A stretch of DNA of 64,000 nt from Tautonia marina (GTDB lineage Bacteria > Planctomycetota > Planctomycetia > Isosphaerales > Isosphaeraceae), in assembly GCF_009177065.1 (NCBI RefSeq), contig NZ_WEZF01000026.1:1-64000 (forward strand), given 5' to 3'. The position numbers were made by a program, and so were the translations under genes. The first letter of the stretch is position 1; each line of letters begins with the position of its first letter. The notes under the pieces were generated by a model, which worked only from the letters and a program-made list of their open reading frames with translations, made no database searches and was not told the origin of the DNA. This document shows positions 1 to 64,000 of the stretch, piece after piece.

Positions 1-146
1 AGCAGCGGATCCAGGAATTCCGAAACCGCCTCCAGGCGTTCCGCCAGCAAATGGAACAACGGCGCCAAAACCTGCCGCCCCGCCGTCCCGTTCTGCCCGC
101 CTTCCCCCCCAGACACCCCGGCGGAACCCCGCACCATCAGGCCTGA
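1..146 (+). CDS. C-terminal end of an unidentified protein (partial)
   Basis: The frame starting at base 3 stays open for 47 codons and ends at a TGA at 144-146. Almost every third codon position is G or C, as in the real genes of this window. The tail begins with a charged, Gln/Arg-rich helix-like stretch and ends in a Pro/Arg/His-rich segment, which is typical of a disordered C-terminus. The rest of the gene lies upstream of the window, so no function can be assigned. Confidence 0.55.
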   Translation, partial: QRIQEFRNRLQAFRQQMEQRRQNLPPRRPVLPAFPPRHPGGTPHHQA

Positions 147-471
147 TCTCGCAACCTCTCGGGGCGGTCCCTCGCCTGGGATCGCCCCTCCGATCACTTG
201 CGTCGACCCGTCATTACCTAAGTTCCGTCGATCCCGCAGATTGCGTACGTTCCCAACGGCCGGAATGATACCCCCGAATCGGCATCATGAACTGGGTAAA
301 ATGTTGAAGGACGGCAATTTCCTGGCTATGCTTTCACCAGTGTCGCACACCCACGAGATGACCCGCAGTCGAGCCCGGTCAGGACGGAGGTTGAGCCTCC
401 CGACTCACCGTTCCGGATCGTGACTGTCGAGTGTCCCTGACGAGTTGCACCTGCCGAGAGGAGCCCGCACC
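147..471. other. Intergenic stretch with no gene seen
   Basis: These 325 bases lie between the partial first gene and the esterase-like gene. The only open frame of note (241-423) has no ribosome binding site and an amino acid composition unlike a protein. I see no convincing promoter, hairpin or repeat. A good Shine-Dalgarno AGAGGAG at 457-463 belongs to the next gene. Confidence 0.5.
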
Positions 472-1260
472 ATGTTTCAGGAACGCCGGACGCCCGGCTC
501 GATGGAACGGTCGTCCGGGATCGGGGCGGAGACGTCGGTCGAAGCGACCTTCATCCCTCACCGGTACGAGCCGAACTACGCCTATCCCTTGCTCGTGCTC
601 CTGCATGGTCGGGGCGGCGACGAACAGCAGCTCGTCGACGCCATGCCGACAATGAGCTGGCGAAATTATGTGGGCCTGGGACTTCGCGGTCCCGATCCCG
701 TCCATCGCGCGGGAAAGGTCGCCGGCTATGACTGGGGAGCCTCCTTCCGGCACCCACGCCGCAGGCCCGGCCCGCACTGGGAGGAGATCGAGCCGGACGC
801 CATGCTCCATCGCTTCATGACGCACGGCGCGGCCGACTCCTTCGACTCCATTGAAGATACCCTCTTTGCCGCCGTCTGCCGCACCATGCGGGCCTTGCAC
901 GTGCATTCCGAACGAATCTTTCTGGTCGGCAGCGGCGAGGGGGCAGCCGTCGCCTTTCGCCTCGGCTTGACGCACCCCGAGCGATTCGCGGGTGTGGTCG
1001 CCTTGAATGGCTGGATCCCCCGAGGGTTCCGCCCTCTTGCTCGCTGGGAAGCCTGTCGCTCGCTCCCGATCCTCTCCCTGCATGGACTCTGGAACGCCCG
1101 AGCGCCGATTCAGGATGCGATCAAGGACGACCGGCTCCTGCGCAACGCCGGCCTTCCCATCACCTCTCGGGTCTACAACGCGGCTCGAACCATCACCCCC
1201 CCGATGCTCTCCGATGTCGATTCCTGGCTGATTGAGCAATGCACCGCGGGTATCCGCTGA
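472..1260 (+). CDS. Carboxylesterase/phospholipase-fold protein with a degenerate catalytic triad
   Basis: The 262-residue protein matches the small serine esterase (YpfH/carboxylesterase) pattern. It has an oxyanion-type LLHGRGGDE at 43-51 and a nucleophile elbow G-S-G-E-G with Ser154. It also has the positions that normally hold the Asp (HGxxD) and His (GHS) of the triad. Here the Asp position is Asn208 (HGLWNARAP) and the His position is Arg239 (NAARTI). The fold therefore looks intact while two of three catalytic residues are lost. The ATG at 472 follows AGAGGAG by 8 bases and is preferred to the in-frame start at 445. It could be a binding protein or pseudoenzyme. Confidence 0.8.
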   Translation: MFQERRTPGSMERSSGIGAETSVEATFIPHRYEPNYAYPLLVLLHGRGGDEQQLVDAMPTMSWRNYVGLGLRGPDPVHRAGKVAGYDWGASFRHPRRRPGPHWEEIEPDAMLHRFMTHGAADSFDSIEDTLFAAVCRTMRALHVHSERIFLVGSGEGAAVAFRLGLTHPERFAGVVALNGWIPRGFRPLARWEACRSLPILSLHGLWNARAPIQDAIKDDRLLRNAGLPITSRVYNAARTITPPMLSDVDSWLIEQCTAGIR

Positions 1261-1502
1261 TCTCGGTTCGCAATGCGGAGAGGCGTTCCCCGATTCCCTC
1301 CTCGCGACGTAAGATGAATCGGGAGCAACGCTGTGCAACATCGACTCGACTGATTCCTCTTGACCCTCGTGCCGGTGCATCAGAGAGAACCCCGCCGGCG
1401 TTTGACCTCGTCGAGCGAGGAATATGAGGAGGTGCTGCCCGCTCCGTCGCATCCTTGAACTGTGATCACGAACGAGCTGGACTCGGATCGACGGGGGCGC
1501 GG

Positions 1503-2750
1503 ATGGGGACGTCAGTGGCGTTCGGTTGCCCCGAATGTGGCCGGAAGCTCCGGCTGAAGACGCGCTCTTCCGGGCGTCAGGTTCGTTGTCGGGGTTGTGG
1601 AACTCTGGTCGAAGTCCCGTTCTTCCCCAGGCACGTCGGACGGCGGCGTTCGAAGCGATCGCGATGGCGGCGGTGGGGGCCGCTGGCCTTCGGCCTCGTG
1701 GTTGCCGTGCTGGTTCCGGTCCTCGCCTGGCGGTGGTGGCAAGCATCCCTTCGAGCCGATCGGGCCGAGGCCATCGCTCAGGCTGTCGCGGAGATGGAGC
1801 AGGCCGAGCAGGCCGGGGATCGCTCAACCGCCTTCCTCGCCGCCGACGCGGCGCTCACCTTGGCCCGTCAGTCTGCCATCGACCCGCCGGGCGGCCTCGA
1901 TCGCCTGGCCCTTCGTCGTGATGAACTGGCACGCGCCGATGTCTCGGCTCAACTGGAGTCCCTGGCCAATCAACCGCCTCGGGAGGCCCTGAACCAGGCC
2001 CGAGCGGTGGCCGATCGGGTGAACTCCGACCCGGCCCTGAGCCCTCTGAACAGCCGATCGGAACTGGCCGTTTCCGAGGCCGCCCAGCGATGGACCAGCC
2101 GGCAATTGACCCAGGCCGAGGCCGCGCTCGCCTCTGGAAATCCGGCCAGTGCGCTTGCGTTTGCCGATCAGTTGGCGAAGGACCTTGCTCCTCCGCCGGC
2201 CTCCCCGATGGCCTCCGCTCGGGATCGCCTCCGGAGCTTTGTGGCCGCGATTGTGGAGACGCGAGGCATCAGGATCGAACCGATCGACCTGACCCCGGGA
2301 CCGACCGGACCACCCGCGGAGACCTTTCTCTCAGACCTTCGCCAGGTCATTCAGGACGGGCTGCACCGACGCGGCTATGTGGTTGCCCCTCCAAACTCAT
2401 CGCTCGCGGAACTCTGGAACGAGGCTCCGTTCCGCTTTCAAACCCAGCTGACCGAGCAATACGGCGCCTCGTATCTCCAATCCGCACACCAGACCGCCTT
2501 GATTCGAACCGAGCTGGAGCTTGACCACTCTGGCCAGACCCTTTGGAGCGACTATTTCGAGGCGAGAACCCGAGTCCCACTTCCTGGACTCAGCGCGATG
2601 GAATCCAGTCGCCTGGAGATCGGGCGTGAGCCCAGCCTCGAAATCGAGCAACGGTTCGCCCGCGATGCCAGGGCCGACCTGATCGACAAGCTTCGCGTCA
2701 AGCTCGGCAGTCTTCCCGCCGTCGAGGGAACGCCCTCGGAAACGCGTTGA
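1503..2750 (+). CDS. Zinc-ribbon protein with one membrane segment, unknown function
   Basis: The N-terminus carries a zinc ribbon with Cys9-x2-Cys12 and Cys29-x2-Cys32, like the small MJ0042-type ribbons seen in planctomycetes. A basic linker and one transmembrane helix follow at about 58-77. The remaining ~335 residues are Ala/Glu-rich and probably helical (80-210), then a mixed domain (230-400) that I do not recognise. The likely topology is ribbon inside and large domain outside. The ATG at 1503 is chosen because it opens directly on the ribbon. A TTG at 1455 would add 16 residues, and its AGGAGG at 1426-1431 is too far away. It ends 9 bases from the convergent glycoside hydrolase gene. 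Confidence 0.7.
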   Translation: MGTSVAFGCPECGRKLRLKTRSSGRQVRCRGCGTLVEVPFFPRHVGRRRSKRSRWRRWGPLAFGLVVAVLVPVLAWRWWQASLRADRAEAIAQAVAEMEQAEQAGDRSTAFLAADAALTLARQSAIDPPGGLDRLALRRDELARADVSAQLESLANQPPREALNQARAVADRVNSDPALSPLNSRSELAVSEAAQRWTSRQLTQAEAALASGNPASALAFADQLAKDLAPPPASPMASARDRLRSFVAAIVETRGIRIEPIDLTPGPTGPPAETFLSDLRQVIQDGLHRRGYVVAPPNSSLAELWNEAPFRFQTQLTEQYGASYLQSAHQTALIRTELELDHSGQTLWSDYFEARTRVPLPGLSAMESSRLEIGREPSLEIEQRFARDARADLIDKLRVKLGSLPAVEGTPSETR

Positions 2751-2759
2751 TCGGGAGAC

Positions 2760-5519
2760 TCAGTCGGCCTGCAGAACGACATAAAGGGCATCGGGAGGCA
2801 ACGCAACGTCCAGGGCACCGTCTTCGGTGGTCACGTCGAGCGACCGAACGGGGACCCCGTTCGAATCGAGCACAACGGCCGAGGTCAACGCCGGGTTTCG
2901 CACGCGAATCGAGGCGTCGGCCCGGGTGATCGCCCAGGGCATCCGGCCGGTTTCGACAATCTCGAACCCCTCGACCTCGCGACGGCCGCCATCGGTGGTG
3001 AACGTCGTTTCGTGGGTCGTCCACCCAGTCGGCAGCGCCTCGGTCCCGATCTGGACGAGAATCGATCGGCTCGTCGCCAGCGGTTCTCCATCGAGCGAGA
3101 CGGCGAGGACGGCTCCATACGGATTCTTCGACGAGATGGTCACATCTCGAAGTGAGAACGTCTCGACCCGATCAAGAAACCCAACGACTCCCTGGGCCTT
3201 CGGCGCATTCAGGCCGCAAAGCCCCTGGCCGAAGTTGAGAACCACCTGCCCCGTCACGCTCCCCACCCGTTGCCGATCGCGAGCGATCAAGGCGTCGAGG
3301 TCGGCCACTTCCGACCGGCTCGGGTCGGAATCGTACGAGACGACCACCGGCCCCGCGAGGAAGGCGAGGGGATCGACCGCTCCCGGTCCGGTTGGCTCGA
3401 CCCGTCGGGCCGAGTCGCCCAGGTCGCGGTTCGGGTCGTAGCTGGGATCCTCGGCAATGATCGGCGGTTCACGCTGCCAGAGGTCGTCGAGGGGGCGATG
3501 CTCAACCACGACCGGCTCCCCTTCGGTCACGTATCCGAGTCGATAGATCAACGCCGCGGCCGGAAACTGCCCGAGCACCATCGGCGTGGCGATTTCCCAC
3601 TTCTTGCGCGAGGCCGCGTTCCAGTCGGCGCGGTCTTCGATCGACCATTCCGACTCTCCGGTCGAGAACCAGACGAAGCCGTCGATGCCGGTCAACGCCG
3701 AGTAAACGCTGGCCAGAAACGGTGCCTCGGCCTGGTAGCTGAGCGGCGGAACCCATCGAGTTTCGGTCAGCATGGTCGGGAACCCGGAAACCTGCTTGAT
3801 GTTCGTCGGCAAGCTCCTCGGATCGAGCAGGGCGGAGGTGTTGGCGAAGCGGTCGCCGGCGTTGATCCGCCAGCCGCGATCGGGACCGAGGTGCACCGGG
3901 CTGTAGTAGCGATTGACTGCGATAATATCGTTCGCCGTGTACGACCAGCGCTCGACATCTTCCAGGCGAATCGGGTCGGCCGTTTTCCAGTTGCCGGCAT
4001 TGATCAGTTGGCGGCAGCCGAGATCCTCTCGCAGGTAGCGGGCAATCTCTTGGTTGAAGCCGTACATCGTCTCGCCGAAGAACTGCAACTGATCGTCGAG
4101 CCGAGCCTTGCGGCCTCCGCTCCGCGATTGAGTCCACTCCCAGACAATGTGAATGCCGACGACTCCCCGATCGAAGTCGTCCTCGGGCATCCGGTCGCCC
4201 TTCCAGGCCCGAAGTGCGGCATCGAGCGATCCATACTTGGCCACAAGCCACGAGCCAAACTGCTTGCCGAGCAATTCAAGCTGGCGTCCCTTGACGCTCT
4301 GCATGGTCCAGAACAGCATCGAGTCTTCATTCTGGAGCTGAATGATCGCCAGGGCCGGATCCTCGGCCAGGGGAATGCCGGTGTACGGATTGGGGGTGGT
4401 CAGCAGTTTCCGAAGCCAGGCTTTGTACGCTTGCTGGAGGGTCGGGTTGAAAAAGAGGAGCCCCTGGGGACTCTGATCCTCCGGCCATCCTTCCAGACCG
4501 AATCGGGCGGGCACCTGCTTGAAGTTGGAGGCCCAGTAGGGGCTGAGCGTGGTGTAGATGCCCGCGTCCTTCATCCCCGCGACCAGCTTCCAGGCCTGGT
4601 CGAGTTCCTTGGGGTCGGGGTCGGAGAGCGAGGCCTCCGGAGTGTCCTTGGGCTTCGGTTCGAGGTGGCCGTGGTATCGGACCATGTTCACGCCTCGCTT
4701 GGCCAGAAAGCGGGCGTGGTGCTTCACCGTGTCCAGGTCCCCTTGCCGCTGCACGTAGGAGGTGACGGCCCAGAACCGTACGGGCGAGCCATCCCCCAGA
4801 ACGAATCCGTTGCCGTCCTCGGTTCGTCGGACGAATCCGTTCTGCCCGGCGACCTCCTCATTCAAGGATCGGAGGTCGAGCAGGGCATCGTCGCGGAAGG
4901 TGTCTCGTTCCGGCCGGAACGGCCAGGTCCCTGCGCCGCCGAAGACGGTCAGGTCCGAGGCCCCGGGGCGATCCAGCCCTCGGGGGACGAACGCTTCGGT
5001 CGTGAGCACGAAGGCGTCGATCGCGCCATGATGGTGCAACGCGCTTCGGGATCGAACGGCCAGAATGTGCCGACCGGCGTCGAGTTCCAGGTCGTCGAGC
5101 CGAACCCAGGCCACGAACCGGAGGTCGGGCTTGTCGTCGTCGGCGACATTGACCTGCTGGTCGGCCTGGGAAAAGTCGACCGTTTGCCACTCGTTGTCGT
5201 CAATCCGGTAGTCGAGGGTCGTCTGGACCGGATTCGCCCGAAGCCAGAACGCATAGCGCCCCGCCTCGGGAATGTCGAGGTTGTACTCGGCGGTGCCGGG
5301 CCGATCGTCGGAGAAGTGAGAGAGCCAGTCGCCTCCGGACAGCTGATCCGTCTTGACCCGGTCGTACCACTGCGGGTGGCGGATCATGGTCGATCGGCTC
5401 GGCCGTTCTGCCTCAATCCAGAGCGTTTGACCCTGATCGTGCGCGGAGAGCGGCTGACCGTGGCCGATGAGCGTGGCAAGCAGGAACACGGGACCGTAGT
5501 GTTTCGCCAGGTGCGCCAT
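2760..5519 (-). CDS. Secreted clan GH-A-like glycoside hydrolase with N-terminal carbohydrate-binding-like domain
   Basis: This 919-residue protein starts with a signal peptide (cleavage likely near residue 26). A beta-sandwich carbohydrate-binding-like region follows at about 32-175. A TIM-barrel-like catalytic region follows at about 225-680. The barrel has the GH-A hallmarks: QLQNED with putative acid/base Glu398, and TMLTETRW with putative nucleophile Glu586. Aromatic-rich loops such as LSPYWASNF fit a substrate cleft. A C-terminal beta-rich region follows. The start at 5519 gives a proper signal peptide, whereas the frame stays open 46 codons further upstream. Upstream in the same direction lies the isomerase-like gene, which suggests a polysaccharide or uronate theme. 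The exact GH family and substrate cannot be told by eye. Confidence 0.8.
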   Translation of the reverse strand: MAHLAKHYGPVFLLATLIGHGQPLSAHDQGQTLWIEAERPSRSTMIRHPQWYDRVKTDQLSGGDWLSHFSDDRPGTAEYNLDIPEAGRYAFWLRANPVQTTLDYRIDDNEWQTVDFSQADQQVNVADDDKPDLRFVAWVRLDDLELDAGRHILAVRSRSALHHHGAIDAFVLTTEAFVPRGLDRPGASDLTVFGGAGTWPFRPERDTFRDDALLDLRSLNEEVAGQNGFVRRTEDGNGFVLGDGSPVRFWAVTSYVQRQGDLDTVKHHARFLAKRGVNMVRYHGHLEPKPKDTPEASLSDPDPKELDQAWKLVAGMKDAGIYTTLSPYWASNFKQVPARFGLEGWPEDQSPQGLLFFNPTLQQAYKAWLRKLLTTPNPYTGIPLAEDPALAIIQLQNEDSMLFWTMQSVKGRQLELLGKQFGSWLVAKYGSLDAALRAWKGDRMPEDDFDRGVVGIHIVWEWTQSRSGGRKARLDDQLQFFGETMYGFNQEIARYLREDLGCRQLINAGNWKTADPIRLEDVERWSYTANDIIAVNRYYSPVHLGPDRGWRINAGDRFANTSALLDPRSLPTNIKQVSGFPTMLTETRWVPPLSYQAEAPFLASVYSALTGIDGFVWFSTGESEWSIEDRADWNAASRKKWEIATPMVLGQFPAAALIYRLGYVTEGEPVVVEHRPLDDLWQREPPIIAEDPSYDPNRDLGDSARRVEPTGPGAVDPLAFLAGPVVVSYDSDPSRSEVADLDALIARDRQRVGSVTGQVVLNFGQGLCGLNAPKAQGVVGFLDRVETFSLRDVTISSKNPYGAVLAVSLDGEPLATSRSILVQIGTEALPTGWTTHETTFTTDGGRREVEGFEIVETGRMPWAITRADASIRVRNPALTSAVVLDSNGVPVRSLDVTTEDGALDVALPPDALYVVLQAD

Positions 5520-5717
5520 GGATCTCGGCTCTTTGGGCTGGAAAAGCAGTGCTCTCGGAGGCCGCTTCGTCTCGCAACAACGTCGGACAGCGGAACGATC
5601 CCGCGGTTTCGGGGTCGGCGTTGTCGAACCGTGATGGAAGCCGGGGCCGGGTCGCATCTTCAGGAGCGGCCCGGCCCGGCCTCGGTAGGACGCGGCGTGG
5701 CGTGAAACGCTCCGCGA

Positions 5718-6704
5718 TCAGCCCTTCGGCTCGTACGTCGCTCCGGAGAGGGATTCGAGCAGCCGCTTGGTGGCCAGAATGCCTTCCGGCTCAGAGAGGC
5801 GGCCGCCTTCGTACTCGATGCCGACGTAGCCATTGTAGCCCGCGTCGGTGACAATCTTCATGATCCGGGGGTAGTCGAGGAAAATCTCATGCCCCTTGTC
5901 GTCGAAATCGAACGACTTGGCCGAGACCCCCTTGGCAAACGGCATCAACCGGGCGATGGCGTCGTAGATGTCGATGGTGTAGTCGTGCTCTTCCCGAGGC
6001 CCCTGCGAGGGGAAGTTGCCGAAGTCGGGCAGGGTGCCGAAGTTGTCCATGCCGACCCCCTTGATCAGGGCGATCAGGGAATCGGGATCGCTCGACGGGC
6101 CGCCGTGGTTTTCGCAGATGATGTTCAGGCCGACGGACTTCGCGTACTCGGCCAGCGCCGAGCATCCGTCCACGGCGTCGGCCACCTCGGTCGCGCTGTA
6201 ATTGTTGCCGGTGTTCACCCGGATCGAGTGGCAGCCCAGCGCCTTGGCGGCATCGACCCACTTCTTGTGGTTTTCGACCGCCTGATTGCGCTGCTCGGGA
6301 TTCTCATGGCTGAGGCTCCCCTCGCCGTCGATCATGATGAGCAGGCATTCGACCCCCTGGTCGTCGGCCCGCTGCTTCAGGTCCTTCAGGTAGGCCTCGT
6401 CGCGGGCCTTGTCCTTGAAGAACTGATTGACGAACTCGACGGCTTCGATGCCGAACTCCTCTCGGGTATCCTTGGGGAACCCGAGGTTGGCCTTCGCCGG
6501 GTCGCCGCTGGCGAAGTACCGCTTGTGGAGCGACCACTGGGCGAGCGAGACCTTGTATTCGCCGATCGGCCCTGGGCCTGGGGCTCCGGTCAGTTCCTGG
6601 GCGAACAATCGGCCCGGACGAAGGCCCAGTCCGAGGCCGAGCGCGGCCCCACCGGCCAGGGTCCCTCGAAGAAACGCGCGACGAGATCGAGGACGAAGAT
6701 TCAT
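5718..6704 (-). CDS. Tat-exported sugar phosphate isomerase/epimerase-like TIM-barrel protein
   Basis: The 328-residue protein opens with a twin-arginine signal (SRRAFLRG followed by a hydrophobic Gly/Ala/Leu stretch). The rest resembles the xylose isomerase-like AP2 endonuclease superfamily. Candidate metal ligands are Glu in VEFVNQF, ENHGG, the Asp/Phe of LPDFGNF, the SAKSFDFDD segment and GIEYEG near the end. Proteins of this type are often found with DUF1080 and Gfo/Idh genes in planctomycetes, and a DUF1080 gene lies divergently here. Such families act on keto-sugars, for example as 2-keto-myo-inositol or 3-keto-sugar enzymes, but the substrate is unknown. A GGAG lies about 10 bases before the ATG. 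Confidence 0.82.
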   Translation of the reverse strand: MNLRPRSRRAFLRGTLAGGAALGLGLGLRPGRLFAQELTGAPGPGPIGEYKVSLAQWSLHKRYFASGDPAKANLGFPKDTREEFGIEAVEFVNQFFKDKARDEAYLKDLKQRADDQGVECLLIMIDGEGSLSHENPEQRNQAVENHKKWVDAAKALGCHSIRVNTGNNYSATEVADAVDGCSALAEYAKSVGLNIICENHGGPSSDPDSLIALIKGVGMDNFGTLPDFGNFPSQGPREEHDYTIDIYDAIARLMPFAKGVSAKSFDFDDKGHEIFLDYPRIMKIVTDAGYNGYVGIEYEGGRLSEPEGILATKRLLESLSGATYEPKG

Positions 6705-6839
6705 CGGGAAACGACTCCGGAAGCGTGCAAGGCAAGGGGAAGATGGGGTGCCCGTCGTGCCGAGGCAAGCACGAGCCTTGCGTTGAGTCTAGGGTGGGGC
6801 GATCGAGGGGTCAATCGGGAGGGTCGCGGAGGCGCAGTC

Positions 6840-6868
6840 GTGACACGGCGTCGTCTTCGCGGTCTAAT
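6840..6868 (+). promoter_or_regulatory. Candidate sigma-70-type promoter for the DUF1080 gene
   Basis: GTGACA at 6840-6845 and TCTAAT at 6863-6868 are separated by exactly 17 bases. They lie 79 bases upstream of the GTG start of the DUF1080 gene, in the divergent intergenic region. This is a pattern match only. Confidence 0.4.
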
Positions 6869-6947
6869 CAAGAACCGACGTCGGCCCGAGGGGTCGGCGA
6901 ACGTGTTCAACCCCCTTCCTTCGATTCCTGACCCGGAGACCGCGCCC

Positions 6948-7544
6948 GTGATCGTCTCGACTGCCCTGGCCCTGGCCACCCTGCTGTTCGTCGCCCCGAC
7001 CGACGAGAGCCAACTGAACACCCCGCCCGAAGGCTTCATCGCCCTGTTCAACGGCGAGGACCTGACCCACTGGAAGAAAGACAACGACGCTGCCGAGCAC
7101 TGGACCGTCAAGGACGGCATCCTTCATTACGATGGCAAAGGCAACAGCCTGGTCACCGCGAAGGATTACGGCGACATCGAACTGTACGTCGATTGGAAGA
7201 TCGGGCCGAAGGCCGATTCTGGCATCTACCTGCGCGGCAAGCCCCAGGTCCAGATCTGGGATGAACCGGAAATCGGCTCCGGCGGCCTGTTCAACAACAA
7301 GGTCGGCGAAAGCAAGCCGCTGGTGGTCGCCGACAAGCCGATCGGCGAGTGGAACACCTTTCATATCATCATGAAGGGGGAAAAGGTTACGGTTTTCCTC
7401 AACGGCGAGAAGGTGGTCGACGATGTCGCCCTGGAAAACTGGCCCGACTACGACGGCCCGATCCCGGCCAAGGGTACGATCGAACTTCAGCACCACGGCA
7501 ACCCGTTGGAGTTCCGCAACATCTACCTCAAGGAACTGGACTGA
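6948..7544 (+). CDS. DUF1080 (3-keto-disaccharide hydrolase) family protein
   Basis: This 198-residue secreted protein has the DUF1080 signature. It includes FIALFNGEDLTHW early on, HWTVKDGILHYDGKG, the DIELYVDWKI strand, DSGIYLRGKPQVQIWD, GEWNTFHI and a final IELQHHGNPLEFRNIYL. The fold is a concanavalin-like beta-sandwich, and characterised members hydrolyse 3-keto-glycosides. The GTG at 6948 is chosen because it begins a short hydrophobic signal peptide and has GGAG 9 bases upstream. A GTG at 6903 is the alternative. It is divergent from the isomerase-like gene, with which it may share sugar substrates. Confidence 0.85.
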   Translation: MIVSTALALATLLFVAPTDESQLNTPPEGFIALFNGEDLTHWKKDNDAAEHWTVKDGILHYDGKGNSLVTAKDYGDIELYVDWKIGPKADSGIYLRGKPQVQIWDEPEIGSGGLFNNKVGESKPLVVADKPIGEWNTFHIIMKGEKVTVFLNGEKVVDDVALENWPDYDGPIPAKGTIELQHHGNPLEFRNIYLKELD

Positions 7545-7557
7545 ATCCATCCCCTCG

Positions 7558-7585
7558 GAGCGGCCGGAGCCTGGTTCGGCCGCTC
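7558..7585 (+). terminator. Probable transcription terminator hairpin
   Basis: A perfect 9-base stem (GAGCGGCCG at 7558-7566 with CGGCCGCTC at 7577-7585) has a 10-base loop. It starts 13 bases after the DUF1080 stop and is followed by a T-rich stretch (GGGTTTCTTT). It separates this gene from the aldo/keto reductase operon. Confidence 0.55.
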
Positions 7586-7622
7586 ATGGGTTTCTTTGGA
7601 ATCAAACCTCTTGGAATCCGAG

Positions 7623-8594
7623 ATGCGTTACCGGACCTTTGGTCGAACCGGGTGGTCGGTCTCCGAGATCGGCTACGGCATGTGGGGCATGGCCGGCTGG
7701 GTCGACTCGAACGATGACGAGTCGATGGCCAGCCTTCATCGATCCGTCGAGCTGGGCTGCACATTCTTCGACACCGCCTGGGGCTACGGCGAGGGGCACA
7801 GCGAGCGCCTGCTCGGCCGCCTGGTCAAGGCCCATCCCGACCGTCGCCTCTACGTCGCCACCAAGATCCCGCCGAAGAACTTCACCTGGCCCTCGCGCCG
7901 CGGATTCACGCTCGACGACTGCTTCCCGCCCGACCACATCCGCGAGTATGCCGAGAAAAGCCTGGCGAACCTCGACCTGCCCCGCATCGACCTGCTCCAG
8001 TTCCACGTCTGGGAAGATACCTGGGCGACCGACGACCGTTGGCAGCGCGCCATGGACGACCTGAAGCGCGAAGGGCTGGTTGAGGCCGTCGGCGTCAGCG
8101 TCAACCGCTGGGAGCCGACCAACGGTGTCGAGGCCATCAAGACTGGCCTGGTTGACGCCGTTCAGGTCATCTACAACATCTTCGATCAGGCTCCCGAGGA
8201 TGAGCTGTTCCCCCTCTGCCAGGAGCGGAACATCGGTGTCATCGCCCGGGTTCCCTTTGACGAAGGAACGCTCACCGGCAATCTCTCCTACGACTCCACC
8301 TGGCCCGAAGGAGACTGGCGGAATACCTACTTCGTGCCCGAAAACCTCCGGGCCAGCGTCGATCGGGCCGAGGCGCTCCGCCCGCTCGTTCCCGAAGGCA
8401 TGACCATGCCCGAACTCGCCCTGCGCTGGATTCTGACCGAGCCGACCGTCTCGACCATCATCCCCGGCATGCGCAAGCTCCGGCACGTCGAGGCGAACAT
8501 TGCCACGAGCGACGGTGTCCCTCTGGAACCGAAACTGCATCAATCGCTTCGCGCCCACCGATGGGATCGGACGCCGACCTCCTGGTCTCAATGA
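7623..8594 (+). CDS. Aldo/keto reductase
   Basis: The 323-residue protein has the AKR catalytic tetrad in the expected order: Asp50 and Tyr55 (FFDTAWGYG), Lys81 (VATKIP) and His128 (LLQFHVWED). The NADP(H)-binding C-terminal segment includes a PTVSTIIPG stretch. The start at 7623 gives the typical MRYRTFGRTG beginning, and a TTG at 7596 is less likely. The stop codon overlaps the ATG of the next gene by four bases (ATGA), so the two are translationally coupled. The substrate is unknown; the neighbouring panB allows a speculative link to a keto-acid reduction. Confidence 0.9.
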   Translation: MRYRTFGRTGWSVSEIGYGMWGMAGWVDSNDDESMASLHRSVELGCTFFDTAWGYGEGHSERLLGRLVKAHPDRRLYVATKIPPKNFTWPSRRGFTLDDCFPPDHIREYAEKSLANLDLPRIDLLQFHVWEDTWATDDRWQRAMDDLKREGLVEAVGVSVNRWEPTNGVEAIKTGLVDAVQVIYNIFDQAPEDELFPLCQERNIGVIARVPFDEGTLTGNLSYDSTWPEGDWRNTYFVPENLRASVDRAEALRPLVPEGMTMPELALRWILTEPTVSTIIPGMRKLRHVEANIATSDGVPLEPKLHQSLRAHRWDRTPTSWSQ

Positions 8595-10105
8595 GCATTG
8601 TGACGCGACATCGTGATCGGCTGGCACTGCTGGCACTCCTGGCCTTCACCTTCGGGGTGCGGGCCTGGAAGATCGATCAGCCGATTGTCGAGAACTACGT
8701 CGGCCGTCAGATCCCCACGGCGATGGTCGCGCGCAACCTTGAGCGCGGGTCCGGATTTCTCCGTCCCCAGCTCGATACCGGACCATTCCCGAACCTGTTC
8801 CTGGTCGAGCCGCCGATCTTTGCCTCCATCGTTGCCGGAGTCTCCCGCGCGACGGGCTGGCCGATCGGCGTTTCCGGTCGCCTCGTCTCGGCCCTGGCGA
8901 CGACCCTCGGAGCCTGGGGCCTCTACGGTCTGACTCGACGTCGGGAAGGAGTCGGGGTTGCCTTGGTGGCGATCGGTGTCTTTGCGGTCTTGCCGGTCAT
9001 GATCCGCTACGGTCGGGCCGTGCAGCCCGATGCCCTCATGCTCGGCACGCAACTGGCGGCCCTCCGCTGCTGGGATGCCTTCGTCCACGAGGATCGCGGG
9101 CGGCGAGGCTGGCTGGTCGGCGGTTGGTTCCTCCTGGCAACCAGCCTGGCGGTCAAGGTGACCTCGGCGTTCGTCTTCGTGCCGATTGTCCTGGTGATCC
9201 TCGGTCCGAAGCGGCGATGGGCGATCGGATTGGCATTCCTGGCCTTGATTCCGGCCATCCTCTGGTATGTGCATGCGTCAACGTTGCTGGCCGAAGGGGA
9301 AGGCTCGCGTGCCTCGCTCGACAACCGGCGCATCTGGCTCGACGCCCTGGTGCCGACGGCCCTGGTTCACCTGGAAACCTACCGGCCCGCGGCACGGTAT
9401 CTGCTCATCCGATCCTTCACGCCCATCGGGCTGGTGCTCGCGATCCTGGGAGTGTTCAAGGTCCGACCCATCGACCGGCTCTGGTGTCTCTGGGGAGCCT
9501 CAGCCCTGCTCGCCCTGGTGCTCTTGGCGGGGAAGTGGCATCACGAATACTATTGGATGGTCCTCGCGCCGGTGTTGAGCGTCGGGATTGCCCGGAGTCT
9601 TGTCGCGTTGGCCCGAGTGCAGCATGGCCGAGGGTGGGCGGTTCCCCTGGGAGTCGCGTTCGTCGCGATGGCGGTCCTCGGCTCCTCCTCGACCTGGCAG
9701 ACTCCGGTCGAGTGGGAAAACATCGACCAGGCGGCCGAGCAGGTGCGCCGGGTTGTCCCGCCCGATCGTTGGCTCGTGGCTCCGGAGGCCTTGCTCTACA
9801 CCGCCGATCGTCGCGGCTGCCGCCTGGAAACAACCCCTCGATCCGCCCAGCGGGCGGCCGGAGAGTGGGCGGGGCGGCTGGAAAATCCCGACGATCCGCT
9901 GGCCCTCGTCGCGTTTTACCAGAGCCGAGGGGCAGCGTTCCTGGCCGATCTCGGCTCTGAGGATGACCAGGACACCGATCCTCGTCGTGCCTTGCTTCGC
10001 CGGCGTGCCCGCGAACACTACCGCATTTTGATCGATCGGCCCGATGTGTTCGTGGTCGAGCTTGTGCCGAAGCCCGGCCTCGATGGAGCCTCTCATGGCG
10101 ATTGA
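8591..10105 (+). CDS. GT-C-fold membrane glycosyltransferase (GT39/ArnT-like)
   Basis: This 504-residue protein has about ten to twelve hydrophobic helices. Two motifs fit the dolichol/undecaprenyl-phosphate-sugar glycosyltransferase (PMT/ArnT) family. One is an acidic residue in the first periplasmic loop (PIVENYVGRQ), and the other is RYGRAVQPDA after the third or fourth helix. A soluble C-terminal domain follows at about residue 375. It starts within the last codons of the aldo/keto reductase gene, and its 3' end overlaps the start of panB by 11 bases. The transferred sugar and acceptor cannot be read from the sequence. Confidence 0.75.
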   Translation: MSIVTRHRDRLALLALLAFTFGVRAWKIDQPIVENYVGRQIPTAMVARNLERGSGFLRPQLDTGPFPNLFLVEPPIFASIVAGVSRATGWPIGVSGRLVSALATTLGAWGLYGLTRRREGVGVALVAIGVFAVLPVMIRYGRAVQPDALMLGTQLAALRCWDAFVHEDRGRRGWLVGGWFLLATSLAVKVTSAFVFVPIVLVILGPKRRWAIGLAFLALIPAILWYVHASTLLAEGEGSRASLDNRRIWLDALVPTALVHLETYRPAARYLLIRSFTPIGLVLAILGVFKVRPIDRLWCLWGASALLALVLLAGKWHHEYYWMVLAPVLSVGIARSLVALARVQHGRGWAVPLGVAFVAMAVLGSSSTWQTPVEWENIDQAAEQVRRVVPPDRWLVAPEALLYTADRRGCRLETTPRSAQRAAGEWAGRLENPDDPLALVAFYQSRGAAFLADLGSEDDQDTDPRRALLRRRAREHYRILIDRPDVFVVELVPKPGLDGASHGD

Positions 10106-10898
10106 GAACGACCCCAAGGTAACCCCTCCTGTGCTTTCCCGATGGAAGCGGGAAGGCCGGAAAATCACCTCGCTGACCGCCGCCGATTTCACCATGGCCC
10201 GCTTGCTCGACGAGGCGGGAATCGACGTCTTGCTCGTCGGAGACTCCCTCGGTACCGTCGTTCAGGGGCATGCGACGACCTTGAAGGTCACGCTCGATCA
10301 GATGATCTATCACGCCGAGATGGTTGCCCGAGCCGCCAGGCGGGCTCTGGTCGTCGCCGACCTGCCGTTCGGTTCGTACCACGAGTCGCGCCGCCAGGCC
10401 GTTCGATCGGCCTGTCGGTTGCTGAAGGAAACCGATTGCCAGGCCGTGAAGCTCGAAGGGGGGCGACGGATGGCCCGGACGATCCGAGCCCTCGTTGAGT
10501 CCGACGTGCCGGTCATGGGCCACATTGGCCTGACGCCGCAATCGATCCGCCATCTGGGCCGTTACAAGGTCCAGCGCGACGCCGAGGCCCTGCTGGCCGA
10601 TGCTCAGGCCGTGGCCGAGGCCGGGGCCTTCGCCCTGGTCATCGAATGCGTGCCGTCGGAGATCGCCGCGACGATTTCGCAAGCCTTGACGATTCCGACC
10701 ATCGGCATCGGCGCGGGGCCGTCGTGTGATGGCCAGGTGCTTGTCACGCACGACCTTCTCGGGCTCTTTGAAGGTTTCCGCCCCAAATTTGTCCGCCGTT
10801 ACGCCGAGCTGGCCGCCACCGTCCGAGAGGCCGCCACGCACTACGCCAACGATGTCCAATCGTCGGCCTTTCCCTCCGATGAGGAAGGATTCCGATGA
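10095..10898 (+). CDS. panB: 3-methyl-2-oxobutanoate hydroxymethyltransferase
   Basis: PanB adds a hydroxymethyl group from 5,10-methylene-tetrahydrofolate to alpha-ketoisovalerate, the first step of pantothenate synthesis. The 267-residue sequence shows ITSLTAADFTMARLLDEAG, the metal-binding LVGDSLG, DLPFGSY, VKLEGG, GHIGLTPQS and the GIGAGPSCDGQVLV signature. Length and motif order are normal. The ATG at 10095 has GGAG six bases upstream and is preferred to an ATG at 10083. It overlaps the end of the glycosyltransferase gene, so it is probably co-transcribed with it. Confidence 0.96.
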   Translation: MAIENDPKVTPPVLSRWKREGRKITSLTAADFTMARLLDEAGIDVLLVGDSLGTVVQGHATTLKVTLDQMIYHAEMVARAARRALVVADLPFGSYHESRRQAVRSACRLLKETDCQAVKLEGGRRMARTIRALVESDVPVMGHIGLTPQSIRHLGRYKVQRDAEALLADAQAVAEAGAFALVIECVPSEIAATISQALTIPTIGIGAGPSCDGQVLVTHDLLGLFEGFRPKFVRRYAELAATVREAATHYANDVQSSAFPSDEEGFR

Positions 10899-11027
10899 CG
10901 AGCGATCCGAGCCGAGCGGATCGTTGACCCCCCTGTGAGTCCCGGATAGGGTCGGTGCCTGGAATTGCCTTCTCGACCCCGGGCCTAGAATGGAATCGTT
11001 CCCGAGCTTTTGGAGAGGGGAGCGGAG

Positions 11028-12419
11028 ATGCCCCGTTCGACGACGCCTGCCTTGAACATCACCCGGATCGACACCAGCTCCGACGACGCTCGGGAGGCTA
11101 TCGCCTCACTCCGGGCCCAGTTGAGCCCAAGGGGAGACGTGGTCAGCCCCCGTGGTCGAGAACTGACCATCGCCGTCTTCGGCGAGCCCCTCAACCCCCA
11201 ACAGGTCGTTGATCGCATCTGTGCCGACGTCCGAGAACACGGGCTCGACGCGGTCCTCGACTACACCGCCAAGCTCGACCGCAAACCACTCGACCGCTCG
11301 AACTTTGCGGTTTCTGCCGAGGAAATGGCCGAAGCCTTCCGCAAGGCCGACCGCGAATACCTGCGCACCGTTCGTCGCGTCCGCGACAACATCCTTGCCT
11401 TTCAATCGGGCATCCTCCTCCGAGATGCGGTCATGACCCCCTCTCCCGGGGTCGAGCTCACTCTCCGCTACCGCCCGATGCGCCGGGTCGGCGTCTGTGT
11501 GCCGGGAGGGGCGGCGGCCTATCCCTCGTCGCTCCTCATGACGGTCGTCCCTGCCCAGGCGGCCGGAGTCGAGGAGATCGCCGTCGTCGTTCCTCCCACC
11601 GAGTTCGGCGGTTATAACACCGACCTTCTCGCGGCCTGTCACCTGCTGGGCGTGAAGGAGGTTTACCGGATCGGCGGCGCCCAGGCGGTGGCGGCTCTGG
11701 CCTACGGGGTCGAGGGAATTCCTCAGGTCGATAAGATCGTCGGTCCCGGCAACCTGTTCGTCGCCCTGGCCAAGCAGAAGGTCTACGGCGAGGTCGACAT
11801 CGACAGCATCGCCGGGCCGAGCGAGGTCGTTCTCATCGCCGACTGGACCGCCGAGCCCTCCTTCGTCGCCGCCGACCTCATCAGCCAGGCCGAGCACTCC
11901 CCGGGCGCAAGCATCCTCATCACCTGGGAGGCCGATCTCATCGACCGCGTGATCGAGGCGCTCGAAGACCAGCTCTCCCGGCTCAGCCGGGGCGACCTGG
12001 CCCGAGACAGCCTCGAACAGTTCGGCTCGTTGATCCTCGTTCGCGACGAGGAGGAGGCGATCGAATTGACGAACCTCATCGCCCCGGAACACCTGCACGT
12101 TTCGACCAGCGACGCCCATCGCCTTGCCGATCGCCTGATCAATGCCGGCGCCATTTTCCTCGGCCATCTCACTCCCGTGGCCGTCGGAGACTACGCCGCC
12201 GGCCCGTCTCACGTCCTGCCCACCGGCGGCACCGCCCGATGGGCCTCGGGCCTGGCCTCCAACGACTTCCTGAAGCGAACAAGCCTCATCCACGTCGATC
12301 GCCGAGGCCTCGAACGCCTCGCCCCCGACGTTCGCCTGCTCGCCGACAAGGAAGGCTTGACCGCCCACCGCTACAGCGTCGACGTCCGCCTGAGCCATGA
12401 GAACGACGAGTCCTCGTGA
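11028..12419 (+). CDS. hisD: Histidinol dehydrogenase
   Basis: HisD catalyses the last two oxidations of histidine synthesis, from L-histidinol to L-histidine, with NAD and zinc. The 463-residue protein has RRVGVCVPGG, the GGAQAVAALAYG nucleotide-binding segment, KIVGPGN, IAGPSEV, the catalytic AEHSPGA segment, APEHLHVST and the C-terminal GPSHVLPTGG. The ATG at 11028 follows a purine-rich GGAGAGGGGAG at 11011-11021 and an in-frame TTG at 11010 is rejected. HisC lies downstream on the same strand with a GNAT gene between them. Confidence 0.96.
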   Translation: MPRSTTPALNITRIDTSSDDAREAIASLRAQLSPRGDVVSPRGRELTIAVFGEPLNPQQVVDRICADVREHGLDAVLDYTAKLDRKPLDRSNFAVSAEEMAEAFRKADREYLRTVRRVRDNILAFQSGILLRDAVMTPSPGVELTLRYRPMRRVGVCVPGGAAAYPSSLLMTVVPAQAAGVEEIAVVVPPTEFGGYNTDLLAACHLLGVKEVYRIGGAQAVAALAYGVEGIPQVDKIVGPGNLFVALAKQKVYGEVDIDSIAGPSEVVLIADWTAEPSFVAADLISQAEHSPGASILITWEADLIDRVIEALEDQLSRLSRGDLARDSLEQFGSLILVRDEEEAIELTNLIAPEHLHVSTSDAHRLADRLINAGAIFLGHLTPVAVGDYAAGPSHVLPTGGTARWASGLASNDFLKRTSLIHVDRRGLERLAPDVRLLADKEGLTAHRYSVDVRLSHENDESS

Positions 12420-12622
12420 TCGGGGTTCGGTCTGTTCCCCGATGGCTCGATGGTTCACTGCCGTTGGCGGGTTCAATCGCCTCGTCCGTCTCGAAATCGT
12501 ACGCGGACTCCGGGTATGATCCTGGTCGCCGTCGCGTCCCGATCGAGCAACGGTCGGCCCCTGAGTTTGATGCGTCCACCCTGATCGATTCCTTCCCCCC
12601 CTTTGTGTTCGAACCACCCCCC

Positions 12623-13123
12623 ATGACCGCGATCATCCGTCCCGCCCAGCCCGACGACTGTGAAACGATTGTTCAATTGATTCGGGAGCTGGCCGATTAC
12701 GAGCAACTGCTCGATCATGCCAGGGCCACCCCCGACGACGTTCGTCGCGGCCTGTTCGGCCCTCGTCCCTTCGCCGAGGCCCTGATCGCCGAATGGGATG
12801 GGCAAGCGGTCGGTCTGGCCCTCTTCTTCCACACCTTCTCGACCTTCCGGGGCCAGGCGGGCCTCTACCTCGAAGACCTGTTCGTTCGGCCTTCGCATCG
12901 CAGCCGAGGGATTGGCAAGTCCTTGCTCTCCTCGCTGGCGAAGCTCGCCGTCGATCGCGGATGTGGCCGCCTGGAGTGGTCGGTCCTCAACTGGAACGAG
13001 CCCGCCATCGGCTTCTATCAAGCGATGGGAGCGCGACCAATGGACGAATGGACCGTCTACCGCATCGACGACGAACCCCTGCAACGCCTCGCCTCGCACG
13101 CGAACACCCCGTCGGCGGTCTAG
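12623..13123 (+). CDS. GNAT-family N-acetyltransferase
   Basis: The 166-residue protein has the GNAT layout. It begins with IIRPAQPDD and has the YLEDLFVRPSHRSRGIGKSLL core, where RSRGIGKS is the acetyl-CoA pyrophosphate-binding loop. WSVLNWNEPAIGFYQAMGA is the typical motif B. It resembles the diamine/thialysine acetyltransferase branch in its FRGQAGLYLEDL segment, but the substrate is not certain. It lies between hisD and hisC on the same strand, about 200 bases after hisD, and may simply share their transcript. Confidence 0.88.
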   Translation: MTAIIRPAQPDDCETIVQLIRELADYEQLLDHARATPDDVRRGLFGPRPFAEALIAEWDGQAVGLALFFHTFSTFRGQAGLYLEDLFVRPSHRSRGIGKSLLSSLAKLAVDRGCGRLEWSVLNWNEPAIGFYQAMGARPMDEWTVYRIDDEPLQRLASHANTPSAV

Positions 13124-13193
13124 TCAACGCCCGATCCTTGATCGTTTGCTCAACCTCGGTGATCAATCGCCTCGACCGAGAAAGGACTCCCCC

Positions 13194-14240
13194 GTGCTGC
13201 CGCACATCGACCGGATGGCCGGCTACATTCCCGGAGAGCAGCCGCGCGATCCGGCCGGCATCATCAAACTCAACACGAATGAAAACCCGTACCCATCCTC
13301 CCCCCGGGTGGCCGAGGCGATCCAGACGGCCCTGTCCGACGGTCGACTCCGGCGCTACCCCGACCCCTCCGGAACCGCCTTCCGCGAGGCCGTCGCCCGG
13401 CGTCATGGCGTCTCCCCCGACATGGTCCTGGCCGGCAACGGCTCAGACGATTGCCTCACCATCCTGACCCGAGCCTTCGTCGGGCCGGGTGATCCGGTCG
13501 CCTACCCGACCCCCAGCTACGTTCTTTATCACACCCTCGCCGAGATCCAGAACGCCCGGCCCGTCGAGGTTCCGTTTCAGCCCGATTGGACCCTCACTCC
13601 CGACGCCTTCGCCGCCACCGGCGCCCCGCTCGCCTTCCTGGCGAACCCCAATAGCCCCTCCGGCACGATGCTGCCCGCCGCCGAGGTCGCCGCCATCGCT
13701 CGCCACTTCCCGGGCACCCTCGTCGTGGATGAAGCCTATGCCGACTTCGCCGACGAGAACTGCATCGGCCTCGTCTCCGAACTGCCCAACGTCATTGTTT
13801 CCCGGACCTTGAGCAAGGGGTTGAGCCTCGCCGGATTGCGGATCGGCTACCTGATCGCCCGGCCCGAGGTGATTGAAGGATTGAACAAGGTCAAGGATTC
13901 CTATAACTGCGACGCCCTCAGCCTGCTCGGCGGCGCGGCGGCGCTCGACGATGCCGACTACACCCGGTCGATCCGCGATCGCGTCATCGCCACCCGCCAA
14001 CGCCTCACCGAGGCCACCCGAGCCCTCGGCTACGCCGTTCCCGAGAGCCAGGCCAACTTCGTCTGGTGCGAGGGCGGTCCCCCGGCCGAGGAGATCTATG
14101 AGGCATTGAAAGCGCAGAAGATCCTGGTTCGCTTGATGCGTTATCCCGGCCGCGCTCCCGGCCTGCGCGTCACGGTCGGGACCGATGAGCAGATCGACCG
14201 CTTCCTCGACGTGCTCGGTACGATCCTCCGATCCCGTTGA
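13194..14240 (+). CDS. hisC: Histidinol-phosphate aminotransferase
   Basis: HisC transfers the amino group from glutamate to imidazole-acetol phosphate in histidine synthesis. This is a fold type I PLP enzyme of 348 residues. It shows LNTNENPYPSSP, GNGSDD, the PTPSYVLY aromatic stacking region, the NPNSPSG motif, VVDEAYADF and the PLP lysine Lys208 in SRTLSKGLSLAGLRIGY. A GTG start at 13194 with AAAGGA 7 bases upstream is used. It ends 13 bases from the convergent DUF1559 gene. Confidence 0.95.
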   Translation: MLPHIDRMAGYIPGEQPRDPAGIIKLNTNENPYPSSPRVAEAIQTALSDGRLRRYPDPSGTAFREAVARRHGVSPDMVLAGNGSDDCLTILTRAFVGPGDPVAYPTPSYVLYHTLAEIQNARPVEVPFQPDWTLTPDAFAATGAPLAFLANPNSPSGTMLPAAEVAAIARHFPGTLVVDEAYADFADENCIGLVSELPNVIVSRTLSKGLSLAGLRIGYLIARPEVIEGLNKVKDSYNCDALSLLGGAAALDDADYTRSIRDRVIATRQRLTEATRALGYAVPESQANFVWCEGGPPAEEIYEALKAQKILVRLMRYPGRAPGLRVTVGTDEQIDRFLDVLGTILRSR

Positions 14241-14253
14241 CCGCCCGCCTCCC

Positions 14254-15207
14254 TCAATAGCTGTTATCGCTGATCACCTCACCATCGGCCCGATGACCGA
14301 GGTAGCGAAACACCTGTTGATCCACCGTATCCTTCACGAACCGGACCGATCCATCTCCGAAGGCAAAGTTCGCTCCTCCGGGGTGGTTGCTCCCGAATCC
14401 GCCGACAAGGTAAGCGGCCGGCGGGAAGTCCCCCGGGACATCCGGTTGCTCCGGTTGCTCCGGTTGCTCCGGTTGTTGCTCGATGGCGTCGAGACTCCCA
14501 TCCCCCAGATCCTCTCGGTTCATCCCCGCCGGAAACCGAGCCGACCAGTTCGGAGGTGTCCCCGTATTGCGCAGGGTCGCCCGCGTACCGGAGGCCCAGC
14601 CGAGCGTCGGAGCCCCGGTCGCTCGATATTCCCCGAAGAAGATCGTGTTTGTCAGACCATCGGGTACCCCCTGAGCCTTCAACGCGCTGTTCAGAAAAAA
14701 CGCTCCGTGGTTCGTCTCGTCGATCGGCGCTTCCACATCGTGATGATTCCCGGCATAGCTCATCTGGGCAGGTGAGGAGGGGCCGGCGGTCCCGATGCGT
14801 CCATCAGACGGACACAAAAAGATGCGTTTCTCCATTGTCCGGATCGTATCGTTGGCCGGCGCATACAAGCCTGTGTCGAAATTCAGTTTGGCAAAGGCGT
14901 TCCGCTCCTCCAGAAAGGGGAGGATCTGCGTCGCCCAGCCATAGTGCTTGCCGACCGGAAGATTCGGGATCGGGCCCGACCCTGGATCGTCGATCACACC
15001 GGGCGGAAACACCTCGTGCGCCGACGCATAATTTTGCGAGGCCAGGATCAGTTGCATCAGGTTGTTGGTGCACTGCACCCGCCTGGCCGCCTCCCGCGCC
15101 GATTGCACCGCCGGGAGCAAGAGCGCGATCAGGACCCCGATAATGGCGATCACGACCAGCAGCTCGATCAGAGTAAACGCTCGCGTTCGCCGCCTTTGAA
15201 TGGTCAT
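14254..15207 (-). CDS. DUF1559 prepilin, major-pseudopilin-like, last gene of the pseudopilus operon
   Basis: The 317-residue protein has a type IV prepilin N-terminus (short basic leader, then [20 protein letters not shown]). The conserved planctomycete DUF1559 body ([15 protein letters not shown]) follows. The C-terminus carries the H-x9-DG motif (HPGGANFAFGDG). A Gln-Pro-Glu repeat near residues 243-255 interrupts the body and comes from a 9-base tandem repeat. The start codon overlaps the stop of the PilX/GspK-like gene (ATGA). DUF1559 genes are usually scattered, so its place at the end of a gspE-gspF-prepilin operon suggests that it is the fibre subunit of that machine. Confidence 0.92.
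   Translation of the reverse strand: MTIQRRRTRAFTLIELLVVIAIIGVLIALLLPAVQSAREAARRVQCTNNLMQLILASQNYASAHEVFPPGVIDDPGSGPIPNLPVGKHYGWATQILPFLEERNAFAKLNFDTGLYAPANDTIRTMEKRIFLCPSDGRIGTAGPSSPAQMSYAGNHHDVEAPIDETNHGAFFLNSALKAQGVPDGLTNTIFFGEYRATGAPTLGWASGTRATLRNTGTPPNWSARFPAGMNREDLGDGSLDAIEQQPEQPEQPEQPDVPGDFPPAAYLVGGFGSNHPGGANFAFGDGSVRFVKDTVDQQVFRYLGHRADGEVISDNSY
14442..14477. repeat. Nine-base tandem repeat inside the DUF1559 gene
   Basis: The unit CCGGTTGCT is present three times perfectly (14442-14468), with a fourth copy differing at one base (14469-14477). On the coding strand it encodes a Gln-Pro-Glu repeat. Its length could vary by replication slippage without breaking the frame, because the unit is three codons. 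Confidence 0.9.
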
Positions 15208-15638
15208 TCGCGCGATTCCTTGTTCCAGAGGGTTGGATTGATCCCGAACGTTTTGCTTCGACGAACCCGGTCGTCGACGGCTCCATCGGACGGGTAATCG
15301 GCCCGAACGAGCACGCGAAATGCCTCATCCTCGCCGTCCCCCTCCCGATCGGTTGCAATGGTAATCACCACCGTGGCCGCCCGGAGACCTGGCGAGTCGG
15401 CAGGAATCGACCAGGTTTCCCCGTCGTATGTCGGGTCGGCCTTGAGCCGAACGGCGGCCCGTTCGAGCCCCGCCTCAACCAGCCAGTCGGCCTGGCGTTG
15501 CCACTCGATTCGACGGAGTTGGTCCGCCCTCGCCTTGCTCACCCGGAGCAGGCCCACCACGACCACTCCCATCACACTCAAGCACACCAGGGCGACCAGC
15601 GCGGCTCCCCCTCGACGGCGACTCGCCCGAGCCTTCAT
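15204..15638 (-). CDS. PilX/GspK-like minor pseudopilin-type protein
   Basis: The 144-residue protein starts with a basic leader (MKARASRRRGGAAL) and a single hydrophobic helix (ALVALVCLSVMGVVVVGLL). This is the shape of PilX or GspK N-termini, which often lack the standard FTLIE. The rest is a short soluble domain with few recognisable features. The position between the GspJ-like and DUF1559 genes, with 4-base ATGA overlaps on both sides, supports a minor-pilin role. The start at 15638 is fixed by the overlap with the preceding stop. Confidence 0.7.
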   Translation of the reverse strand: MKARASRRRGGAALVALVCLSVMGVVVVGLLRVSKARADQLRRIEWQRQADWLVEAGLERAAVRLKADPTYDGETWSIPADSPGLRAATVVITIATDREGDGEDEAFRVLVRADYPSDGAVDDRVRRSKTFGINPTLWNKESRE

Positions 15639-16162
15639 GAGCCGTCCTCCTCGAATCGGTGGTCGCGGCCAACCGTTGATTCGATCCGGACGGATCGCCG
15701 ATCCCCCTCGATCGTGCCGGGCACGTCGAGCACCAGGGAAACGACCGGGATTCCGTCCGATTCCTGAAGATCCCACGAGAAGGTCGTCCCCGGCCGCAAT
15801 CGATACGATTCCCGCCGATCGACCTCTCCCGGACGGTGATCCTCGCGGATCAACAAACGTCCCTGCATCTGATAGCTTGTCCTTCGGTCACCAGGTCCGA
15901 TGAGCACAAGTCGAACGGGATCGTCCTCCCGCTCGACTCGAAACGCCGCGTGAACATCCGCGCGAACGTCAGCGGCGAGCGCGCCCTCTGTGATCGTCGC
16001 CGCCAGATCGTCCCGTCCAAGGCGTTCCAGGCGGAACATCAGAGCCAGAAGGCTTGCGGTCGTGCCAAACAGAACCGCGATCATCGTCATCGCGGCCAGC
16101 ACTTCGATGAGCGACGCCACGCCCGACCGCTCTCCCCTTCGCCTGTTGCGTCGGGCAATCAT
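15635..16162 (-). CDS. Prepilin-like protein (GspJ-type)
   Basis: The 175-residue protein has a basic leader, then a degenerate prepilin cleavage region (GVASLIEVLAAMTMIAVLF) with the Glu at the +5-like position kept. A long hydrophobic helix and a beta-rich globular domain follow, as in GspJ/PilW minor pseudopilins. It overlaps its neighbours by four bases on both sides. The lack of the usual Phe before the cleavage-site Thr/Ser-Leu-Ile-Glu makes processing by the prepilin peptidase uncertain. Confidence 0.75.
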   Translation of the reverse strand: MIARRNRRRGERSGVASLIEVLAAMTMIAVLFGTTASLLALMFRLERLGRDDLAATITEGALAADVRADVHAAFRVEREDDPVRLVLIGPGDRRTSYQMQGRLLIREDHRPGEVDRRESYRLRPGTTFSWDLQESDGIPVVSLVLDVPGTIEGDRRSVRIESTVGRDHRFEEDGS

Positions 16163-16632
16163 GGTGCCTGCTCCTCAGGAGGCTTTGCCGAGCTTTCGTC
16201 CCGATGCGAGGTCCACGTCCTCAACCGAACCACCGAGGCGGGGATGCCGGGGCGGTCCTGATACCGAAGCGTCACGGTGATCCGTTGCATCGTCAGGCCA
16301 TCCTGCTCCTCCTCCTCCCGATCGACCGTTATCGTACCGTCGGGAAGGGCCCGTTCTCCTTCCGAAGAGAGGCTCAGGGGAGCGTTTGCATTGGCCTCGG
16401 TTCGCACTACCCGATCGAGCAGGTGTTCGGTTTCCCGGATCGCCAATGCCCGACGATCGAGCGCCTGACGTTCTCGGGCAATCCACGACACCGCCTGCAA
16501 GGTGGTCGTCATGCCGACCAGCAACAGCACCACGGCAACCGTTGCCTCGATCAGGGTGAACCCACCCCGCGGACTTCCCGATCGGGAACGTCCGCATGGC
16601 TTCGACGAACCATTGAACACGTTGAAATTCAT
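16159..16632 (-). CDS. Prepilin-like protein (GspI-type)
   Basis: The 157-residue protein carries a clear type IV prepilin signal (PRGGFTLIEATVAVVLLLVGM) after a 25-residue basic leader. A globular domain typical of GspI/PilV-type minor pseudopilins follows. The ATG at 16632 overlaps the stop codon of the third gspF-like gene. In type II systems GspI, GspJ and GspK form the tip of the pseudopilus, and the order I-J-K is kept here. Confidence 0.85.
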   Translation of the reverse strand: MNFNVFNGSSKPCGRSRSGSPRGGFTLIEATVAVVLLLVGMTTTLQAVSWIARERQALDRRALAIRETEHLLDRVVRTEANANAPLSLSSEGERALPDGTITVDREEEEQDGLTMQRITVTLRYQDRPGIPASVVRLRTWTSHRDESSAKPPEEQAP

Positions 16633-17891
16633 GACGCCATCGCCCGAATGATGGTCACAAGGGGGAGAAAATACGTGAGCATGAACAGAACCACCGGAAC
16701 TGCCAGTGCAATGATGGCAACCGGATACAGGATCTGGCTCCAAACAATCACGCGGTATCCGACCCGCCGATCCAGCCCGTTCGCCTGATGCTCCAGTGCC
16801 CAGGCAAGGTTCCCGGCACCCGATGCCGCATCGAGCACTGCGCCGTCGTTCGGTCGAATCAATCCTGCGGTGGTCAGCGATTGCGTCCACGACTGCCCCC
16901 GAGCGACACGAGCCGCCACCCACCGGAGCCGTTGCCGAACCAATCGGCTTGTGTGCGCCTGAGCGATCCGATCCAGGGCCTCCGGCATGGGACGGTTCAA
17001 CGCGACCTCTCCGGCCAGGGCTCGCAGCACCGTTGCCCCGTGGCGTTTGATCAACAGCCGGTCGACCAGCGTGAACCCCCAATCCATCGGATCGAACGCC
17101 GTGAACGCCAGCAACGGCAAGCCGACCAGTTGCAGGAGCACCAGGGCCGCCACGGTCGGCCCCACCGCAGGATGATGAGCCAGGGCAAAGGTCCACCGCG
17201 TAATCGCCGGGAGTTCCACACCGAAATCGATCGAGATGGCTTCAATTTTCGGGCCAACCCAGAACATCAGGAACGTGATCACGACCTGCATCACCAGGAG
17301 GGTCCAGATCAGGTACGTCAGCCGAGCTCGGATGTGGGCATGAAACGGTTGGCGTGCCGATTGCCGCTGCCCCAACGACCGAAGGGCCTGACCCAGCACC
17401 GGGCCATCCCACCCCATGCGGAGCGAGACAATCCCCTGGCGAGGGAACGAGCCGGGAACGCGGGCGAAGGCCTCACCTATCGGCACTCCCCGCTCCATCA
17501 GGGCCACGACCGCCCGGGATCGCCGTTGCATGCCCCCTCCGCAGAGGGCGCCGCACGCCTCGATGCCGGGTTCCAGAGGCAAACCACGCTCAACCGCGTT
17601 CGAGACGACTCGCAGCATCGGCTCCGAGCCAATCGACCGGCCCCGAACGAGCATGGCGACGCCTCCTGCCACTCCCGCCAGCACCACCACAACGAGCAGC
17701 AGAATGACAACCCCCAGACCCGCCGGCATGGCAAGGCGGACCAGGACCGCCACGACCACGATCACGAGCATCGCATCGCGCAACGTCATCGACCGTGATG
17801 TGGGGAGCGGACGGCCCGGTTCGTCCCCCGGAATCAGCCCCGCAGGCAGCGGGTTCCGCTCAGAAGATTCTTGACTCGAAGACGTATTCAT
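16629..17891 (-). CDS. GspF-like inner-membrane platform protein, third paralog
   Basis: The 420-residue protein has two T2SSF-type halves. An N-terminal hydrophobic pair (about 40-85) precedes the first cytoplasmic helical bundle (PLEPGIEACGALCGGG onwards). Membrane helices follow near 195-215 and 245-270. The second bundle (ALAGEVALNRPMPEALDRIAQAH, then SGAGNLAWALEHQA) and a final membrane helix (ILYPVAIIALAVPVVLFMLTY) complete it. The extra N-terminal membrane region is not present in the other two paralogs. The ATG at 17891 is used, as the TTG at 17894 adds one residue only. It starts 9 bases after the preceding gspF-like gene. Confidence 0.85.
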   Translation of the reverse strand: MNTSSSQESSERNPLPAGLIPGDEPGRPLPTSRSMTLRDAMLVIVVVAVLVRLAMPAGLGVVILLLVVVVLAGVAGGVAMLVRGRSIGSEPMLRVVSNAVERGLPLEPGIEACGALCGGGMQRRSRAVVALMERGVPIGEAFARVPGSFPRQGIVSLRMGWDGPVLGQALRSLGQRQSARQPFHAHIRARLTYLIWTLLVMQVVITFLMFWVGPKIEAISIDFGVELPAITRWTFALAHHPAVGPTVAALVLLQLVGLPLLAFTAFDPMDWGFTLVDRLLIKRHGATVLRALAGEVALNRPMPEALDRIAQAHTSRLVRQRLRWVAARVARGQSWTQSLTTAGLIRPNDGAVLDAASGAGNLAWALEHQANGLDRRVGYRVIVWSQILYPVAIIALAVPVVLFMLTYFLPLVTIIRAMAS

Positions 17892-17900
17892 CAAGAAGAA

Positions 17901-19010
17901 TCACCAAAACATGGAGAAGGGTCCGCCCGTTAACTCCGAGAGCAACTTGAGCGTTGGCATGTAGAGCCCGAGCACGACCAGGATGACCCCAATCAGCACA
18001 AACGCCACCGCCATCGCCGAGAGGAACACCCCGAGGAGCGTGGTCTGCGATCGTGCTCGGGCCAGATAGATCTCCGAGGCCAGACGAAGCGCATCGGGGA
18101 GGACCTGGTGGGTCTCGGCCCAGGAAAGCAGCCGATCAAACCCGGTCGGGAACAATCGGTACTGCCGAGCGGCGTCGAGCAGCGAACGGCCTTGCTCAAC
18201 CTCGTGCGATGCCCCAAGACATGCCGACATCAAGTCAGGATCACGAACCCCCTTGCCGGCCAGCAGCAACGCCTCGGGCATGGTCAATCGCGCATCGAGC
18301 AGGATCGCCAGCAGTGCCGAGAACTCAGCCATCGCCGCGTTTCGCCAGATCCGCCCGAACAGGGGAATACCGTTGGCAACCCGCCTCCATCCCTGAAGCG
18401 TCGCCCCACGGGCGAATCGCCAGGCCAGCACGACCACCAGCAGACTTCCCACGGGAAGCGCCCAGCCGGTCGCATCGACCCATCGGGAAAGTCTGACCAG
18501 CGCGCTGGTCAAGGCGGGAAGCTGCACGCCGAAATCCTCATATATCGCCACCAGATCCAGGGTGACGAACCGAGAAATGACCTGGAAAACCACTGCAAAC
18601 GCACAAAGCAATAGGATCGGATAGGCCAATCGTGTGATCAGATACTGGAACAATTCTCGGTCGGTCCGTTCGAACCGAACGGCCTCAAGCAAGAGTTCCT
18701 GCGGCCGACCTGAGCGTTCCGCGGCCAGAACGATCCCCGGCAGGTGATCCGGCATCTGACCCCGCTCGACCAAGATCGCCTCACGGAGCGATGCGCCCTG
18801 CTCAATCCGGTCAGCCAGGCGAACCAGGCCCCGCTGGACCCTCGCCGATTCCGATTCCTCCGCCAGGGCTCGCAAACCTTCAGGCAAGGCCACCCCGGCC
18901 CCGACCAGCCCACCCACAGCCCCGACCATGTCCGCTGCCTCTCGTGCGTTCAACGAATCGCACGCTTCAGATGGGGTGGAATCGGGAGGATGGTGTCGAG
19001 GTTCATTCAT
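17901..19010 (-). CDS. GspF-like inner-membrane platform protein, second paralog
   Basis: The 369-residue protein has the duplicated T2SSF pattern. The first half (GAGVALPEGLRALA through ERSGRPQELLLEAV) and the second half (ILLDARLTMPEALLLAGKGV through ETHQVLPDALRLASEIY) are each followed by membrane helices. ATG 19010 is chosen; a GTG just before it is possible. The protein differs strongly from the adjacent paralogs, which points to an old duplication with specialisation. GspF forms the membrane platform that couples the ATPase to pilin assembly. Confidence 0.88.
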   Translation of the reverse strand: MNEPRHHPPDSTPSEACDSLNAREAADMVGAVGGLVGAGVALPEGLRALAEESESARVQRGLVRLADRIEQGASLREAILVERGQMPDHLPGIVLAAERSGRPQELLLEAVRFERTDRELFQYLITRLAYPILLLCAFAVVFQVISRFVTLDLVAIYEDFGVQLPALTSALVRLSRWVDATGWALPVGSLLVVVLAWRFARGATLQGWRRVANGIPLFGRIWRNAAMAEFSALLAILLDARLTMPEALLLAGKGVRDPDLMSACLGASHEVEQGRSLLDAARQYRLFPTGFDRLLSWAETHQVLPDALRLASEIYLARARSQTTLLGVFLSAMAVAFVLIGVILVVLGLYMPTLKLLSELTGGPFSMFW

Positions 19011-19078
19011 CACTCAATTCCAAAAATCTAGGAATATAAATGGTCTCGCGTTGTTTTAAGATGATTCGTCGAATGCGA

Positions 19079-20146
19079 TCAGTTCAGGGATTCCAGCAGA
19101 GCCGTAAACGGGACGAACAGCGTCAACCCGTAGAGCAACACCGCGGTCCCTCCGATCCCCACGAGAAACACGGTGGGAATGACGAGCCGTTGAAGTTCCG
19201 CCCGAGCCGCCGCTCGATCGCGGTAAGTCCGGGCGGCCACACGAAGCGCCTGGGGCAGATCCCCTTGAACGGCTCCCGAACCAATCAACCAGCGAAGCAT
19301 CGGCGGAAACGCCTGCGATGCCTCGGGTGCCATCGATCTGGGCCATCGCTCGCCGCGTTGAATCGCATCGGCCAGCCGGTCGCTCGCCTCACGCAGCCTC
19401 GCATCACCGATGGCTCGGGAGGAAAGCCGCAGGGCGTCGGGCATCGGCACCCGGTTCTCCAGCAACAGCGCGAGCAAGTCCGCGAACAATCCGCACCGGG
19501 TCAGTGCGATCTGGGTTTTGACCCCTGGAAACACGAGCCTCCAGGCCCCTCCGACCTCAAGACCCAGGGCTGACACCCGGCCCGATCGCATCCACAGCCA
19601 GGCAACGATTCCCAGAATCAGCAGGCCGATCGGTCCCCAGATCCACGCCCACCGGCCGAGGGCGCTCAGCACCGCAAGCGAGGCCGTCGAACCTCCCAGC
19701 AATCGCGCACTCAGTTCCAGCCGAGGAGCCAGGACCGTCACAAAGCCGAGGAACAGGCCATACGCCATCACCAGCAGAATCGCCGGGTAAAGCATGGCAA
19801 GGGTGATCGTTCGTCGCAGATCCGTCTGCGATCGAACGAACGTGGTCAGGCCTTCCAGCGCCGCGGTCAACCGGCCCGCTCGCATCCCCGCCTCGATGAT
19901 GGCCCGGTACAGATCCGGCATCGGGCGCGACTCATTTGCGAATGCATCGGTCAGCGAACACCCCTCGGCCTCCATCCGCCTGCCGAGGGCCTCCGCCACC
20001 CGCCCGAGCCGCCCCTTCCAGTCCCCACCGATCCCCACCAGCCCTCGCTCAATCGGCACCCCAGCCCGAACCAGCGCCACGATCTCCTCGTTCAGCGCGA
20101 TCAGTTCGTCCATCGAAAGCCGATCAATCGCTCCCCGGCTCGACAT
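19079..20146 (-). CDS. GspF-like inner-membrane platform protein, first paralog
   Basis: The 355-residue protein has two T2SSF domains. The first runs from RAGVPIERGLVGIGGDW to EAGMRAGRLTAALEGL and the second from LLENRVPMPDALRLSSRAIG to GSGAVQGDLPQALRVA. Membrane helices lie near residues 125-145, 175-200 and at the C-terminus. ATG 20146 is preferred over ATG 20179 because GGGGGAGG lies 9-10 bases before it, whereas the upstream ATG lacks a spaced ribosome site. It lies 149 bases after the GspE stop. Confidence 0.88.
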   Translation of the reverse strand: MSSRGAIDRLSMDELIALNEEIVALVRAGVPIERGLVGIGGDWKGRLGRVAEALGRRMEAEGCSLTDAFANESRPMPDLYRAIIEAGMRAGRLTAALEGLTTFVRSQTDLRRTITLAMLYPAILLVMAYGLFLGFVTVLAPRLELSARLLGGSTASLAVLSALGRWAWIWGPIGLLILGIVAWLWMRSGRVSALGLEVGGAWRLVFPGVKTQIALTRCGLFADLLALLLENRVPMPDALRLSSRAIGDARLREASDRLADAIQRGERWPRSMAPEASQAFPPMLRWLIGSGAVQGDLPQALRVAARTYRDRAAARAELQRLVIPTVFLVGIGGTAVLLYGLTLFVPFTALLESLN

Positions 20147-20295
20147 CGTCGGCAGTCCTCCCCCGAGTGGCAGGATCATCTCACCGGGGGGATTCTACGA
20201 CAGTTGTCACAGGTTGTCGAGGGGGCGGCTGAAAAAGTTCGGGAACGCGGAAAAATCAAGGAGTCCTGCTGTCCATGTGTTTCGATGCCGTAGGG

Positions 20296-21549
20296 TTAGG
20301 AGGGGAATGGGCGATCGTCCTCCCTCTTGGGCGTCTGAAGCCCGAGAACCCGGCGCACCTCGGCGGGGCTGGTCCGGCCCGCGGCCACTGCCTCGAGCGC
20401 TCGATCCCACAGGCCAACCATCTGCGACAACCTCGCAGCGGCTTCGATCCGATCCACATCAGCTCGATTGAGCACGGCTTGGGCAACCGGTCCCTCATGG
20501 GGAAGGAGAAATTCGGCCATCGGCATGCGACCCTGATACCCGGTCCCTCGGCAGGCGTCGCAGCCCGAGGCCACTCGGGCCGACTGCAGCGGAAGGCCCA
20601 GCATTGCGGGATCGTCGGCCGAGATCGGTCGGGAACAGCCGTGGCACAGCCGCCGGACGAGTCGCAACGCCAGGACGGCTCGAAGCCCACTACGCAGCAA
20701 ATACGGTTCGATCCCCATCTCAGCCAGCCGACCGATTGCTCCGCTCGCCGATCCCGCGTGAAAGGTGGTCAGCACAAGATGCCCCGTCAGGGCTGCCTGA
20801 AAGGCCGACTCCGCCGTGTCGGGGTCGCGGATCTCCCCCACGGCGATCACTTCCGGGTCCTGCCGGAGCAACGAGCGCAACCCCGATTCCAGCGTGAACC
20901 CGGCCGAGGGGTTCACCTGCGCTTGCACCACCCCCTCGACGGCCGCTTCGATCGGGTCTTCCAGCGTGACGAGGCATCGGTGGCCGGCCGAGGAATGTGC
21001 CAGGGCACGCAGGCACGCATAAAGGGTTGTTGTTTTGCCGCTTCCGGCGGGGCCGGCCAATACAATCAGACCCGATGTTTCGACCAGCGCCGAGCGCAGG
21101 GATTCGAGCAGATCGCCAGGAAAACCCAGTTGATCGAGGTCGAGCAATCGCCCCGGTTCCGCAAAGAACCGCACGACCACCCGTTCCCCCAGGAGCGTCG
21201 GAAACGTGCTGACGCGAATCTCGGCCTGGCCCGGTTGCGAGGGAATTCGCCCTTCCTGGGGAAGGTCGGTTCGATAAGTCAGCAGATGTGCAAGCACTTT
21301 GAGCCGGGCCACAACATTGGGTGCGACCTGTGACGGAAGCAAGGCCATCGGTTGCAAGACGCCGTCAATCCGATGGCGAATCTCCAGCCCCTCGGCGATC
21401 GGCTGGAAATGCAGGTCGCTGGCCCCGACCGCACGGGCCGTTTCCAGGAGCACGCCAACCGCCTCCGTCGCAAACTGCGGGGAGGCGGGGTCGAGCCCGG
21501 CAAGCACCGAGGGCCCTCCAGGCGATCCTCGATTCGAGGTGCTGGGCAT
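20296..21549 (-). CDS. GspE/PilB-type secretion or pilus assembly ATPase
   Basis: The 417-residue ATPase has all the hallmark segments of the family. Walker A is GPAGSGKTT (166-174), the Asp box is TLEDPIE (195-201), Walker B is EVIAVGEIRD (233-242) and the His box is TGHLVLTTFHA (255-265). The tetracysteine zinc site is Cys302-x2-Cys305 and Cys330-x2-Cys333, which marks GspE/PilB rather than PilT retraction ATPases. The N-terminal N1 domain of typical GspE is missing, so the protein is short (usual 500-570 residues). It may therefore bind the platform without a GspL partner. It is the only ATPase beside the three gspF-like genes. Confidence 0.93.
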   Translation of the reverse strand: MPSTSNRGSPGGPSVLAGLDPASPQFATEAVGVLLETARAVGASDLHFQPIAEGLEIRHRIDGVLQPMALLPSQVAPNVVARLKVLAHLLTYRTDLPQEGRIPSQPGQAEIRVSTFPTLLGERVVVRFFAEPGRLLDLDQLGFPGDLLESLRSALVETSGLIVLAGPAGSGKTTTLYACLRALAHSSAGHRCLVTLEDPIEAAVEGVVQAQVNPSAGFTLESGLRSLLRQDPEVIAVGEIRDPDTAESAFQAALTGHLVLTTFHAGSASGAIGRLAEMGIEPYLLRSGLRAVLALRLVRRLCHGCSRPISADDPAMLGLPLQSARVASGCDACRGTGYQGRMPMAEFLLPHEGPVAQAVLNRADVDRIEAAARLSQMVGLWDRALEAVAAGRTSPAEVRRVLGLQTPKREDDRPFPS

Positions 21550-21558
21550 CGGTAGCGA

Positions 21559-21909
21559 TCAGCCTTCATTGTCCGAGTCGGAGGCCAATTCGTCCGCACT
21601 CAGACGTGCTTCGAGGGCTTCGAGCCGGGCCGAGAGGGCCGCGACCTTGGCCGAAAGCGTGGCGGTATCCTCGGCCCGAGCCAGACCAAGCCGTTGCGAG
21701 ACTTGCTCGATGCGCCGGTCGATCTCCGCTTGAAGATCCTCTTGCGCGGTCGTGGCCCGATGTTCGAGTTCGGCCTGGAACTTGGCGGCTTCGGCTTCAC
21801 TCAGGTCGGCCTGACGAGCCACCTCCTTGCCCAGTTCCTCAAGCTTCTCCTTCGTCATCGCCGCAAGGCCGACGCCGGTAAACAGGGTTCGCTTCACAAG
21901 TTCGAACAT
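21559..21909 (-). CDS. Phasin-like coiled-coil protein
   Basis: The 116-residue protein starts MFELVKRTLFTGVGLAAMTKEK and continues as one long charged coiled coil (KFQAELEHRATTAQEDLQAE, ...LSARLEALEARLS). This resembles the PhaF/phasin-type granule-associated family also seen in planctomycetes. AAAGGATGG lies just before the ATG at 21909. Its stop is only 9 bases upstream of the gspE start, so it is probably the first gene of the pseudopilus operon. Known phasins coat polyhydroxyalkanoate granules; no PHA synthase is visible here, so a scaffold role is also possible. Confidence 0.7.
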   Translation of the reverse strand: MFELVKRTLFTGVGLAAMTKEKLEELGKEVARQADLSEAEAAKFQAELEHRATTAQEDLQAEIDRRIEQVSQRLGLARAEDTATLSAKVAALSARLEALEARLSADELASDSDNEG

Positions 21910-22178
21910 CGCTCCATCCTTTCGCATGATTGTCCGTGGATTGAGTCGTGATCGTGGCTCAATCCTCCGGCAATGATCGACCACGCCGAGGGGCGTGATC
22001 GTGATCCCGAACCCGCCGCAGCCAGTTCCGAACCTAATTCATTGTCTCATTTCAGGCCACTCGACGCGAGGGGCTGCTTTTCGTCGGTGGCCGTGTGAAA
22101 CCCGCGCTGGCAACCCGTAAACTGGAGCCGCCTTGCTCCTCACCGCTCCGTTCCGTTTTCGACCGAGGATTGTTCCCG

Positions 22179-22646
22179 ATGGCGTCTCCCGAGGACCAAC
22201 CACCCCCCGATTCCGCTCCCACTCCGGTTCCGGCCGACCTCTCCTACGGTGGGTTCTGGGAACTGCTCGGCATGGTTCCCCTCGAACCTGCTCAACCGGG
22301 AGGACCGAGCCGTGTGAAGCTCGTTGTGGAACCGCAGCATCTCCGAAGCCTCGGCCTGATGCACGGTGGTGTCACGGCGGCCATGCTGGATTCGTTTATG
22401 GGACGAGCCGCCTTCGCCCACTCCCCTCCGGGGCATCATCTGGTGACCTTGCAGCTCAACGTCCACTTCGTCCGAGCCGCTCGGGTTGGCGATACGCTCA
22501 TCGCCGATGGCGAGGTACAGCACAACGGACGACGAACCGCCGTGGTCCGCAGTGAGCTCCGAACCGATCAGGGAAGCCTCATCGCCACCGGCTCCGGCAC
22601 GTTCATGCACCTGCCGACCGATCCTCAGACCCCAGATCGTTCCTGA
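22179..22646 (+). CDS. PaaI-type hotdog-fold thioesterase
   Basis: The 155-residue protein has the PaaI/acyl-CoA thioesterase hotdog signature. It includes the LMHGGVTAAMLDSFMG active-site segment (HGG with a following Asp/Ser), TLQLNVHFVRAARVGDTL, and GEVQHNGRRTAVVRSEL. Members hydrolyse phenylacetyl-CoA or other acyl- and aryl-CoA thioesters. The ATG at 22179 follows GAGGA at about 10 bases; a GTG at 22095 would add 28 residues without homology. It ends 10 bases from the convergent MutS-like gene. Confidence 0.88.
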   Translation: MASPEDQPPPDSAPTPVPADLSYGGFWELLGMVPLEPAQPGGPSRVKLVVEPQHLRSLGLMHGGVTAAMLDSFMGRAAFAHSPPGHHLVTLQLNVHFVRAARVGDTLIADGEVQHNGRRTAVVRSELRTDQGSLIATGSGTFMHLPTDPQTPDRS

Positions 22647-22656
22647 TCGCGGGGCG

Positions 22657-24528
22657 TCAGACGTCCAGCCCCACGGCTCGCATCAACTCCAGCGCATTAC
22701 TTTTCTGAACGACCCCGGGACGCATGATGTAATCGAACCGCATCTGCCCGTCTTCCAGATGGTCCTCGAAGTGGACGTTCTCCGCCCGATGCCCGAGGCC
22801 CGCGACGATCTCGGCCAGCGCCAGGTCGTGCGTCGTCACAAAGCCGATCGCCCCGCGGTCGAGCAATCCCTTCACCACACCCTGTGCTCCCGATCGCCGG
22901 TCGTGCGAGTTCGTCCCGTGCAGGATTTCATCGAGCAGAAAGAGCAGGGGGGGAGGGCTTGAGGCCAGATCCACCAGCGTCCGCAACCGCGTAATCTCGG
23001 CGTAAAACCGCGATCGCCCCGCCTGCAGCGAATCTTGCACCCGGAGCGTCGATCCCACGCTCATCGGAGAAAGCCGCAGCCGATCGGCTCGAACCGGAGC
23101 CCCCGCCAGCGCCAGCACGACGTTCACCCCCACCGATCGCAACAGCGTGCTCTTGCCCGACATGTTCGATCCGCTCACCAGCAGCACACGGGGGCCATCG
23201 GCGCCTCCCAGGCGGACATCGTTCCGAACGTTCTGGGTGTCCGGGATCAACGGATGCCCAAGCGCCTGAGCCTCGATCACCGGGCCTTCCGACTCGTCCA
23301 CGATCTCCGGGAACGGGTCGTGCGGCCGCTCATACGCATACGACGCCAGCGCGCAAAGGGCTTCGAACTGACCGACGGCGTCGAGCCATTGCTCAATCGA
23401 TCGGCCCGATCGGTTCCTCCAGCGTTCGATGGCCAGTCCGAGATGAATTCCCCAGAGCAGGAGAAACGCCAGCGGCGCAAACAACTGGTTCCGTCGGAAG
23501 TCGAGCAGCATCACCAGTCGGGCCAGTCGCGCAATCTGTCGAGAGGGCGGTTCGTAGTCCCCCGTTTGGCTGTCTCGAATCATCAAGAGCCGGGCCGATG
23601 TGAACGGCTCGTGTTCAATCCTCGCCAGCAGCGATTCCAGCAATCGTAGCTCCTCGGCCCGCTCATCCACGGTGCCGAGCGTCTGAGCCAGGTCATTCCG
23701 AAGCGATCGAGACAGGATCAAGGTGGCCGCAATCGTTGCCATCAGCGGGATTCCCCCCATCCCCACGATCCAGGCGGCCAGCGCGGCCAGGTTCAGGACG
23801 GCCAGCAGCGAGGCGGCCAGGGGAATCAAGGGGGATTGCAAGACGGCAGGAGCCTTGGCCCAGGCAATCAGGGTGGTCGGATGCAGGCCCTGCTCGATGT
23901 CGTCTCCCAGCAAGGCGAGGTCTTCGCGTAGATCGAGCCGATCGCGCAGCTCCGCCACCGCCTCGTGCCGGGCTCGAATCTCGTCCACCTCGGCCGGGTG
24001 ATGCAGCCAGGCCGCGAGCGTCGTTTTTCCAGAGCCGGTGCGGGCGGTGCAAAGCCGTTCGAAGACCGATCCGGACCCGAACAAATCAAGGTCGGCGTCG
24101 AACGGATGATCCGGTTTTAAGAAGCGATTGCCGGGATCGCCTCGGCCGGGCCATCGGTCTTCCAGCCGAGCCAGCCCGGCCTCGTAGAAGGCGACCCGAC
24201 GTTCCGCGCGCCGATGCGATCGCCCGACCGTGTCGTAGGCGATCACCAGGCCCACAAAGACAACCGTCGGCACCAGCAACCACCAGGGCGACCCCCAACC
24301 CAGCCCAATCGTCACGACGGCCAGAACCAGCCCCACGGCGAAGACCAGCAAGCGGCCATCGGCAATCTTCCGATGCCGGTCGCTCAATCGGTTCGCTTCC
24401 GCCCGTCGGGCATCGCGGCGTCGAAGGTATTCGGCATGAGGATCTGATGGCTTGGAATCGGCGGATGACGAGTCGGAGGGACGCGCGGCCAAGGTGCGAA
24501 CTCCCAGGGAAAGCTGCTCCGAAGCCAT
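22657..24528 (-). CDS. Membrane-anchored MutS-family ATPase-like protein
   Basis: The 623-residue protein has the MutS core and ATPase without the mismatch-recognition domain I. The true Walker A is GSNMSGKST (453-461), Walker B is LLFLLDE (528-534), and HGTNSHDR and THD (566-568) follow as in MutS. Two membrane helices lie at about 60-100 and more hydrophobic segments at 232-275 and 350-366, as in the uncharacterised membrane MutS-like group. At 160-175 the MutS core motif that normally reads like TxxGxRLLxxWL is ARTGSGKTTLAAWL, which mimics a P-loop. A role in mismatch repair is unlikely given the membrane segments. Confidence 0.85.
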   Translation of the reverse strand: MASEQLSLGVRTLAARPSDSSSADSKPSDPHAEYLRRRDARRAEANRLSDRHRKIADGRLLVFAVGLVLAVVTIGLGWGSPWWLLVPTVVFVGLVIAYDTVGRSHRRAERRVAFYEAGLARLEDRWPGRGDPGNRFLKPDHPFDADLDLFGSGSVFERLCTARTGSGKTTLAAWLHHPAEVDEIRARHEAVAELRDRLDLREDLALLGDDIEQGLHPTTLIAWAKAPAVLQSPLIPLAASLLAVLNLAALAAWIVGMGGIPLMATIAATLILSRSLRNDLAQTLGTVDERAEELRLLESLLARIEHEPFTSARLLMIRDSQTGDYEPPSRQIARLARLVMLLDFRRNQLFAPLAFLLLWGIHLGLAIERWRNRSGRSIEQWLDAVGQFEALCALASYAYERPHDPFPEIVDESEGPVIEAQALGHPLIPDTQNVRNDVRLGGADGPRVLLVSGSNMSGKSTLLRSVGVNVVLALAGAPVRADRLRLSPMSVGSTLRVQDSLQAGRSRFYAEITRLRTLVDLASSPPPLLFLLDEILHGTNSHDRRSGAQGVVKGLLDRGAIGFVTTHDLALAEIVAGLGHRAENVHFEDHLEDGQMRFDYIMRPGVVQKSNALELMRAVGLDV

Positions 24529-24736
24529 GACCCCATCATGACCGGCTCACGCCCGACGCAGCGCAGAGGATTCTGCAGATAAAGAATCTCGACCCCGACG
24601 TCACTCGAATCAGGTCGAGCGACGACGCATTCGGCACCATCTTACCAGGAGCCATGATCTGTGGGGATGCCCGCCCCGCCCCTCCGTAAAGGATCGAATC
24701 AGAGAACGGTGCGCAACCGCCCGAGATTCCCGACCC

Positions 24737-25429
24737 TCACCGAACCACCGGGTAAAACCGGGCGAGCGTCTCGGTCGACATCCCTCCCGCGGCCCCCGCC
24801 GTCAGGGCCCAGTTGCGCAGACTCTGGCCCAGAATCCCCTGGTTCCGCCAGCGCCTTGCCGAGACCTCAATCCGCTTCGGAAGCAACGCAATCCTTCCCA
24901 GTCTCCGCAATCGGAGCATCAGATACACGTCTTCCATCAAGGGCAATTCCGGAAACCCGCCGACCCGGTCAAACGCCCATCGCGGAACGAAAATCCCTTG
25001 ATCGCCGTACGGAACCCCCAGAACTCCCGCCCGGAGGTGCGCCGCGGCGTCGATCGCGCGAAAGGCCCATTCCGGCCCATCCACCCGCATCCGAAAGCAG
25101 CCGCCCGGCACTTTCGGGCACCGGGCGACGAACCGCTGCAACTCGGCAATCGCCCCGCCTTCAAGCCGGCAATCGGCATGGAGGAACAGCAAGACGTCTC
25201 CCGACGCCTCCAACGCTCCCCGATTTTGCTGAACTCCTCGGCCTTTCGGAGCGGCCACGACCCGAGCCCCGGCCCGACTCGCCCGATCGGCCGTGCCGTC
25301 AGGGCTGCCGGCATCGGCCACGATCACCTCATCGACCCCCTGGTCGGCGAGATGATCGAGGCACGATCCGATCGTCTTGGCTTCGTTGAGCGTCGGAATG
25401 ACGACCGACACACGAGGCAATTCCGCCAT
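24737..25429 (-). CDS. GT2-family glycosyltransferase (TIGR04283-like)
   Basis: The 230-residue protein is a short GT-A glycosyltransferase. It starts VSVVIPTLNEAKTI, has EVIVADAGSPDGTAD, the RGVQQNRGA segment and the metal-binding FLHADCRLEGGA. It continues with VPYGDQGIFVPRWAF and ELPLMEDVYLMLRL. This is the pattern of the TIGR04283 family, some of which sit with arsenosugar synthesis genes. No arsenic genes are visible nearby. It starts one base after the stop of the isomerase-like gene upstream, so the two are co-transcribed. Confidence 0.85.
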   Translation of the reverse strand: MAELPRVSVVIPTLNEAKTIGSCLDHLADQGVDEVIVADAGSPDGTADRASRAGARVVAAPKGRGVQQNRGALEASGDVLLFLHADCRLEGGAIAELQRFVARCPKVPGGCFRMRVDGPEWAFRAIDAAAHLRAGVLGVPYGDQGIFVPRWAFDRVGGFPELPLMEDVYLMLRLRRLGRIALLPKRIEVSARRWRNQGILGQSLRNWALTAGAAGGMSTETLARFYPVVR

Positions 25430-25430
25430 C

Positions 25431-26750
25431 TCAGCGCTGCAGGTCGTAGAGGTCTCGGGGAGAGTCGTGCAGGATTTGCTGGAGCAGGGCCGGCAGATCC
25501 TCCTCCCTCGCAAAGCCCGATTCCACCTGATGCGCTAGGGCCGAGGCAATCGCCCGCTTGATGACCTGGAGCTTGCCATACGCCCATTCGACCGAATACG
25601 AGTCGCTCAGATAGGCGCAGAACTTCGTCATCGGCACCACCTGCGACCGCAAGGCAAAGTGCCGCTCGATCAAGGACGGGAAGAACGTGTGCCACCAGTA
25701 GCCCGACGTGTAAACGTTCGGGAACTGCCGGGCCAGCACGGCGACCTCCTGCGACAGCACGTCGGAGGCCATCATGATGTCGAACCGGGCATTGCCGAAT
25801 TCGTGGAACGTCCTTGCCATCTCGCTCGTCCAGTTCGGCTGGAACCGAGGGATGCTCTTGCCGTCACAGATGAAATATTCGGCGCCAACGGCAATCTGCA
25901 CCGCCTTACGTCGCTCGTGGTGCCATTCCAGAATCGCCCAGGTCACCGCGTCCACCAGAGCATCGACATCGGCCTCGGTCTGGTCCTTCGCCGTTCCGAT
26001 CCGGGCGAGAATGGCGTCGATCGTGGCCGGATCGGGCCGTCGGAATCGCTGCTCAATCGGAATGAACGTGTTGGTGAACCGCACCGGCCCGGTCACGGTC
26101 CGATCGAGCCAGCCCTGCACCGCCCGAGACAGCTCGCCCGACGATCCCGGATGCGATCCGAACGCCTGACTCAACGCCTCGAAATAGTCCAGCTTCCGCG
26201 TCCTGCCGGTGAAGAACGGGTCGAGGTCGGTGGCCACTCCCGGGCAAAACAGGTAGTGCGCATCGAGCATAAACAGCGCATCGGGCGCAACGCTACTTGA
26301 CGCTTCCCCCCGATTGCCCAGGCTGGTCACAAAGGTCTGAATGTTGCAGCGATCCCGAAGCACATGGGCCGGCCACTCCGGGTCTTTCCCCTTGGCTTCG
26401 ACCCGGTCGAGCAGGTCGCGGTAGTTCGCTTCTGTGACCTCCGGCTCGGCGAATTCGTACAGATCCCAGAGAATCCGGTAGACGCACCACGACATCGCCG
26501 TGTTCCGCATCCGCTTCAGGTACGGAATCATCCGACGGATGCGTTCATCGGTCGGCAACGCTGGGTCGAGGTCCTCCTTCGGCATTCCGACGGCGATCAG
26601 CTCGGTCTGAACCCAGTGGTAGCCGAACAGGGCGGTCAGGTCGGTGGCCGACGGCCGATCGCAATGGATGTGCGTGTGCGGGTCGATGATCGGCGTGTCG
26701 TCAATCAGGCGTTCAATCGACTGGGCCAATCCGGGGAGGCTCGTGAACAT
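25431..26750 (-). CDS. Glucuronate isomerase-like amidohydrolase-fold protein
   Basis: The 439-residue protein resembles uronate isomerase (UxaC). It begins LIDDTPIIDPHTHIHCDRP with the metal-binding HTH. It continues with an ALFGYHW segment and WCVYRILWDLY. It has long helical regions and a C-terminal HTFFPSLIERHF/LSDSYSVEWAYGK region. UxaC interconverts uronates and ketouronates. The His-x-His of the first strand is kept, but identity to true UxaC cannot be judged by eye and it may be a distinct branch. The ATG at 26750 is chosen; an ATG at 26813 is the alternative. The glycosyltransferase follows one base after its stop. Confidence 0.72.
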   Translation of the reverse strand: MFTSLPGLAQSIERLIDDTPIIDPHTHIHCDRPSATDLTALFGYHWVQTELIAVGMPKEDLDPALPTDERIRRMIPYLKRMRNTAMSWCVYRILWDLYEFAEPEVTEANYRDLLDRVEAKGKDPEWPAHVLRDRCNIQTFVTSLGNRGEASSSVAPDALFMLDAHYLFCPGVATDLDPFFTGRTRKLDYFEALSQAFGSHPGSSGELSRAVQGWLDRTVTGPVRFTNTFIPIEQRFRRPDPATIDAILARIGTAKDQTEADVDALVDAVTWAILEWHHERRKAVQIAVGAEYFICDGKSIPRFQPNWTSEMARTFHEFGNARFDIMMASDVLSQEVAVLARQFPNVYTSGYWWHTFFPSLIERHFALRSQVVPMTKFCAYLSDSYSVEWAYGKLQVIKRAIASALAHQVESGFAREEDLPALLQQILHDSPRDLYDLQR

Positions 26751-26853
26751 GAGGACGGTTTCCGTGAAGTCGGGACGGCTCGAAGCGACCGCCGTTGCGA
26801 GGGCCGCGAGCATTCTCGGACGAGGCCCTTCGCCTGTCAACGAGACCCCGCCC

Positions 26854-26882
26854 GTGCCCTCGGCGAGCCGATCCGCTATAAT
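26854..26882 (+). promoter_or_regulatory. Candidate promoter with a perfect TATAAT
   Basis: TATAAT at 26877-26882 is a perfect -10 box in very GC-rich surroundings. It has a weak -35 (GTGCCC, 26854-26859) at 17-base spacing. It lies in the divergent intergenic region and reads toward the UvrB/UvrC-motif gene, whose ATG is 73 bases downstream. Confidence 0.5.
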
Positions 26883-26954
26883 ACCTCTGGGACCGCTCCA
26901 GCGCCCGCCCACGGACCCGGACCATTTTTCCCAGTCGCCGAACCGGGAGCGATT

Positions 26955-27773
26955 ATGCGGCGCGATATTGACGAGGCCCTTCGGGGCTGGCCCTACGACC
27001 CCGAGTTCGACGAGGTCGAAGCCCGAGAAATCCTGGCGCGCGACGGTCGTACCGTCCTCCAGATCCGGGTCGATCTTGGCGTGCTTCAGATGGAACTCGA
27101 CGGCCGACCCGACGGCGCACGACCTCGCGGCTTCTTGACCTACCTCGACTACCTCCGCCATCGCTCCAAATTCCGGAGGCGTCGGCGATCACAGGCCGCC
27201 GCCGATCCCGGCCCGGTCGGATGGTCGATGACGCCCGAACACTGCGCCGAGGCCGACCGCGAACTCGTGCAGTTCTACCACCGCCGTGTCGCCTTCCTCA
27301 CGCTCCAGCACTACGAGCGTGCCCTCCGCGACGCCGAGCACAGCCTCAACCTGATGGATTTCATCGCCGACTTCGGCCCGACCCCCGAATACGTCGAGCG
27401 TCACGAGCGCCTTCGCGCCGGCATCCTTTTCGACCGGACTCAGGCCTCCGCCGCCCTCGCTCTGGAACGGACCAGCCCCGAGGAAGCAATCGACGCCATC
27501 CGCGAGGGGATCGACCGGCTCGAACGTCACGCCCGGACCCTCCTCGAAATGGACGATCTCGACGACTTCGAGGCCCTCGAACTCCCCCCGGGCGAACTCG
27601 AAACGCCGACCGTCGCCTACATCGAGCGCCTCCGCCGCCTGGAAGGGGAGGTCCGGCATCATTTCGAGGTCCCCAAGACCCTCCGCGAACAGCTCGACGA
27701 GGCGGTCGAACACGAAGACTACGAACGCGCCGCCCGCCTCCGCGACCAGATCCGCTCCCGAAGCCGCTCCTGA
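26955..27773 (+). CDS. UvrB/UvrC-motif protein
   Basis: The 272-residue protein is mostly charged helix. Its C-terminus carries a UVR motif (LREQLDEAVEHEDYERAARL then RDQI, about 240-263), a short hairpin that in UvrB and UvrC mediates their interaction. The N-terminal ~80 residues form an unrecognised small domain (REILARDGRTVLQIRVDLG) ending in an Arg-rich stretch, followed by coiled helices. No nuclease or helicase motif is present, so a direct role in excision repair is not shown. GGGAG lies 5 bases before the ATG. Confidence 0.75.
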   Translation: MRRDIDEALRGWPYDPEFDEVEAREILARDGRTVLQIRVDLGVLQMELDGRPDGARPRGFLTYLDYLRHRSKFRRRRRSQAAADPGPVGWSMTPEHCAEADRELVQFYHRRVAFLTLQHYERALRDAEHSLNLMDFIADFGPTPEYVERHERLRAGILFDRTQASAALALERTSPEEAIDAIREGIDRLERHARTLLEMDDLDDFEALELPPGELETPTVAYIERLRRLEGEVRHHFEVPKTLREQLDEAVEHEDYERAARLRDQIRSRSRS

Positions 27774-27804
27774 GGCGGTATTTACGAACACCTTCCCGGG
27801 TTTG

Positions 27805-27912
27805 GGGTGGCCCCGGTTACTCGCCAACCGGGGCGGCTCCGCCGCAAGAGGTCCCGAAGGCGGGGGATCATCTCTCGTCGCTGCGCGACCCCGATTGGTG
27901 AGCAATCGGGGC
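27805..27912. repeat. Dispersed nested inverted repeat, copy 1
   Basis: The left arm at 27805-27833 and the right arm at 27889-27912 are inverted copies. Each arm is itself a small hairpin with a CCCCGGTT/AACCGGGG-type stem. The spacer between them is about 55 bases. The same arrangement with nearly the same arms occurs at 40455-40569. The element follows the UvrB/UvrC-motif gene by about 30 bases and contains no gene. Confidence 0.8.
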
Positions 27913-27987
27913 CTCTCAGCTCGGTGGAACCGCTCTCACCGTCGTCGGGAATCGGATTGCGGAGACTGGCCGATCAATCCGCCGCCC

Positions 27988-28881
27988 TCAATGCCCGCCG
28001 CCCAGCGGCCAGGCCACCTCCGCCGCCCTCACAATCGGCCCTTCCACGCACACCCGTTTCAGGTCGGTCGAGCCGTCGGCCTGTCGCATCGGCACGACGC
28101 AGCTAAAACAGGCCCCGAAGCCGCACGACATCTGGTTTTCAAGCGACACGTCGCACGGAATCCCTTCCCGATCGGCAATCCCCGCCAGCACGCTGAGCAT
28201 CGCCGGAGGCCCGCACCCGACAAGCTTGCTCGGCCGGTGCCCCGCTTGCAACCGCTGCTCCAGCAAGGTCGTCACGAACCCGTGAAAGCCTGCTGATCCG
28301 TCGTCGGTCGCCAGTGCCACGCGGATGCCGGCCCGCTCGAAGTCCTCGACCCCCGCGGCAAGTTCCGCGGTGCGCACTCCGTAAAGCAACTCGCTCGACG
28401 ACGCGACCGGACCCGTCCAGCCGGTCGGCTCGGCCCCGTACGATTGCCGGCCGGTCCACCATCGACCGAGCGCGAGAAACGGCGTTTGCCCGATTCCCCC
28501 GGCCACGAACGTCACCGGGCCTCCGTCCTCGGGAGGGGGGCCGAAGCCGTTACCGAGCGGCCCCCAGACCTCCACGGTTTCCCCCGCCCGGCGCTCGGTC
28601 AGTGCGGCCGTGCCTCGACCGATCACCAGGTAAACAATGTCGATCGCTTCCGGAGTTCCCGAAGGCCCTGGCACAATGTCATACAACGCGAACGGTCGAC
28701 CGAAGAACGGGTCGGTCGAGCCCTGGCGCGTCGGCCGGATCATCAAGAACTGCCCCGGAATGATGCAACGCGCCATCTCCGGGGCCAGCAGCCGGATGCG
28801 GTACGTCCCCCTGGCGATCGGGACATTCTCGACGATCTCCACCGAACGATGCGCCGCACAGGCCGGAACCACCGCATCCAT
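27988..28881 (-). CDS. PyrK-like dihydroorotate dehydrogenase electron-transfer subunit
   Basis: The 297-residue protein has a ferredoxin-reductase layout. A beta-barrel carries the FAD-binding RPFALYD, then GRGTAALTERRAGETVEVWGP and the NAD-binding GGIGQTPF. A C-terminal 2Fe-2S site is formed by Cys-x4-Cys-x2-Cys (SCGFGACFSC) and a later Cys (RVCVEGP). This is the PyrK pattern; PyrK passes electrons from NADH to PyrD. No pyrD is adjacent. The ATG at 28881 has GGGAGGA upstream and is preferred to a GTG at 28902. Confidence 0.85.
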   Translation of the reverse strand: MDAVVPACAAHRSVEIVENVPIARGTYRIRLLAPEMARCIIPGQFLMIRPTRQGSTDPFFGRPFALYDIVPGPSGTPEAIDIVYLVIGRGTAALTERRAGETVEVWGPLGNGFGPPPEDGGPVTFVAGGIGQTPFLALGRWWTGRQSYGAEPTGWTGPVASSSELLYGVRTAELAAGVEDFERAGIRVALATDDGSAGFHGFVTTLLEQRLQAGHRPSKLVGCGPPAMLSVLAGIADREGIPCDVSLENQMSCGFGACFSCVVPMRQADGSTDLKRVCVEGPIVRAAEVAWPLGGGH

Positions 28882-28971
28882 CAGGCGACTTCCTCCCAAC
28901 ACCGGGCGATCCTTGAAACAAGTCCGGAAGACGACCCGTCACGCCGGGTTCCCGCGTTCAACCGCTCTCAA

Positions 28972-29026
28972 CCCTCACCCGCCGCTTCGCTTGCGGGGGA
29001 GAGGGTGGCCGCAGGCCGGGTGAGGG
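28972..29026. repeat. REP-like intergenic inverted repeat
   Basis: A perfect 10-base inverted repeat (CCCTCACCCG at 28972-28981 and CGGGTGAGGG at 29017-29026) encloses two smaller hairpins (CCGC/GCGG and GGCC/GGCC). It lies between the PyrK-like and RluB-like genes. This form of repeat is common in many GC-rich bacterial genomes. Confidence 0.7.
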
Positions 29027-29102
29027 GGGGCAGTCGCCTCGACTCGCTCGCAACCATCACTTGAAACGCGACGATTCGATTCCGCCCGCCCCTCCGCTCC
29101 GA

Positions 29103-30644
29103 TCACTCGTCCCCCGCAGGCTTCGACCGCCGCGACTTCGGCAACGGCTTCGGCCGACGCTTGGCAACCTGGCCGGGTGGCTTGATCGCCGGGCGCCGTC
29201 CGCCCGAGGGACCATTGCCGCCGCCGCCAATCGGCGGGCCACCAGGACCTCCGGAACTGCGACGCTTGGGACCAGCACCCGCCGATCCTCGACTCCGAGG
29301 CGGGCCGCCGCTGGCCGGCGGACGACCGGCCGGTGGCCGCGACCGAGGCCCGGCGGGCCGGGGCGGTCGTCCGGCCGGAGGAGGGCCGTCGAAGTTCCCG
29401 CTGAAGATCGGCGGAATCAACACCTCATCGGGCCCGTCGTCGAGCGAAGCCGGGCGTTTCCCTTTCACACCGGTCGGCGGTGGGGCGAACGAGCCGACAG
29501 CCCCTCGCCGGGGAACGCCTCCCGGTCGTCCTCCCCCCTGGTCCCGATCCCGACCGCCTCGCGGCGGGCCGCCGGGGCGCTTGCCCCTCGGACCATCGGC
29601 CGATCCGACCAGATGACCCATGCCCGACCGAGGGCCGGATGGGGCCGGTCCCCCTTCGGATTTCCGTCGAGGAGCCTCACGACGCTTGGCGTCTCGGGGC
29701 CGGAGCGACTCTCCGGAGGCAACCCGGCGAAGCATTGCGACCTCGTCCGGTTCCAGATACCGCCACTGACCGGCCGAAAGCCCCTTGAGCGTCACCGGCC
29801 CGACCGAAACGCGAGTCAAGCGCATGACCTTGTGGCCGAGTTTCGCCAGCATCCGGCGCACTTCGCGATTCTTCCCTTCGGCCAGGGTCAGCTCGATCAT
29901 CGTGGCTTCGCCGTGATTCGATTTCTCGTTCACGAACCGGGCCGATCGTGCCCTTGCCTTCCCTTCGGCAAGCCAGACCCCTTCCACCAGCTTGTCAATC
30001 ACTTCCGGCCCTGGCTTGCCGGCGACCAGCACGCGATACACCTTCTCAACCCCGAACTTCGGGTGCGCCAGCCGGTTGGCCAGCTCCCCGTCGTTGGTCA
30101 AGAGAATCAGGCCCGTGCTGTCCTCGTCGAGCCGACCGATCGGATAGACCCGTTGCGGCAAGTCGGGCACGATGTCGATGACCCGAGGCCGCCCGGACGG
30201 GTCGGAATTGGTCGTGACAAACCCCTTCGGCTTGTAGACGGCCAGATAAACGATCTTTTCCTGGCGAATCCGCTCGCCATCGACGGTAATCGTCGCCTGC
30301 GTCGGATCGACCCGCGTGGCCAGATCGCGCACGACCTGGCCATCCACCAGCACGCGACCCTGGAGAATCAGTTCTTCCACCGCTCTCCGCGAGCCGAGCC
30401 CGGCCGCCGCGAGCACTTTATTCAGGCGATCTCCTTCGCTCGACCCGCCGGATCGAGCCGGGCCACGCCCTGCCGACGACGATCGACGAGGACCCGCCGT
30501 CGGTCGCGGGCCGGATGACGGCCGCGGGCCGGTCGGAAGGCCGGCGGGCCGGGGTTTACGGTTCGATTGCGGACCCGCGCCCGACGTCGAGCCGGCGCGG
30601 CGGGGAGGCGGGCCACCGCCTCGGCGGGGTGGTCGTGCTGCCAT
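29103..30644 (-). CDS. RluB/RsuA-type pseudouridine synthase with long low-complexity tails
   Basis: This enzyme converts uridine to pseudouridine in ribosomal RNA. The 513-residue protein has an S4 RNA-binding domain (RLNKVLAAAGLGSRRAVEEL, 73-92) and a catalytic domain with YKPKGFVTT and Asp173 in GRLDEDSTGLILL. It ends the domain with GKNREVRRML and RVSVGPVTL. Typical RluB is 240-300 residues. Here about 70 residues at the N-terminus and about 200 at the C-terminus (311-513) are Gly/Pro/Arg/Ser-rich, with RPP/GGP-like repeats, and probably disordered and RNA-binding. AGGAAGAG precedes the ATG. Confidence 0.9.
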   Translation of the reverse strand: MAARPPRRGGGPPPRRAGSTSGAGPQSNRKPRPAGLPTGPRPSSGPRPTAGPRRSSSAGRGPARSGGSSEGDRLNKVLAAAGLGSRRAVEELILQGRVLVDGQVVRDLATRVDPTQATITVDGERIRQEKIVYLAVYKPKGFVTTNSDPSGRPRVIDIVPDLPQRVYPIGRLDEDSTGLILLTNDGELANRLAHPKFGVEKVYRVLVAGKPGPEVIDKLVEGVWLAEGKARARSARFVNEKSNHGEATMIELTLAEGKNREVRRMLAKLGHKVMRLTRVSVGPVTLKGLSAGQWRYLEPDEVAMLRRVASGESLRPRDAKRREAPRRKSEGGPAPSGPRSGMGHLVGSADGPRGKRPGGPPRGGRDRDQGGGRPGGVPRRGAVGSFAPPPTGVKGKRPASLDDGPDEVLIPPIFSGNFDGPPPAGRPPRPAGPRSRPPAGRPPASGGPPRSRGSAGAGPKRRSSGGPGGPPIGGGGNGPSGGRRPAIKPPGQVAKRRPKPLPKSRRSKPAGDE

Positions 30645-30793
30645 TGCGAATTCTCTTCCTGCGTCGGCGGACGCAACTCAATCGGAAAGGACTTAATGTG
30701 AAGCGCCGCCGACAAAAGCCACGGACCGGCGGGTCGTTCCTCATTCGTTGGTTCATCGAGTATACGATCGTTCCCCAGAAAGGTTCCAGGGAA

Positions 30794-31546
30794 TTACGCA
30801 GAAGTGTCCTGAGATTCGACTCTGCGATCGTTAGGGGCCTGATTCGAGGCTCCGGCCAACCCTTGCTCCAGGCGCACCTGGCCGGACCGGCCGATGTCAT
30901 CGAAGAAGTGACCCATCACCTTCCAGGTCTCACCGTCCCGCCGGAACTCGAAGGTCGCCGCCCCGGAGAAGCGGCGAGCCATCATGCCGCCCCCTTCCCG
31001 CCGCGGCAGGTTCTCCTCGAACGTGTACATGAAGCGGAGCGTCACCAGCTCGGCCATCATCCCGATGTGGAGGCTCCCCAGATCGCTGTGGACCCGCACC
31101 TGGCCGCCGCTCTCCGCCTCACGCTCGACCATCACACTGATCTGCTCCCAGGTCTGGGAGATCTTCATGAAATAGCCCGTGCGAAAGACCGATCCCGACT
31201 CCGACGGCGAGTACAGCTCGATCGTCCCGTGGTATTCCCCGGAGAGGTCGGACGGGGCCGGCAGCCCGGCCAGCCGGAACATCCACGTCCCCAGCTCGGT
31301 TCGCCAGACATAGGCGTCGAAGAGATTGATCAGGACGCCGAAAAGAATCAGCGCCGTGAAGCCGCCGAAGAAAAGGGCCTTCTCGGCGAGGTCCCAGTCG
31401 TCTCCCCCGTAGCGGCGAATCAGGACCAGGACCCCGTGCTGGGCCAGCGGGGTCAGGAAGGCGGTGATCAGGGCCAGCAGCGCGTACATCCGCGCCCGGC
31501 CTCCCAGCCCGCTGCTATAGATCGTGTAATCGTGGCCCTCGATCAT
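30794..31546 (-). CDS. Cap15/2TM-beta (S_2TMBeta)-like membrane protein, candidate orphan CBASS-type effector
   Basis: The 250-residue protein has two predicted membrane helices (about 20-42 and 55-79), then a Trp-Arg hinge and a beta-rich domain (100-228). The domain opens LSGEYHGTIE and continues QTWEQISVMVER, then a strand-turn-strand run and TFEENLP. It has a FSGAATFEF strand and WKVMGHFFDDIGRSGQVRL. This order matches the Cap15/S_2TMBeta family, in which two helices precede a beta-barrel that binds a cyclic nucleotide and triggers membrane disruption. No CD-NTase, E1/E2 or other CBASS gene is visible nearby. It starts 35 bases after the DUF1328 stop and may be in an operon with it. Homology is judged by pattern only. 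Confidence 0.55.
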   Translation of the reverse strand: MIEGHDYTIYSSGLGGRARMYALLALITAFLTPLAQHGVLVLIRRYGGDDWDLAEKALFFGGFTALILFGVLINLFDAYVWRTELGTWMFRLAGLPAPSDLSGEYHGTIELYSPSESGSVFRTGYFMKISQTWEQISVMVEREAESGGQVRVHSDLGSLHIGMMAELVTLRFMYTFEENLPRREGGGMMARRFSGAATFEFRRDGETWKVMGHFFDDIGRSGQVRLEQGLAGASNQAPNDRRVESQDTSA

Positions 31547-31581
31547 GGTCCAGGCCCCATCGTTCCGTGAAGTCCCGAGGC

Positions 31582-31755
31582 TCAGAGCCCGGTCGACGGC
31601 CCCTTGCGGCCCAGGATCAAGGAGACGACGAACAGGACCAGGAAGATGAAAAAGAGGATCTTGGCGATCCAGGCCGCGTCCTGCGCCAGTCCGCCGAACC
31701 CGAAGACGGCGGCCACGATGGCCACGACGAGGAAGATCAACGCATAGCGGATCAT
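31582..31755 (-). CDS. DUF1328 (YtjA) small membrane protein
   Basis: The 57-residue peptide begins [22 protein letters not shown] and has a second hydrophobic helix ending near LILGRK, which is the DUF1328 layout of two helices with a GFGG turn. It is a short inner-membrane protein of unknown function, often near stress or envelope genes. The stop TGA is at 31582-31584 and the start ATG at 31753-31755. The neighbours on both sides run in the same direction. Confidence 0.88.
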
Positions 31756-31906
31756 GGGTGCCTCACGGTGATGTCTGGGGAGGAGTGGGAACGAGTCGGT
31801 GGAATGAATGACGAACGCAACGATTCAGGTGACAACCCGATGACCTGTCCCGGCGCCAGGCCAGGCCACCCGGTTGTCGAGCCACCACGGCGGGTGACAG
31901 GTTTTC

Positions 31907-32338
31907 TCAGCGGTTGCTGTCTGGTTCTCCAGAGGGCTCGCCCCTGATCGCCTTGCCGGCCCCCTCGACCGCCTTGCCGGCGGCGTCGGTGTCGGAGCGG
32001 GCCTCCTCGCCGATCCCCGGGGCCGCGTCCTCGATCTTCCGGCCCGTCTCCTCCAGGCCGACGGACTCGGCCGCCTTGCCGACGGCATCGACGGTGCCCT
32101 CGGCGGCGCCGCCGACCGAATCGGCCGAGTCTTCGATGGCCTTGCCGGTCGCCTCGACCGCCCCGCCCATCATGTCGCGGGTCCCGTCGACGGCACTTCC
32201 TACGGCGTCGCGGGTCCCGTCGACGGCACCTTCCACGGCCTGCCCGGCCGCGTCCATGTCCGCCTCGATTTCCTCCTTCGAGCAGCCGGCAACCAGCGCC
32301 AGCACCATGGCCAGCCCGGCCATCATTGGTCGATTCAT
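31907..32338 (-). CDS. Lipoprotein made of 11-residue amphipathic repeats
   Basis: The 143-residue protein starts with a lipoprotein signal peptide (MVLALVAGCSKEE, Cys19 in the lipobox). The mature part is built from about six 11-residue repeats, such as DGTRDAVGSAV and DGTRDMMGGAV, rich in Gly/Ala with spaced acidic and basic residues. This 11-mer pattern recalls LEA/apolipoprotein-type amphipathic helices, known to protect or coat membranes. Two repeats share an identical 23-base DNA core at a 33-base period (32174-32229), which suggests recent tandem duplication. It lies upstream of the DUF1328 and Cap15-like genes. Confidence 0.8.
   Translation of the reverse strand: MNRPMMAGLAMVLALVAGCSKEEIEADMDAAGQAVEGAVDGTRDAVGSAVDGTRDMMGGAVEATGKAIEDSADSVGGAAEGTVDAVGKAAESVGLEETGRKIEDAAPGIGEEARSDTDAAGKAVEGAGKAIRGEPSGEPDSNR
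32174..32229. repeat. Direct repeat, 33-base period, inside the repeat lipoprotein gene
   Basis: Two identical 23-base copies (32174-32196 and 32207-32229) are spaced at 33 bases, which equals one 11-residue protein repeat. The period keeps the reading frame, so copy number could change without frameshift. Confidence 0.85.
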
Positions 32339-32540
32339 CGGAAGATGCTCCTGAGTTTCAAGCGGTCACGACGGGTGGCGAGCTCACGCGGCTCGCCTTC
32401 CTGTCGCATGGATGATGAGGTGTCGTGAGTGGTCACATCAAGCGATATGCCGGGCCGACGATCCGATCCCGGCTCAAGCGAGAACCCCCGGCCACGATGC
32501 AGGGGGTGCTCAAGTTGAATCGAGGGTTGGCTCCCTCGCG

Positions 32541-33263
32541 TCAACTCCGGCTTCGGCGTCGCTGCCGGTACGCGCCGAGCCCGATCAGCACCACAGCCAT
32601 GCCGCCCATCGCCAGAGTGGAAGGCTCAGGAACCGCTGATACCTCCGTGGCATTCACCTGGAATAGGATTGGAGCCGGGCCGTTCCGGGGATCGGAGAAC
32701 GGATTTTCCAACGCGGTCCAGCCGTCAGTACCATACCCGGCATAGGACGTGTCTCCGATTGACCAGCCAGCCAGACCCGTTTGGTTAGGATCGCCCGTGA
32801 AATTCCAGAAGAAATTGTCATTCACATTCGCAGAAACCATTAACCAGTAGGATGTGTTCGCGGACAGCTGCAGCATGTTCTGCGGCGTGAACGTGATCTC
32901 CTCGGCCGATGAGCTTGGGTTGGAGCCCAGAAAACTCACGAGAGGGGTCGTCCCTGGCAAACCGCTGAGATCCGCGAAGAGTGCAACGCTCACGGACCCG
33001 CTGGGAGTCTCAAACACTCCGAGATTAAGCACGACCGAGTCCAGAATCCAACCTGGCCCTGAGCCGGTCGTGAATTGATTGGCAACTGGAGAATCTAGGA
33101 GCGTCGACCCACTGCCGATCCTCCACGCGGAATCCTGTGTGTTGCTGAGGTTGGAGACCACTAGACCGGCCCTGGCGTGGGAATCAGCCGAGGACCAAAG
33201 GCCGAGGACCAGTACGACGAGAGCCGAGGTCGAGTAGAACGGGTGGCTGGGAATCCTGGTCAT
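32541..33263 (-). CDS. PEP-CTERM sorting-signal exported protein
   Basis: The 240-residue protein has an N-terminal signal peptide and a beta-rich body with Ser/Thr/Asn-rich strands. It looks like the choice-of-anchor type. It ends in a PEP-CTERM signal: VPEPSTLAMGGM, a hydrophobic helix and a final basic RQRRR. This signal directs processing by an exosortase (XrtA/EpsH-type). No exosortase gene is in the window. The body includes two Trp-containing blocks (SANTSYWLM, DNFFWNFTG). It is a candidate extracellular or cell-surface protein. Confidence 0.9.
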   Translation of the reverse strand: MTRIPSHPFYSTSALVVLVLGLWSSADSHARAGLVVSNLSNTQDSAWRIGSGSTLLDSPVANQFTTGSGPGWILDSVVLNLGVFETPSGSVSVALFADLSGLPGTTPLVSFLGSNPSSSAEEITFTPQNMLQLSANTSYWLMVSANVNDNFFWNFTGDPNQTGLAGWSIGDTSYAGYGTDGWTALENPFSDPRNGPAPILFQVNATEVSAVPEPSTLAMGGMAVVLIGLGAYRQRRRSRS

Positions 33264-33628
33264 ATCGGATGTTCTCCCGAGTTTGGGGCTTCATGAAGGC
33301 GCAGGGGCGATTGAATCGGGGAGCCCTCGGGCGCCACGGGCTGAGGAGAACTCGCCATCTACAACCGGCGACCGTCGAACGGCCCTCCTCTCCTCTTCTT
33401 GGGGGTGCCGGGCCGAAAGTTAGCACCCGCGGCGATAAATATTTTCGGAGACACTCCTCGAACAGACTTCCAAGCACTAGAATGTGTTCCAATGGGCCCC
33501 AGGCAGGATGCAACGTAGCGATCAGCCCCAGATCGCCCGAAATCCCAGTCTTGAAAACCAGATCCGTCGACGAGCCAGGTGAGCCCGATGGCCGTGCCGG
33601 AGGTTTCCGAGAACCTTGGAGGGACACC
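33264..33628. other. Divergent intergenic region without a gene
   Basis: These 365 bases separate the PEP-CTERM gene (minus) from the kinase gene (plus). Less GC-rich patches include ATAAATATTTT near 33436-33446 and a TAGAAT at 33478-33483 that could be a -10 box for the kinase gene, but no matching -35 is visible. No hairpin or conserved ORF is seen. The open frame that extends the kinase gene upstream lacks a start with a ribosome site. Confidence 0.5.
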
Positions 33629-35755
33629 GTGAAGCCAACGGACACCTGCCCCGATCCGAGCCGCTGGGAACGATTCCTGGCCGACCAGGTCGATGATCGG
33701 GAATGCAACGACCTGGAAGCGCACCTCGACGCGTGCGAAACCTGCCGCGATCGGCTCGCCCTGCTGGCCGAATGGCCGTCGGTGGCCGAGGTGACGGCGA
33801 AGCCCGATCAGGATCCCTCGCAGTCGTGGCTCGATCGGCTCGAACGCATCGACGGCTGGGAGGCATCAGATGCCGATCGGGAACCGGCCACGCTCCCAAC
33901 ACTGCCGGGATTCGACGAACTCGAAGAACTCGGCCGGGGTGGCATGGGGATCGTGTACCGCGCCCGACAGGTGGGCCTGGACCGGTCGGTGGCGATCAAG
34001 GTCCTTTCGTCCGCCGGTCGACTCGCACCCAAGGCCCGCTCCCGAGCATTCCGCGAGGCGAGGGCACTCGCCCGACTCAATCACCCGAACATCGTCAAGG
34101 TCCACGACATCAGCGAGTTCGACGGCCTCCCCTCCATCGTCATGGAGTGGGTCGAGGGGGGCGACCTGAGCCATCGCCTGGAGCACGGCCCGCTCCCGCC
34201 CCGAGAAGCCGCCGAGCTGGCCCGGACCCTCGCACTGGCCTTGGCCGCCGCCCACGAGCAGGGGATCATCCACCGCGACATCAAGCCCCGCAACGTCCTG
34301 CTCGCTGCCGACGGCTCTCCCCGGCTGACCGACTTCGGCCTGGCCCGGGAGGTCGATTCGAACGACCGATTGACCTCGACGGGGCTCGCCATCGGGACCC
34401 CCGGCTACATGGCTCCCGAGCAGATCGACACGACCCTCGGCCCGGTCGGACCGCCGGCCGACATCTACGCCCTGGGGGCGACCCTCTACGCCATGCTCAC
34501 CGGTCGGCCCCCGTTCCAGGCGGCCAATGAGGCCGAGTCGCTCCGCCAGGTCGTCGAGTGTGATCCGGTCCCGCCCCGCAGGCTCGACGACGTGATCCCC
34601 CGCGACCTGGACACCATCTGCCGCACCTGCCTGGAAAAGCGTCCCGAACGCCGCTATGCGTCGGCCGACGACCTGACGGCCGACCTCAAGCGATTCCTGG
34701 ACGGTCTCCCGATCAAGGCCCGGCCGATCGGTCCGGTTCGATCGATGATCCGGCGGGCTCGTCGGCACCCGAAGCAAGCGGCCCTGGTGTGTTCGGTGGC
34801 CATCTTGCTGCTGACAATGGCCGTCGGCGGACTGCTGGTCGCTCGGGAGCAGGCGCGACTCCGCTCCATCGCCGAGGACCGCCGCCTTCTTGCCGTCGAG
34901 CGCGAGAACGACGCCCGCGCCAGCGCCGACCACGCCCGCCGTGTGCTCCAGGTCATGGCCGAGGGCATGGGAGCGTCCGCCAAGGCGATCAGGACGATGA
35001 ACGCCTCATCGCAACCGGAGCTCCGCCGCATCTCCTCAAAGCACCTCGCCGAGGTCACCTCAACCTATGCCCGCTATTTTCAGGAGCACTCCGCCGAAAC
35101 GCCCTGGATCGCCAGCGAGGTGCAGATGCTCGAAACGCTGGCCGAGCTTCGCGGTCTCGAAGGTGACCTCGACGAGGCCGATCGCCTCCGCCGACGCTGC
35201 ATCGAGGAAGGGATGATCGTCCTCGAACGGGCCCCCGACGACATTGCCTTTCGACAATCGCTGGTCGAATCGGCGACGAGGCTCGCCCTGGCTTCGGAAA
35301 CGCAGAACGGACCCGAGGCCGCGATGCCTGACTTCGAGGCCGCCTACCGCCTCGCCAGGGTGATCGCTCCGGAGGACGTCAGCAACACCGACCAGTTCTT
35401 TGTCCGGGCGATGGCCGCCACCAACCTCGCGGGTACGTACCATCGCCTCGGACACTATGAGAAGGCCGCCACCGTTCAGGCCGAGGCCCTCGCCTTCTCC
35501 CGCGACGTCCTGGCCCGACAGCCCGATGACACGGCCGTCACGGCCTTCGTAATCGATCACCTCTGCGGGCTCGCGACCACGCGGATTGAGCAGGGGGCAT
35601 CCGAAGAGGCGTCCCGCCTGCTCCTTGAGGCCGATGCGATGCTTGACACCCTTCGGGACGCCGGCCCCACCTCTCCGGGACGCGATCCGGAGATCCTGCG
35701 AGCCTGGATCAACGAGGAACGGGAACGACTGCCGAAATCCCTGGCCGGCCGATGA
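33629..35755 (+). CDS. Zinc-finger Ser/Thr protein kinase with membrane helix and TPR-like C-terminus
   Basis: The 708-residue protein begins with an anti-sigma-type zinc finger (His32-x3-Cys36-x2-Cys39). A full protein kinase domain (95-360) follows: GRGGMG loop (102-107), Lys124 in VAIKVL, HRD at 215-217, DFG at 235-237 and APE at 262-264. One membrane helix follows (384-405). The C-terminal 300 residues look like TPR-type helical repeats. GTG 33629 has TTGGAGGGA just upstream. An ECF sigma factor gene is convergent at 35796, so the finger may sequester that sigma factor under kinase control, as proposed for planctomycete ECF-kinase pairs. Confidence 0.9.
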   Translation: MKPTDTCPDPSRWERFLADQVDDRECNDLEAHLDACETCRDRLALLAEWPSVAEVTAKPDQDPSQSWLDRLERIDGWEASDADREPATLPTLPGFDELEELGRGGMGIVYRARQVGLDRSVAIKVLSSAGRLAPKARSRAFREARALARLNHPNIVKVHDISEFDGLPSIVMEWVEGGDLSHRLEHGPLPPREAAELARTLALALAAAHEQGIIHRDIKPRNVLLAADGSPRLTDFGLAREVDSNDRLTSTGLAIGTPGYMAPEQIDTTLGPVGPPADIYALGATLYAMLTGRPPFQAANEAESLRQVVECDPVPPRRLDDVIPRDLDTICRTCLEKRPERRYASADDLTADLKRFLDGLPIKARPIGPVRSMIRRARRHPKQAALVCSVAILLLTMAVGGLLVAREQARLRSIAEDRRLLAVERENDARASADHARRVLQVMAEGMGASAKAIRTMNASSQPELRRISSKHLAEVTSTYARYFQEHSAETPWIASEVQMLETLAELRGLEGDLDEADRLRRRCIEEGMIVLERAPDDIAFRQSLVESATRLALASETQNGPEAAMPDFEAAYRLARVIAPEDVSNTDQFFVRAMAATNLAGTYHRLGHYEKAATVQAEALAFSRDVLARQPDDTAVTAFVIDHLCGLATTRIEQGASEEASRLLLEADAMLDTLRDAGPTSPGRDPEILRAWINEERERLPKSLAGR

Positions 35756-35765
35756 CCCACGAGCC

Positions 35766-35796
35766 ATCCCCGCAACCCTCCGGAACCGTCGGGGAT
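35766..35796. terminator. Candidate bidirectional terminator between kinase and ECF sigma genes
   Basis: ATCCCCG (35766-35772) and CGGGGAT (35790-35796) form a 7-base stem with a 17-base loop in the 40-base gap between the convergent genes. No clear T run follows, so it could be a weak or factor-dependent site. Confidence 0.35.
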
Positions 35797-36428
35797 CATC
35801 CCGACGCCTCGAAGCCGCCCGCTTCGATCTTCCCCTCGGCCTCGAACCGGGCGATCTCAAGCCTGATCAGCCGCTGAACCTTGCAGCGCGCGGCGAAGGC
35901 CGAACCCCGCTTCATGCCGAGTCGAACCGCCGCCTCCTCCCCAGACAATCCTTCGAGCGCCAGCAGTCGGAAGGCGTCCCAGGTACGGGGCTCGACCCGG
36001 GCCCGAACGAGTCGCATCGCCCGTTCGAGCCGCTCCTGGTCCACCTCGGCCTCCCGGCACGCTGCCGACACGTCTCGATCGGCAATCCGCTCAAGCAGAC
36101 GGACAACCGCCGTGTCTCCCGTTCCTCGGTGCCAGGGGCGATGCCGCTCGACCCAGTCGCACCAGGCCGCGTGCGTCAGCCTTCGCAGATAGCCCCGAAA
36201 TTTCCGAGACGGATCGTAGCGGAATCGCGTGGCCTGCCGGGCGAAGCAGAGGAAGACCTCCTGCGCCACATCCCGGGCGTCCTGCTCCTGCAGCCCCTTG
36301 CCCCGACACCAGCTCAGGACCAGCGGGCCATAGGAGTTCACGAACTGTGACCACTCGACCGGGTCGCTTGAAGGTTCGCTCAGCTTCCGGAGGAGGGAGA
36401 TTCTGGTCTTTGGCTCAAGCGATTGCAT
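35796..36428 (-). CDS. ECF RNA polymerase sigma factor
   Basis: The 210-residue protein has region 2 (DARDVAQEVFLCFARQA, then RKFRGYLRRLTHAAWCDWV) for core and -10 binding. Region 4 (TWDAFRLLALEGLSGEEAAV, MKRGSAFAARCKVQRLIRLEI) is a helix-turn-helix for -35 recognition. The linker is longer than in minimal ECFs, with a charged segment at about 110-135. The start at ATG 36428 avoids an implausible extension. It is convergent with the zinc-finger kinase gene. A strong sigma-70-like promoter lies upstream at 36472-36500. Confidence 0.93.
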   Translation of the reverse strand: MQSLEPKTRISLLRKLSEPSSDPVEWSQFVNSYGPLVLSWCRGKGLQEQDARDVAQEVFLCFARQATRFRYDPSRKFRGYLRRLTHAAWCDWVERHRPWHRGTGDTAVVRLLERIADRDVSAACREAEVDQERLERAMRLVRARVEPRTWDAFRLLALEGLSGEEAAVRLGMKRGSAFAARCKVQRLIRLEIARFEAEGKIEAGGFEASG

Positions 36429-36471
36429 CGTCGCGGTTCCAGATGTTGCGGAGCATCGCCGACCCATTCAC

Positions 36472-36500
36472 TTTACACGCGGTCCCCAACTCCATGTCAA
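36472..36500 (-). promoter_or_regulatory. Strong sigma-70-type promoter for the ECF sigma gene
   Basis: On the minus strand TTGACA (36500-36495) and TGTAAA (36477-36472) are exactly 17 bases apart. The predicted transcript would start near 36465, giving a leader of about 37 bases before the ATG at 36428. The consensus -35 makes this one of the better promoter matches in the window. Confidence 0.6.
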
Positions 36501-36811
36501 TCAATGATCGTGATGGGTGTTGATCTCGCGTGCGTCACGCGGAACCTCTCCCCATTCAGAGAATCCCAGAAGAACAGCCCGTTCCGGCCTGGCGACGTTG
36601 CGGGGGTTCTCCCGCGCTGGCATTTCGAGCGAGCCTCCGAGAACGACCCTGATCGGGATAATTGCGAGGATCATCCGGTTGAATCCCCCGCGTCGGCTTG
36701 CTATGACGAGAATGCCTGGCGCGTTCGGAATCACCCGTTCCGAGGGACGCCATTCCTCCCGTTTTGCCTCCACCCGATCGCACCCCACCCATTCCAGGGA
36801 GTCGATTCCTC
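36501..36811. other. Divergent intergenic region without a gene
   Basis: The rest of the 383-base gap between the ECF sigma gene and the peroxiredoxin gene shows no gene, hairpin or repeat. Two open frames of about 95-130 codons exist on either strand but have no ribosome site and an unnatural composition. AGGGAG near 36797-36802 is the ribosome site of the peroxiredoxin. Confidence 0.45.
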
Positions 36812-37348
36812 ATGACTCGCATCCTTGCCCCTGCTCTGGCCGTCGTCGGCCTGACCCTCGGCCTCGCCCTTTCGGCCACCGCTCAGGAAGGCTTGAAGGT
36901 CGGCGACAAGGCCCCCGACTTCACCCTGAAGGCGTCGGACGGCAAGACCTATTCCCTCTCCGACTTCAAAGGCAAGAAGGCCGTCGTCATCGCCTGGTTC
37001 CCGAAGGCGTTCACCGGCGGCTGCACCAAGCAGTGCACGGCCTACGCCGAACAGGGCGACCAGCTCAAGGACCTGAACGTCGCCTACTTCACCGCCAGCA
37101 CCGACACCGTCGATGAGAACACCCGCTTCGCCCAGTCGCTCAACGCCGATTACCCGATTTTGAGCGATCCCGACGCTTCGGTTGCCAAGGCCTTTGGCGT
37201 CCTGATGCCCGAGCGCCCGCTCGCCCGCCGCGTCACCTTCTACATCGACAAGGACGGCGTCATCCAGGCCATCGACTCCCAGATCAACACCGAGAACGCC
37301 GGCACCGACACCGCCAAGAAGCTCAAGGAACTCGGCATCGCCGAATAA
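36812..37348 (+). CDS. Exported peroxiredoxin (BCP/PrxQ-like)
   Basis: The 178-residue protein has a signal peptide ([18 protein letters not shown], cleavage near 24) and an AhpC/TSA thioredoxin-fold domain starting [10 protein letters not shown]. The peroxidatic cysteine is Cys71 in FTGGCTKQC, with a second Cys at 75, an arrangement close to the PrxQ C-x4-C pair. It reduces peroxides with a thiol partner; with a signal peptide it would act in the periplasm-like compartment. A hairpin terminator follows at 37389. Confidence 0.93.
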
Positions 37349-37388
37349 TCACCTTCCCTTGAGCCATCCCAGGTTCGACCCATCACGC

Positions 37389-37423
37389 GGGGAGCCGCCG
37401 GTCCCAACGGGCCGAGGCTCCCC
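37389..37423 (+). terminator. Terminator-like hairpin after the peroxiredoxin gene
   Basis: GGGGAGCC (37389-37396) pairs perfectly with GGCTCCCC (37416-37423) over a 19-base loop that has further pairing potential. A T-containing stretch (GTGGTCTTT) follows. It separates the peroxiredoxin from the pnt operon. Confidence 0.5.
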
Positions 37424-37515
37424 CGTGGTCTTTCCGGCGGGGTCTTGAGTCGTTCGATCAATTCAGCGATGCTTACGGCTTCGAACGGACTGCTGGACTC
37501 GAAGGCGGAGTAATC

Positions 37516-38700
37516 ATGATCGTCGGCGTCGTGAAGGAGAATTTCCCGGGGGAGCGTCGCGTGGCCCTCATCCCCGCGTCGGTGCCCTTGCTGAAGAAGG
37601 CCGGTTGCGAGGTCCTGGTCGAGACCGGCGCCGGGTTCGAAGCGGGCTACCCCGATCCCACCTACGAGCAAAAAGGGGCAACCATCGTCTCCAGTCGAGA
37701 CGAGGTCTTCGCCCGATCCGACATCCTCCTGCACTTGCTCGGCCTCGGGGCCAATCAGGATCGCGGACGCGACGACTTGCCCCGCTACCGCCCCGGCCAG
37801 ATCGCCCTCGGCTTCTTCCGGGCGCTGGGAGCCCCCGAGACCGTCCAGGAGGTGGCCGCGACCGGCATCACCGCCTTCGCCATCGAGATGCTCCCTCGGA
37901 TCACCCGCGCCCAAAGCATGGACGCCCTGTCCTCGATGGCCACCGTCGCCGGCTACAAGGCCGTCGTGATCGCCGCCGACACGCTCCGCCGTATGTTCCC
38001 CATGATGATGACCGCCGCGGGCACCATCTCTCCCGCCCGAGTCCTGGTTCTGGGCGTCGGCGTGGCCGGGCTCCAGGCCATCGCCACGGCCCGTCGCATG
38101 GGAGCGGTTGTCTCAGCCTTCGACGTTCGGCCCGCGGTCAAGGAACAGGTTCAGAGCCTCGGCGCCAAGTTCGTCGAGCTTCCTCTCGAATCCGGCGACG
38201 CCGAAGACACCGGCGGCTACGCCAAGGCCCAGGGCGAAGACTTCCTCCGCCGCCAGCGCGAACTGATGGCCAGGGTTGTGGCCGAAAGCGACGTCGTAAT
38301 CACCACCGCCAACGTTCCCGGCCGCAAGGCTCCGGTCCTGGTCACCGCCGACATGGTCGAGGCCATGACCCCCGGCTCGGTCATCATCGATCTGGCCGCC
38401 GAACGCGGCGGCAACTGCGAGCTGAGCCGGGCCGGTGAGGTCGTCACCACCCACGGCGTCAGCATCGTCGGCGCGGTCAACCTGGCCGGCACCGTTCCGT
38501 ATCACGCCAGCCAGATGTATTCGAGCAACATCACCACCTTGCTCCTTCACCTGTTGAAAGACGGTCAGCTCGCGATGGATTCGTCCGACGAGATCACCCG
38601 CGAGACCCTCATCGCCCGAGGCGGCAAGGTCGTCCACCCTCGGGTCCTTGAGGCCCTCGGCATCCCTTCGGAAGTCCCCGGCGACTCAGGGAGATCGTGA
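37516..38700 (+). CDS. pntAA: NAD(P) transhydrogenase subunit alpha part 1
   Basis: This 394-residue protein is domain I of the proton-translocating transhydrogenase, which binds NAD(H). It begins with the alanine dehydrogenase/PNT segment (VVKENFPGERRVALIPASV) and has MLPRITRAQSMDALSSMATVAGYKAV, the nucleotide fold VLVLGVGVAGLQAIATARRMGA, SDVVITTANVPGRKAP and IDLAAERGGNCE. The alpha subunit is split into two genes, as in Rhodospirillum and many planctomycetes. The next gene begins 4 bases later. Confidence 0.96.
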   Translation: MIVGVVKENFPGERRVALIPASVPLLKKAGCEVLVETGAGFEAGYPDPTYEQKGATIVSSRDEVFARSDILLHLLGLGANQDRGRDDLPRYRPGQIALGFFRALGAPETVQEVAATGITAFAIEMLPRITRAQSMDALSSMATVAGYKAVVIAADTLRRMFPMMMTAAGTISPARVLVLGVGVAGLQAIATARRMGAVVSAFDVRPAVKEQVQSLGAKFVELPLESGDAEDTGGYAKAQGEDFLRRQRELMARVVAESDVVITTANVPGRKAPVLVTADMVEAMTPGSVIIDLAAERGGNCELSRAGEVVTTHGVSIVGAVNLAGTVPYHASQMYSSNITTLLLHLLKDGQLAMDSSDEITRETLIARGGKVVHPRVLEALGIPSEVPGDSGRS

Positions 38701-38704
38701 TTCG

Positions 38705-38986
38705 ATGGAACTGCTTGTCTTCTCCCTGACGATCTTCGTGCTCGCCCTCTTTGTGGGCTTCGAGGTCATCACGAAGGTTCCCCCCACCTTGCACACCCCG
38801 TTGATGTCCGGGTCGAACGCTATCTCAGGGATCACCCTGGTCGGGGCGATTCTCTCGGCGGGCTTGCAGTATTCGACCCTGACCTCCGTGCTGGGCGTGC
38901 TGGCCGTGGCCCTGGCAACGATCAACGTGGTGGGCGGATTCCTCGTCACCCATCGCATCCTCGGGATGTTTCGACGGAAGAGCTGA
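38705..38986 (+). CDS. pntAB: NAD(P) transhydrogenase subunit alpha part 2
   Basis: The 93-residue protein holds three membrane helices of domain II (LLVFSLTIFVLALFVGFEVI, GITLVGAILSAG, VLAVALATINVVGGFLV). The conserved VPPTLHTPLMSGSNAISG segment carries the loop before the second helix. It sits between pntAA and pntB with gaps of only 3-4 bases, which confirms a single operon. Confidence 0.94.
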   Translation: MELLVFSLTIFVLALFVGFEVITKVPPTLHTPLMSGSNAISGITLVGAILSAGLQYSTLTSVLGVLAVALATINVVGGFLVTHRILGMFRRKS

Positions 38987-38989
38987 ACC

Positions 38990-40387
<1,398 letters not shown>

Positions 40388-40454
40388 CCAGAACGATTGC
40401 AACGTGCTTGGAGTAGACCTTCCATCCGAAAATGCTGTGTCGCCTCTTTGCCTT

Positions 40455-40569
40455 GGGTGGCCCCGGTTGCTCGCCAACCGGGGCGGCGCAGCCGCGAGAG
40501 GCGACGGGAGGCCCCACCGAGACTGCTCGTCGCTCCGCGACCCCGGTTGACGAGCAACCGGGGCCACCC
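40455..40569. repeat. Dispersed nested inverted repeat, copy 2
   Basis: The left arm (40455-40483) and right arm (40541-40569) are 29-base inverted copies differing at one position. Each arm folds on itself through CCCCGGTT and AACCGGGG. The 57-base spacer is not conserved with copy 1 except near the arms. Copy 1 is at 27805-27912. I see no open frame or transposase, so it behaves like a short non-autonomous or REP-type element. Confidence 0.85.
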
Positions 40570-40609
40570 AGCAAAAACCCACCATTATTGAGTGGAAGAG
40601 GTTGTAGTC

Positions 40610-40688
40610 GGGTACCGTCGCGTCGTCGAAGACGCACCCATCCGCTCTCGAAGCCCGGCGGTGCATCTTCGACGACGCGACGGCACCC
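40610..40688. repeat. Long inverted repeat with 29-base arms
   Basis: Arm 40610-40638 and arm 40660-40688 are inverted copies with 27 of 29 matching bases, separated by a 21-base loop. Both arms contain the core CGTCGCGTCGTCGAAGA. As RNA it would form a very stable hairpin. It is 40 bases from the nested repeat and unlike it in sequence. Confidence 0.88.
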
Positions 40689-40856
40689 AACGGAACCGCC
40701 TTGCAATCGCCCTATCGATGGAAAGGCCCGCCTTGCTCACACCCGTCCGGATCGGATAGGTTAAACTGATGTTGATCTCCCCTCCGGAGCGCGGCGGGTT
40801 CTGGGTCGGTCGGGTCGAACGGGGGGCGACGAGTCACAGAATCAAGGGAGGGCTGC

Positions 40857-42302
40857 ATGATGCGGGGAGTCAATCGAGGTTGCGGTTCCTTCCGATCGGG
40901 CCTGCAACGCTCTCGCCGCGAGTTCCTCCGCGCCGGCGGCCTGGGCCTACTCGGCATGAACCTGCCCACCTTGCTCAACGCCCAGGCCCGATCGGCCAGC
41001 GTGATGGCTCCGCCGTCGAGCTTCGGCAAGGCCAAGGCGTGCATCCTCCTGTTCATGTGGGGCGGCCCCGCGCAGCAGGAAACCTGGGACCTGAAGCCCG
41101 ACGCCCCCGAGCAGGTGCGCGGCGAATTTAAGCCGATTGAGACCAACGTCCCCGGCCTCCTAATCTCCGAGCACTTCCCCCGCCTGGCCACCCGTTGCGA
41201 CAAGCTCGCCGTCATTCGCTCGGTCCACCACCGCGATGTCAACCACACCACCGCTACCCACGAACTCCTCACCGGCCGCCCCATCCCTCGCCCCGGCGGC
41301 GGCCCGATGAACGAGGACTGGCCCCACTACGGCGCGGTGCTGGAACACATCGACCACTTCAAGCGCCGCTCTCCGTTGCCTCCGTACGTCCAGTTCATGC
41401 CCGTCAGCACCGACGGCGCTCCTCGATTCGTCGAGCAGAGCCACGGCCAGGGGGCCGGCTGGCTCGGGCCCGCTCTCAATCCGTTCTCGATCGACCACGA
41501 CCCCAGCCTCCCCGATTACGACGTCGGCGACTTCCGCCTCCCCGCCGAGGTCGGCCCCACCCGGCGTGACGTCCGGCAGGGGCTCCTCCAGCTCGTCGAG
41601 CAGCAGGCCCGGCACCTGGAGCAGTCCCCCCAGGTCGATGCCATGTCCTCCCATTACGAGCGCGCCCACGCCCTCCTCACCGACCGTCGCGCGCTCGATG
41701 CGTTCGATCTCACCCAGGAAGACCCGCGCCTCCGCCAACGCTACGGCATGCACGCCCACGGCCAGGCCGTCTTGCAGGCCCGCCGCCTCGTCGAGGCCGG
41801 GGTGCCCTTGACGACCGTTTTCTGGCAGAACGACGGCATCACCAACGTCAGCGTCTACTGGGACACCCACAACCGCAACTTCATCGACCTCAAAGACCGC
41901 CTCATGCCCCCGGCCGATCAGGCCTTTTCCGCGTTGCTCGACGACCTGGAGGCCCGCGGCCTGCTCGACGAAACGCTCGTCGTCTGGACTGGCGAGTTCG
42001 GCCGCACCCCCAAGGTCGGCCAGTCCGTCGTCGGCGGCGCCGGTGCCGGCCGCGACGGCCGCGACCACTGGGCCCACTGCTTCAGCACCGTGCTCGCCGG
42101 CGCCGGCATCCGTGGCGGGACCGTGTATGGCGCCTCCGATCGCTGGGCTGCCTACCCTTCCCGAGACGCCGTCACCCCTGCCGACATCGCCGCCACCATC
42201 TACCACTGCCTCGGCGTCGATCCCGAGCTTGAGCTGGTCGATACCCTCGGCCGCCCGCTCGCCCTCTGCCTCGGTCGGCCGATCCAGGGGATTCTTGCCT
42301 GA
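40857..42302 (+). CDS. DUF1501 family protein, Tat-exported
   Basis: The 481-residue protein has a twin-arginine signal (SRREFLRAGGLGLLG) and the DUF1501 pattern. It includes KACILLFMWGGPAQQETWDLKP, HFPRLA, the IRSVHH segment and HELLTG. It also has PYVQFMP and the alkaline phosphatase/sulfatase-fold end (VVWTGEFGRTPK, DHWAHCFSTVLAGAG, YHCLGVD). In planctomycetes DUF1501 genes usually pair with DUF1549/DUF1553 cytochrome-type genes. Here it stands without such a partner. Its function is unknown. AAGGGAGGG lies before the ATG. Confidence 0.93.
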   Translation: MMRGVNRGCGSFRSGLQRSRREFLRAGGLGLLGMNLPTLLNAQARSASVMAPPSSFGKAKACILLFMWGGPAQQETWDLKPDAPEQVRGEFKPIETNVPGLLISEHFPRLATRCDKLAVIRSVHHRDVNHTTATHELLTGRPIPRPGGGPMNEDWPHYGAVLEHIDHFKRRSPLPPYVQFMPVSTDGAPRFVEQSHGQGAGWLGPALNPFSIDHDPSLPDYDVGDFRLPAEVGPTRRDVRQGLLQLVEQQARHLEQSPQVDAMSSHYERAHALLTDRRALDAFDLTQEDPRLRQRYGMHAHGQAVLQARRLVEAGVPLTTVFWQNDGITNVSVYWDTHNRNFIDLKDRLMPPADQAFSALLDDLEARGLLDETLVVWTGEFGRTPKVGQSVVGGAGAGRDGRDHWAHCFSTVLAGAGIRGGTVYGASDRWAAYPSRDAVTPADIAATIYHCLGVDPELELVDTLGRPLALCLGRPIQGILA

Positions 42303-42331
42303 ACTGATCGTGCCATGTTCGAGGATGGATC

Positions 42332-43375
42332 ATGGTTCTCCCCGAGATCTCGATCGACGCGGTCCTCGCCGCCGAACCTCTGGTGCGGCCGTTCGTCTCG
42401 CCGGCTCCCTTGATCCGGTCGTACCCCCTGGAGCGCGAGCTTGGGCTGCCCTCCGATCGCCGGGTCTGGCTGAAGGATTTCGGCTGGATGCCGTCCGGGT
42501 CGTTCAAGCTCCTCGGCGCCTTGAACTGGATGGCACACCACCTCGATGAGATCGGGGATCGGCCCGTGGTGGCCCATTCGTCCGGCAACTTCGCCTCGGG
42601 AATCGCCTTCGCGGGCCTCTGCTTCGGCCGACGGGTCATCGTCGTCATGCCCGAAACGGCCCCCCGCGTGAAGTTCGAAAAGACCCGAGCCTTCGGTGCC
42701 GAGATCCAGACCTACGACATCTCCCGAGACCACGAGACGGGCGAACGCGATCGCCTGACCCGCGCGATCGCCCAGACCGAAGGAGCCATCCAGGCATCCC
42801 CCTACGACGATCCCCACATCATCGCGGGCAACGGGGTCGGCGCCCTGGAGATCGTTCGGGCCTTGAAGCATGAGGGGCGCGACCTCTCGACGTTCCTCTG
42901 TCCGGTCAGCGGCGGGGGCCTGATGGCCGGCATGGCGCTGGGGATCGCCGATGGCTTCCCCTCAAGCCAGATCGTCTCGGTCGAGCCTTCTGAGGCCGAC
43001 GACTTCCGGCAATCGCTCGAACTCGGGCGACGGGTCCGCCTCGACCACCCCCGGAGCATCTGCGACGGACTGCTCTCCTACGACGTGGGGGAGCACAACT
43101 GGCCGATCCTCCAGCGCCTCGTGACCCGTGCGGTCGCCTTGCCCGACCTCGCCACCCGCGTCGCCATGCGATGGCTGTACGACCAGCACGGCCTCCGGGT
43201 CGAGCCCTCTGGGGCGATCGGCGTGGCGGCCTTGCTCGATCGCCGGGTCGACCTGGGCACGTCCGGCGACCTTGTCGTCGTCCTCAGCGGTCGGAACGTC
43301 GATGACAACGTCTTCCGCTCCTGGATCGAGGTCGACGCACGGCCTGCTCCCGCCTGGAATCGGATTCCTTCTTGA
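42332..43375 (+). CDS. PLP-dependent threonine/serine dehydratase-like enzyme
   Basis: The 347-residue protein is a fold type II PLP enzyme. The PLP lysine is Lys59 in SGSFKLLGAL. The substrate loop is SSGNF (83-87), and SGGGLMAGMALGI is the glycine-rich phosphate-binding loop. The C-terminus ends LVVVLSGRNVDDN like short threonine dehydratases or serine racemases. No ACT regulatory domain is present, so it is the catabolic or racemase type. It begins about 30 bases after the DUF1501 stop. Confidence 0.9.
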   Translation: MVLPEISIDAVLAAEPLVRPFVSPAPLIRSYPLERELGLPSDRRVWLKDFGWMPSGSFKLLGALNWMAHHLDEIGDRPVVAHSSGNFASGIAFAGLCFGRRVIVVMPETAPRVKFEKTRAFGAEIQTYDISRDHETGERDRLTRAIAQTEGAIQASPYDDPHIIAGNGVGALEIVRALKHEGRDLSTFLCPVSGGGLMAGMALGIADGFPSSQIVSVEPSEADDFRQSLELGRRVRLDHPRSICDGLLSYDVGEHNWPILQRLVTRAVALPDLATRVAMRWLYDQHGLRVEPSGAIGVAALLDRRVDLGTSGDLVVVLSGRNVDDNVFRSWIEVDARPAPAWNRIPS

Positions 43376-43530
43376 TGGGAAACATCGAAGCTCCCCCACC
43401 CGGCGGGTCGCGCAGAGACACGAGGCGCCGGGAATCGCCTGGCGGGTTCGACAGGCTAGGTCCGGACAAAAGCCTCTTGCGGCGTTGCTGCCCCCCCCTT
43501 GCATTCAAATTGATTGCCTGAAAGAATGAC

Positions 43531-44931
43531 ATGAACATCAACCTCTCCATCACACGTCGCACCGCCCTCGGCGGTCTTGCCGCCCTTGCCGGGAGCCTGG
43601 CCGGAACCGCCCGGGGATCATCCCCCGCCCAGGGCTTCCGCCTCGCCACCTTCTCGACTGATGTCACCATCCCTCTCGGCCACCCCTGCATGGGCGGCGG
43701 GGTCGAGCCCGCCTCCGAAATTCGCGACCCACTGCTCGCCCGAGGCATCGTGCTGCTCGGCCTCGATCACCCCCTGGTCGTCGTCGCCGTCGATTGGTGC
43801 GAGATCCGCAACGACGCCTTCGATCGCTGGCGCTCCCTCCTGGCCGAGGCCGCCGGCACCACCCCCGAGCGCGTCCTTGTCAACAGCATCCACCAGCACG
43901 ACGCCCCCGTCGTCGATCTGGAAGCCGAGCGCCTCCTCCTCGCTCACGGGGCACAAGGGAGCGTCTGCGACCTCGACTTTCATGAACATGCGGTTCAGAA
44001 GGTCGCCGCCGATCTGAGGGCAAGCCTTCCCTCCGCCCGTCGTGTCACCGAAATCGGCCTCGGTAGCGCCCCGGTCGATCGGGTCGCCTCCAACCGCCGC
44101 TACCTCCTCCCCGACGGCCAGCCCTCCTTTTCCCGAGGCAGCGCGACCCGCGACCCCTACGCCCAGGCCCAGCCCGAGGGAATCATCGATCCCCTCTTGC
44201 GCACCCTTAGCTTCTGGGACGACGATCAACCCCTCGCCGCCTTGCATTCCTACGCCGTCCACCCCATGAGTACCTACGGCCGCGGCGCCGTTTCCAGCGA
44301 TTTCGTCGGCCTTGCCCGCACCCGCCGCCAGGCAGACGATCCTACCATTTTTCAGATGTATTTCTCTGGATGCAGCGGCAACGTCACCGCCGGCAAATAT
44401 AACGACGGCTCCCCCGAATACCGCGACATCCTCGCCGATCGCCTCCACCGCGCCATGATCGCCTCCTGGCAGTCCACCCAGCGTTCTCCCCTCGAACGCG
44501 TCTCCTTCCGATCCGTCCCCCTCAACCTCCCTCCCCGATCCACCGACGCCTTCACCCCCGAGGCTCTCCTCGATCGCCTCAAACACGACCCGAAACCCTT
44601 CGGCCAGTGCCTCGCCGCCCTCGGCCTGAGCTGGCGCAAACGCTCCGACGCCGGACGCCCGATCGACCTGCCCGCCATCGACTTCGGCCCCGCCCAGCTC
44701 GTCCTTCTCCCCGGCGAAGCCTACGTCGAATACCAGCTCCTCGCCCAGCAGCTTCGCCCCGACCAGTTCATCATGGCCCTTGGTTACGGCGAATGCGCCC
44801 CCGGCTACATCCCCACCGACCAGGCCGTCTCCGAATCCGACACCAACCTCTCCGAATGGTGCTGGGTCGCCCCCGGTGCCGAGCCTCTCCTCCGCGCCGC
44901 CCTCGCCGATGCCCTCAACGCCCCCCGCTGA
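43531..44931 (+). CDS. Neutral/alkaline ceramidase-like Tat-exported protein
   Basis: The 466-residue protein has a twin-arginine leader (MNINLSITRRTALGG) and a fold resembling the N-terminal zinc domain of neutral ceramidase. It has DVTIPLGHPCMGGG, RDPLLARGIVL, VVAVDWCEIRN, then NSIHQHDAP (His121, His123) and SYAVHPMSTYG. It also has YFSGCSGNVTAGKYN near the middle. True ceramidases show NAHTHSGP at the His position, so the loop is altered and activity is uncertain. The C-terminus includes LLPGEAYVEYQLLAQ and LGYGECAPGYIPTD, typical of the family. Confidence 0.82.
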   Translation: MNINLSITRRTALGGLAALAGSLAGTARGSSPAQGFRLATFSTDVTIPLGHPCMGGGVEPASEIRDPLLARGIVLLGLDHPLVVVAVDWCEIRNDAFDRWRSLLAEAAGTTPERVLVNSIHQHDAPVVDLEAERLLLAHGAQGSVCDLDFHEHAVQKVAADLRASLPSARRVTEIGLGSAPVDRVASNRRYLLPDGQPSFSRGSATRDPYAQAQPEGIIDPLLRTLSFWDDDQPLAALHSYAVHPMSTYGRGAVSSDFVGLARTRRQADDPTIFQMYFSGCSGNVTAGKYNDGSPEYRDILADRLHRAMIASWQSTQRSPLERVSFRSVPLNLPPRSTDAFTPEALLDRLKHDPKPFGQCLAALGLSWRKRSDAGRPIDLPAIDFGPAQLVLLPGEAYVEYQLLAQQLRPDQFIMALGYGECAPGYIPTDQAVSESDTNLSEWCWVAPGAEPLLRAALADALNAPR

Positions 44932-45170
44932 TCCCTCCGCGACCCGAATGCGTTCCGTCGGGTCCGCGGTGTGGCTCTCCACCCTTCGTGGGGCGCGTCG
45001 AGTCTCCGAAGACGCTCCGCGATGGCCGAGGTTCGACTTCGCGGACGCGATGCGGATTGCAAAAGATGAACATTTTTTGTGAGCCTGGGTGAACGGCCGA
45101 GAAACGAACCCGCCGCTTGACAGCAAAAGAGCCTGATTCTCACAATAAACCTATCTGAGGAGGGCTTCGG

Positions 45171-45521
45171 ATGCGCCGGTGGGCAGTCCTATTCACCCTG
45201 ATCGCCACGATCACCGGCACACCGCTTCGGCAGGCCGAGGCCGCGTCCGATCTGGCTCGCATCCTTGCGGGCTTCTTCCATTCGGTTGACCTTGAATCGC
45301 CCGATGGCGGCGTCGGCGACGATTCCGGGGTCGGGACACTGGCCGCGGTTCATGGCGGCCGCGTTGTCGAACGTCCACTCTCCGCCGACCCGCTCTTCCT
45401 CCCCCCACCCGTCGCTTCGAGGCTCACTCGCTTCGAGGTCCATTTCCTGCGAGAACGGGTCTGGTGGCCGCAAGACCCGCCAGGCCTTTGGTTCGCTTGG
45501 CTCCAATCCTTCCTGTGTTGA
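45171..45521 (+). CDS. Small exported protein of unknown function
   Basis: The 116-residue protein has a signal peptide ([13 protein letters not shown] to QAEAA), a short acidic Gly-rich middle and a Trp/Pro-rich end ([20 protein letters not shown]). A consensus AGGAGG sits about 10 bases before the ATG and TTGACA lies at 45117-45122, though a matching -10 is not obvious. It is 107 bases upstream of a DUF1559 gene on the same strand. I do not recognise a family. Confidence 0.6.
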
Positions 45522-45628
45522 GGTCGCGTGCGGAAACGATTCCGGCCGGTCATCCGCCCCTTCGAGAGGCATGCCCGACCACTCCTTCCTCGTCGCGAAT
45601 CGAACCATCAAGACAGGAGCCATATTTC

Positions 45629-46576
45629 ATGCGTTTCTCGCCGAGTTTCCGACCCGTTCGCGCCTTCACGCTGATTGAACTGCTTGTGGTCATCGCCATC
45701 ATCGGTGTGCTCATCGCCCTCTTGCTCCCGGCCGTCCAGTCGGCCCGAGAGGCGGCCCGCCGCATGCAGTGCTCGAACCACCTGAAGCAGATCGGCCTGG
45801 CAATGCACAACTATCACGCGACGCAAGGCACCTTTCCGCCCGGTTACATCACCGGGACCGAGACGCCCAATCCCAACAGCCCCGAAACCGGTCCCGGCTG
45901 GGGGTGGGGAACGATGCTGCTCAACAACCTGGAACAACCGGCGCTGTACAACACGGTCAATTTCAGCCGTCCCATCACGGTGTCGGCGTCTCAGACGGTT
46001 CGCACCGTGAACCTCTCAGGCTTCCTCTGTCCGAGTTCGACGGGGCGGGATGGCCCGGTCACCCTCCGCGATGCCTCGGGGGTATCGCTCGTCACCGACC
46101 TCTCTGCCGGCCAGTACGTCGCCTCGGCTGGCCAGTGGGAGATCGAAGAGTTCCCGTCCCAGAATAACGGCGTCTTCTACCGTAACAGCCGCATCGGCGT
46201 CCGCGACATCAGGGACGGGACCAGTACGACGCTGATGGCGGGCGAGCGTTCTCGAAACGTCGCCGATGCCACCTGGGTCGGCGTCATCCCCTACGCCGAG
46301 GTCTGCACCAACCCCGAGTGGAGAGTGCAGGAGTGCGAGACGGCCAACGTGATGGTCCTCTCGCACACCGGCCCGTCTCCCGACCAGCGTTGGGTCGACG
46401 CCCCCAATCACAAGGGGGCCGGAGCCGACGACTACTGGAGCCTCCATCCCGGCGGCTGCAATTTCCTCTTCTGCGACGGCTCGGTCCGGTTCATCAAGGA
46501 ATCAGTCGACCCTCGCATCTTCAGCTTCCTCTCGACACGGGCGGGAGGCGAGGCCGTCTCGGCCGACCGATTCTGA
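45629..46576 (+). CDS. DUF1559 prepilin
   Basis: The 315-residue protein has a prepilin signal ([21 protein letters not shown]), the [21 protein letters not shown] segment and the H-x9-DG end ([17 protein letters not shown], here with Cys in place of Ala/Gly). GGAG lies before the ATG at 45629. Unlike the copy at 14254 it is not in a secretion operon. Its close upstream neighbour is a small exported protein. Members are thought to be pilin-like surface proteins of planctomycetes. Confidence 0.93.
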
Positions 46577-46885
46577 CGCGTCCGGACCATCCTCTTGGGG
46601 AGAACCCTCGCCAGGCGGCGGCCGCCCCGACCAGAGGGCGAATGGCGGGTGGCCGTCAGGCGGGTTAGGGGGGCTGCATCTGGCACGAACGGCCCTGCGT
46701 CCTGGCCCCATCCCCCGCCGAGATCATCCGCAATCGTGGGCGCGATTCTCGGTCTCGACGATCCCCCTCGGCCCCGGCCACTCTCGATTTTTCCCCCCAC
46801 GGCTCAAGTCTCTGGCACACGCAAACGCGGCTCCGTAAACTCTTTGAACTTTGTTGCGCAACGCAGGTGCCGAGAGGCCGCCGCA
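46577..46885. other. Intergenic region with a possible regulatory palindrome
   Basis: These 309 bases precede the creatininase gene and hold no gene. TAAACT at 46836-46841 could be a -10 box. A perfect 10-base palindrome GTTGCGCAAC lies at 46853-46862, just downstream of it and 23 bases before the ATG, a position suited to a repressor operator. Confidence 0.35.
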
Positions 46886-47647
46886 ATGGATCTGATGGAA
46901 CTGAACTGGCCCGCCGTGGCCGCCCTCGACCGAAACACCCCCGTCGTCTTCCCCATCGCCGCGCTTGAACAGCACGGGCATCACATGCCCGTCTTCACCG
47001 ATAGCATGCTCCTCGGCGAGGTCCTGCGCCGCGTGAAGGAAACCCCCGTCGCCAACGAGGTCCTCTTTGCCCCGTTGCAATGGCTGGGGAACTCGCATCA
47101 TCATCTCGATATGCCTGGAACCCTTTCCGCAACCCCGAGGCTCTATCTCGACCTGCTCCGCGATCTTGCCGAGAACCTCCTCGTGCACGGCTTCCGGCGG
47201 ATCGCGTTTCTCAACGGTCACGGCGGCAACATCGTCCCCTCGCAGCAGGTGATCTTCGAACTCCGGCAAACGCACCGCGATCGCGACGACCTGCTGCTCA
47301 CCTCCCTCACCTACTGGGAGAGCGCCGACCCCTCCTCGTCCATCGCCGGCCTTTCTCAGACGGCCATGGGCCACGCCTGCGAGTGGGAAACCTCCATGAT
47401 GCTCGCCCTTCATCCCGACCTGGTTTCCCCCAATTATCGCGACGTTCCCGAGGTCCCCTTCGGCGCCGGAGCCTCGCCCGCCTCTCGCGGCTGGACCATG
47501 CGCGATCGCAGTCCGATGGGGCACATCGGCCACCCGGCCGTTGCCTCGGCGGAAAAAGGCGAGGCCCTGTTCCGCGTCTTCGCCGAGGGAGTGAGCCGTT
47601 ATCTCCAACGTATGATCAACTGGTCAGGTGACTCGTGGAATCTCTAA
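46886..47647 (+). CDS. Creatininase-family metal hydrolase
   Basis: The 253-residue protein has the creatininase signature. It has FPIAALEQHGHHMPVFTD with the Glu, His and Asp metal ligands, NSHHHLDMPGTLSAT, RIAFLNGHGGN and GHACEWETSMML. Family members hydrolyse creatinine or related amides such as formamide-type pterin intermediates. It overlaps the start of the transporter gene by 13 bases, which suggests that the transporter takes up or exports its substrate. Confidence 0.88.
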   Translation: MDLMELNWPAVAALDRNTPVVFPIAALEQHGHHMPVFTDSMLLGEVLRRVKETPVANEVLFAPLQWLGNSHHHLDMPGTLSATPRLYLDLLRDLAENLLVHGFRRIAFLNGHGGNIVPSQQVIFELRQTHRDRDDLLLTSLTYWESADPSSSIAGLSQTAMGHACEWETSMMLALHPDLVSPNYRDVPEVPFGAGASPASRGWTMRDRSPMGHIGHPAVASAEKGEALFRVFAEGVSRYLQRMINWSGDSWNL

Positions 47648-48939
47648 CTCCTCCCGCGCTCGGCGCTCGCGTTTGGCTCATCTGTGGCGTCCTCCTGCTG
47701 GCCACCATGCTCAACTACATGGACCGGCAGGCCCTGGCCGTCACGCTCCCCACGCTCAAAAACGAGTTCGCGCTGACCGAGAGCCGTGTCGGCATGATCG
47801 AAGGGTGCTTTGGCTACGCCTTCGCCTTCGGCTCGATCTTCTTCGGCCTCCTCGCCGACCGCTGGGGACCGCGCTGGCTTTACCCGATCGTCCTGATCGG
47901 CTGGTCGATTGCCGGCATCGCCACGGCCGGCGCCGGCCAGCCCTGGATCACCGATTGGTTCGAGACGCCCGGCGACTCCCCCGGCACCGGCACCTATCGC
48001 TGGCTCCTCCTCTGCCGGGTCGTGCTCGGCGTCTTCGAGGCCGGCCACTGGCCCTGTGCCCTCTTGACGGTCCGCGCCGTCCTTCCCCCGCAGGGGCTCG
48101 CCCTGGGCAACGGCATCCTTCAAAGCGGCGCCTCCATCGGCGCGGTCGCCGTCCCCCTCTACATCGAGGCGGCCGAACGGTCGGGATTCTCCTGGGAATT
48201 CCCGTTCTGGTCCATTGGTCTCGTCGGCCTCGCCTGGGTCCCTCTGTGGGGTTTTGCGATCCGAGACCAGCAACTGCGCCTGCCTCACGGCTACTCCAGT
48301 GACCCGATACCGACCCCCGGCGATCGCGGCATCCTCCTGCGCCGGCTCGCCGTCCTCGTCGTGGTCATCGCCTCCCTGACCATTAGCTGGCAGTTCCTCC
48401 GCGCCTGGCTCGGCCTGTTCCTGCAGGACTACCACGGCTACGGCAAGTTCGCCACCCGAGGTATCATGTCTGCATACTTCATCGTCGCCGATGTCGGCTG
48501 CATCCTCTCCGGCCTCCTCGTGGCCCGCCTCGCCCTCCGAGGCTGGCGCGTCTCCAGCGCTCGACGCCTCGGCTACCTCCTTTTCTCCCTGCTCGCCCTG
48601 GGTGCCTCGCTCGTCCCCTTTGCCGGCGATGGTGCCCTCATGGTCGCCCTCCTCCTCATCGCCGGAGCCGGAATCCTCGGCCTCCACCCTTACTACTACG
48701 CCTTCACCCAGGAACTTTCCGCCCGCCGCATGGGCATCCTTTCCGGCGGCCTCGCCGCCTGGGGCTGGGTCGCCTCCAGCCTCTGGCAGATCCGCATCGG
48801 CAGCCTCATCGAGCAGACCCGCAGCTACGGCCTCGGCCTCGTCATCGTCGGCCTCGTGCCGATGGTCGGCTGCCTTGTCCTCCTCCTCTTTTGGCCCCGC
48901 TCCGAACCCAAACCCATCACCCCCGGCTCCCCCTCGTAA
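47635..48939 (+). CDS. MFS transporter
   Basis: The 434-residue protein has twelve predicted membrane helices and the MFS features: YMDRQALAVTLPTLKNEFALTESRVGMIEG in the first loop, FFGLLADRWGPRWLYPI (motif A) and GVFEAGHWPCAL. The first segment resembles the hexuronate/anion-cation symporter branch, so an acidic sugar or organic anion is possible. The GTG start at 47635 lies inside the creatininase gene. A strong hairpin follows at 48953. Confidence 0.85.
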   Translation: MESLTPPALGARVWLICGVLLLATMLNYMDRQALAVTLPTLKNEFALTESRVGMIEGCFGYAFAFGSIFFGLLADRWGPRWLYPIVLIGWSIAGIATAGAGQPWITDWFETPGDSPGTGTYRWLLLCRVVLGVFEAGHWPCALLTVRAVLPPQGLALGNGILQSGASIGAVAVPLYIEAAERSGFSWEFPFWSIGLVGLAWVPLWGFAIRDQQLRLPHGYSSDPIPTPGDRGILLRRLAVLVVVIASLTISWQFLRAWLGLFLQDYHGYGKFATRGIMSAYFIVADVGCILSGLLVARLALRGWRVSSARRLGYLLFSLLALGASLVPFAGDGALMVALLLIAGAGILGLHPYYYAFTQELSARRMGILSGGLAAWGWVASSLWQIRIGSLIEQTRSYGLGLVIVGLVPMVGCLVLLLFWPRSEPKPITPGSPS

Positions 48940-48952
48940 CCTTCCGCAGTCC

Positions 48953-48991
48953 GGTTGGTTCGGACACCATCCCGCCGTGTCCGGACCAACC
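48953..48991. terminator. Strong bidirectional terminator hairpin
   Basis: GGTTGGTTCGGACAC (48953-48967) and GTGTCCGGACCAACC (48977-48991) form a 15-base stem with one wobble pair and a 9-base loop. It lies between the convergent transporter and EF-hand genes, 14 bases after the transporter stop. No strong T run follows on either side. Confidence 0.6.
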
Positions 48992-49068
48992 CGCGAACAA
49001 GATCTGAGCGAGAAACCCACGAATCGCGTTCGGATCGAGCGTTCAATCGGGTTGATGGATCGCCCGGG

Positions 49069-50418
49069 TCACCGAGTCTCCTGGGCGCCGGCCTCGTCGT
49101 CGATCTGGGAATGGGCCTGGGCTTCTTCCATCAACAGCAAGGCCAGCGCCTGCTCCAGCTCGGCCGGCTTGAACCCGAAGGGGCCCCGGCCACTCTTGAA
49201 GGCGACCAGGCCCTCGCGATCGATCAGGTAGAGTCGCGCAGGCATCCCACTATAGAGCGTTCCCACCGGGTCCTCGATCGAGTCGACAACCATCGGCATC
49301 CCCAGGTCGAGCGTCCGCTGGCAGAGGCGGGCCACCTCCACCCGGCCGGCGTCGTCGGTCGGCTGGGGAAGGGTGTAGCCCTGTCGGAAATTGTCGAACA
49401 TATGCCAACCGTCCGTCGGGTGTGCCTCTCGGACGTAGACAAGCAGGAAACCGGCCCGGTCCCGGTATCGGCGGAAAAGCTTCTCGATGTTCCCGGCCTG
49501 GCTCCGGAACGGGCCGCACGTGAAGTTACCAAAGATCAAGACGACCGGCTTGTCCAGCCGTTCGCGGTAGGCCGAGAGCGTCACGTCGCGGTCCCCATCC
49601 ACCGAACCCAGGGTGAAGTCGGGCGCGACATCGCCGATGCCAGGTCCAGGCCAGAGCGACCCGATTTCCTGCGTGAACAGACCACGAATCAGGGTCGACT
49701 TGCTCGGCCCCTCCGGTGAAGGCGGCAGCCCTTCTCCCTTGATCCCCGGTTCCATCATCAAGCGATTGAACGTCCCCTGATTGAAAACGCCCTTCAGCTC
49801 ATCTCGCGACAGGAAGCCGAGATCCCCCCGGTCCAGCCGCTCGAACAGCGCGAGGAACTCGGCCCGACCCACCTTCCCGTTCCCATCGGTATCGGCCAGA
49901 TAAAACAGGGCCGTACCCGGCCCCCCGGCCAGCGCATGTTCCGACCAATCAAAGTCATCTCTGGTAATCAGCCCGTCGCCGGTTCGGTCCACGGCGATGA
50001 AGTCATCAGCCGTGCCGGGCCACTCCTCTTGAGAAACAAATCCGTCGTTGTTCATGTCAAGGCGGCTGCGGACTTCCGTCCAGGAGAATCGAGAGCCCCC
50101 CGTAGGGCGTCGGAACCAGCCGTCGGACGCGTTGAGCTGACTTCCCCGGAGAATGTCTGTAAGCATTAACATCCATTCTGGTCGTTGCTCGGAAGGCGTC
50201 TGCTCCAGCCGCTTCGCCAGCCAATTGCCGAGCCTTCCCGCCAGTTCGGAATCCCAGAAGGCCCTGGCGGCCGGAGACATCACCTTGGCTGTCGAACCGT
50301 CGCCGCTCCCCTCCTGAGCCTGGGCCAGACCAGTGAGCGTAACCACCAAGAGTCCCACCGAGAGGACCGCGAGCCGCCGACTCCTTGAAGGAAATTCGAT
50401 CGGAAAACGCTTGTTCAT
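49069..50418 (-). CDS. Exported EF-hand protein fused to an iodothyronine-deiodinase-like domain
   Basis: The 449-residue protein has a signal peptide. It carries EF-hand calcium loops at 121-132 (DMNNDGFVSQEE), 144-155 (DRTGDGLITRDD), 176-187 (DTDGNGKVGRAE) and a poorer one at 196-207. The C-terminal half is a thioredoxin-fold domain with VVLIFGNFTCGPF and LLVYVREAHPTDGW. This matches the FGSxTUPPF and IYIEEAHPSDGW motifs of iodothyronine deiodinases. Cys301 (codon TGC) replaces their selenocysteine. Bacterial members of this family are known, but a substrate is not. A purine-rich GGGAGAAAGG lies before the ATG. Confidence 0.88.
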   Translation of the reverse strand: MNKRFPIEFPSRSRRLAVLSVGLLVVTLTGLAQAQEGSGDGSTAKVMSPAARAFWDSELAGRLGNWLAKRLEQTPSEQRPEWMLMLTDILRGSQLNASDGWFRRPTGGSRFSWTEVRSRLDMNNDGFVSQEEWPGTADDFIAVDRTGDGLITRDDFDWSEHALAGGPGTALFYLADTDGNGKVGRAEFLALFERLDRGDLGFLSRDELKGVFNQGTFNRLMMEPGIKGEGLPPSPEGPSKSTLIRGLFTQEIGSLWPGPGIGDVAPDFTLGSVDGDRDVTLSAYRERLDKPVVLIFGNFTCGPFRSQAGNIEKLFRRYRDRAGFLLVYVREAHPTDGWHMFDNFRQGYTLPQPTDDAGRVEVARLCQRTLDLGMPMVVDSIEDPVGTLYSGMPARLYLIDREGLVAFKSGRGPFGFKPAELEQALALLLMEEAQAHSQIDDEAGAQETR

Positions 50419-50703
50419 CGATCTGCCTTTCTCCCAGGCCTGAAGGGCAATCCGCCGCCAGATCCATCACTGAGCATTCCACACTTTACCCATCACTCAT
50501 CCCCAATCGATAGGGGCCCTTGTCATCCGCAGCACACCAGGAGTCCCCGGCTTGCCGCAGAACAGAGGAATGTCTCTCTGGAATCAAGAGGTTTCTGAAC
50601 AATGGCCTTTTCACAATGGCAAGTCCTGCAAGGACGGAGAACGCCCCCCGTGCTCCGGGCTTCGAAGCTGCAACAGGCGTGATCCAAACCCACAGAACCG
50701 GAT

Positions 50704-52602
50704 TCAGGCCGCGGTCGGCTCGGCGGGAGCGCGAAGGGCCTCGATCTGGGCGGTGTAGGCCCTCACCAGATCCTTGCGGCCGAGCAGGCCGATCAGCCGG
50801 TTCGGGCCGTCGGCGGGGACGACGGGCAACTCGTCCACGTTCAGCTCGGTCATCCGCTTCAGCGCGGTGTGCAGGTCGTCTTCAGGGGTGACGGTCATGG
50901 GAGATCGGGCGATGTCGTCGGCAACCACCAGCGCGCCGAGGTTCCCCGTGCCCAGCAGGGCAAGGCGAACGTCTCGCAGCGAGAAAATGCCGGTGAGCAA
51001 CCCCTCGTCGTCGACCACCGGGAAAAGGGTCTCGCTCGACCGAGCCACCCGGCGCACGACCTGGCTAAACGGAGTGGCCTCGGGCACGATCTCCAGCCCC
51101 TCGGTACGAACGCGCACCTGGTCGACCCGGAGCCGCTCCAGCACGTCGACCACAAAGTCTCCCTGGTGCGCCGGGCTGTCGACCGGCGAGGCGACCTGCT
51201 CCTCGTAGATCGTCCAGTGGCGAGAGAGCCCGACATTGAGCCCGCACACAAGCATCAAGGGGACGAGCAGGCTGTACGATCCGCTCATCTCGCACACCAG
51301 CACGATCGAGGCCAGCGGTGCCTTCGACACCCCCGCGAAGAAGCCCCCCATCCCCACCAGTGCGAAGGCGGCGGGGTTCAGATCCCAGGTCGGCAAAGCG
51401 GCGTCGAGCAGTTGGCCCAGCGCCCCGCCGAGCATGCCGCCGATGAAGATCGACGGGCCGAACACGCCGCCGCTGCCGCCCGAGCTGATCGTCAGACCGG
51501 TGGCCGCCGTCTTCAACAACGCCAGGCTCAGCAGCAACCACACGCCCATGCCGGGGTCGAAGACCGACTCTCCGGGCAGCACCAGCGAGGGCGGCAGGCC
51601 GATCGCCCCCCACTGCACCCAGCCGTATCCGCCGGTCATCAGTTGCGGGAAGGCCAGCGCCATGATCCCCAGCAGCAACCCACCGATGGCCGGTTTCACG
51701 TGCTTCGGCAGCGGCAAGGGGCGGAACAGATGATCGCGCATCCCGTAGAAGACCCGCACATACAGCCAGCCGACCCCCGCGCAGGCCAGCCCGAGCATGG
51801 CAAACAGCGGCAGCTCCAGCAGGCCGTGGAACTCCAGGTCCGGGACGATGAAAATCGGCCTCGGGGTGATGAATACCGCAAAGGTCGAATACGCCACGAT
51901 CGCGCTGGCCAGACACGGCAAGAGCGCCGCCGACTCCATCGCGGCCGTCATGTACAGCACTTCACATGCAAATAAGGCCCCACCCAGCGGTGCCCGGAAG
52001 ATGGCGCCGATCCCGCCGGCCGCGCCGGCGAGCATCAAGAGCCGGCGCTCGTCGGGCGTCAGCTTCAGCACGCCGGCCAGCAACGATCCGAAGCCGGCGC
52101 CGACCTGGGCAATCGGCCCCTCCGAGCCGGCCGACCCCCCCGAGCCGATGGTGATGATCGACGAGAGCCCCTTGATCAAGGGCACTCGGCCCCGGATCTG
52201 GCCGCCGCCTCGGTGGAAGGCGCGGATCAGCGCGTCGGTTCCATGCCCCTCGGCCTCGGGAGCCCAGGTGAAGACGATCAAGCCCGAGATCAGGCCGCCC
52301 ACGGTCGGAATCAACAATACCAGCCACCAGGTCGCCGGATACGCGATCGGGTGCGGTGTCCCTTCACCCGTCGGCGGCGGCCGCAGGCCCATCCACTCCC
52401 CCAGCACCCCGTGAACCACCGCATCCAGCAGCAGCAGAAAGGCGACCGCCCCCAGCCCCGACACCACCCCCACCAGCGGGCTGCACACCCCCACCCGCCC
52501 CGAGCCCGGCGTCGCCCACCGGGTCGCCAACTGGTTCATCAACCGGAAGATCAAGAAGTCAGCGCGACGGTCAGGAGTTGAAGCGGGGTCGGGATCAGCC
52601 AT
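50704..52602 (-). CDS. ClC-family chloride channel/transporter with CBS domains
   Basis: The 632-residue protein has the ClC signature loops: GSGGSAGSEGP with the gating Glu161, GGIGAIFRAPLGG, and SSGGSGGVFGPS. About ten to eleven membrane helices are expected. Two CBS domains follow after residue ~480 (TPFSQVVRRVARSSETLFPV, PMTVTPEDDLHTALKRMTE), which usually bind adenine nucleotides. The start ATG 52602 avoids an upstream extension rich in Arg. The helices are enough to bring chloride across the membrane, as a channel or antiporter. Confidence 0.93.
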   Translation of the reverse strand: MADPDPASTPDRRADFLIFRLMNQLATRWATPGSGRVGVCSPLVGVVSGLGAVAFLLLLDAVVHGVLGEWMGLRPPPTGEGTPHPIAYPATWWLVLLIPTVGGLISGLIVFTWAPEAEGHGTDALIRAFHRGGGQIRGRVPLIKGLSSIITIGSGGSAGSEGPIAQVGAGFGSLLAGVLKLTPDERRLLMLAGAAGGIGAIFRAPLGGALFACEVLYMTAAMESAALLPCLASAIVAYSTFAVFITPRPIFIVPDLEFHGLLELPLFAMLGLACAGVGWLYVRVFYGMRDHLFRPLPLPKHVKPAIGGLLLGIMALAFPQLMTGGYGWVQWGAIGLPPSLVLPGESVFDPGMGVWLLLSLALLKTAATGLTISSGGSGGVFGPSIFIGGMLGGALGQLLDAALPTWDLNPAAFALVGMGGFFAGVSKAPLASIVLVCEMSGSYSLLVPLMLVCGLNVGLSRHWTIYEEQVASPVDSPAHQGDFVVDVLERLRVDQVRVRTEGLEIVPEATPFSQVVRRVARSSETLFPVVDDEGLLTGIFSLRDVRLALLGTGNLGALVVADDIARSPMTVTPEDDLHTALKRMTELNVDELPVVPADGPNRLIGLLGRKDLVRAYTAQIEALRAPAEPTAA

Positions 52603-52832
52603 CTGCCTAGCTCGGTCCTGGGCGCGGTCAGAAATTGGGACAGCTCGGACCCCGCGCGGGCGATTGTCGAGCCGTTCGCCCCGCCGCGATCTCCACAGTC
52701 CGTCCCCCATACGGAGCCGACCAGCCTCGATCCGTCAGAGGGCCTGGCCTCGATCGACATGAAAACGCCTATCCTACAGAGTTTCGCCCGATCCGTCGAT
52801 GAGCCCTGGCCACCCGTCGGACCCGACACGGC

Positions 52833-53525
52833 TCAACGAATGATGACGAGTTCCGGCCTTCTCTCCCGAAGTCGCTTGAGAGCATCGTCGGTGATCGTCG
52901 GATTCCCGGCCAGGAAATGGACCTTTCGGAGGCTGCGAATCGTGCCGAGGGACTCCAGCCCGGCGTCGCCGATGGCGGGGGCCTCAGGGCGGGAAGGGCC
53001 GCGAGCGCCACCAAAGGTGAGCTCTCGCAGGCGGGGGAGCCCCTTCAAGTGCTCCAGGCCGGCGTCGCGAATCGCCAGATCGTCGCTGAGGGACAGGACC
53101 TCCAGGCGATTCATCCCGCCGAGGTGCCTCAAACCCTCATCGGAGAAGCGAGGGCCCGTGAAAATGCTGAGCGTCTTCACCCGGCGAAGTGGTGCAATGA
53201 GACGCAGATCCTCATCCGTCGCACCGTTGAGATGGACGAACACGACCGAACCGAAGAAGTCGGGGCCGAGTCGATCGAACAGCCAGCTCGGGGCCCAACC
53301 CGGCTTGACGGAGCCATTCTGCGCGCCGTTTGTGTCCTGCCAGTCGTACCGAACGAAGCCGTTGGACTGTTCGATCTCCTTGACCGCATCTCGCTGGATC
53401 CGGGCGGAGTTGATCCACCAGCCCCCGCAACCCCCGATGAGCAGGACGAGCCCCATCAGCACCCGGACACTCAAGCGGAACACTGGACGCCTTTGCGGGG
53501 CGTCAAGATTCTCATGAGAGTTCAT
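52833..53525 (-). CDS. Membrane-anchored leucine-rich-repeat-like protein
   Basis: The 230-residue protein has one membrane helix (RVLMGLVLLIGGCGGWWI, about 22-40). Repeats then follow such as DEGLRHLGGMNRLEVLSL, DAGLEHLKGLPRLRELTF and DAGLESLGTIRSLRKVHF, each about 24-30 residues, typical of GALA-like leucine-rich repeats. Such proteins are frequent in planctomycetes and bind proteins. No enzyme motif is seen. Confidence 0.8.
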   Translation of the reverse strand: MNSHENLDAPQRRPVFRLSVRVLMGLVLLIGGCGGWWINSARIQRDAVKEIEQSNGFVRYDWQDTNGAQNGSVKPGWAPSWLFDRLGPDFFGSVVFVHLNGATDEDLRLIAPLRRVKTLSIFTGPRFSDEGLRHLGGMNRLEVLSLSDDLAIRDAGLEHLKGLPRLRELTFGGARGPSRPEAPAIGDAGLESLGTIRSLRKVHFLAGNPTITDDALKRLRERRPELVIIR

Positions 53526-53804
53526 GCCGATGATCTCCGGCAGGGTGGTGCAGCCGCACGAGGTCTCTGGCCGACTGTTGGCCTGACCTTGAACGCTTCA
53601 CCCTCGCTCAACGAATCGTGCAAACCTCGACGGCCGATCGACAGACCGTGTTCCATCCCCGGCAAAATTTTCCCGCTTTCCCCGGAATCACGCAATTAAC
53701 CCGCCCCCATTTCCTGATCTTATCAGACAGGGGCTCCGCTTAGGCCGCCCTCCCTGTTCCACCTGTCGACCTCGCATCCTGGCGCCTTTCGGAACACCGT
53801 CATC

Positions 53805-54887
53805 ATGGCCACCTCCCTGTCGCAGACGATCGCCAACCGCCTGAACGCCCTGTTGTCCACCGGCCCGAAATCGCGGGAGGGCAAGGCGCGATCGAGCCGG
53901 AACGCCCAGACGCACGGCCTCTCGAAGCTTGGCAGCCGACCGCCGGCCGAGATGGCCGAGGCGATTTCCGAACGAACCGACCAGTGGCGCGGCGACTACC
54001 GCCCCGAAGGCCCCGCGCAGCAATGGCTCTTCGAGCAGCTCGTGGCCGAGTCCGTCCGTCTCGATACCTGCGTGGCACGGATCTGCGCCGCTCGGGCCGA
54101 GCAGGCCGATCGGGCCGTCGAATCGTGGGACGACGACCGCGCCGCCGCCATCGCCACCCTCGCCGCCCGATTGCTCCATCACCCCGACCGCATCCAGCCC
54201 CAGTTGCTCCAGACCAGGCACGGCGTGCTCTGGCTCCTCGACCGCTGGGCCGAGATCACCGAGGCCATCACGCAAGCCGATGGCTGGACCCGCGACACCT
54301 GGCACCGCGCTCTCGACCTCCTCGGCGTTCCCCCCTCGGCCCGCGACGGCTCCGGCCCCTGGGATCTCCACCCCGAAGACTCCAGCGCCGCCCCCGGCCT
54401 CGACCTCATCCATCAGGCCACCGCCGCCCTCCGCTCCCGCTTGGAAACGTACCTCAACGCCCGAGACGACCGCGCCCAGGCCGACGCCGCGCTCGGCCTC
54501 GCCACCGACGACCCGCCCGCCCTCCGCCTTCTCGAACGCTACGCCGTCGACGCGCGTCGCCAGTTCTCTCGTCACCTCAACGAGTTGCGCCGTCTGCAAT
54601 CCCTCGCCCCTCACGACGCTCCCACCGCTTCCCGCTCGACCCCGAGCCATCCTCCCGGCCCTCGACCCGACCGCCTCCGACCCCGCGCCGAGTCTTCCTC
54701 CCCTCTCTCGGAGCCCCACTCCACCCCCACCCTTTCCCCCACCGAGCCCACCCCCCCGGCGCGAAACGAACCCAAATCCGGCTCGTCTCTCCGCCCGGTC
54801 TCGATCCTCGCGACCCTTCCCGGTGCCTCCGCCCCCTTGAATCGCCGCGCCCGCCGTGCCCTGGCCGCCGCCGCTCGCCGCTCCTGA
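53805..54887 (+). CDS. Conserved hypothetical protein with an ANRxNAxxSTGPKSxEGK N-terminus
   Basis: The 360-residue protein begins with ANRLNALLSTGPKSREGK followed by ARSSRNAQTHGLSKL, a short motif that recurs at the N-terminus of many unassigned bacterial proteins, especially in planctomycetes. The middle (70-260) is helical with WLFEQLVAESVRLDTCVARI and RHLNELRRLQSL. The last 100 residues are a disordered Pro/Ser/Arg-rich tail. The function is unknown. The motif is reminiscent of a short basic DNA- or RNA-binding segment, but I cannot prove that. Confidence 0.75.
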   Translation: MATSLSQTIANRLNALLSTGPKSREGKARSSRNAQTHGLSKLGSRPPAEMAEAISERTDQWRGDYRPEGPAQQWLFEQLVAESVRLDTCVARICAARAEQADRAVESWDDDRAAAIATLAARLLHHPDRIQPQLLQTRHGVLWLLDRWAEITEAITQADGWTRDTWHRALDLLGVPPSARDGSGPWDLHPEDSSAAPGLDLIHQATAALRSRLETYLNARDDRAQADAALGLATDDPPALRLLERYAVDARRQFSRHLNELRRLQSLAPHDAPTASRSTPSHPPGPRPDRLRPRAESSSPLSEPHSTPTLSPTEPTPPARNEPKSGSSLRPVSILATLPGASAPLNRRARRALAAAARRS

Positions 54888-55013
54888 CGCCCCCAAACCA
54901 CCCGGCTCATCCCAGATGACACGAACCACGGATCATCCGCATGCCCTGAGTCCGCGCCTCGGCCACCTCCCTGCGTGCCGCATCCGCCACCGTCTCCGAC
55001 CGATCGCTTCCGG

Positions 55014-55040
55014 CCCTTCTCCCGGCTCGTGGGGAGAGGG
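55014..55040. repeat. REP-like intergenic hairpin
   Basis: CCCTTCTCCC and GGGGAGAGGG form a near-perfect inverted repeat around a 7-base loop, followed by TTGGGGAGAGGGGG. This form is common in many GC-rich genomes and is similar in style to the repeat at 28972-29026. Confidence 0.6.
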
Positions 55041-55342
55041 TTGGGGAGAGGGGGCTTTGCGTTCAAAGCCCACCCCGGCGCATCGTCCGAGCCCCTCCTT
55101 TCCCCGCCTCCTCGGAGCATTACGACCACCCTCCACCACGCGCCAACCCGCAGGAGAAATCACCGAACCGGCCCGCGGTTCACCATTCCATCCCGATCAG
55201 ATCCGAGCGCGGCGCAAAGGCGCTCGAAGGCACCGCTTCACGCATCGCATCGACGTTCCTGCATCGAGGTATCGAGGCCAAACCTTCATCGCCCCTTCAC
55301 GTTCAGGAAATCGACCGTGTTGAACCTTTGTTGTGCGGCGTC

Positions 55343-55371
55343 TTGACGTTCGGCCGAGAAGTGGCTAGACT
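55343..55371 (+). promoter_or_regulatory. Sigma-70-type promoter upstream of the PEGA-like gene
   Basis: TTGACG (55343-55348) and TAGACT (55366-55371) are separated by exactly 17 bases. The downstream gene starts at 55577, leaving a long leader of about 200 bases. Confidence 0.5.
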
Positions 55372-55576
55372 CGCCATGCGTGGCGTTTATCCTGCCACCA
55401 CTCCTGAACGCACGCATTGTTGGGCATGAGGCGCACTTGCCTCGCTCGCGAAACCCAACCCCGCCCCTTTTTCCATCCGAAACCTGAGCCGCCGCCGTTC
55501 CCCTTCGCTCGCCCCAGTGTGCGAAGCGGGCCCCGCCCCAGGGCGAGCGCTCATCCTCCCCCCCGGAGTCGGAATC

Positions 55577-55963
55577 GTGGTTTCTTCCAGCATCGCCGAA
55601 CTGGTCATCAAGGTCCCGTTCCTGATCCCCTTCACCCGGGCGATGATGAGCGGACTCATCAGCGTTTCCGTCCTGGGTTGGGTGGTCAATCAGGCCGGCG
55701 ACCCGAACGGCGAGGTGGTGATCCACGTCGCGGAATCGGAGGTTGACGTGGCCATCGGTGGCATCGTCTACCGGATCGAGAACCGCCGATACGAGCCGAT
55801 CGTCTGCAAACTCCCCGCCGGCCGCCACGAGCTGTCGATGCGCCGCGATGGGCAGGTCGTCTACTCCGAATCGTTCGACCTTGATCGTGGGGCCCGACTG
55901 ATCCTCACCGCCTGGGACCCCGCCGTCACCCCCGGGCCTCCGCTGTCTCAACCGGAGCGGTAA
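55577..55963 (+). CDS. Small PEGA-like beta-domain protein
   Basis: The 128-residue protein has an N-terminal hydrophobic segment (VIKVPFLIPFTRAMMSGLIS) and a beta-rich domain. The domain reads GEVVIHVAESEVDVAIGGIVYRI-type, then LPAGRHELSMRRDGQVVYSESF, and ends in a Pro-rich tail. PEGA-type domains occur on planctomycete kinases and cell-surface proteins, but identity is uncertain. The GTG at 55577 has GGAG 8 bases upstream. A weak hairpin follows its stop, and the thioredoxin-NHL gene is convergent. Confidence 0.6.
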   Translation: MVSSSIAELVIKVPFLIPFTRAMMSGLISVSVLGWVVNQAGDPNGEVVIHVAESEVDVAIGGIVYRIENRRYEPIVCKLPAGRHELSMRRDGQVVYSESFDLDRGARLILTAWDPAVTPGPPLSQPER

Positions 55964-56087
55964 TGCGGCGGGGATCGGTCCGATTCCCGGCTGATCCGTC
56001 GATCGCCCCGTCGCCGAGTGAGTGGCTGAGGTCGGCCAGACACTCCTCCCTCCCTCTGCCACGGGGCGTCACAGAACTGGCCGTCGA

Positions 56088-58196
56088 TCAGGGCTGGTCG
56101 TCCGTCGATTCCGGAGCGATGCGAACGGCCTCGGCACCTCCCTCGGCAAACCGGACGGGGACGGTCCACGCATACTGCTTCACCGTGCAGAAGCCGCCGA
56201 CCTCGGCACAGGCGAAGATCGAGGCCGAGACCTTCAGGGTCAGCTCGTCACCGGCCTCGAATGCTCGGGCCAGCGGGACGGGAATGGGAATCGAATCCCC
56301 CTCGGGCTCGACCGTCTCCCCCGTCTCCGACACGCCATCCGCCAGGGCGTCGGGCGCCTCGGGGGCCTCGACGAGGAACAGAACGGGGGAATCGGGCTGG
56401 AGCTTGAAGCCGGGGATTGTCAGGGCCAGATCGACGGTCAGGGCGTCGCCGGGCCGGATCTCCGCTTGCGGCACGTCGATGGCGGTTGCATTGGCGAAGG
56501 TCGGTTTCCGCTTCGGCGGTTCCGGAGGGTTGATCCCCTCGATCGCCAGGGTCCGGACCTCCTTCGACTCCAGGTCAAAGGCGCGGATGGCATGGTTGTT
56601 CGTGTCGGCAATGTAGAGCCTCGATCCCGCCAGCGAGATGCCGCCAGGCTGGTAGAAGGTCGGCTCCGCGTCGGACGAACCGGCCTCACCTGTACCCACC
56701 AGCGACGTGACGCTGCGCTCGTCGGGCGTGCATGCCTTGATCTTGTTGTTGTACGTGTCGGCGATGTAAAGCCTGCCGTCGCCGTGGGCGAGTCCGAGGC
56801 AGTGCTGGAGCCGGACCTCGTCTCCGGTGCCGTCGATGTCGCCGAACTCGAACAGGCCCATGCCGACGACCGTATCGACCTGCGGTTCCTGCTCTCCCGA
56901 GAGCGAGACGCGCCGGACGCCCGAGACCTCGGAGTCGGCCACATAAAGATACGTGCCGTCGGTCGCCAGGCCGCTCGGCTGGGCAAAGGCCCCGGTGTCG
57001 TAGGTCCCGTCGGTAATGTCTTCTCGACCCGACCCAGCCCAGATCGACACCATCCCTGTTTCCAGGTTCAGCTTCCAGAGCTGATGCGGCCCGGCCATGG
57101 CGATGATCAATTCCGAGGTCCCCGGCACCTGGATCAGATCCCAGGGGCTATTGAGCCCTTCGGCCGTTCCCTGGAACTCGCCGTTGCGGCGGTACGACTG
57201 TTCGCCGGTTCCGGCGATCGTCTCGACCGTCCGGTTCTCCAGGTCCACCTTGCGGATGGCGTGGTTCTCGGTGTCGGCCACGTACAGGGCACCCTCGACG
57301 AGCCTCGTCCCCTGTGGCCGGTTGAACCGGGCGGTGGCGAAGTCGCCGTCTTCCAGGCCAAGCTGACCGCTGCCGATGACAAACTGCCCCTGGCCGTTCA
57401 GGTCGGTGACGACGATCCGGTGATGACTCGTATCGGTGATGAACAGCCGGTTGTTCTCGGCATCGGCCGTGACCTTGCCCGGGAAGAGCAGGGGGCCATC
57501 GCTCGGCCGGTCGCTCTCGGCATAGACGACGAACGGCGTCTCGTCCAGCTCCCCCTTCTCGCGGTGCTGGGCCACGAGCTTGCCGATGAACTCATCCAGC
57601 GTGTCGTAATGCCCCTCGCCGCTGAGCGACCCCCGGAAGTTTCCCTTCGCGTCGATCAGGGCCAGGGTCGGCCAGGCCCTGACGCCGAAGCGTCGCCAGA
57701 TCGCCATGTCGGCATCATTCACAACCGGGTGCTTTACCTGATACTCGCGCACCTTCTGCCGAATGTTTTCCGAGTCGCGCTCGGCCTCAAACTTGGGCGA
57801 GTGGACGCCGATGACCACCAGCTCGTTGGCGTACTTCTTTTCGAGCTTTTCCAGGTCGGGAATGATGTGGTGGCAGTTGATGCAGCAGTAGGTCCAGAAG
57901 TCGAGCAAGACGACCTTGCCCACCAGGTCCTGCGTGCTGATCGGCTTGGCCGTGTTGATCCAGTCGATCCCGCCGGCAAACAGGTCTTGCTTGGCGCCGG
58001 GGCCGAGATCATCGTCGTCCTGCACACGCAACGGGGCGGCGTTCACCGTGGCACCTTGCTCCTGAGAGGCATTGGCACCCGGAGTCGTCCCGGCCTTCGG
58101 GACCGCGTAAATGGCGATTCCGGCGGCGATGGCCAGCGTCACGGCCATGGCCGCGACGGTTCGGGGTGCGGATCGAAGGGCTCTCCGTGTGGTCAT
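56088..58196 (-). CDS. Thioredoxin-like/NHL-repeat protein (NHLRC2-like)
   Basis: The 702-residue protein has an N-terminal membrane or signal segment (about 14-32). A thioredoxin-like domain has the motif WTYCCINCHH (Cys at 104, 105, 108). A beta-propeller of NHL repeats follows, with repeated RLYIADTNNHAIR, ALYVADTENHAIRKV and YLYVADSEVSGVRRV units. The last domain is a beta-sandwich (640-700). The same layout and CCINC motif mark human NHLRC2. In planctomycetes such exported proteins are proposed to have redox or scaffold roles. Confidence 0.88.
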   Translation of the reverse strand: MTTRRALRSAPRTVAAMAVTLAIAAGIAIYAVPKAGTTPGANASQEQGATVNAAPLRVQDDDDLGPGAKQDLFAGGIDWINTAKPISTQDLVGKVVLLDFWTYCCINCHHIIPDLEKLEKKYANELVVIGVHSPKFEAERDSENIRQKVREYQVKHPVVNDADMAIWRRFGVRAWPTLALIDAKGNFRGSLSGEGHYDTLDEFIGKLVAQHREKGELDETPFVVYAESDRPSDGPLLFPGKVTADAENNRLFITDTSHHRIVVTDLNGQGQFVIGSGQLGLEDGDFATARFNRPQGTRLVEGALYVADTENHAIRKVDLENRTVETIAGTGEQSYRRNGEFQGTAEGLNSPWDLIQVPGTSELIIAMAGPHQLWKLNLETGMVSIWAGSGREDITDGTYDTGAFAQPSGLATDGTYLYVADSEVSGVRRVSLSGEQEPQVDTVVGMGLFEFGDIDGTGDEVRLQHCLGLAHGDGRLYIADTYNNKIKACTPDERSVTSLVGTGEAGSSDAEPTFYQPGGISLAGSRLYIADTNNHAIRAFDLESKEVRTLAIEGINPPEPPKRKPTFANATAIDVPQAEIRPGDALTVDLALTIPGFKLQPDSPVLFLVEAPEAPDALADGVSETGETVEPEGDSIPIPVPLARAFEAGDELTLKVSASIFACAEVGGFCTVKQYAWTVPVRFAEGGAEAVRIAPESTDDQP

Positions 58197-58345
58197 CGTC
58201 TACCGCCTCTCCTGGTGCTTCGGTCATCAAACCGCGGCGCATCCGGACCAGCCGAACGTGCCGCACGGCCTTTGGGTCATCATGATTGTAGCGGTTTCGG
58301 CCCGGCGCGACATCGGTCTGATCGGGAATCGAGGGGCGGCTCCGC

Positions 58346-58374
58346 TGGTTCTCCAGAGAGGTCGGGGTTATACT
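58346..58374 (+). promoter_or_regulatory. Weak candidate promoter for prs
   Basis: TATACT at 58369-58374 is a good -10 box, but the -35 at 17 bases spacing (TGGTTC, 58346-58351) matches poorly. It lies 89 bases upstream of the prs ATG. Confidence 0.3.
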
Positions 58375-58463
58375 CAATCGTGATTCGTCCTGCCCCCGAG
58401 TCGCTGTCTCTCCGGGCGGTCTTTGCTCACTTCGGCCGGCTCTCTCGCGAGGTTCCTCCCGTC

Positions 58464-59528
58464 ATGGACCGCTCCTTGATCTGCACCTCCTCCAAGGATC
58501 GCGACCCCTACGGGGAGATGAAAATCTTCGCCGGGTCGGCGAGCCGAGGACTCGCCCGCGCCATCTGTCGGCACCTGGGCGTCCCCCTGGCTCAGTCCGA
58601 AACCAAGATCTTCAGCGAGGGGAACATCTTCGTCCGCGTCCTCGAAAATGTCCGAGGGCGAGACGTCTACATCGTTCAGGGGACCGAGCAGCCCGTCAAC
58701 GACAACCTGATGGAACTGCTCTTCTGGATCGACGCCTTCAAGCGAGCCAGTGCAACTCAGGTCACGGCCGTCATCCCTTTCTTCTCCTACGCCAAGGGAG
58801 ACAAGAAGGACGAGCCCCGCGTCTCCATCCGCGCCCGAGTCATCGCCGATGCCCTCGAAGCCGTCGGGGCCGACCGCGTCTTGACCATGGACCTGCACAG
58901 CCCGCAGATCCAGGGGTTCTTCAAGATTCCCGTCGACCACCTGTACGCCGGCCCTGTTCTCACCGCCTATTTCCGCAAACTGAACATCCCCAACCTCGTC
59001 GTCGCTGCCCCCGACGTCGGCTTCGCCAAGGCCGCCCAGCGCTATGCCGACCTGATGAACTGCGACCTTGTCATCGGCAACAAGAACCGGCCCGATCACG
59101 AGGAGCGAGCCGAGATCCTCGACGTCATCGGGAATGTTCAGGGCAAGAATGTACTGCTCGTCGATGACTTCACCATCTCCGGCGGCACCCTGATCGAGAT
59201 GGCCCACGCCTGCAAGGCCCGCGGAGCGCTCGATGTCTACGCCTGTGTTTCGCACGGCGTCTTCTCCCGAGGATCGGCCGAGAAGATCCGCAACAGCCCC
59301 CTCAAACAGCTCGTGCTGACCGACACCATCGGCCACTGGCCCGAGCCTTTGGCCGAGAACTGCCGACGGATCAGCGTCTCTCGCCTGTTCGCCGAGGCGA
59401 TCCTCTCCATCCACCAACGTGAGAGCGTCAGCCGCCTGTTCGATACCCAGGTCGAGCCCGAACTGGTCGAGGTTTGCGACGATACCGAGACCACCCTGGA
59501 CGATCGCTCGATCGTCGGCCCTCGTTGA
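58464..59528 (+). CDS. prs: Ribose-phosphate pyrophosphokinase
   Basis: Prs makes PRPP from ribose 5-phosphate and ATP for nucleotide, histidine and tryptophan synthesis. The 354-residue protein has MKIFAGSASRGLARAICRHL, KIFSEGNIFVRV, VNDNLMELLFWIDA, PFFSYAKGDKKDEPR, MDLHSPQIQGFF and the PRPP-binding VLLVDDFTISGGTL. Regulatory-loop residues are present. The C-terminal 40 residues extend past the usual end (typical 310-320). The ATG at 58464 is used because the upstream open frame reads through the opposite gene. Confidence 0.94.
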   Translation: MDRSLICTSSKDRDPYGEMKIFAGSASRGLARAICRHLGVPLAQSETKIFSEGNIFVRVLENVRGRDVYIVQGTEQPVNDNLMELLFWIDAFKRASATQVTAVIPFFSYAKGDKKDEPRVSIRARVIADALEAVGADRVLTMDLHSPQIQGFFKIPVDHLYAGPVLTAYFRKLNIPNLVVAAPDVGFAKAAQRYADLMNCDLVIGNKNRPDHEERAEILDVIGNVQGKNVLLVDDFTISGGTLIEMAHACKARGALDVYACVSHGVFSRGSAEKIRNSPLKQLVLTDTIGHWPEPLAENCRRISVSRLFAEAILSIHQRESVSRLFDTQVEPELVEVCDDTETTLDDRSIVGPR

Positions 59529-59655
59529 CGCCTCGCAACGCCCTGCCTAGCATGTTCCTTGAAGCGGCTTCGCGTGTTCGTTGCGACCGAACCTCACTGA
59601 CATTGCGACCGCTCTCGCATCACCCCCGCCGCCTTGAATCAAGGAATCAGCATCG

Positions 59656-61083
59656 ATGGCATCTGACCGACCCCGGACCCTGGGCGAGCTGAAACAGAGC
59701 GGCTACCGTGTCGAGTCGGTCAAGGACGAGATGCGCCGCAACCTGATTGCGATGATCCGTCGCGGGGAGCCCCTGTTTCCCGAGATCCTCGGCTACGAGG
59801 AGACGGTTGTTCCCCAGATTCAGAACGCCATCCTCTCCAAGCACGACATGCTCTTCCTCGGCACCCGAGGACAGGCCAAAACCCGGATGCTCCGGCAACT
59901 CGTTCGTCTGCTCGACGACACCATCCCCATCGTCGACGGCTCCGAGGTGAACGATCACCCGTACCATCCCGTCAGCCGAGAGGCCCGCGACAAGCTCGAC
60001 GCGATGGGTGACGCCACTCCGATCTCCTGGGTCGGCCGCGAGCAGCGCTATCAGGAAAAGCTCGCCACGCCCGACGTCACCATCGCCGACCTGATCGGCG
60101 AAATCGACATGATCAAGCACGCCGAGGGGCGCTACCTCTCCAGCGAGCTGACCATGCACTTCGGCCTCATCCCCCGGACCAACCGCGGCATCTTCTGCAT
60201 GAACGAGCTGCCCGACCTCTCCCCCAAAATCCAGGTCGGTATGTTTAACGTGCTCGAAGAACGGGATGTTCAGATCAGAGGTTATCCGGTTCGCCTGGAG
60301 CTGGACCTCTGCATGGTCTTCTCGGCCAACCCGGAGGACTACACCAACCGCGGTCGGATCGTCACCCCCTTGAAGGACCGGATCGGCTCGGTCATCCGCA
60401 CGCACTATCCGCTCACCCGAGAGGTCGGGATCTCGATCAACGACCAGAACGCCTGGGTCGATCGGGCGGGGGAACAGGTGGCCGTTCCGTTCTTCGTCAA
60501 GGAGGTGGTCGAGGAGACCGCGCGGCTGGCCCGGACCTCGTCGCACGTCAACCAGGCGTCGGGCGTCTCGGTGCGAATGTCGATTGCCAACCTGGAAAAC
60601 GTCGTCTCCAACGCCGAGCGACGGGCGTTGGTCAACCAGGAATCGTGGGTGGTACCTCGGATCGGTGACCTCGCCCATGTCGTACCCAGTACTCGCGGGA
60701 AGATCGAGCTCACGATGGCCGACGACGACGGTTCCGAGGATGTGCTGATCGGCCGGATCGTGGGAGAAGCAGTCAAGAATGTCTTCTCCGAACGCTTCAA
60801 CCCGAAGGAATTTCGCGCCGCCGTCGAACACTTTGATAATGGCGGAGGTGTGGAATTGACTGATGTTTTGCCGACGCGAGAACTGTTGAAGCGGATTGAG
60901 AAAATCCCTGGCCTGCTCAAGAAGGCGGAAGACCTCGCCAAGGATTCCTTGCCCGACCTGTCCGACCCCGACCTGCATCACGCCGCTATCGCCGCGTCGG
61001 CCGAGTTCATTCTCGAGGGTTTACATGTGCATAATCGTCTGAACAAGAATGTGAAGGCGGGTGTGGCGTCGTACGAGCGTTAA
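59656..61083 (+). CDS. AAA+ ATPase of the MoxR/magnesium-chelatase-like type (Rv0958-like)
   Basis: The 475-residue protein is an AAA+ ATPase in which both Walker motifs are altered. Walker A is GTRGQAKT (69-76) with Ala74 in place of Gly, and Walker B is GIFCMNELPDL with Asn183 instead of Asp. Conserved segments are PDVTIADLIGEIDMIKHAEG, GLIPRTNRGIF, QVGMFNVLEERDVQIRGYPV, and ANPEDYTNRGRIVTPLKDRIGS. This matches the mycobacterial Rv0958 family, where the same substitutions appear to be usual. It is followed 56 bases later by a VWA gene, the usual partner. Confidence 0.88.
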   Translation: MASDRPRTLGELKQSGYRVESVKDEMRRNLIAMIRRGEPLFPEILGYEETVVPQIQNAILSKHDMLFLGTRGQAKTRMLRQLVRLLDDTIPIVDGSEVNDHPYHPVSREARDKLDAMGDATPISWVGREQRYQEKLATPDVTIADLIGEIDMIKHAEGRYLSSELTMHFGLIPRTNRGIFCMNELPDLSPKIQVGMFNVLEERDVQIRGYPVRLELDLCMVFSANPEDYTNRGRIVTPLKDRIGSVIRTHYPLTREVGISINDQNAWVDRAGEQVAVPFFVKEVVEETARLARTSSHVNQASGVSVRMSIANLENVVSNAERRALVNQESWVVPRIGDLAHVVPSTRGKIELTMADDDGSEDVLIGRIVGEAVKNVFSERFNPKEFRAAVEHFDNGGGVELTDVLPTRELLKRIEKIPGLLKKAEDLAKDSLPDLSDPDLHHAAIAASAEFILEGLHVHNRLNKNVKAGVASYER

Positions 61084-61139
61084 GCTGGTCTCTCCGGAAT
61101 CCTTCGACCATCCTCTGGCCACGGGCCATTGAGGCTCTC

Positions 61140-62282
61140 ATGCCCCAGTACGAATATTCCAAGTGGGACGGGTCGCAGGAGTTTCGCCCTCAGTCGGCCG
61201 AGAAGGCGTTTGACGAGTTGAGCGAGTACCTGCTGCACTACGGTGATCAGGTGCTCCGCCAGCTCGATCGCTTCGACGACGACGACAACCCCGAAATCGT
61301 CGAGCTGCTCCAGCAGGAGGGGTTGATCGAGCGGGACCGCGAAGGCAAGTTCGTCGTCGCCCCCAAGGGGCTTCGGCGCATCCAGCAAAGTGCGCTCACC
61401 GATCTGTTCCAGACCTTCAACCGGGATGCGATCGGCAAGCACGACTCTCCTCACAAGGGAGACGGTACCGTTCGGCACGAGGACTCACGTCCGTATGTTT
61501 ATGGTGATTCGCTGGCGAACTTGAACCTGCACGAGACGATCAAGAACGCCTACACCCGCCAGGGGGGCGGCGTGCCGATTCGGGTCGAGCGTGACGACTG
61601 GGTCGTGTACGAGACCGAGCATCAGACCCGCGCCGCCACGGTTGTTCTGATCGACATGAGCGGGTCGATGGGCCGTTACGGCAAGTACGGCATGACCAAG
61701 AAGGTCGCCTTGGCGTTGCAGGCGATGGTCCGAGCGCAGTACCCGACCGATTCGTTGGAAATGGTCGGGTTTTACACGCTCGCCAGCAAGATGACCGAGC
61801 GCGAGCTCTTGAACTCGGCCCCTAAGCCGGTGGGGCTGTTTGACCCTCGGGTGCATCTGAGGATCAGCCTCGATGCCCCGCTCCCCCGGCAGGTGCAGCA
61901 CTTCACCAACATCGACGCTGGGTTGAAGCTCGCCCGGAACATGCTGAACAAGCAGGCGGCCGAGAACAAGCAGATTATCGTCATCACCGATGGCGAACCA
62001 ACAGCACACATCGAAGGACGTGAAGCCGTCTTGATTTACCCCCCCGCCGAGAAGACCGCCGCGGCCACGCTCGCCGAGGCGAGGCGCTGTGCCACGGCCG
62101 GAATTCGCGTCTCGTCGTTCGCCCTGATCGAAGATTACTTTTATCTGGGCCTGGTCAACTTCGTCGAGGAGATGGCCCGCGTGACCCAGGGGGTCGCCGC
62201 CTACTGCTCGGCCGACGACCTGGGGAAATATGTCTTCGATAGCTTCGTCGGCGGTCGTCGTCAGCGGAAGATGACTCGCTGA
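61140..62282 (+). CDS. VWA-domain protein (Rv0959-like partner of the AAA ATPase)
   Basis: The 380-residue protein has a VWA domain with the MIDAS triad: Asp172-x-Ser174-x-Ser176 (DMSGSM), a following Thr/Ser region and ITDGEP with the late Asp. An N-terminal region of about 160 residues precedes it. The metal-binding motif suggests that it binds a partner or adhesion-like ligand. Beside a MoxR-type ATPase it probably acts as an adaptor that delivers substrates to be remodelled or to have a metal inserted. Confidence 0.9.
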   Translation: MPQYEYSKWDGSQEFRPQSAEKAFDELSEYLLHYGDQVLRQLDRFDDDDNPEIVELLQQEGLIERDREGKFVVAPKGLRRIQQSALTDLFQTFNRDAIGKHDSPHKGDGTVRHEDSRPYVYGDSLANLNLHETIKNAYTRQGGGVPIRVERDDWVVYETEHQTRAATVVLIDMSGSMGRYGKYGMTKKVALALQAMVRAQYPTDSLEMVGFYTLASKMTERELLNSAPKPVGLFDPRVHLRISLDAPLPRQVQHFTNIDAGLKLARNMLNKQAAENKQIIVITDGEPTAHIEGREAVLIYPPAEKTAAATLAEARRCATAGIRVSSFALIEDYFYLGLVNFVEEMARVTQGVAAYCSADDLGKYVFDSFVGGRRQRKMTR

Positions 62283-62307
62283 GCGCCCGATCGGCCGCTC
62301 ACCCTGC

Positions 62308-63711
62308 TTACGGCCAGGGGTTCGGCTTCGGGTTGGCCACTGGGGCTTGAATGAAGCCGGAATCCTCAGGAGCCTCGTAATCAATCGAGGCCAGTTCGGG
62401 CGTTTCGATCCGCACCGAGCCGCGAATCCGGCTCTCCAGCGCCACGTCGAGGATCCCCCCGGTCAGTTGCGTGCGCTCGGCGGGGTAGGGGGGATGGCCG
62501 GTGCGGAAGAAGTCCTCGATCCGCAGCACGAGCGGCGTGAAAAAGTCGGCGCCGGGTGGGGCAGGAAGATAAACAAGCGTGGACACGTCGGTGGGAGTTC
62601 CGTCGTCATTCACGACCCGGCTTGCGATGGTCGTGTCATCGACGTGACCGTTGAGAATCAGGACGGTCCCCTCGAAGCCGTCGGCATACTCGACCAGGAA
62701 GGCGACCGGCTGGAGGAAGGTCGGCCGGCCGGCGGGGTGGACAAAGTCCCTGGTATTCTGCTGGACGTCGCCGGGGTTCCGGGTGTAGCTGCGGCTGAGG
62801 GCCTCGTCGAGCAGATCCCAGGACCAGCGGCCTGCGTCTCCGGCCTCCCAGACGGCGTCTCCTTCCAGATAGGTCACGGCCACAACCCCTTGAGGCTTGC
62901 CGCCCCGGTCGCGCCGCTCGACCATGCACTGGAGCGTCTCCAGGGCGTGGAATCCAAAGATTTCGATTTCCCCCCGGGACGCCACCAGGGCATCTTGCCA
63001 GGTTTTTCCCAGCGGGACCTCCAGGTGGGGGATACGCCAGGTCACCGGCAGGCTCGAACCGGCCATGAGCGGCACGCCCAGCTCGCGGGCAGAGGCGATC
63101 ATCTCGGCCGCTTCCGACCGATCGTAAGAGAGGTGCTTGTCGATGAACACCGGCACGCCACGGCCCGAGCGGCGCACCACATCGAGCACCTCTCGGAAGT
63201 AGGCTCCCCTCGGGTAGCGTTTCTGGAGCTTCTCGTTGAGGGGATAGTCGCCGTGCTCGGCGATCAGGAGGATCGCATCGACGGCCAACTCTCCCGAGCC
63301 GAGGGTGAGGGCATCCTCGATCGTCGGACTGAGCCGGACGCCATGCTCGGCGGCCTTGGCCCGGCCCAGGTCGCCGACCCCCGAGGGGGCGACTCCGTCC
63401 GGGAACTGTTCGATGTAGAGGCTGCTGATCTCGACATCGGGGCGGAAGTGGCCTCGACCATCGTTGACGACGAACCCGTCGAGGAATCGCCCAACGATAT
63501 GATAGGCGTGAGAGAGGTAATAGTATGTCGATGCAAGGGCTGCGACCTTCAGGCGGCCTTGCTTCGGTTCAGCCAACGGGCCGCCCAGGGCGTGGGGAAT
63601 CGCGGCCGGGCTGGGCCGGTCGGCCGTCGCAAGAGCGGCCCCGGCGCCGGGCAACATGACGGAGAGACTGGCGGCGTTCAGGAATCCTCGACGGGTCAGA
63701 TCGTCTTGCAT
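62308..63711 (-). CDS. Gfo/Idh/MocA-like Tat-exported protein
   Basis: The 467-residue protein has a twin-arginine signal (LTRRGFLNAASLSVM) and the layout of Gfo/Idh/MocA oxidoreductases. It has RLKVAALASTYYYLSHAYHI in place of the usual GxGxxG nucleotide loop, then IEQFPDGVAPSGVGDLGRAK and AVDAILLIAEHG. It continues VPVFIDKHLSYDRSEAAEM with Lys in the family's EKP/DKP position. The glycine-rich NAD motif is weak, so coenzyme binding is doubtful. It may be a non-catalytic family branch. Confidence 0.72.
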   Translation of the reverse strand: MQDDLTRRGFLNAASLSVMLPGAGAALATADRPSPAAIPHALGGPLAEPKQGRLKVAALASTYYYLSHAYHIVGRFLDGFVVNDGRGHFRPDVEISSLYIEQFPDGVAPSGVGDLGRAKAAEHGVRLSPTIEDALTLGSGELAVDAILLIAEHGDYPLNEKLQKRYPRGAYFREVLDVVRRSGRGVPVFIDKHLSYDRSEAAEMIASARELGVPLMAGSSLPVTWRIPHLEVPLGKTWQDALVASRGEIEIFGFHALETLQCMVERRDRGGKPQGVVAVTYLEGDAVWEAGDAGRWSWDLLDEALSRSYTRNPGDVQQNTRDFVHPAGRPTFLQPVAFLVEYADGFEGTVLILNGHVDDTTIASRVVNDDGTPTDVSTLVYLPAPPGADFFTPLVLRIEDFFRTGHPPYPAERTQLTGGILDVALESRIRGSVRIETPELASIDYEAPEDSGFIQAPVANPKPNPWP

Positions 63712-63782
63712 CGGCCTCTCCAATCGTCCGGGATCAAAGCTTTCGTGCGATTTCAAGACGATCGGTTGTCCGCCCAGCCGCG

Positions 63783-64000
63783 TCAAGTCGTGACCGACCG
63801 CGCCGAATCGAATTGTCCGAGCCGGATCGAAATTCCCTCGATCCGGGGCACCACCCGACCGATCGTGGCCGCGGCCAGCGTCTCTCGTTGCTTTAATTGC
63901 TCAAGGAAGGCATCGAGATGGTCGGGAGCGATCGCCACGAGCAGGCCGCCCGAGGTCTGGGCGTCGAACGCAAATTCGACGCGCTTCGGATTGGCCCCCG
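63783..64000 (-). CDS. selD: C-terminal end of selenide, water dikinase (partial)
   Basis: The reverse-strand frame from the right edge to the TGA at 63783-63785 reads ANPKRVEFAFDAQTSGGLLV followed by AIAPDHLDAFLEQL. The DAQTSGGLL motif is diagnostic of SelD/PurM-type ATP-utilising enzymes near the C-terminus. SelD makes selenophosphate for selenocysteine or selenouridine. The catalytic N-terminus, which would show whether it has Cys or Sec, lies outside the window. Confidence 0.75.
   Translation of the reverse strand, partial: GANPKRVEFAFDAQTSGGLLVAIAPDHLDAFLEQLKQRETLAAATIGRVVPRIEGISIRLGQFDSARSVTT

Follow-up and report, generated by a model that had tools for sequence, protein, structure and literature searches.

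Carboxylesterases and acyl-protein thioesterases of the Pfam family PF02230 are the closest described systems for the protein analysed here, among them the P. fluorescens carboxylesterase 1auo, in which Ser114, Asp168 and His199 are the triad residues. In the usual topology of this fold, the parallel strands begin, and the first and last helices end, on the side remote from the catalytic site.

Pseudo-alpha/beta-hydrolases as such are already known. Neuroligins have the alpha/beta-hydrolase fold without the active-site serine and serve binding (PMC8526735, as far as the accessible part of this source goes), but they are eukaryotic, membrane-anchored and belong to another hydrolase family, whereas the protein described here is bacterial and has no hydrophobic leader by eye. 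Plant carboxylesterase-like cyclases are likewise carboxylesterase-like proteins that have been recruited to another function, but according to the accessible part of PMC10873640 they are enzymes, whereas the putative role of the planctomycete protein is non-catalytic. No account of such a planctomycete family was found in the accessible parts of the open-licence literature.

Gene, family assignment and predicted fold

The window is the whole stretch of 64,000 nt that was analysed, which is the start of its contig in a Tautonia marina genome of 7.07 Mb in 80 contigs. Its forward strand carries the pseudo-esterase gene at 472..1260, an intact open frame of 262 codons plus stop, and this assignment is in line with open frames in relatives and with the dN/dS values given below. 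Judging from the sequence, the purine-rich GAGAGGAG at 456..463 (+) likely serves as ribosome-binding site of the ATG start codon (472), and an in-frame TTG at 445 (+) is a possible alternative start.

By sequence and by fold, the encoded protein is a member of PF02230, which it matches with an E-value of 6.3e-11 and 43 bits versus a cut-off of 23, and 76 of 80 family members match the same Pfam entry at E<=0.001. Four class proteins searched against NCBIfam gave no match near the cut-offs (best 46.5 bits versus 150). The same genome contains two further, weaker PF02230 matches, L188 and L189, on contigs C2 and C1.

The AlphaFold model of the window protein (pLDDT 88.6, pTM 0.87) has carboxylesterases and acyl-protein thioesterases as its best solved-structure matches (Foldseek was also run), with 1auo_A matched at a Z-score of 24.5 and an rmsd of 3.0 over 208 aligned residues. 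The esterase fold that had been proposed from the sequence is thus borne out by the Pfam match, the model and the 1auo_A match together. A far member of the class family, L156, gave a model of pLDDT 87.3 that matches 2h1i_C (Z 19.8, rmsd 2.9, 191 aligned; Foldseek also run), and judging from this model, far members retain the predicted esterase fold. With the active enzymes of PF02230, the window protein shares the fold, the Pfam match, the elbow glycines and the LHG motif, but it has none of the catalytic residues Ser, Asp and His. The motifs YEPNYxYP and S-x-R-N-Y are, in contrast to PF02230, specific to the class members, whose conservation is centred away from the active site.

The triad positions of the window protein

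In two alignments with 1auo, the numbering of which was checked, Ser114 corresponds to Gly155 (934..936, +), Asp168 to Asn208 (1093..1095, +) and His199 to Arg239 (1186..1188, +), the last being Arg in all four Tautonia copies. Since the modelled strand ends at residue 154 and the following helix starts at 156, the nucleophile elbow is Gly155. Ser154 (931..933, +) precedes the nucleophile place in the alignments and in the model, and it occupies the first X of G-X-Nu-X-G; as a nucleophile it is ruled out by the 1auo alignment and by the modelled elbow. The sequence-only reading had correctly placed Asn208 at the Asp position and Arg239 at the His position but had regarded Ser154 as a retained nucleophile, and the structure prediction, while confirming the esterase fold, corrects it on this point. 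As the nucleophile place is Gly155, the serine has been lost as well and the whole triad is absent: the window protein has neither a Ser in G-x-S-x-G, nor the acid, nor the His.

Loss of the triad throughout the class Planctomycetia

Apart from A4, which consisted of 12 of 14 active rows (L183 and L184 omitted), the sequence sets contained the window protein, together with 42 of 55 homologues in A1, with 23 others in A2, the query set of the all-species scan, with 79 of 80 loci in A3 (L093 omitted for its long N-terminus) and with 46 of 80 loci in A5. After removal of identical or contained sequences, 174 rows were kept from 217 loci and the window protein, 160 of them from class Planctomycetia and 14 active. 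The all-species scan relied on two short peptide patterns, and since YEPNY[AP]YP was among them, its rows are biased for that motif; 80 of 115 relatives were kept, and all 80 bear planctomycete titles.

Of 59 near genomes, 58 contain a match, which in a few cases is to other hydrolases only. At E<=1e-15, the search matched 384 of the 397 genomes sampled from the class; this is an upper figure, as roughly 28 of these matches do not reach 1e-25 and could stem from active paralogues. At least one genome that consists of a single contig (G052) has no match at E<=1e-15.

None of the 160 non-redundant Planctomycetia members has an intact Ser-Asp-His triad, whereas all 40 relatives outside the class have it, and the loss is therefore not a matter of chance. 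This comparison set is made up of 14 out-of-class loci (L172, L174-L186), which are best matches only of the class-family profile search, and of 26 of 30 further relatives (26 of L280-L309), which lean to intact sequences because they were found with a profile built on 12 of the 14 active loci. These intact PF02230-like esterases of other planctomycete classes belong to the same fold family and are the nearest sequence relatives found outside the class, but they vary at the positions of the class-specific motifs.

The serine at position 155 is absent in 159 of the 160 class members, and the residues found there are Gly (78), Cys (25), Asp (20), Glu (9), Arg (7), His (6), Ala (5), Gln (4), Asn (2), and Leu, Ser, Trp and Thr once each. 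At position 208, Asn (85) is followed by Ser (45), Asp (15) and others, and at position 239, His (86) is followed by Asp (27) and others. The 155-208-239 combinations include GNH (33), CNH (24), DSH (10), GSD (8) and DSQ (7), with some very divergent rows of family f2 being aligned with doubt at these places. All three places are non-canonical in 63 of the 160 members, and the five members with two canonical residues each have Asp and His without Ser. The sole Ser155 is found in L045 (genome G045), in which the triad is not restored, as Ser occupies the acid and the base places too. Homologs with the normal residues, next to which this copy would show random changes, had been named as the case that would argue against a conserved pseudoenzyme, but none of the 160 class homologs has the complete set.

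Tree and order of the losses

In an IQ-TREE tree of the 174 rows, which is a quick tree with long branches and with the triad columns included, the 14 active rows are separated from the rest by a branch whose SH-aLRT value is 100. Parsimony on this tree requires 2 changes between Ser and not-Ser (one loss, plus L045), 12 changes for the acid, 18 for the base and 43 for the identity of residue 155. With 2 changes versus 43, the simplest history is therefore a single early loss of the nucleophile followed by drift. We infer that the nucleophile Ser was lost once, at the base of class Planctomycetia.

The 36 Isosphaeraceae rows all have Gly155. Their triad places read Gly-Asn-His in 24 rows, Gly-Asn-Arg in the four Tautonia rows, Gly-Asp-Gly in three, Gly-Asn-Asn and Gly-Asn-Gly in two each, and Gly-His-Glu in one. 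The remaining 32 rows of this family thus lack Arg239, which is present in eight of the 160 class rows, the four Tautonia rows and the far members L148, L154, L171 and L242. As read from these alignments, the losses are of unequal age: that of Ser is class-basal, the exchange of Asp for Asn is common to most Isosphaeraceae rows, and that of His for Arg is found in all four Tautonia. The alignment of homologs that the sequence-only reading had called for therefore has two outcomes, as Asn208 is found in most Isosphaeraceae rows, whereas Arg239 is there restricted to Tautonia.

Copies on contigs titled Singulisphaera sp. GP187 (L106) and Candidatus Kuenenia stuttgartiensis (L117, L122) group with Gemmatales-like rows in the tree; these are MAG contigs, and their titles may be wrong.

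Selection on the gene

Between the window copy and the nearest copy (G003), dN/dS is 0.088 (NG86) or 0.058 (YN00), and the longer frame gives 0.097. For three genes nearby, the values are 0.206, 0.099 and 0.120, and that of the pseudo-esterase is no higher than these. Other Tautonia pairs range from 0.149 to 0.296 (NG86) and hence lie above the nearest pair, and comparisons with other genera reach 0.394 but have a high dS and are little informative. The frame is open in all four Tautonia copies. The protein therefore combines absent catalytic residues with purifying selection, as is characteristic of a pseudoenzyme, and there is neither relaxed selection nor a broken frame, as would be found in a decaying pseudogene.

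Conservation away from the old active site

If class members and active relatives are compared position by position (160 versus 40 rows), the two sets have nearly the same mean conservation (0.351 and 0.343), but it lies in different places. Residues 239, 204, 154, 156, 155, 46 and 208 are among the largest losses in the class, and the largest gains are seen at Tyr32, Ser62, Tyr38, Tyr36, Glu33, Asp250, Asn65 and Arg64. Tyr36, Tyr38, Pro39, Asn65 and Trp252 are invariant in all 160 class members.

These gains lie in three elements. Residues 32-39 (YEPNYAYP; 565..588, +) form a class-specific motif ahead of strand beta3, in which Tyr36, Tyr38 and Pro39 are also invariant in the 107 rows that remain without the pattern-found loci. 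Residues 62-66 (S-W-R-N-Y; 655..669, +), with the invariant Asn65, precede strand beta4. The last helix in the AlphaFold model, residues 243-258 (1198..1245, +), carries Asp or Asn at position 250 and the invariant Trp252.

The constraint has shifted from positions after strands to positions before strands by +1.46 z in the comparison of 160 class members with 40 active relatives, in which the active set mixes paralogues and the class set looks like one orthologous group, a difference that could alone favour conserved motifs in the class. Because one search had used the YEPNY pattern, the test was repeated on the 107 rows without pattern-found loci, and the shift of +1.43 z was reached by none of 236 circular shifts. 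On these 107 rows, it was reached by 3 of 236 shifts when the catalytic columns were removed, and by 5 of 236 when only strands 5-8 were used. From the sequences and the geometry of the fold, the YEPNYxYP loop and the S-x-R-N-Y turn, like the end of the last helix, would sit at the end of the sheet that faces away from the dead active site, where they would form one exposed patch.

Genomic surroundings

There is no neighbour that is common to all loci examined, and the gene order differs between groups, so that it gives no reading of a partner; a conserved operon is ruled out for the same reason. This is based on neighbourhood genes that were called by a home-made rule and on neighbours that are partly identified. 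In many Isosphaeraceae loci, the gene is flanked by a secreted-looking repeat protein and a zinc-ribbon protein. The window begins with the end of such a repeat-rich, secreted-looking protein (3..146), cut by the contig start, and the same gene lies upstream in the three congeners; at locus L104, the secreted-looking repeat protein has a CARDB match. A zinc-ribbon-type protein is encoded at 1503..2750, is conserved beside the pseudo-esterase in many Isosphaeraceae loci, and evolves about twice as fast (dN/dS 0.206).

A malate dehydrogenase gene is found up to 5 kb upstream on the same strand in 24 of 92 distinct loci (L071, L073, L128, L132, L133, L136, L137, L139, L140, L143-L145, L147-L150, L152-L154; L062, L075, L088, L094, L100). 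In Pirellulales-type loci it mostly lies no more than 600 bases away, but in five Isosphaeraceae loci the distance is 2.2-4.0 kb, and we therefore regard it as a remnant of old gene order and not as a partner. Gemmatales-like loci (L107, L110, L115, L120-L127, L129, L131) have a gene directly downstream on the opposite strand that we take to be HslU-like from motifs, often followed by one that we take to be HslV-like.

A putative docking protein

The data are, in our opinion, rather well explained if the protein is a class-wide PF02230 pseudo-esterase that has lost its nucleophile once and that probably serves as a non-catalytic binding or docking protein, possibly as a scaffold. In such a scenario, an ancestral active Ser-Asp-His esterase would have undergone a single loss of its nucleophile at the base of class Planctomycetia, as alignment, tree and parsimony suggest, and the protein would have been retained for another job while the old active-site places drifted. 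The present job would most likely be non-catalytic binding, that is docking to a partner macromolecule or to itself, with the YEPNYxYP loop, S-x-R-N-Y turn and last-helix end as the putative docking surface. Binding is more probable than ester cutting because the Ser is absent class-wide and the gene is nevertheless under selection, and we infer both the absence of catalysis and a binding via the newly conserved surface. Of the two fates that had been considered for this gene at the outset, the conserved pseudoenzyme is the one that agrees with the absence of Ser in 159 of 160 members, with purifying selection and with matches in up to 384 of 397 genomes, while the binding role attached to it is a matter of interpretation.

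A more far-reaching version, which we put forward tentatively and would not yet expect to be right, is that the esterase fold has been turned round, with a core docking protein using a working surface opposite to the old active site in an unrecognised, planctomycete-specific cell process.

What alternatives exist for a docking function? The pocket could in principle catalyse another reaction without the triad, similar to the plant carboxylesterase-like [4+2] cyclases, which offer a precedent (accessible part of PMC10873640). The retention of His45 of the LHG motif in 159 of 160 members and of Gly153 in all 160 would agree with a non-hydrolytic enzyme. Nevertheless, positions 155, 204, 208 and 239 lose conservation throughout the class, which is not what one shared new reaction would predict, and the partly identified neighbours of the gene show no recurring biosynthetic cluster. 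Such an enzyme thus appears rather unlikely.

The protein could also be a small-molecule receptor that binds an ester or acyl ligand uncut in the old pocket and signals via its surface, in the manner of the plant receptor GID1. The fold is retained, and Asn208 and His239 occur together in 71 of the 160 rows, whatever residue is present at 155, so that the old site may still serve some role in some orders. However, as the above-described old-site combinations vary from group to group, one shared ligand is unlikely, and we consider a receptor function improbable.

Another possibility concerns relatives, mostly Gemmatales-like ones, in which Cys155, His239 and Asn208 might have re-armed a hydrolase with a cysteine-type triad. 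Asn208 and His239 are indeed present in 24 of the 25 rows with Cys155, but the same pair is also found beside Gly (33), His (5), Arg (3), Asn (2) and, once each, Trp, Asp, Glu and Ala at position 155. The pair is therefore kept regardless of the nucleophile, which weakens the idea of a Cys-His-Asn hydrolase to a degree that makes it very improbable. For the window protein, which has Gly155 and Arg239, a Cys nucleophile is impossible, and in the relatives it is a weak candidate. The 24 of 160 class members with a possible cysteine-type triad are L037-L040, L105-L107, L112, L117-L122, L124-L127, L129, L131, L221, L261, L262 and L266.

Finally, a recent loss of function with the gene now in decay, the second of the two fates considered at the outset, could be read from the restriction of Arg239 to Tautonia among the 36 Isosphaeraceae rows and from the dN/dS of 0.296 between two other Tautonia copies, but it is ruled out for practical purposes by the nearest-pair dN/dS of 0.088-0.097, the open frames of all four Tautonia copies and the class-wide absence of the Ser.

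Implications

The pseudo-esterase interpretation has consequences for annotation. For a gene with matches in almost every sampled genome of the class, the name carboxylesterase, which a Pfam match would confer, is very likely wrong and therefore misleading. The family also provides a clean example of its kind, with one nucleophile loss, a long drift at that place and a selection that continues on the rest of the protein, and what replaces catalysis in a pseudo-esterase family thus becomes a testable question. Planctomycete cell biology is unusual, and it can be approached directly through a conserved gene that has no known function.
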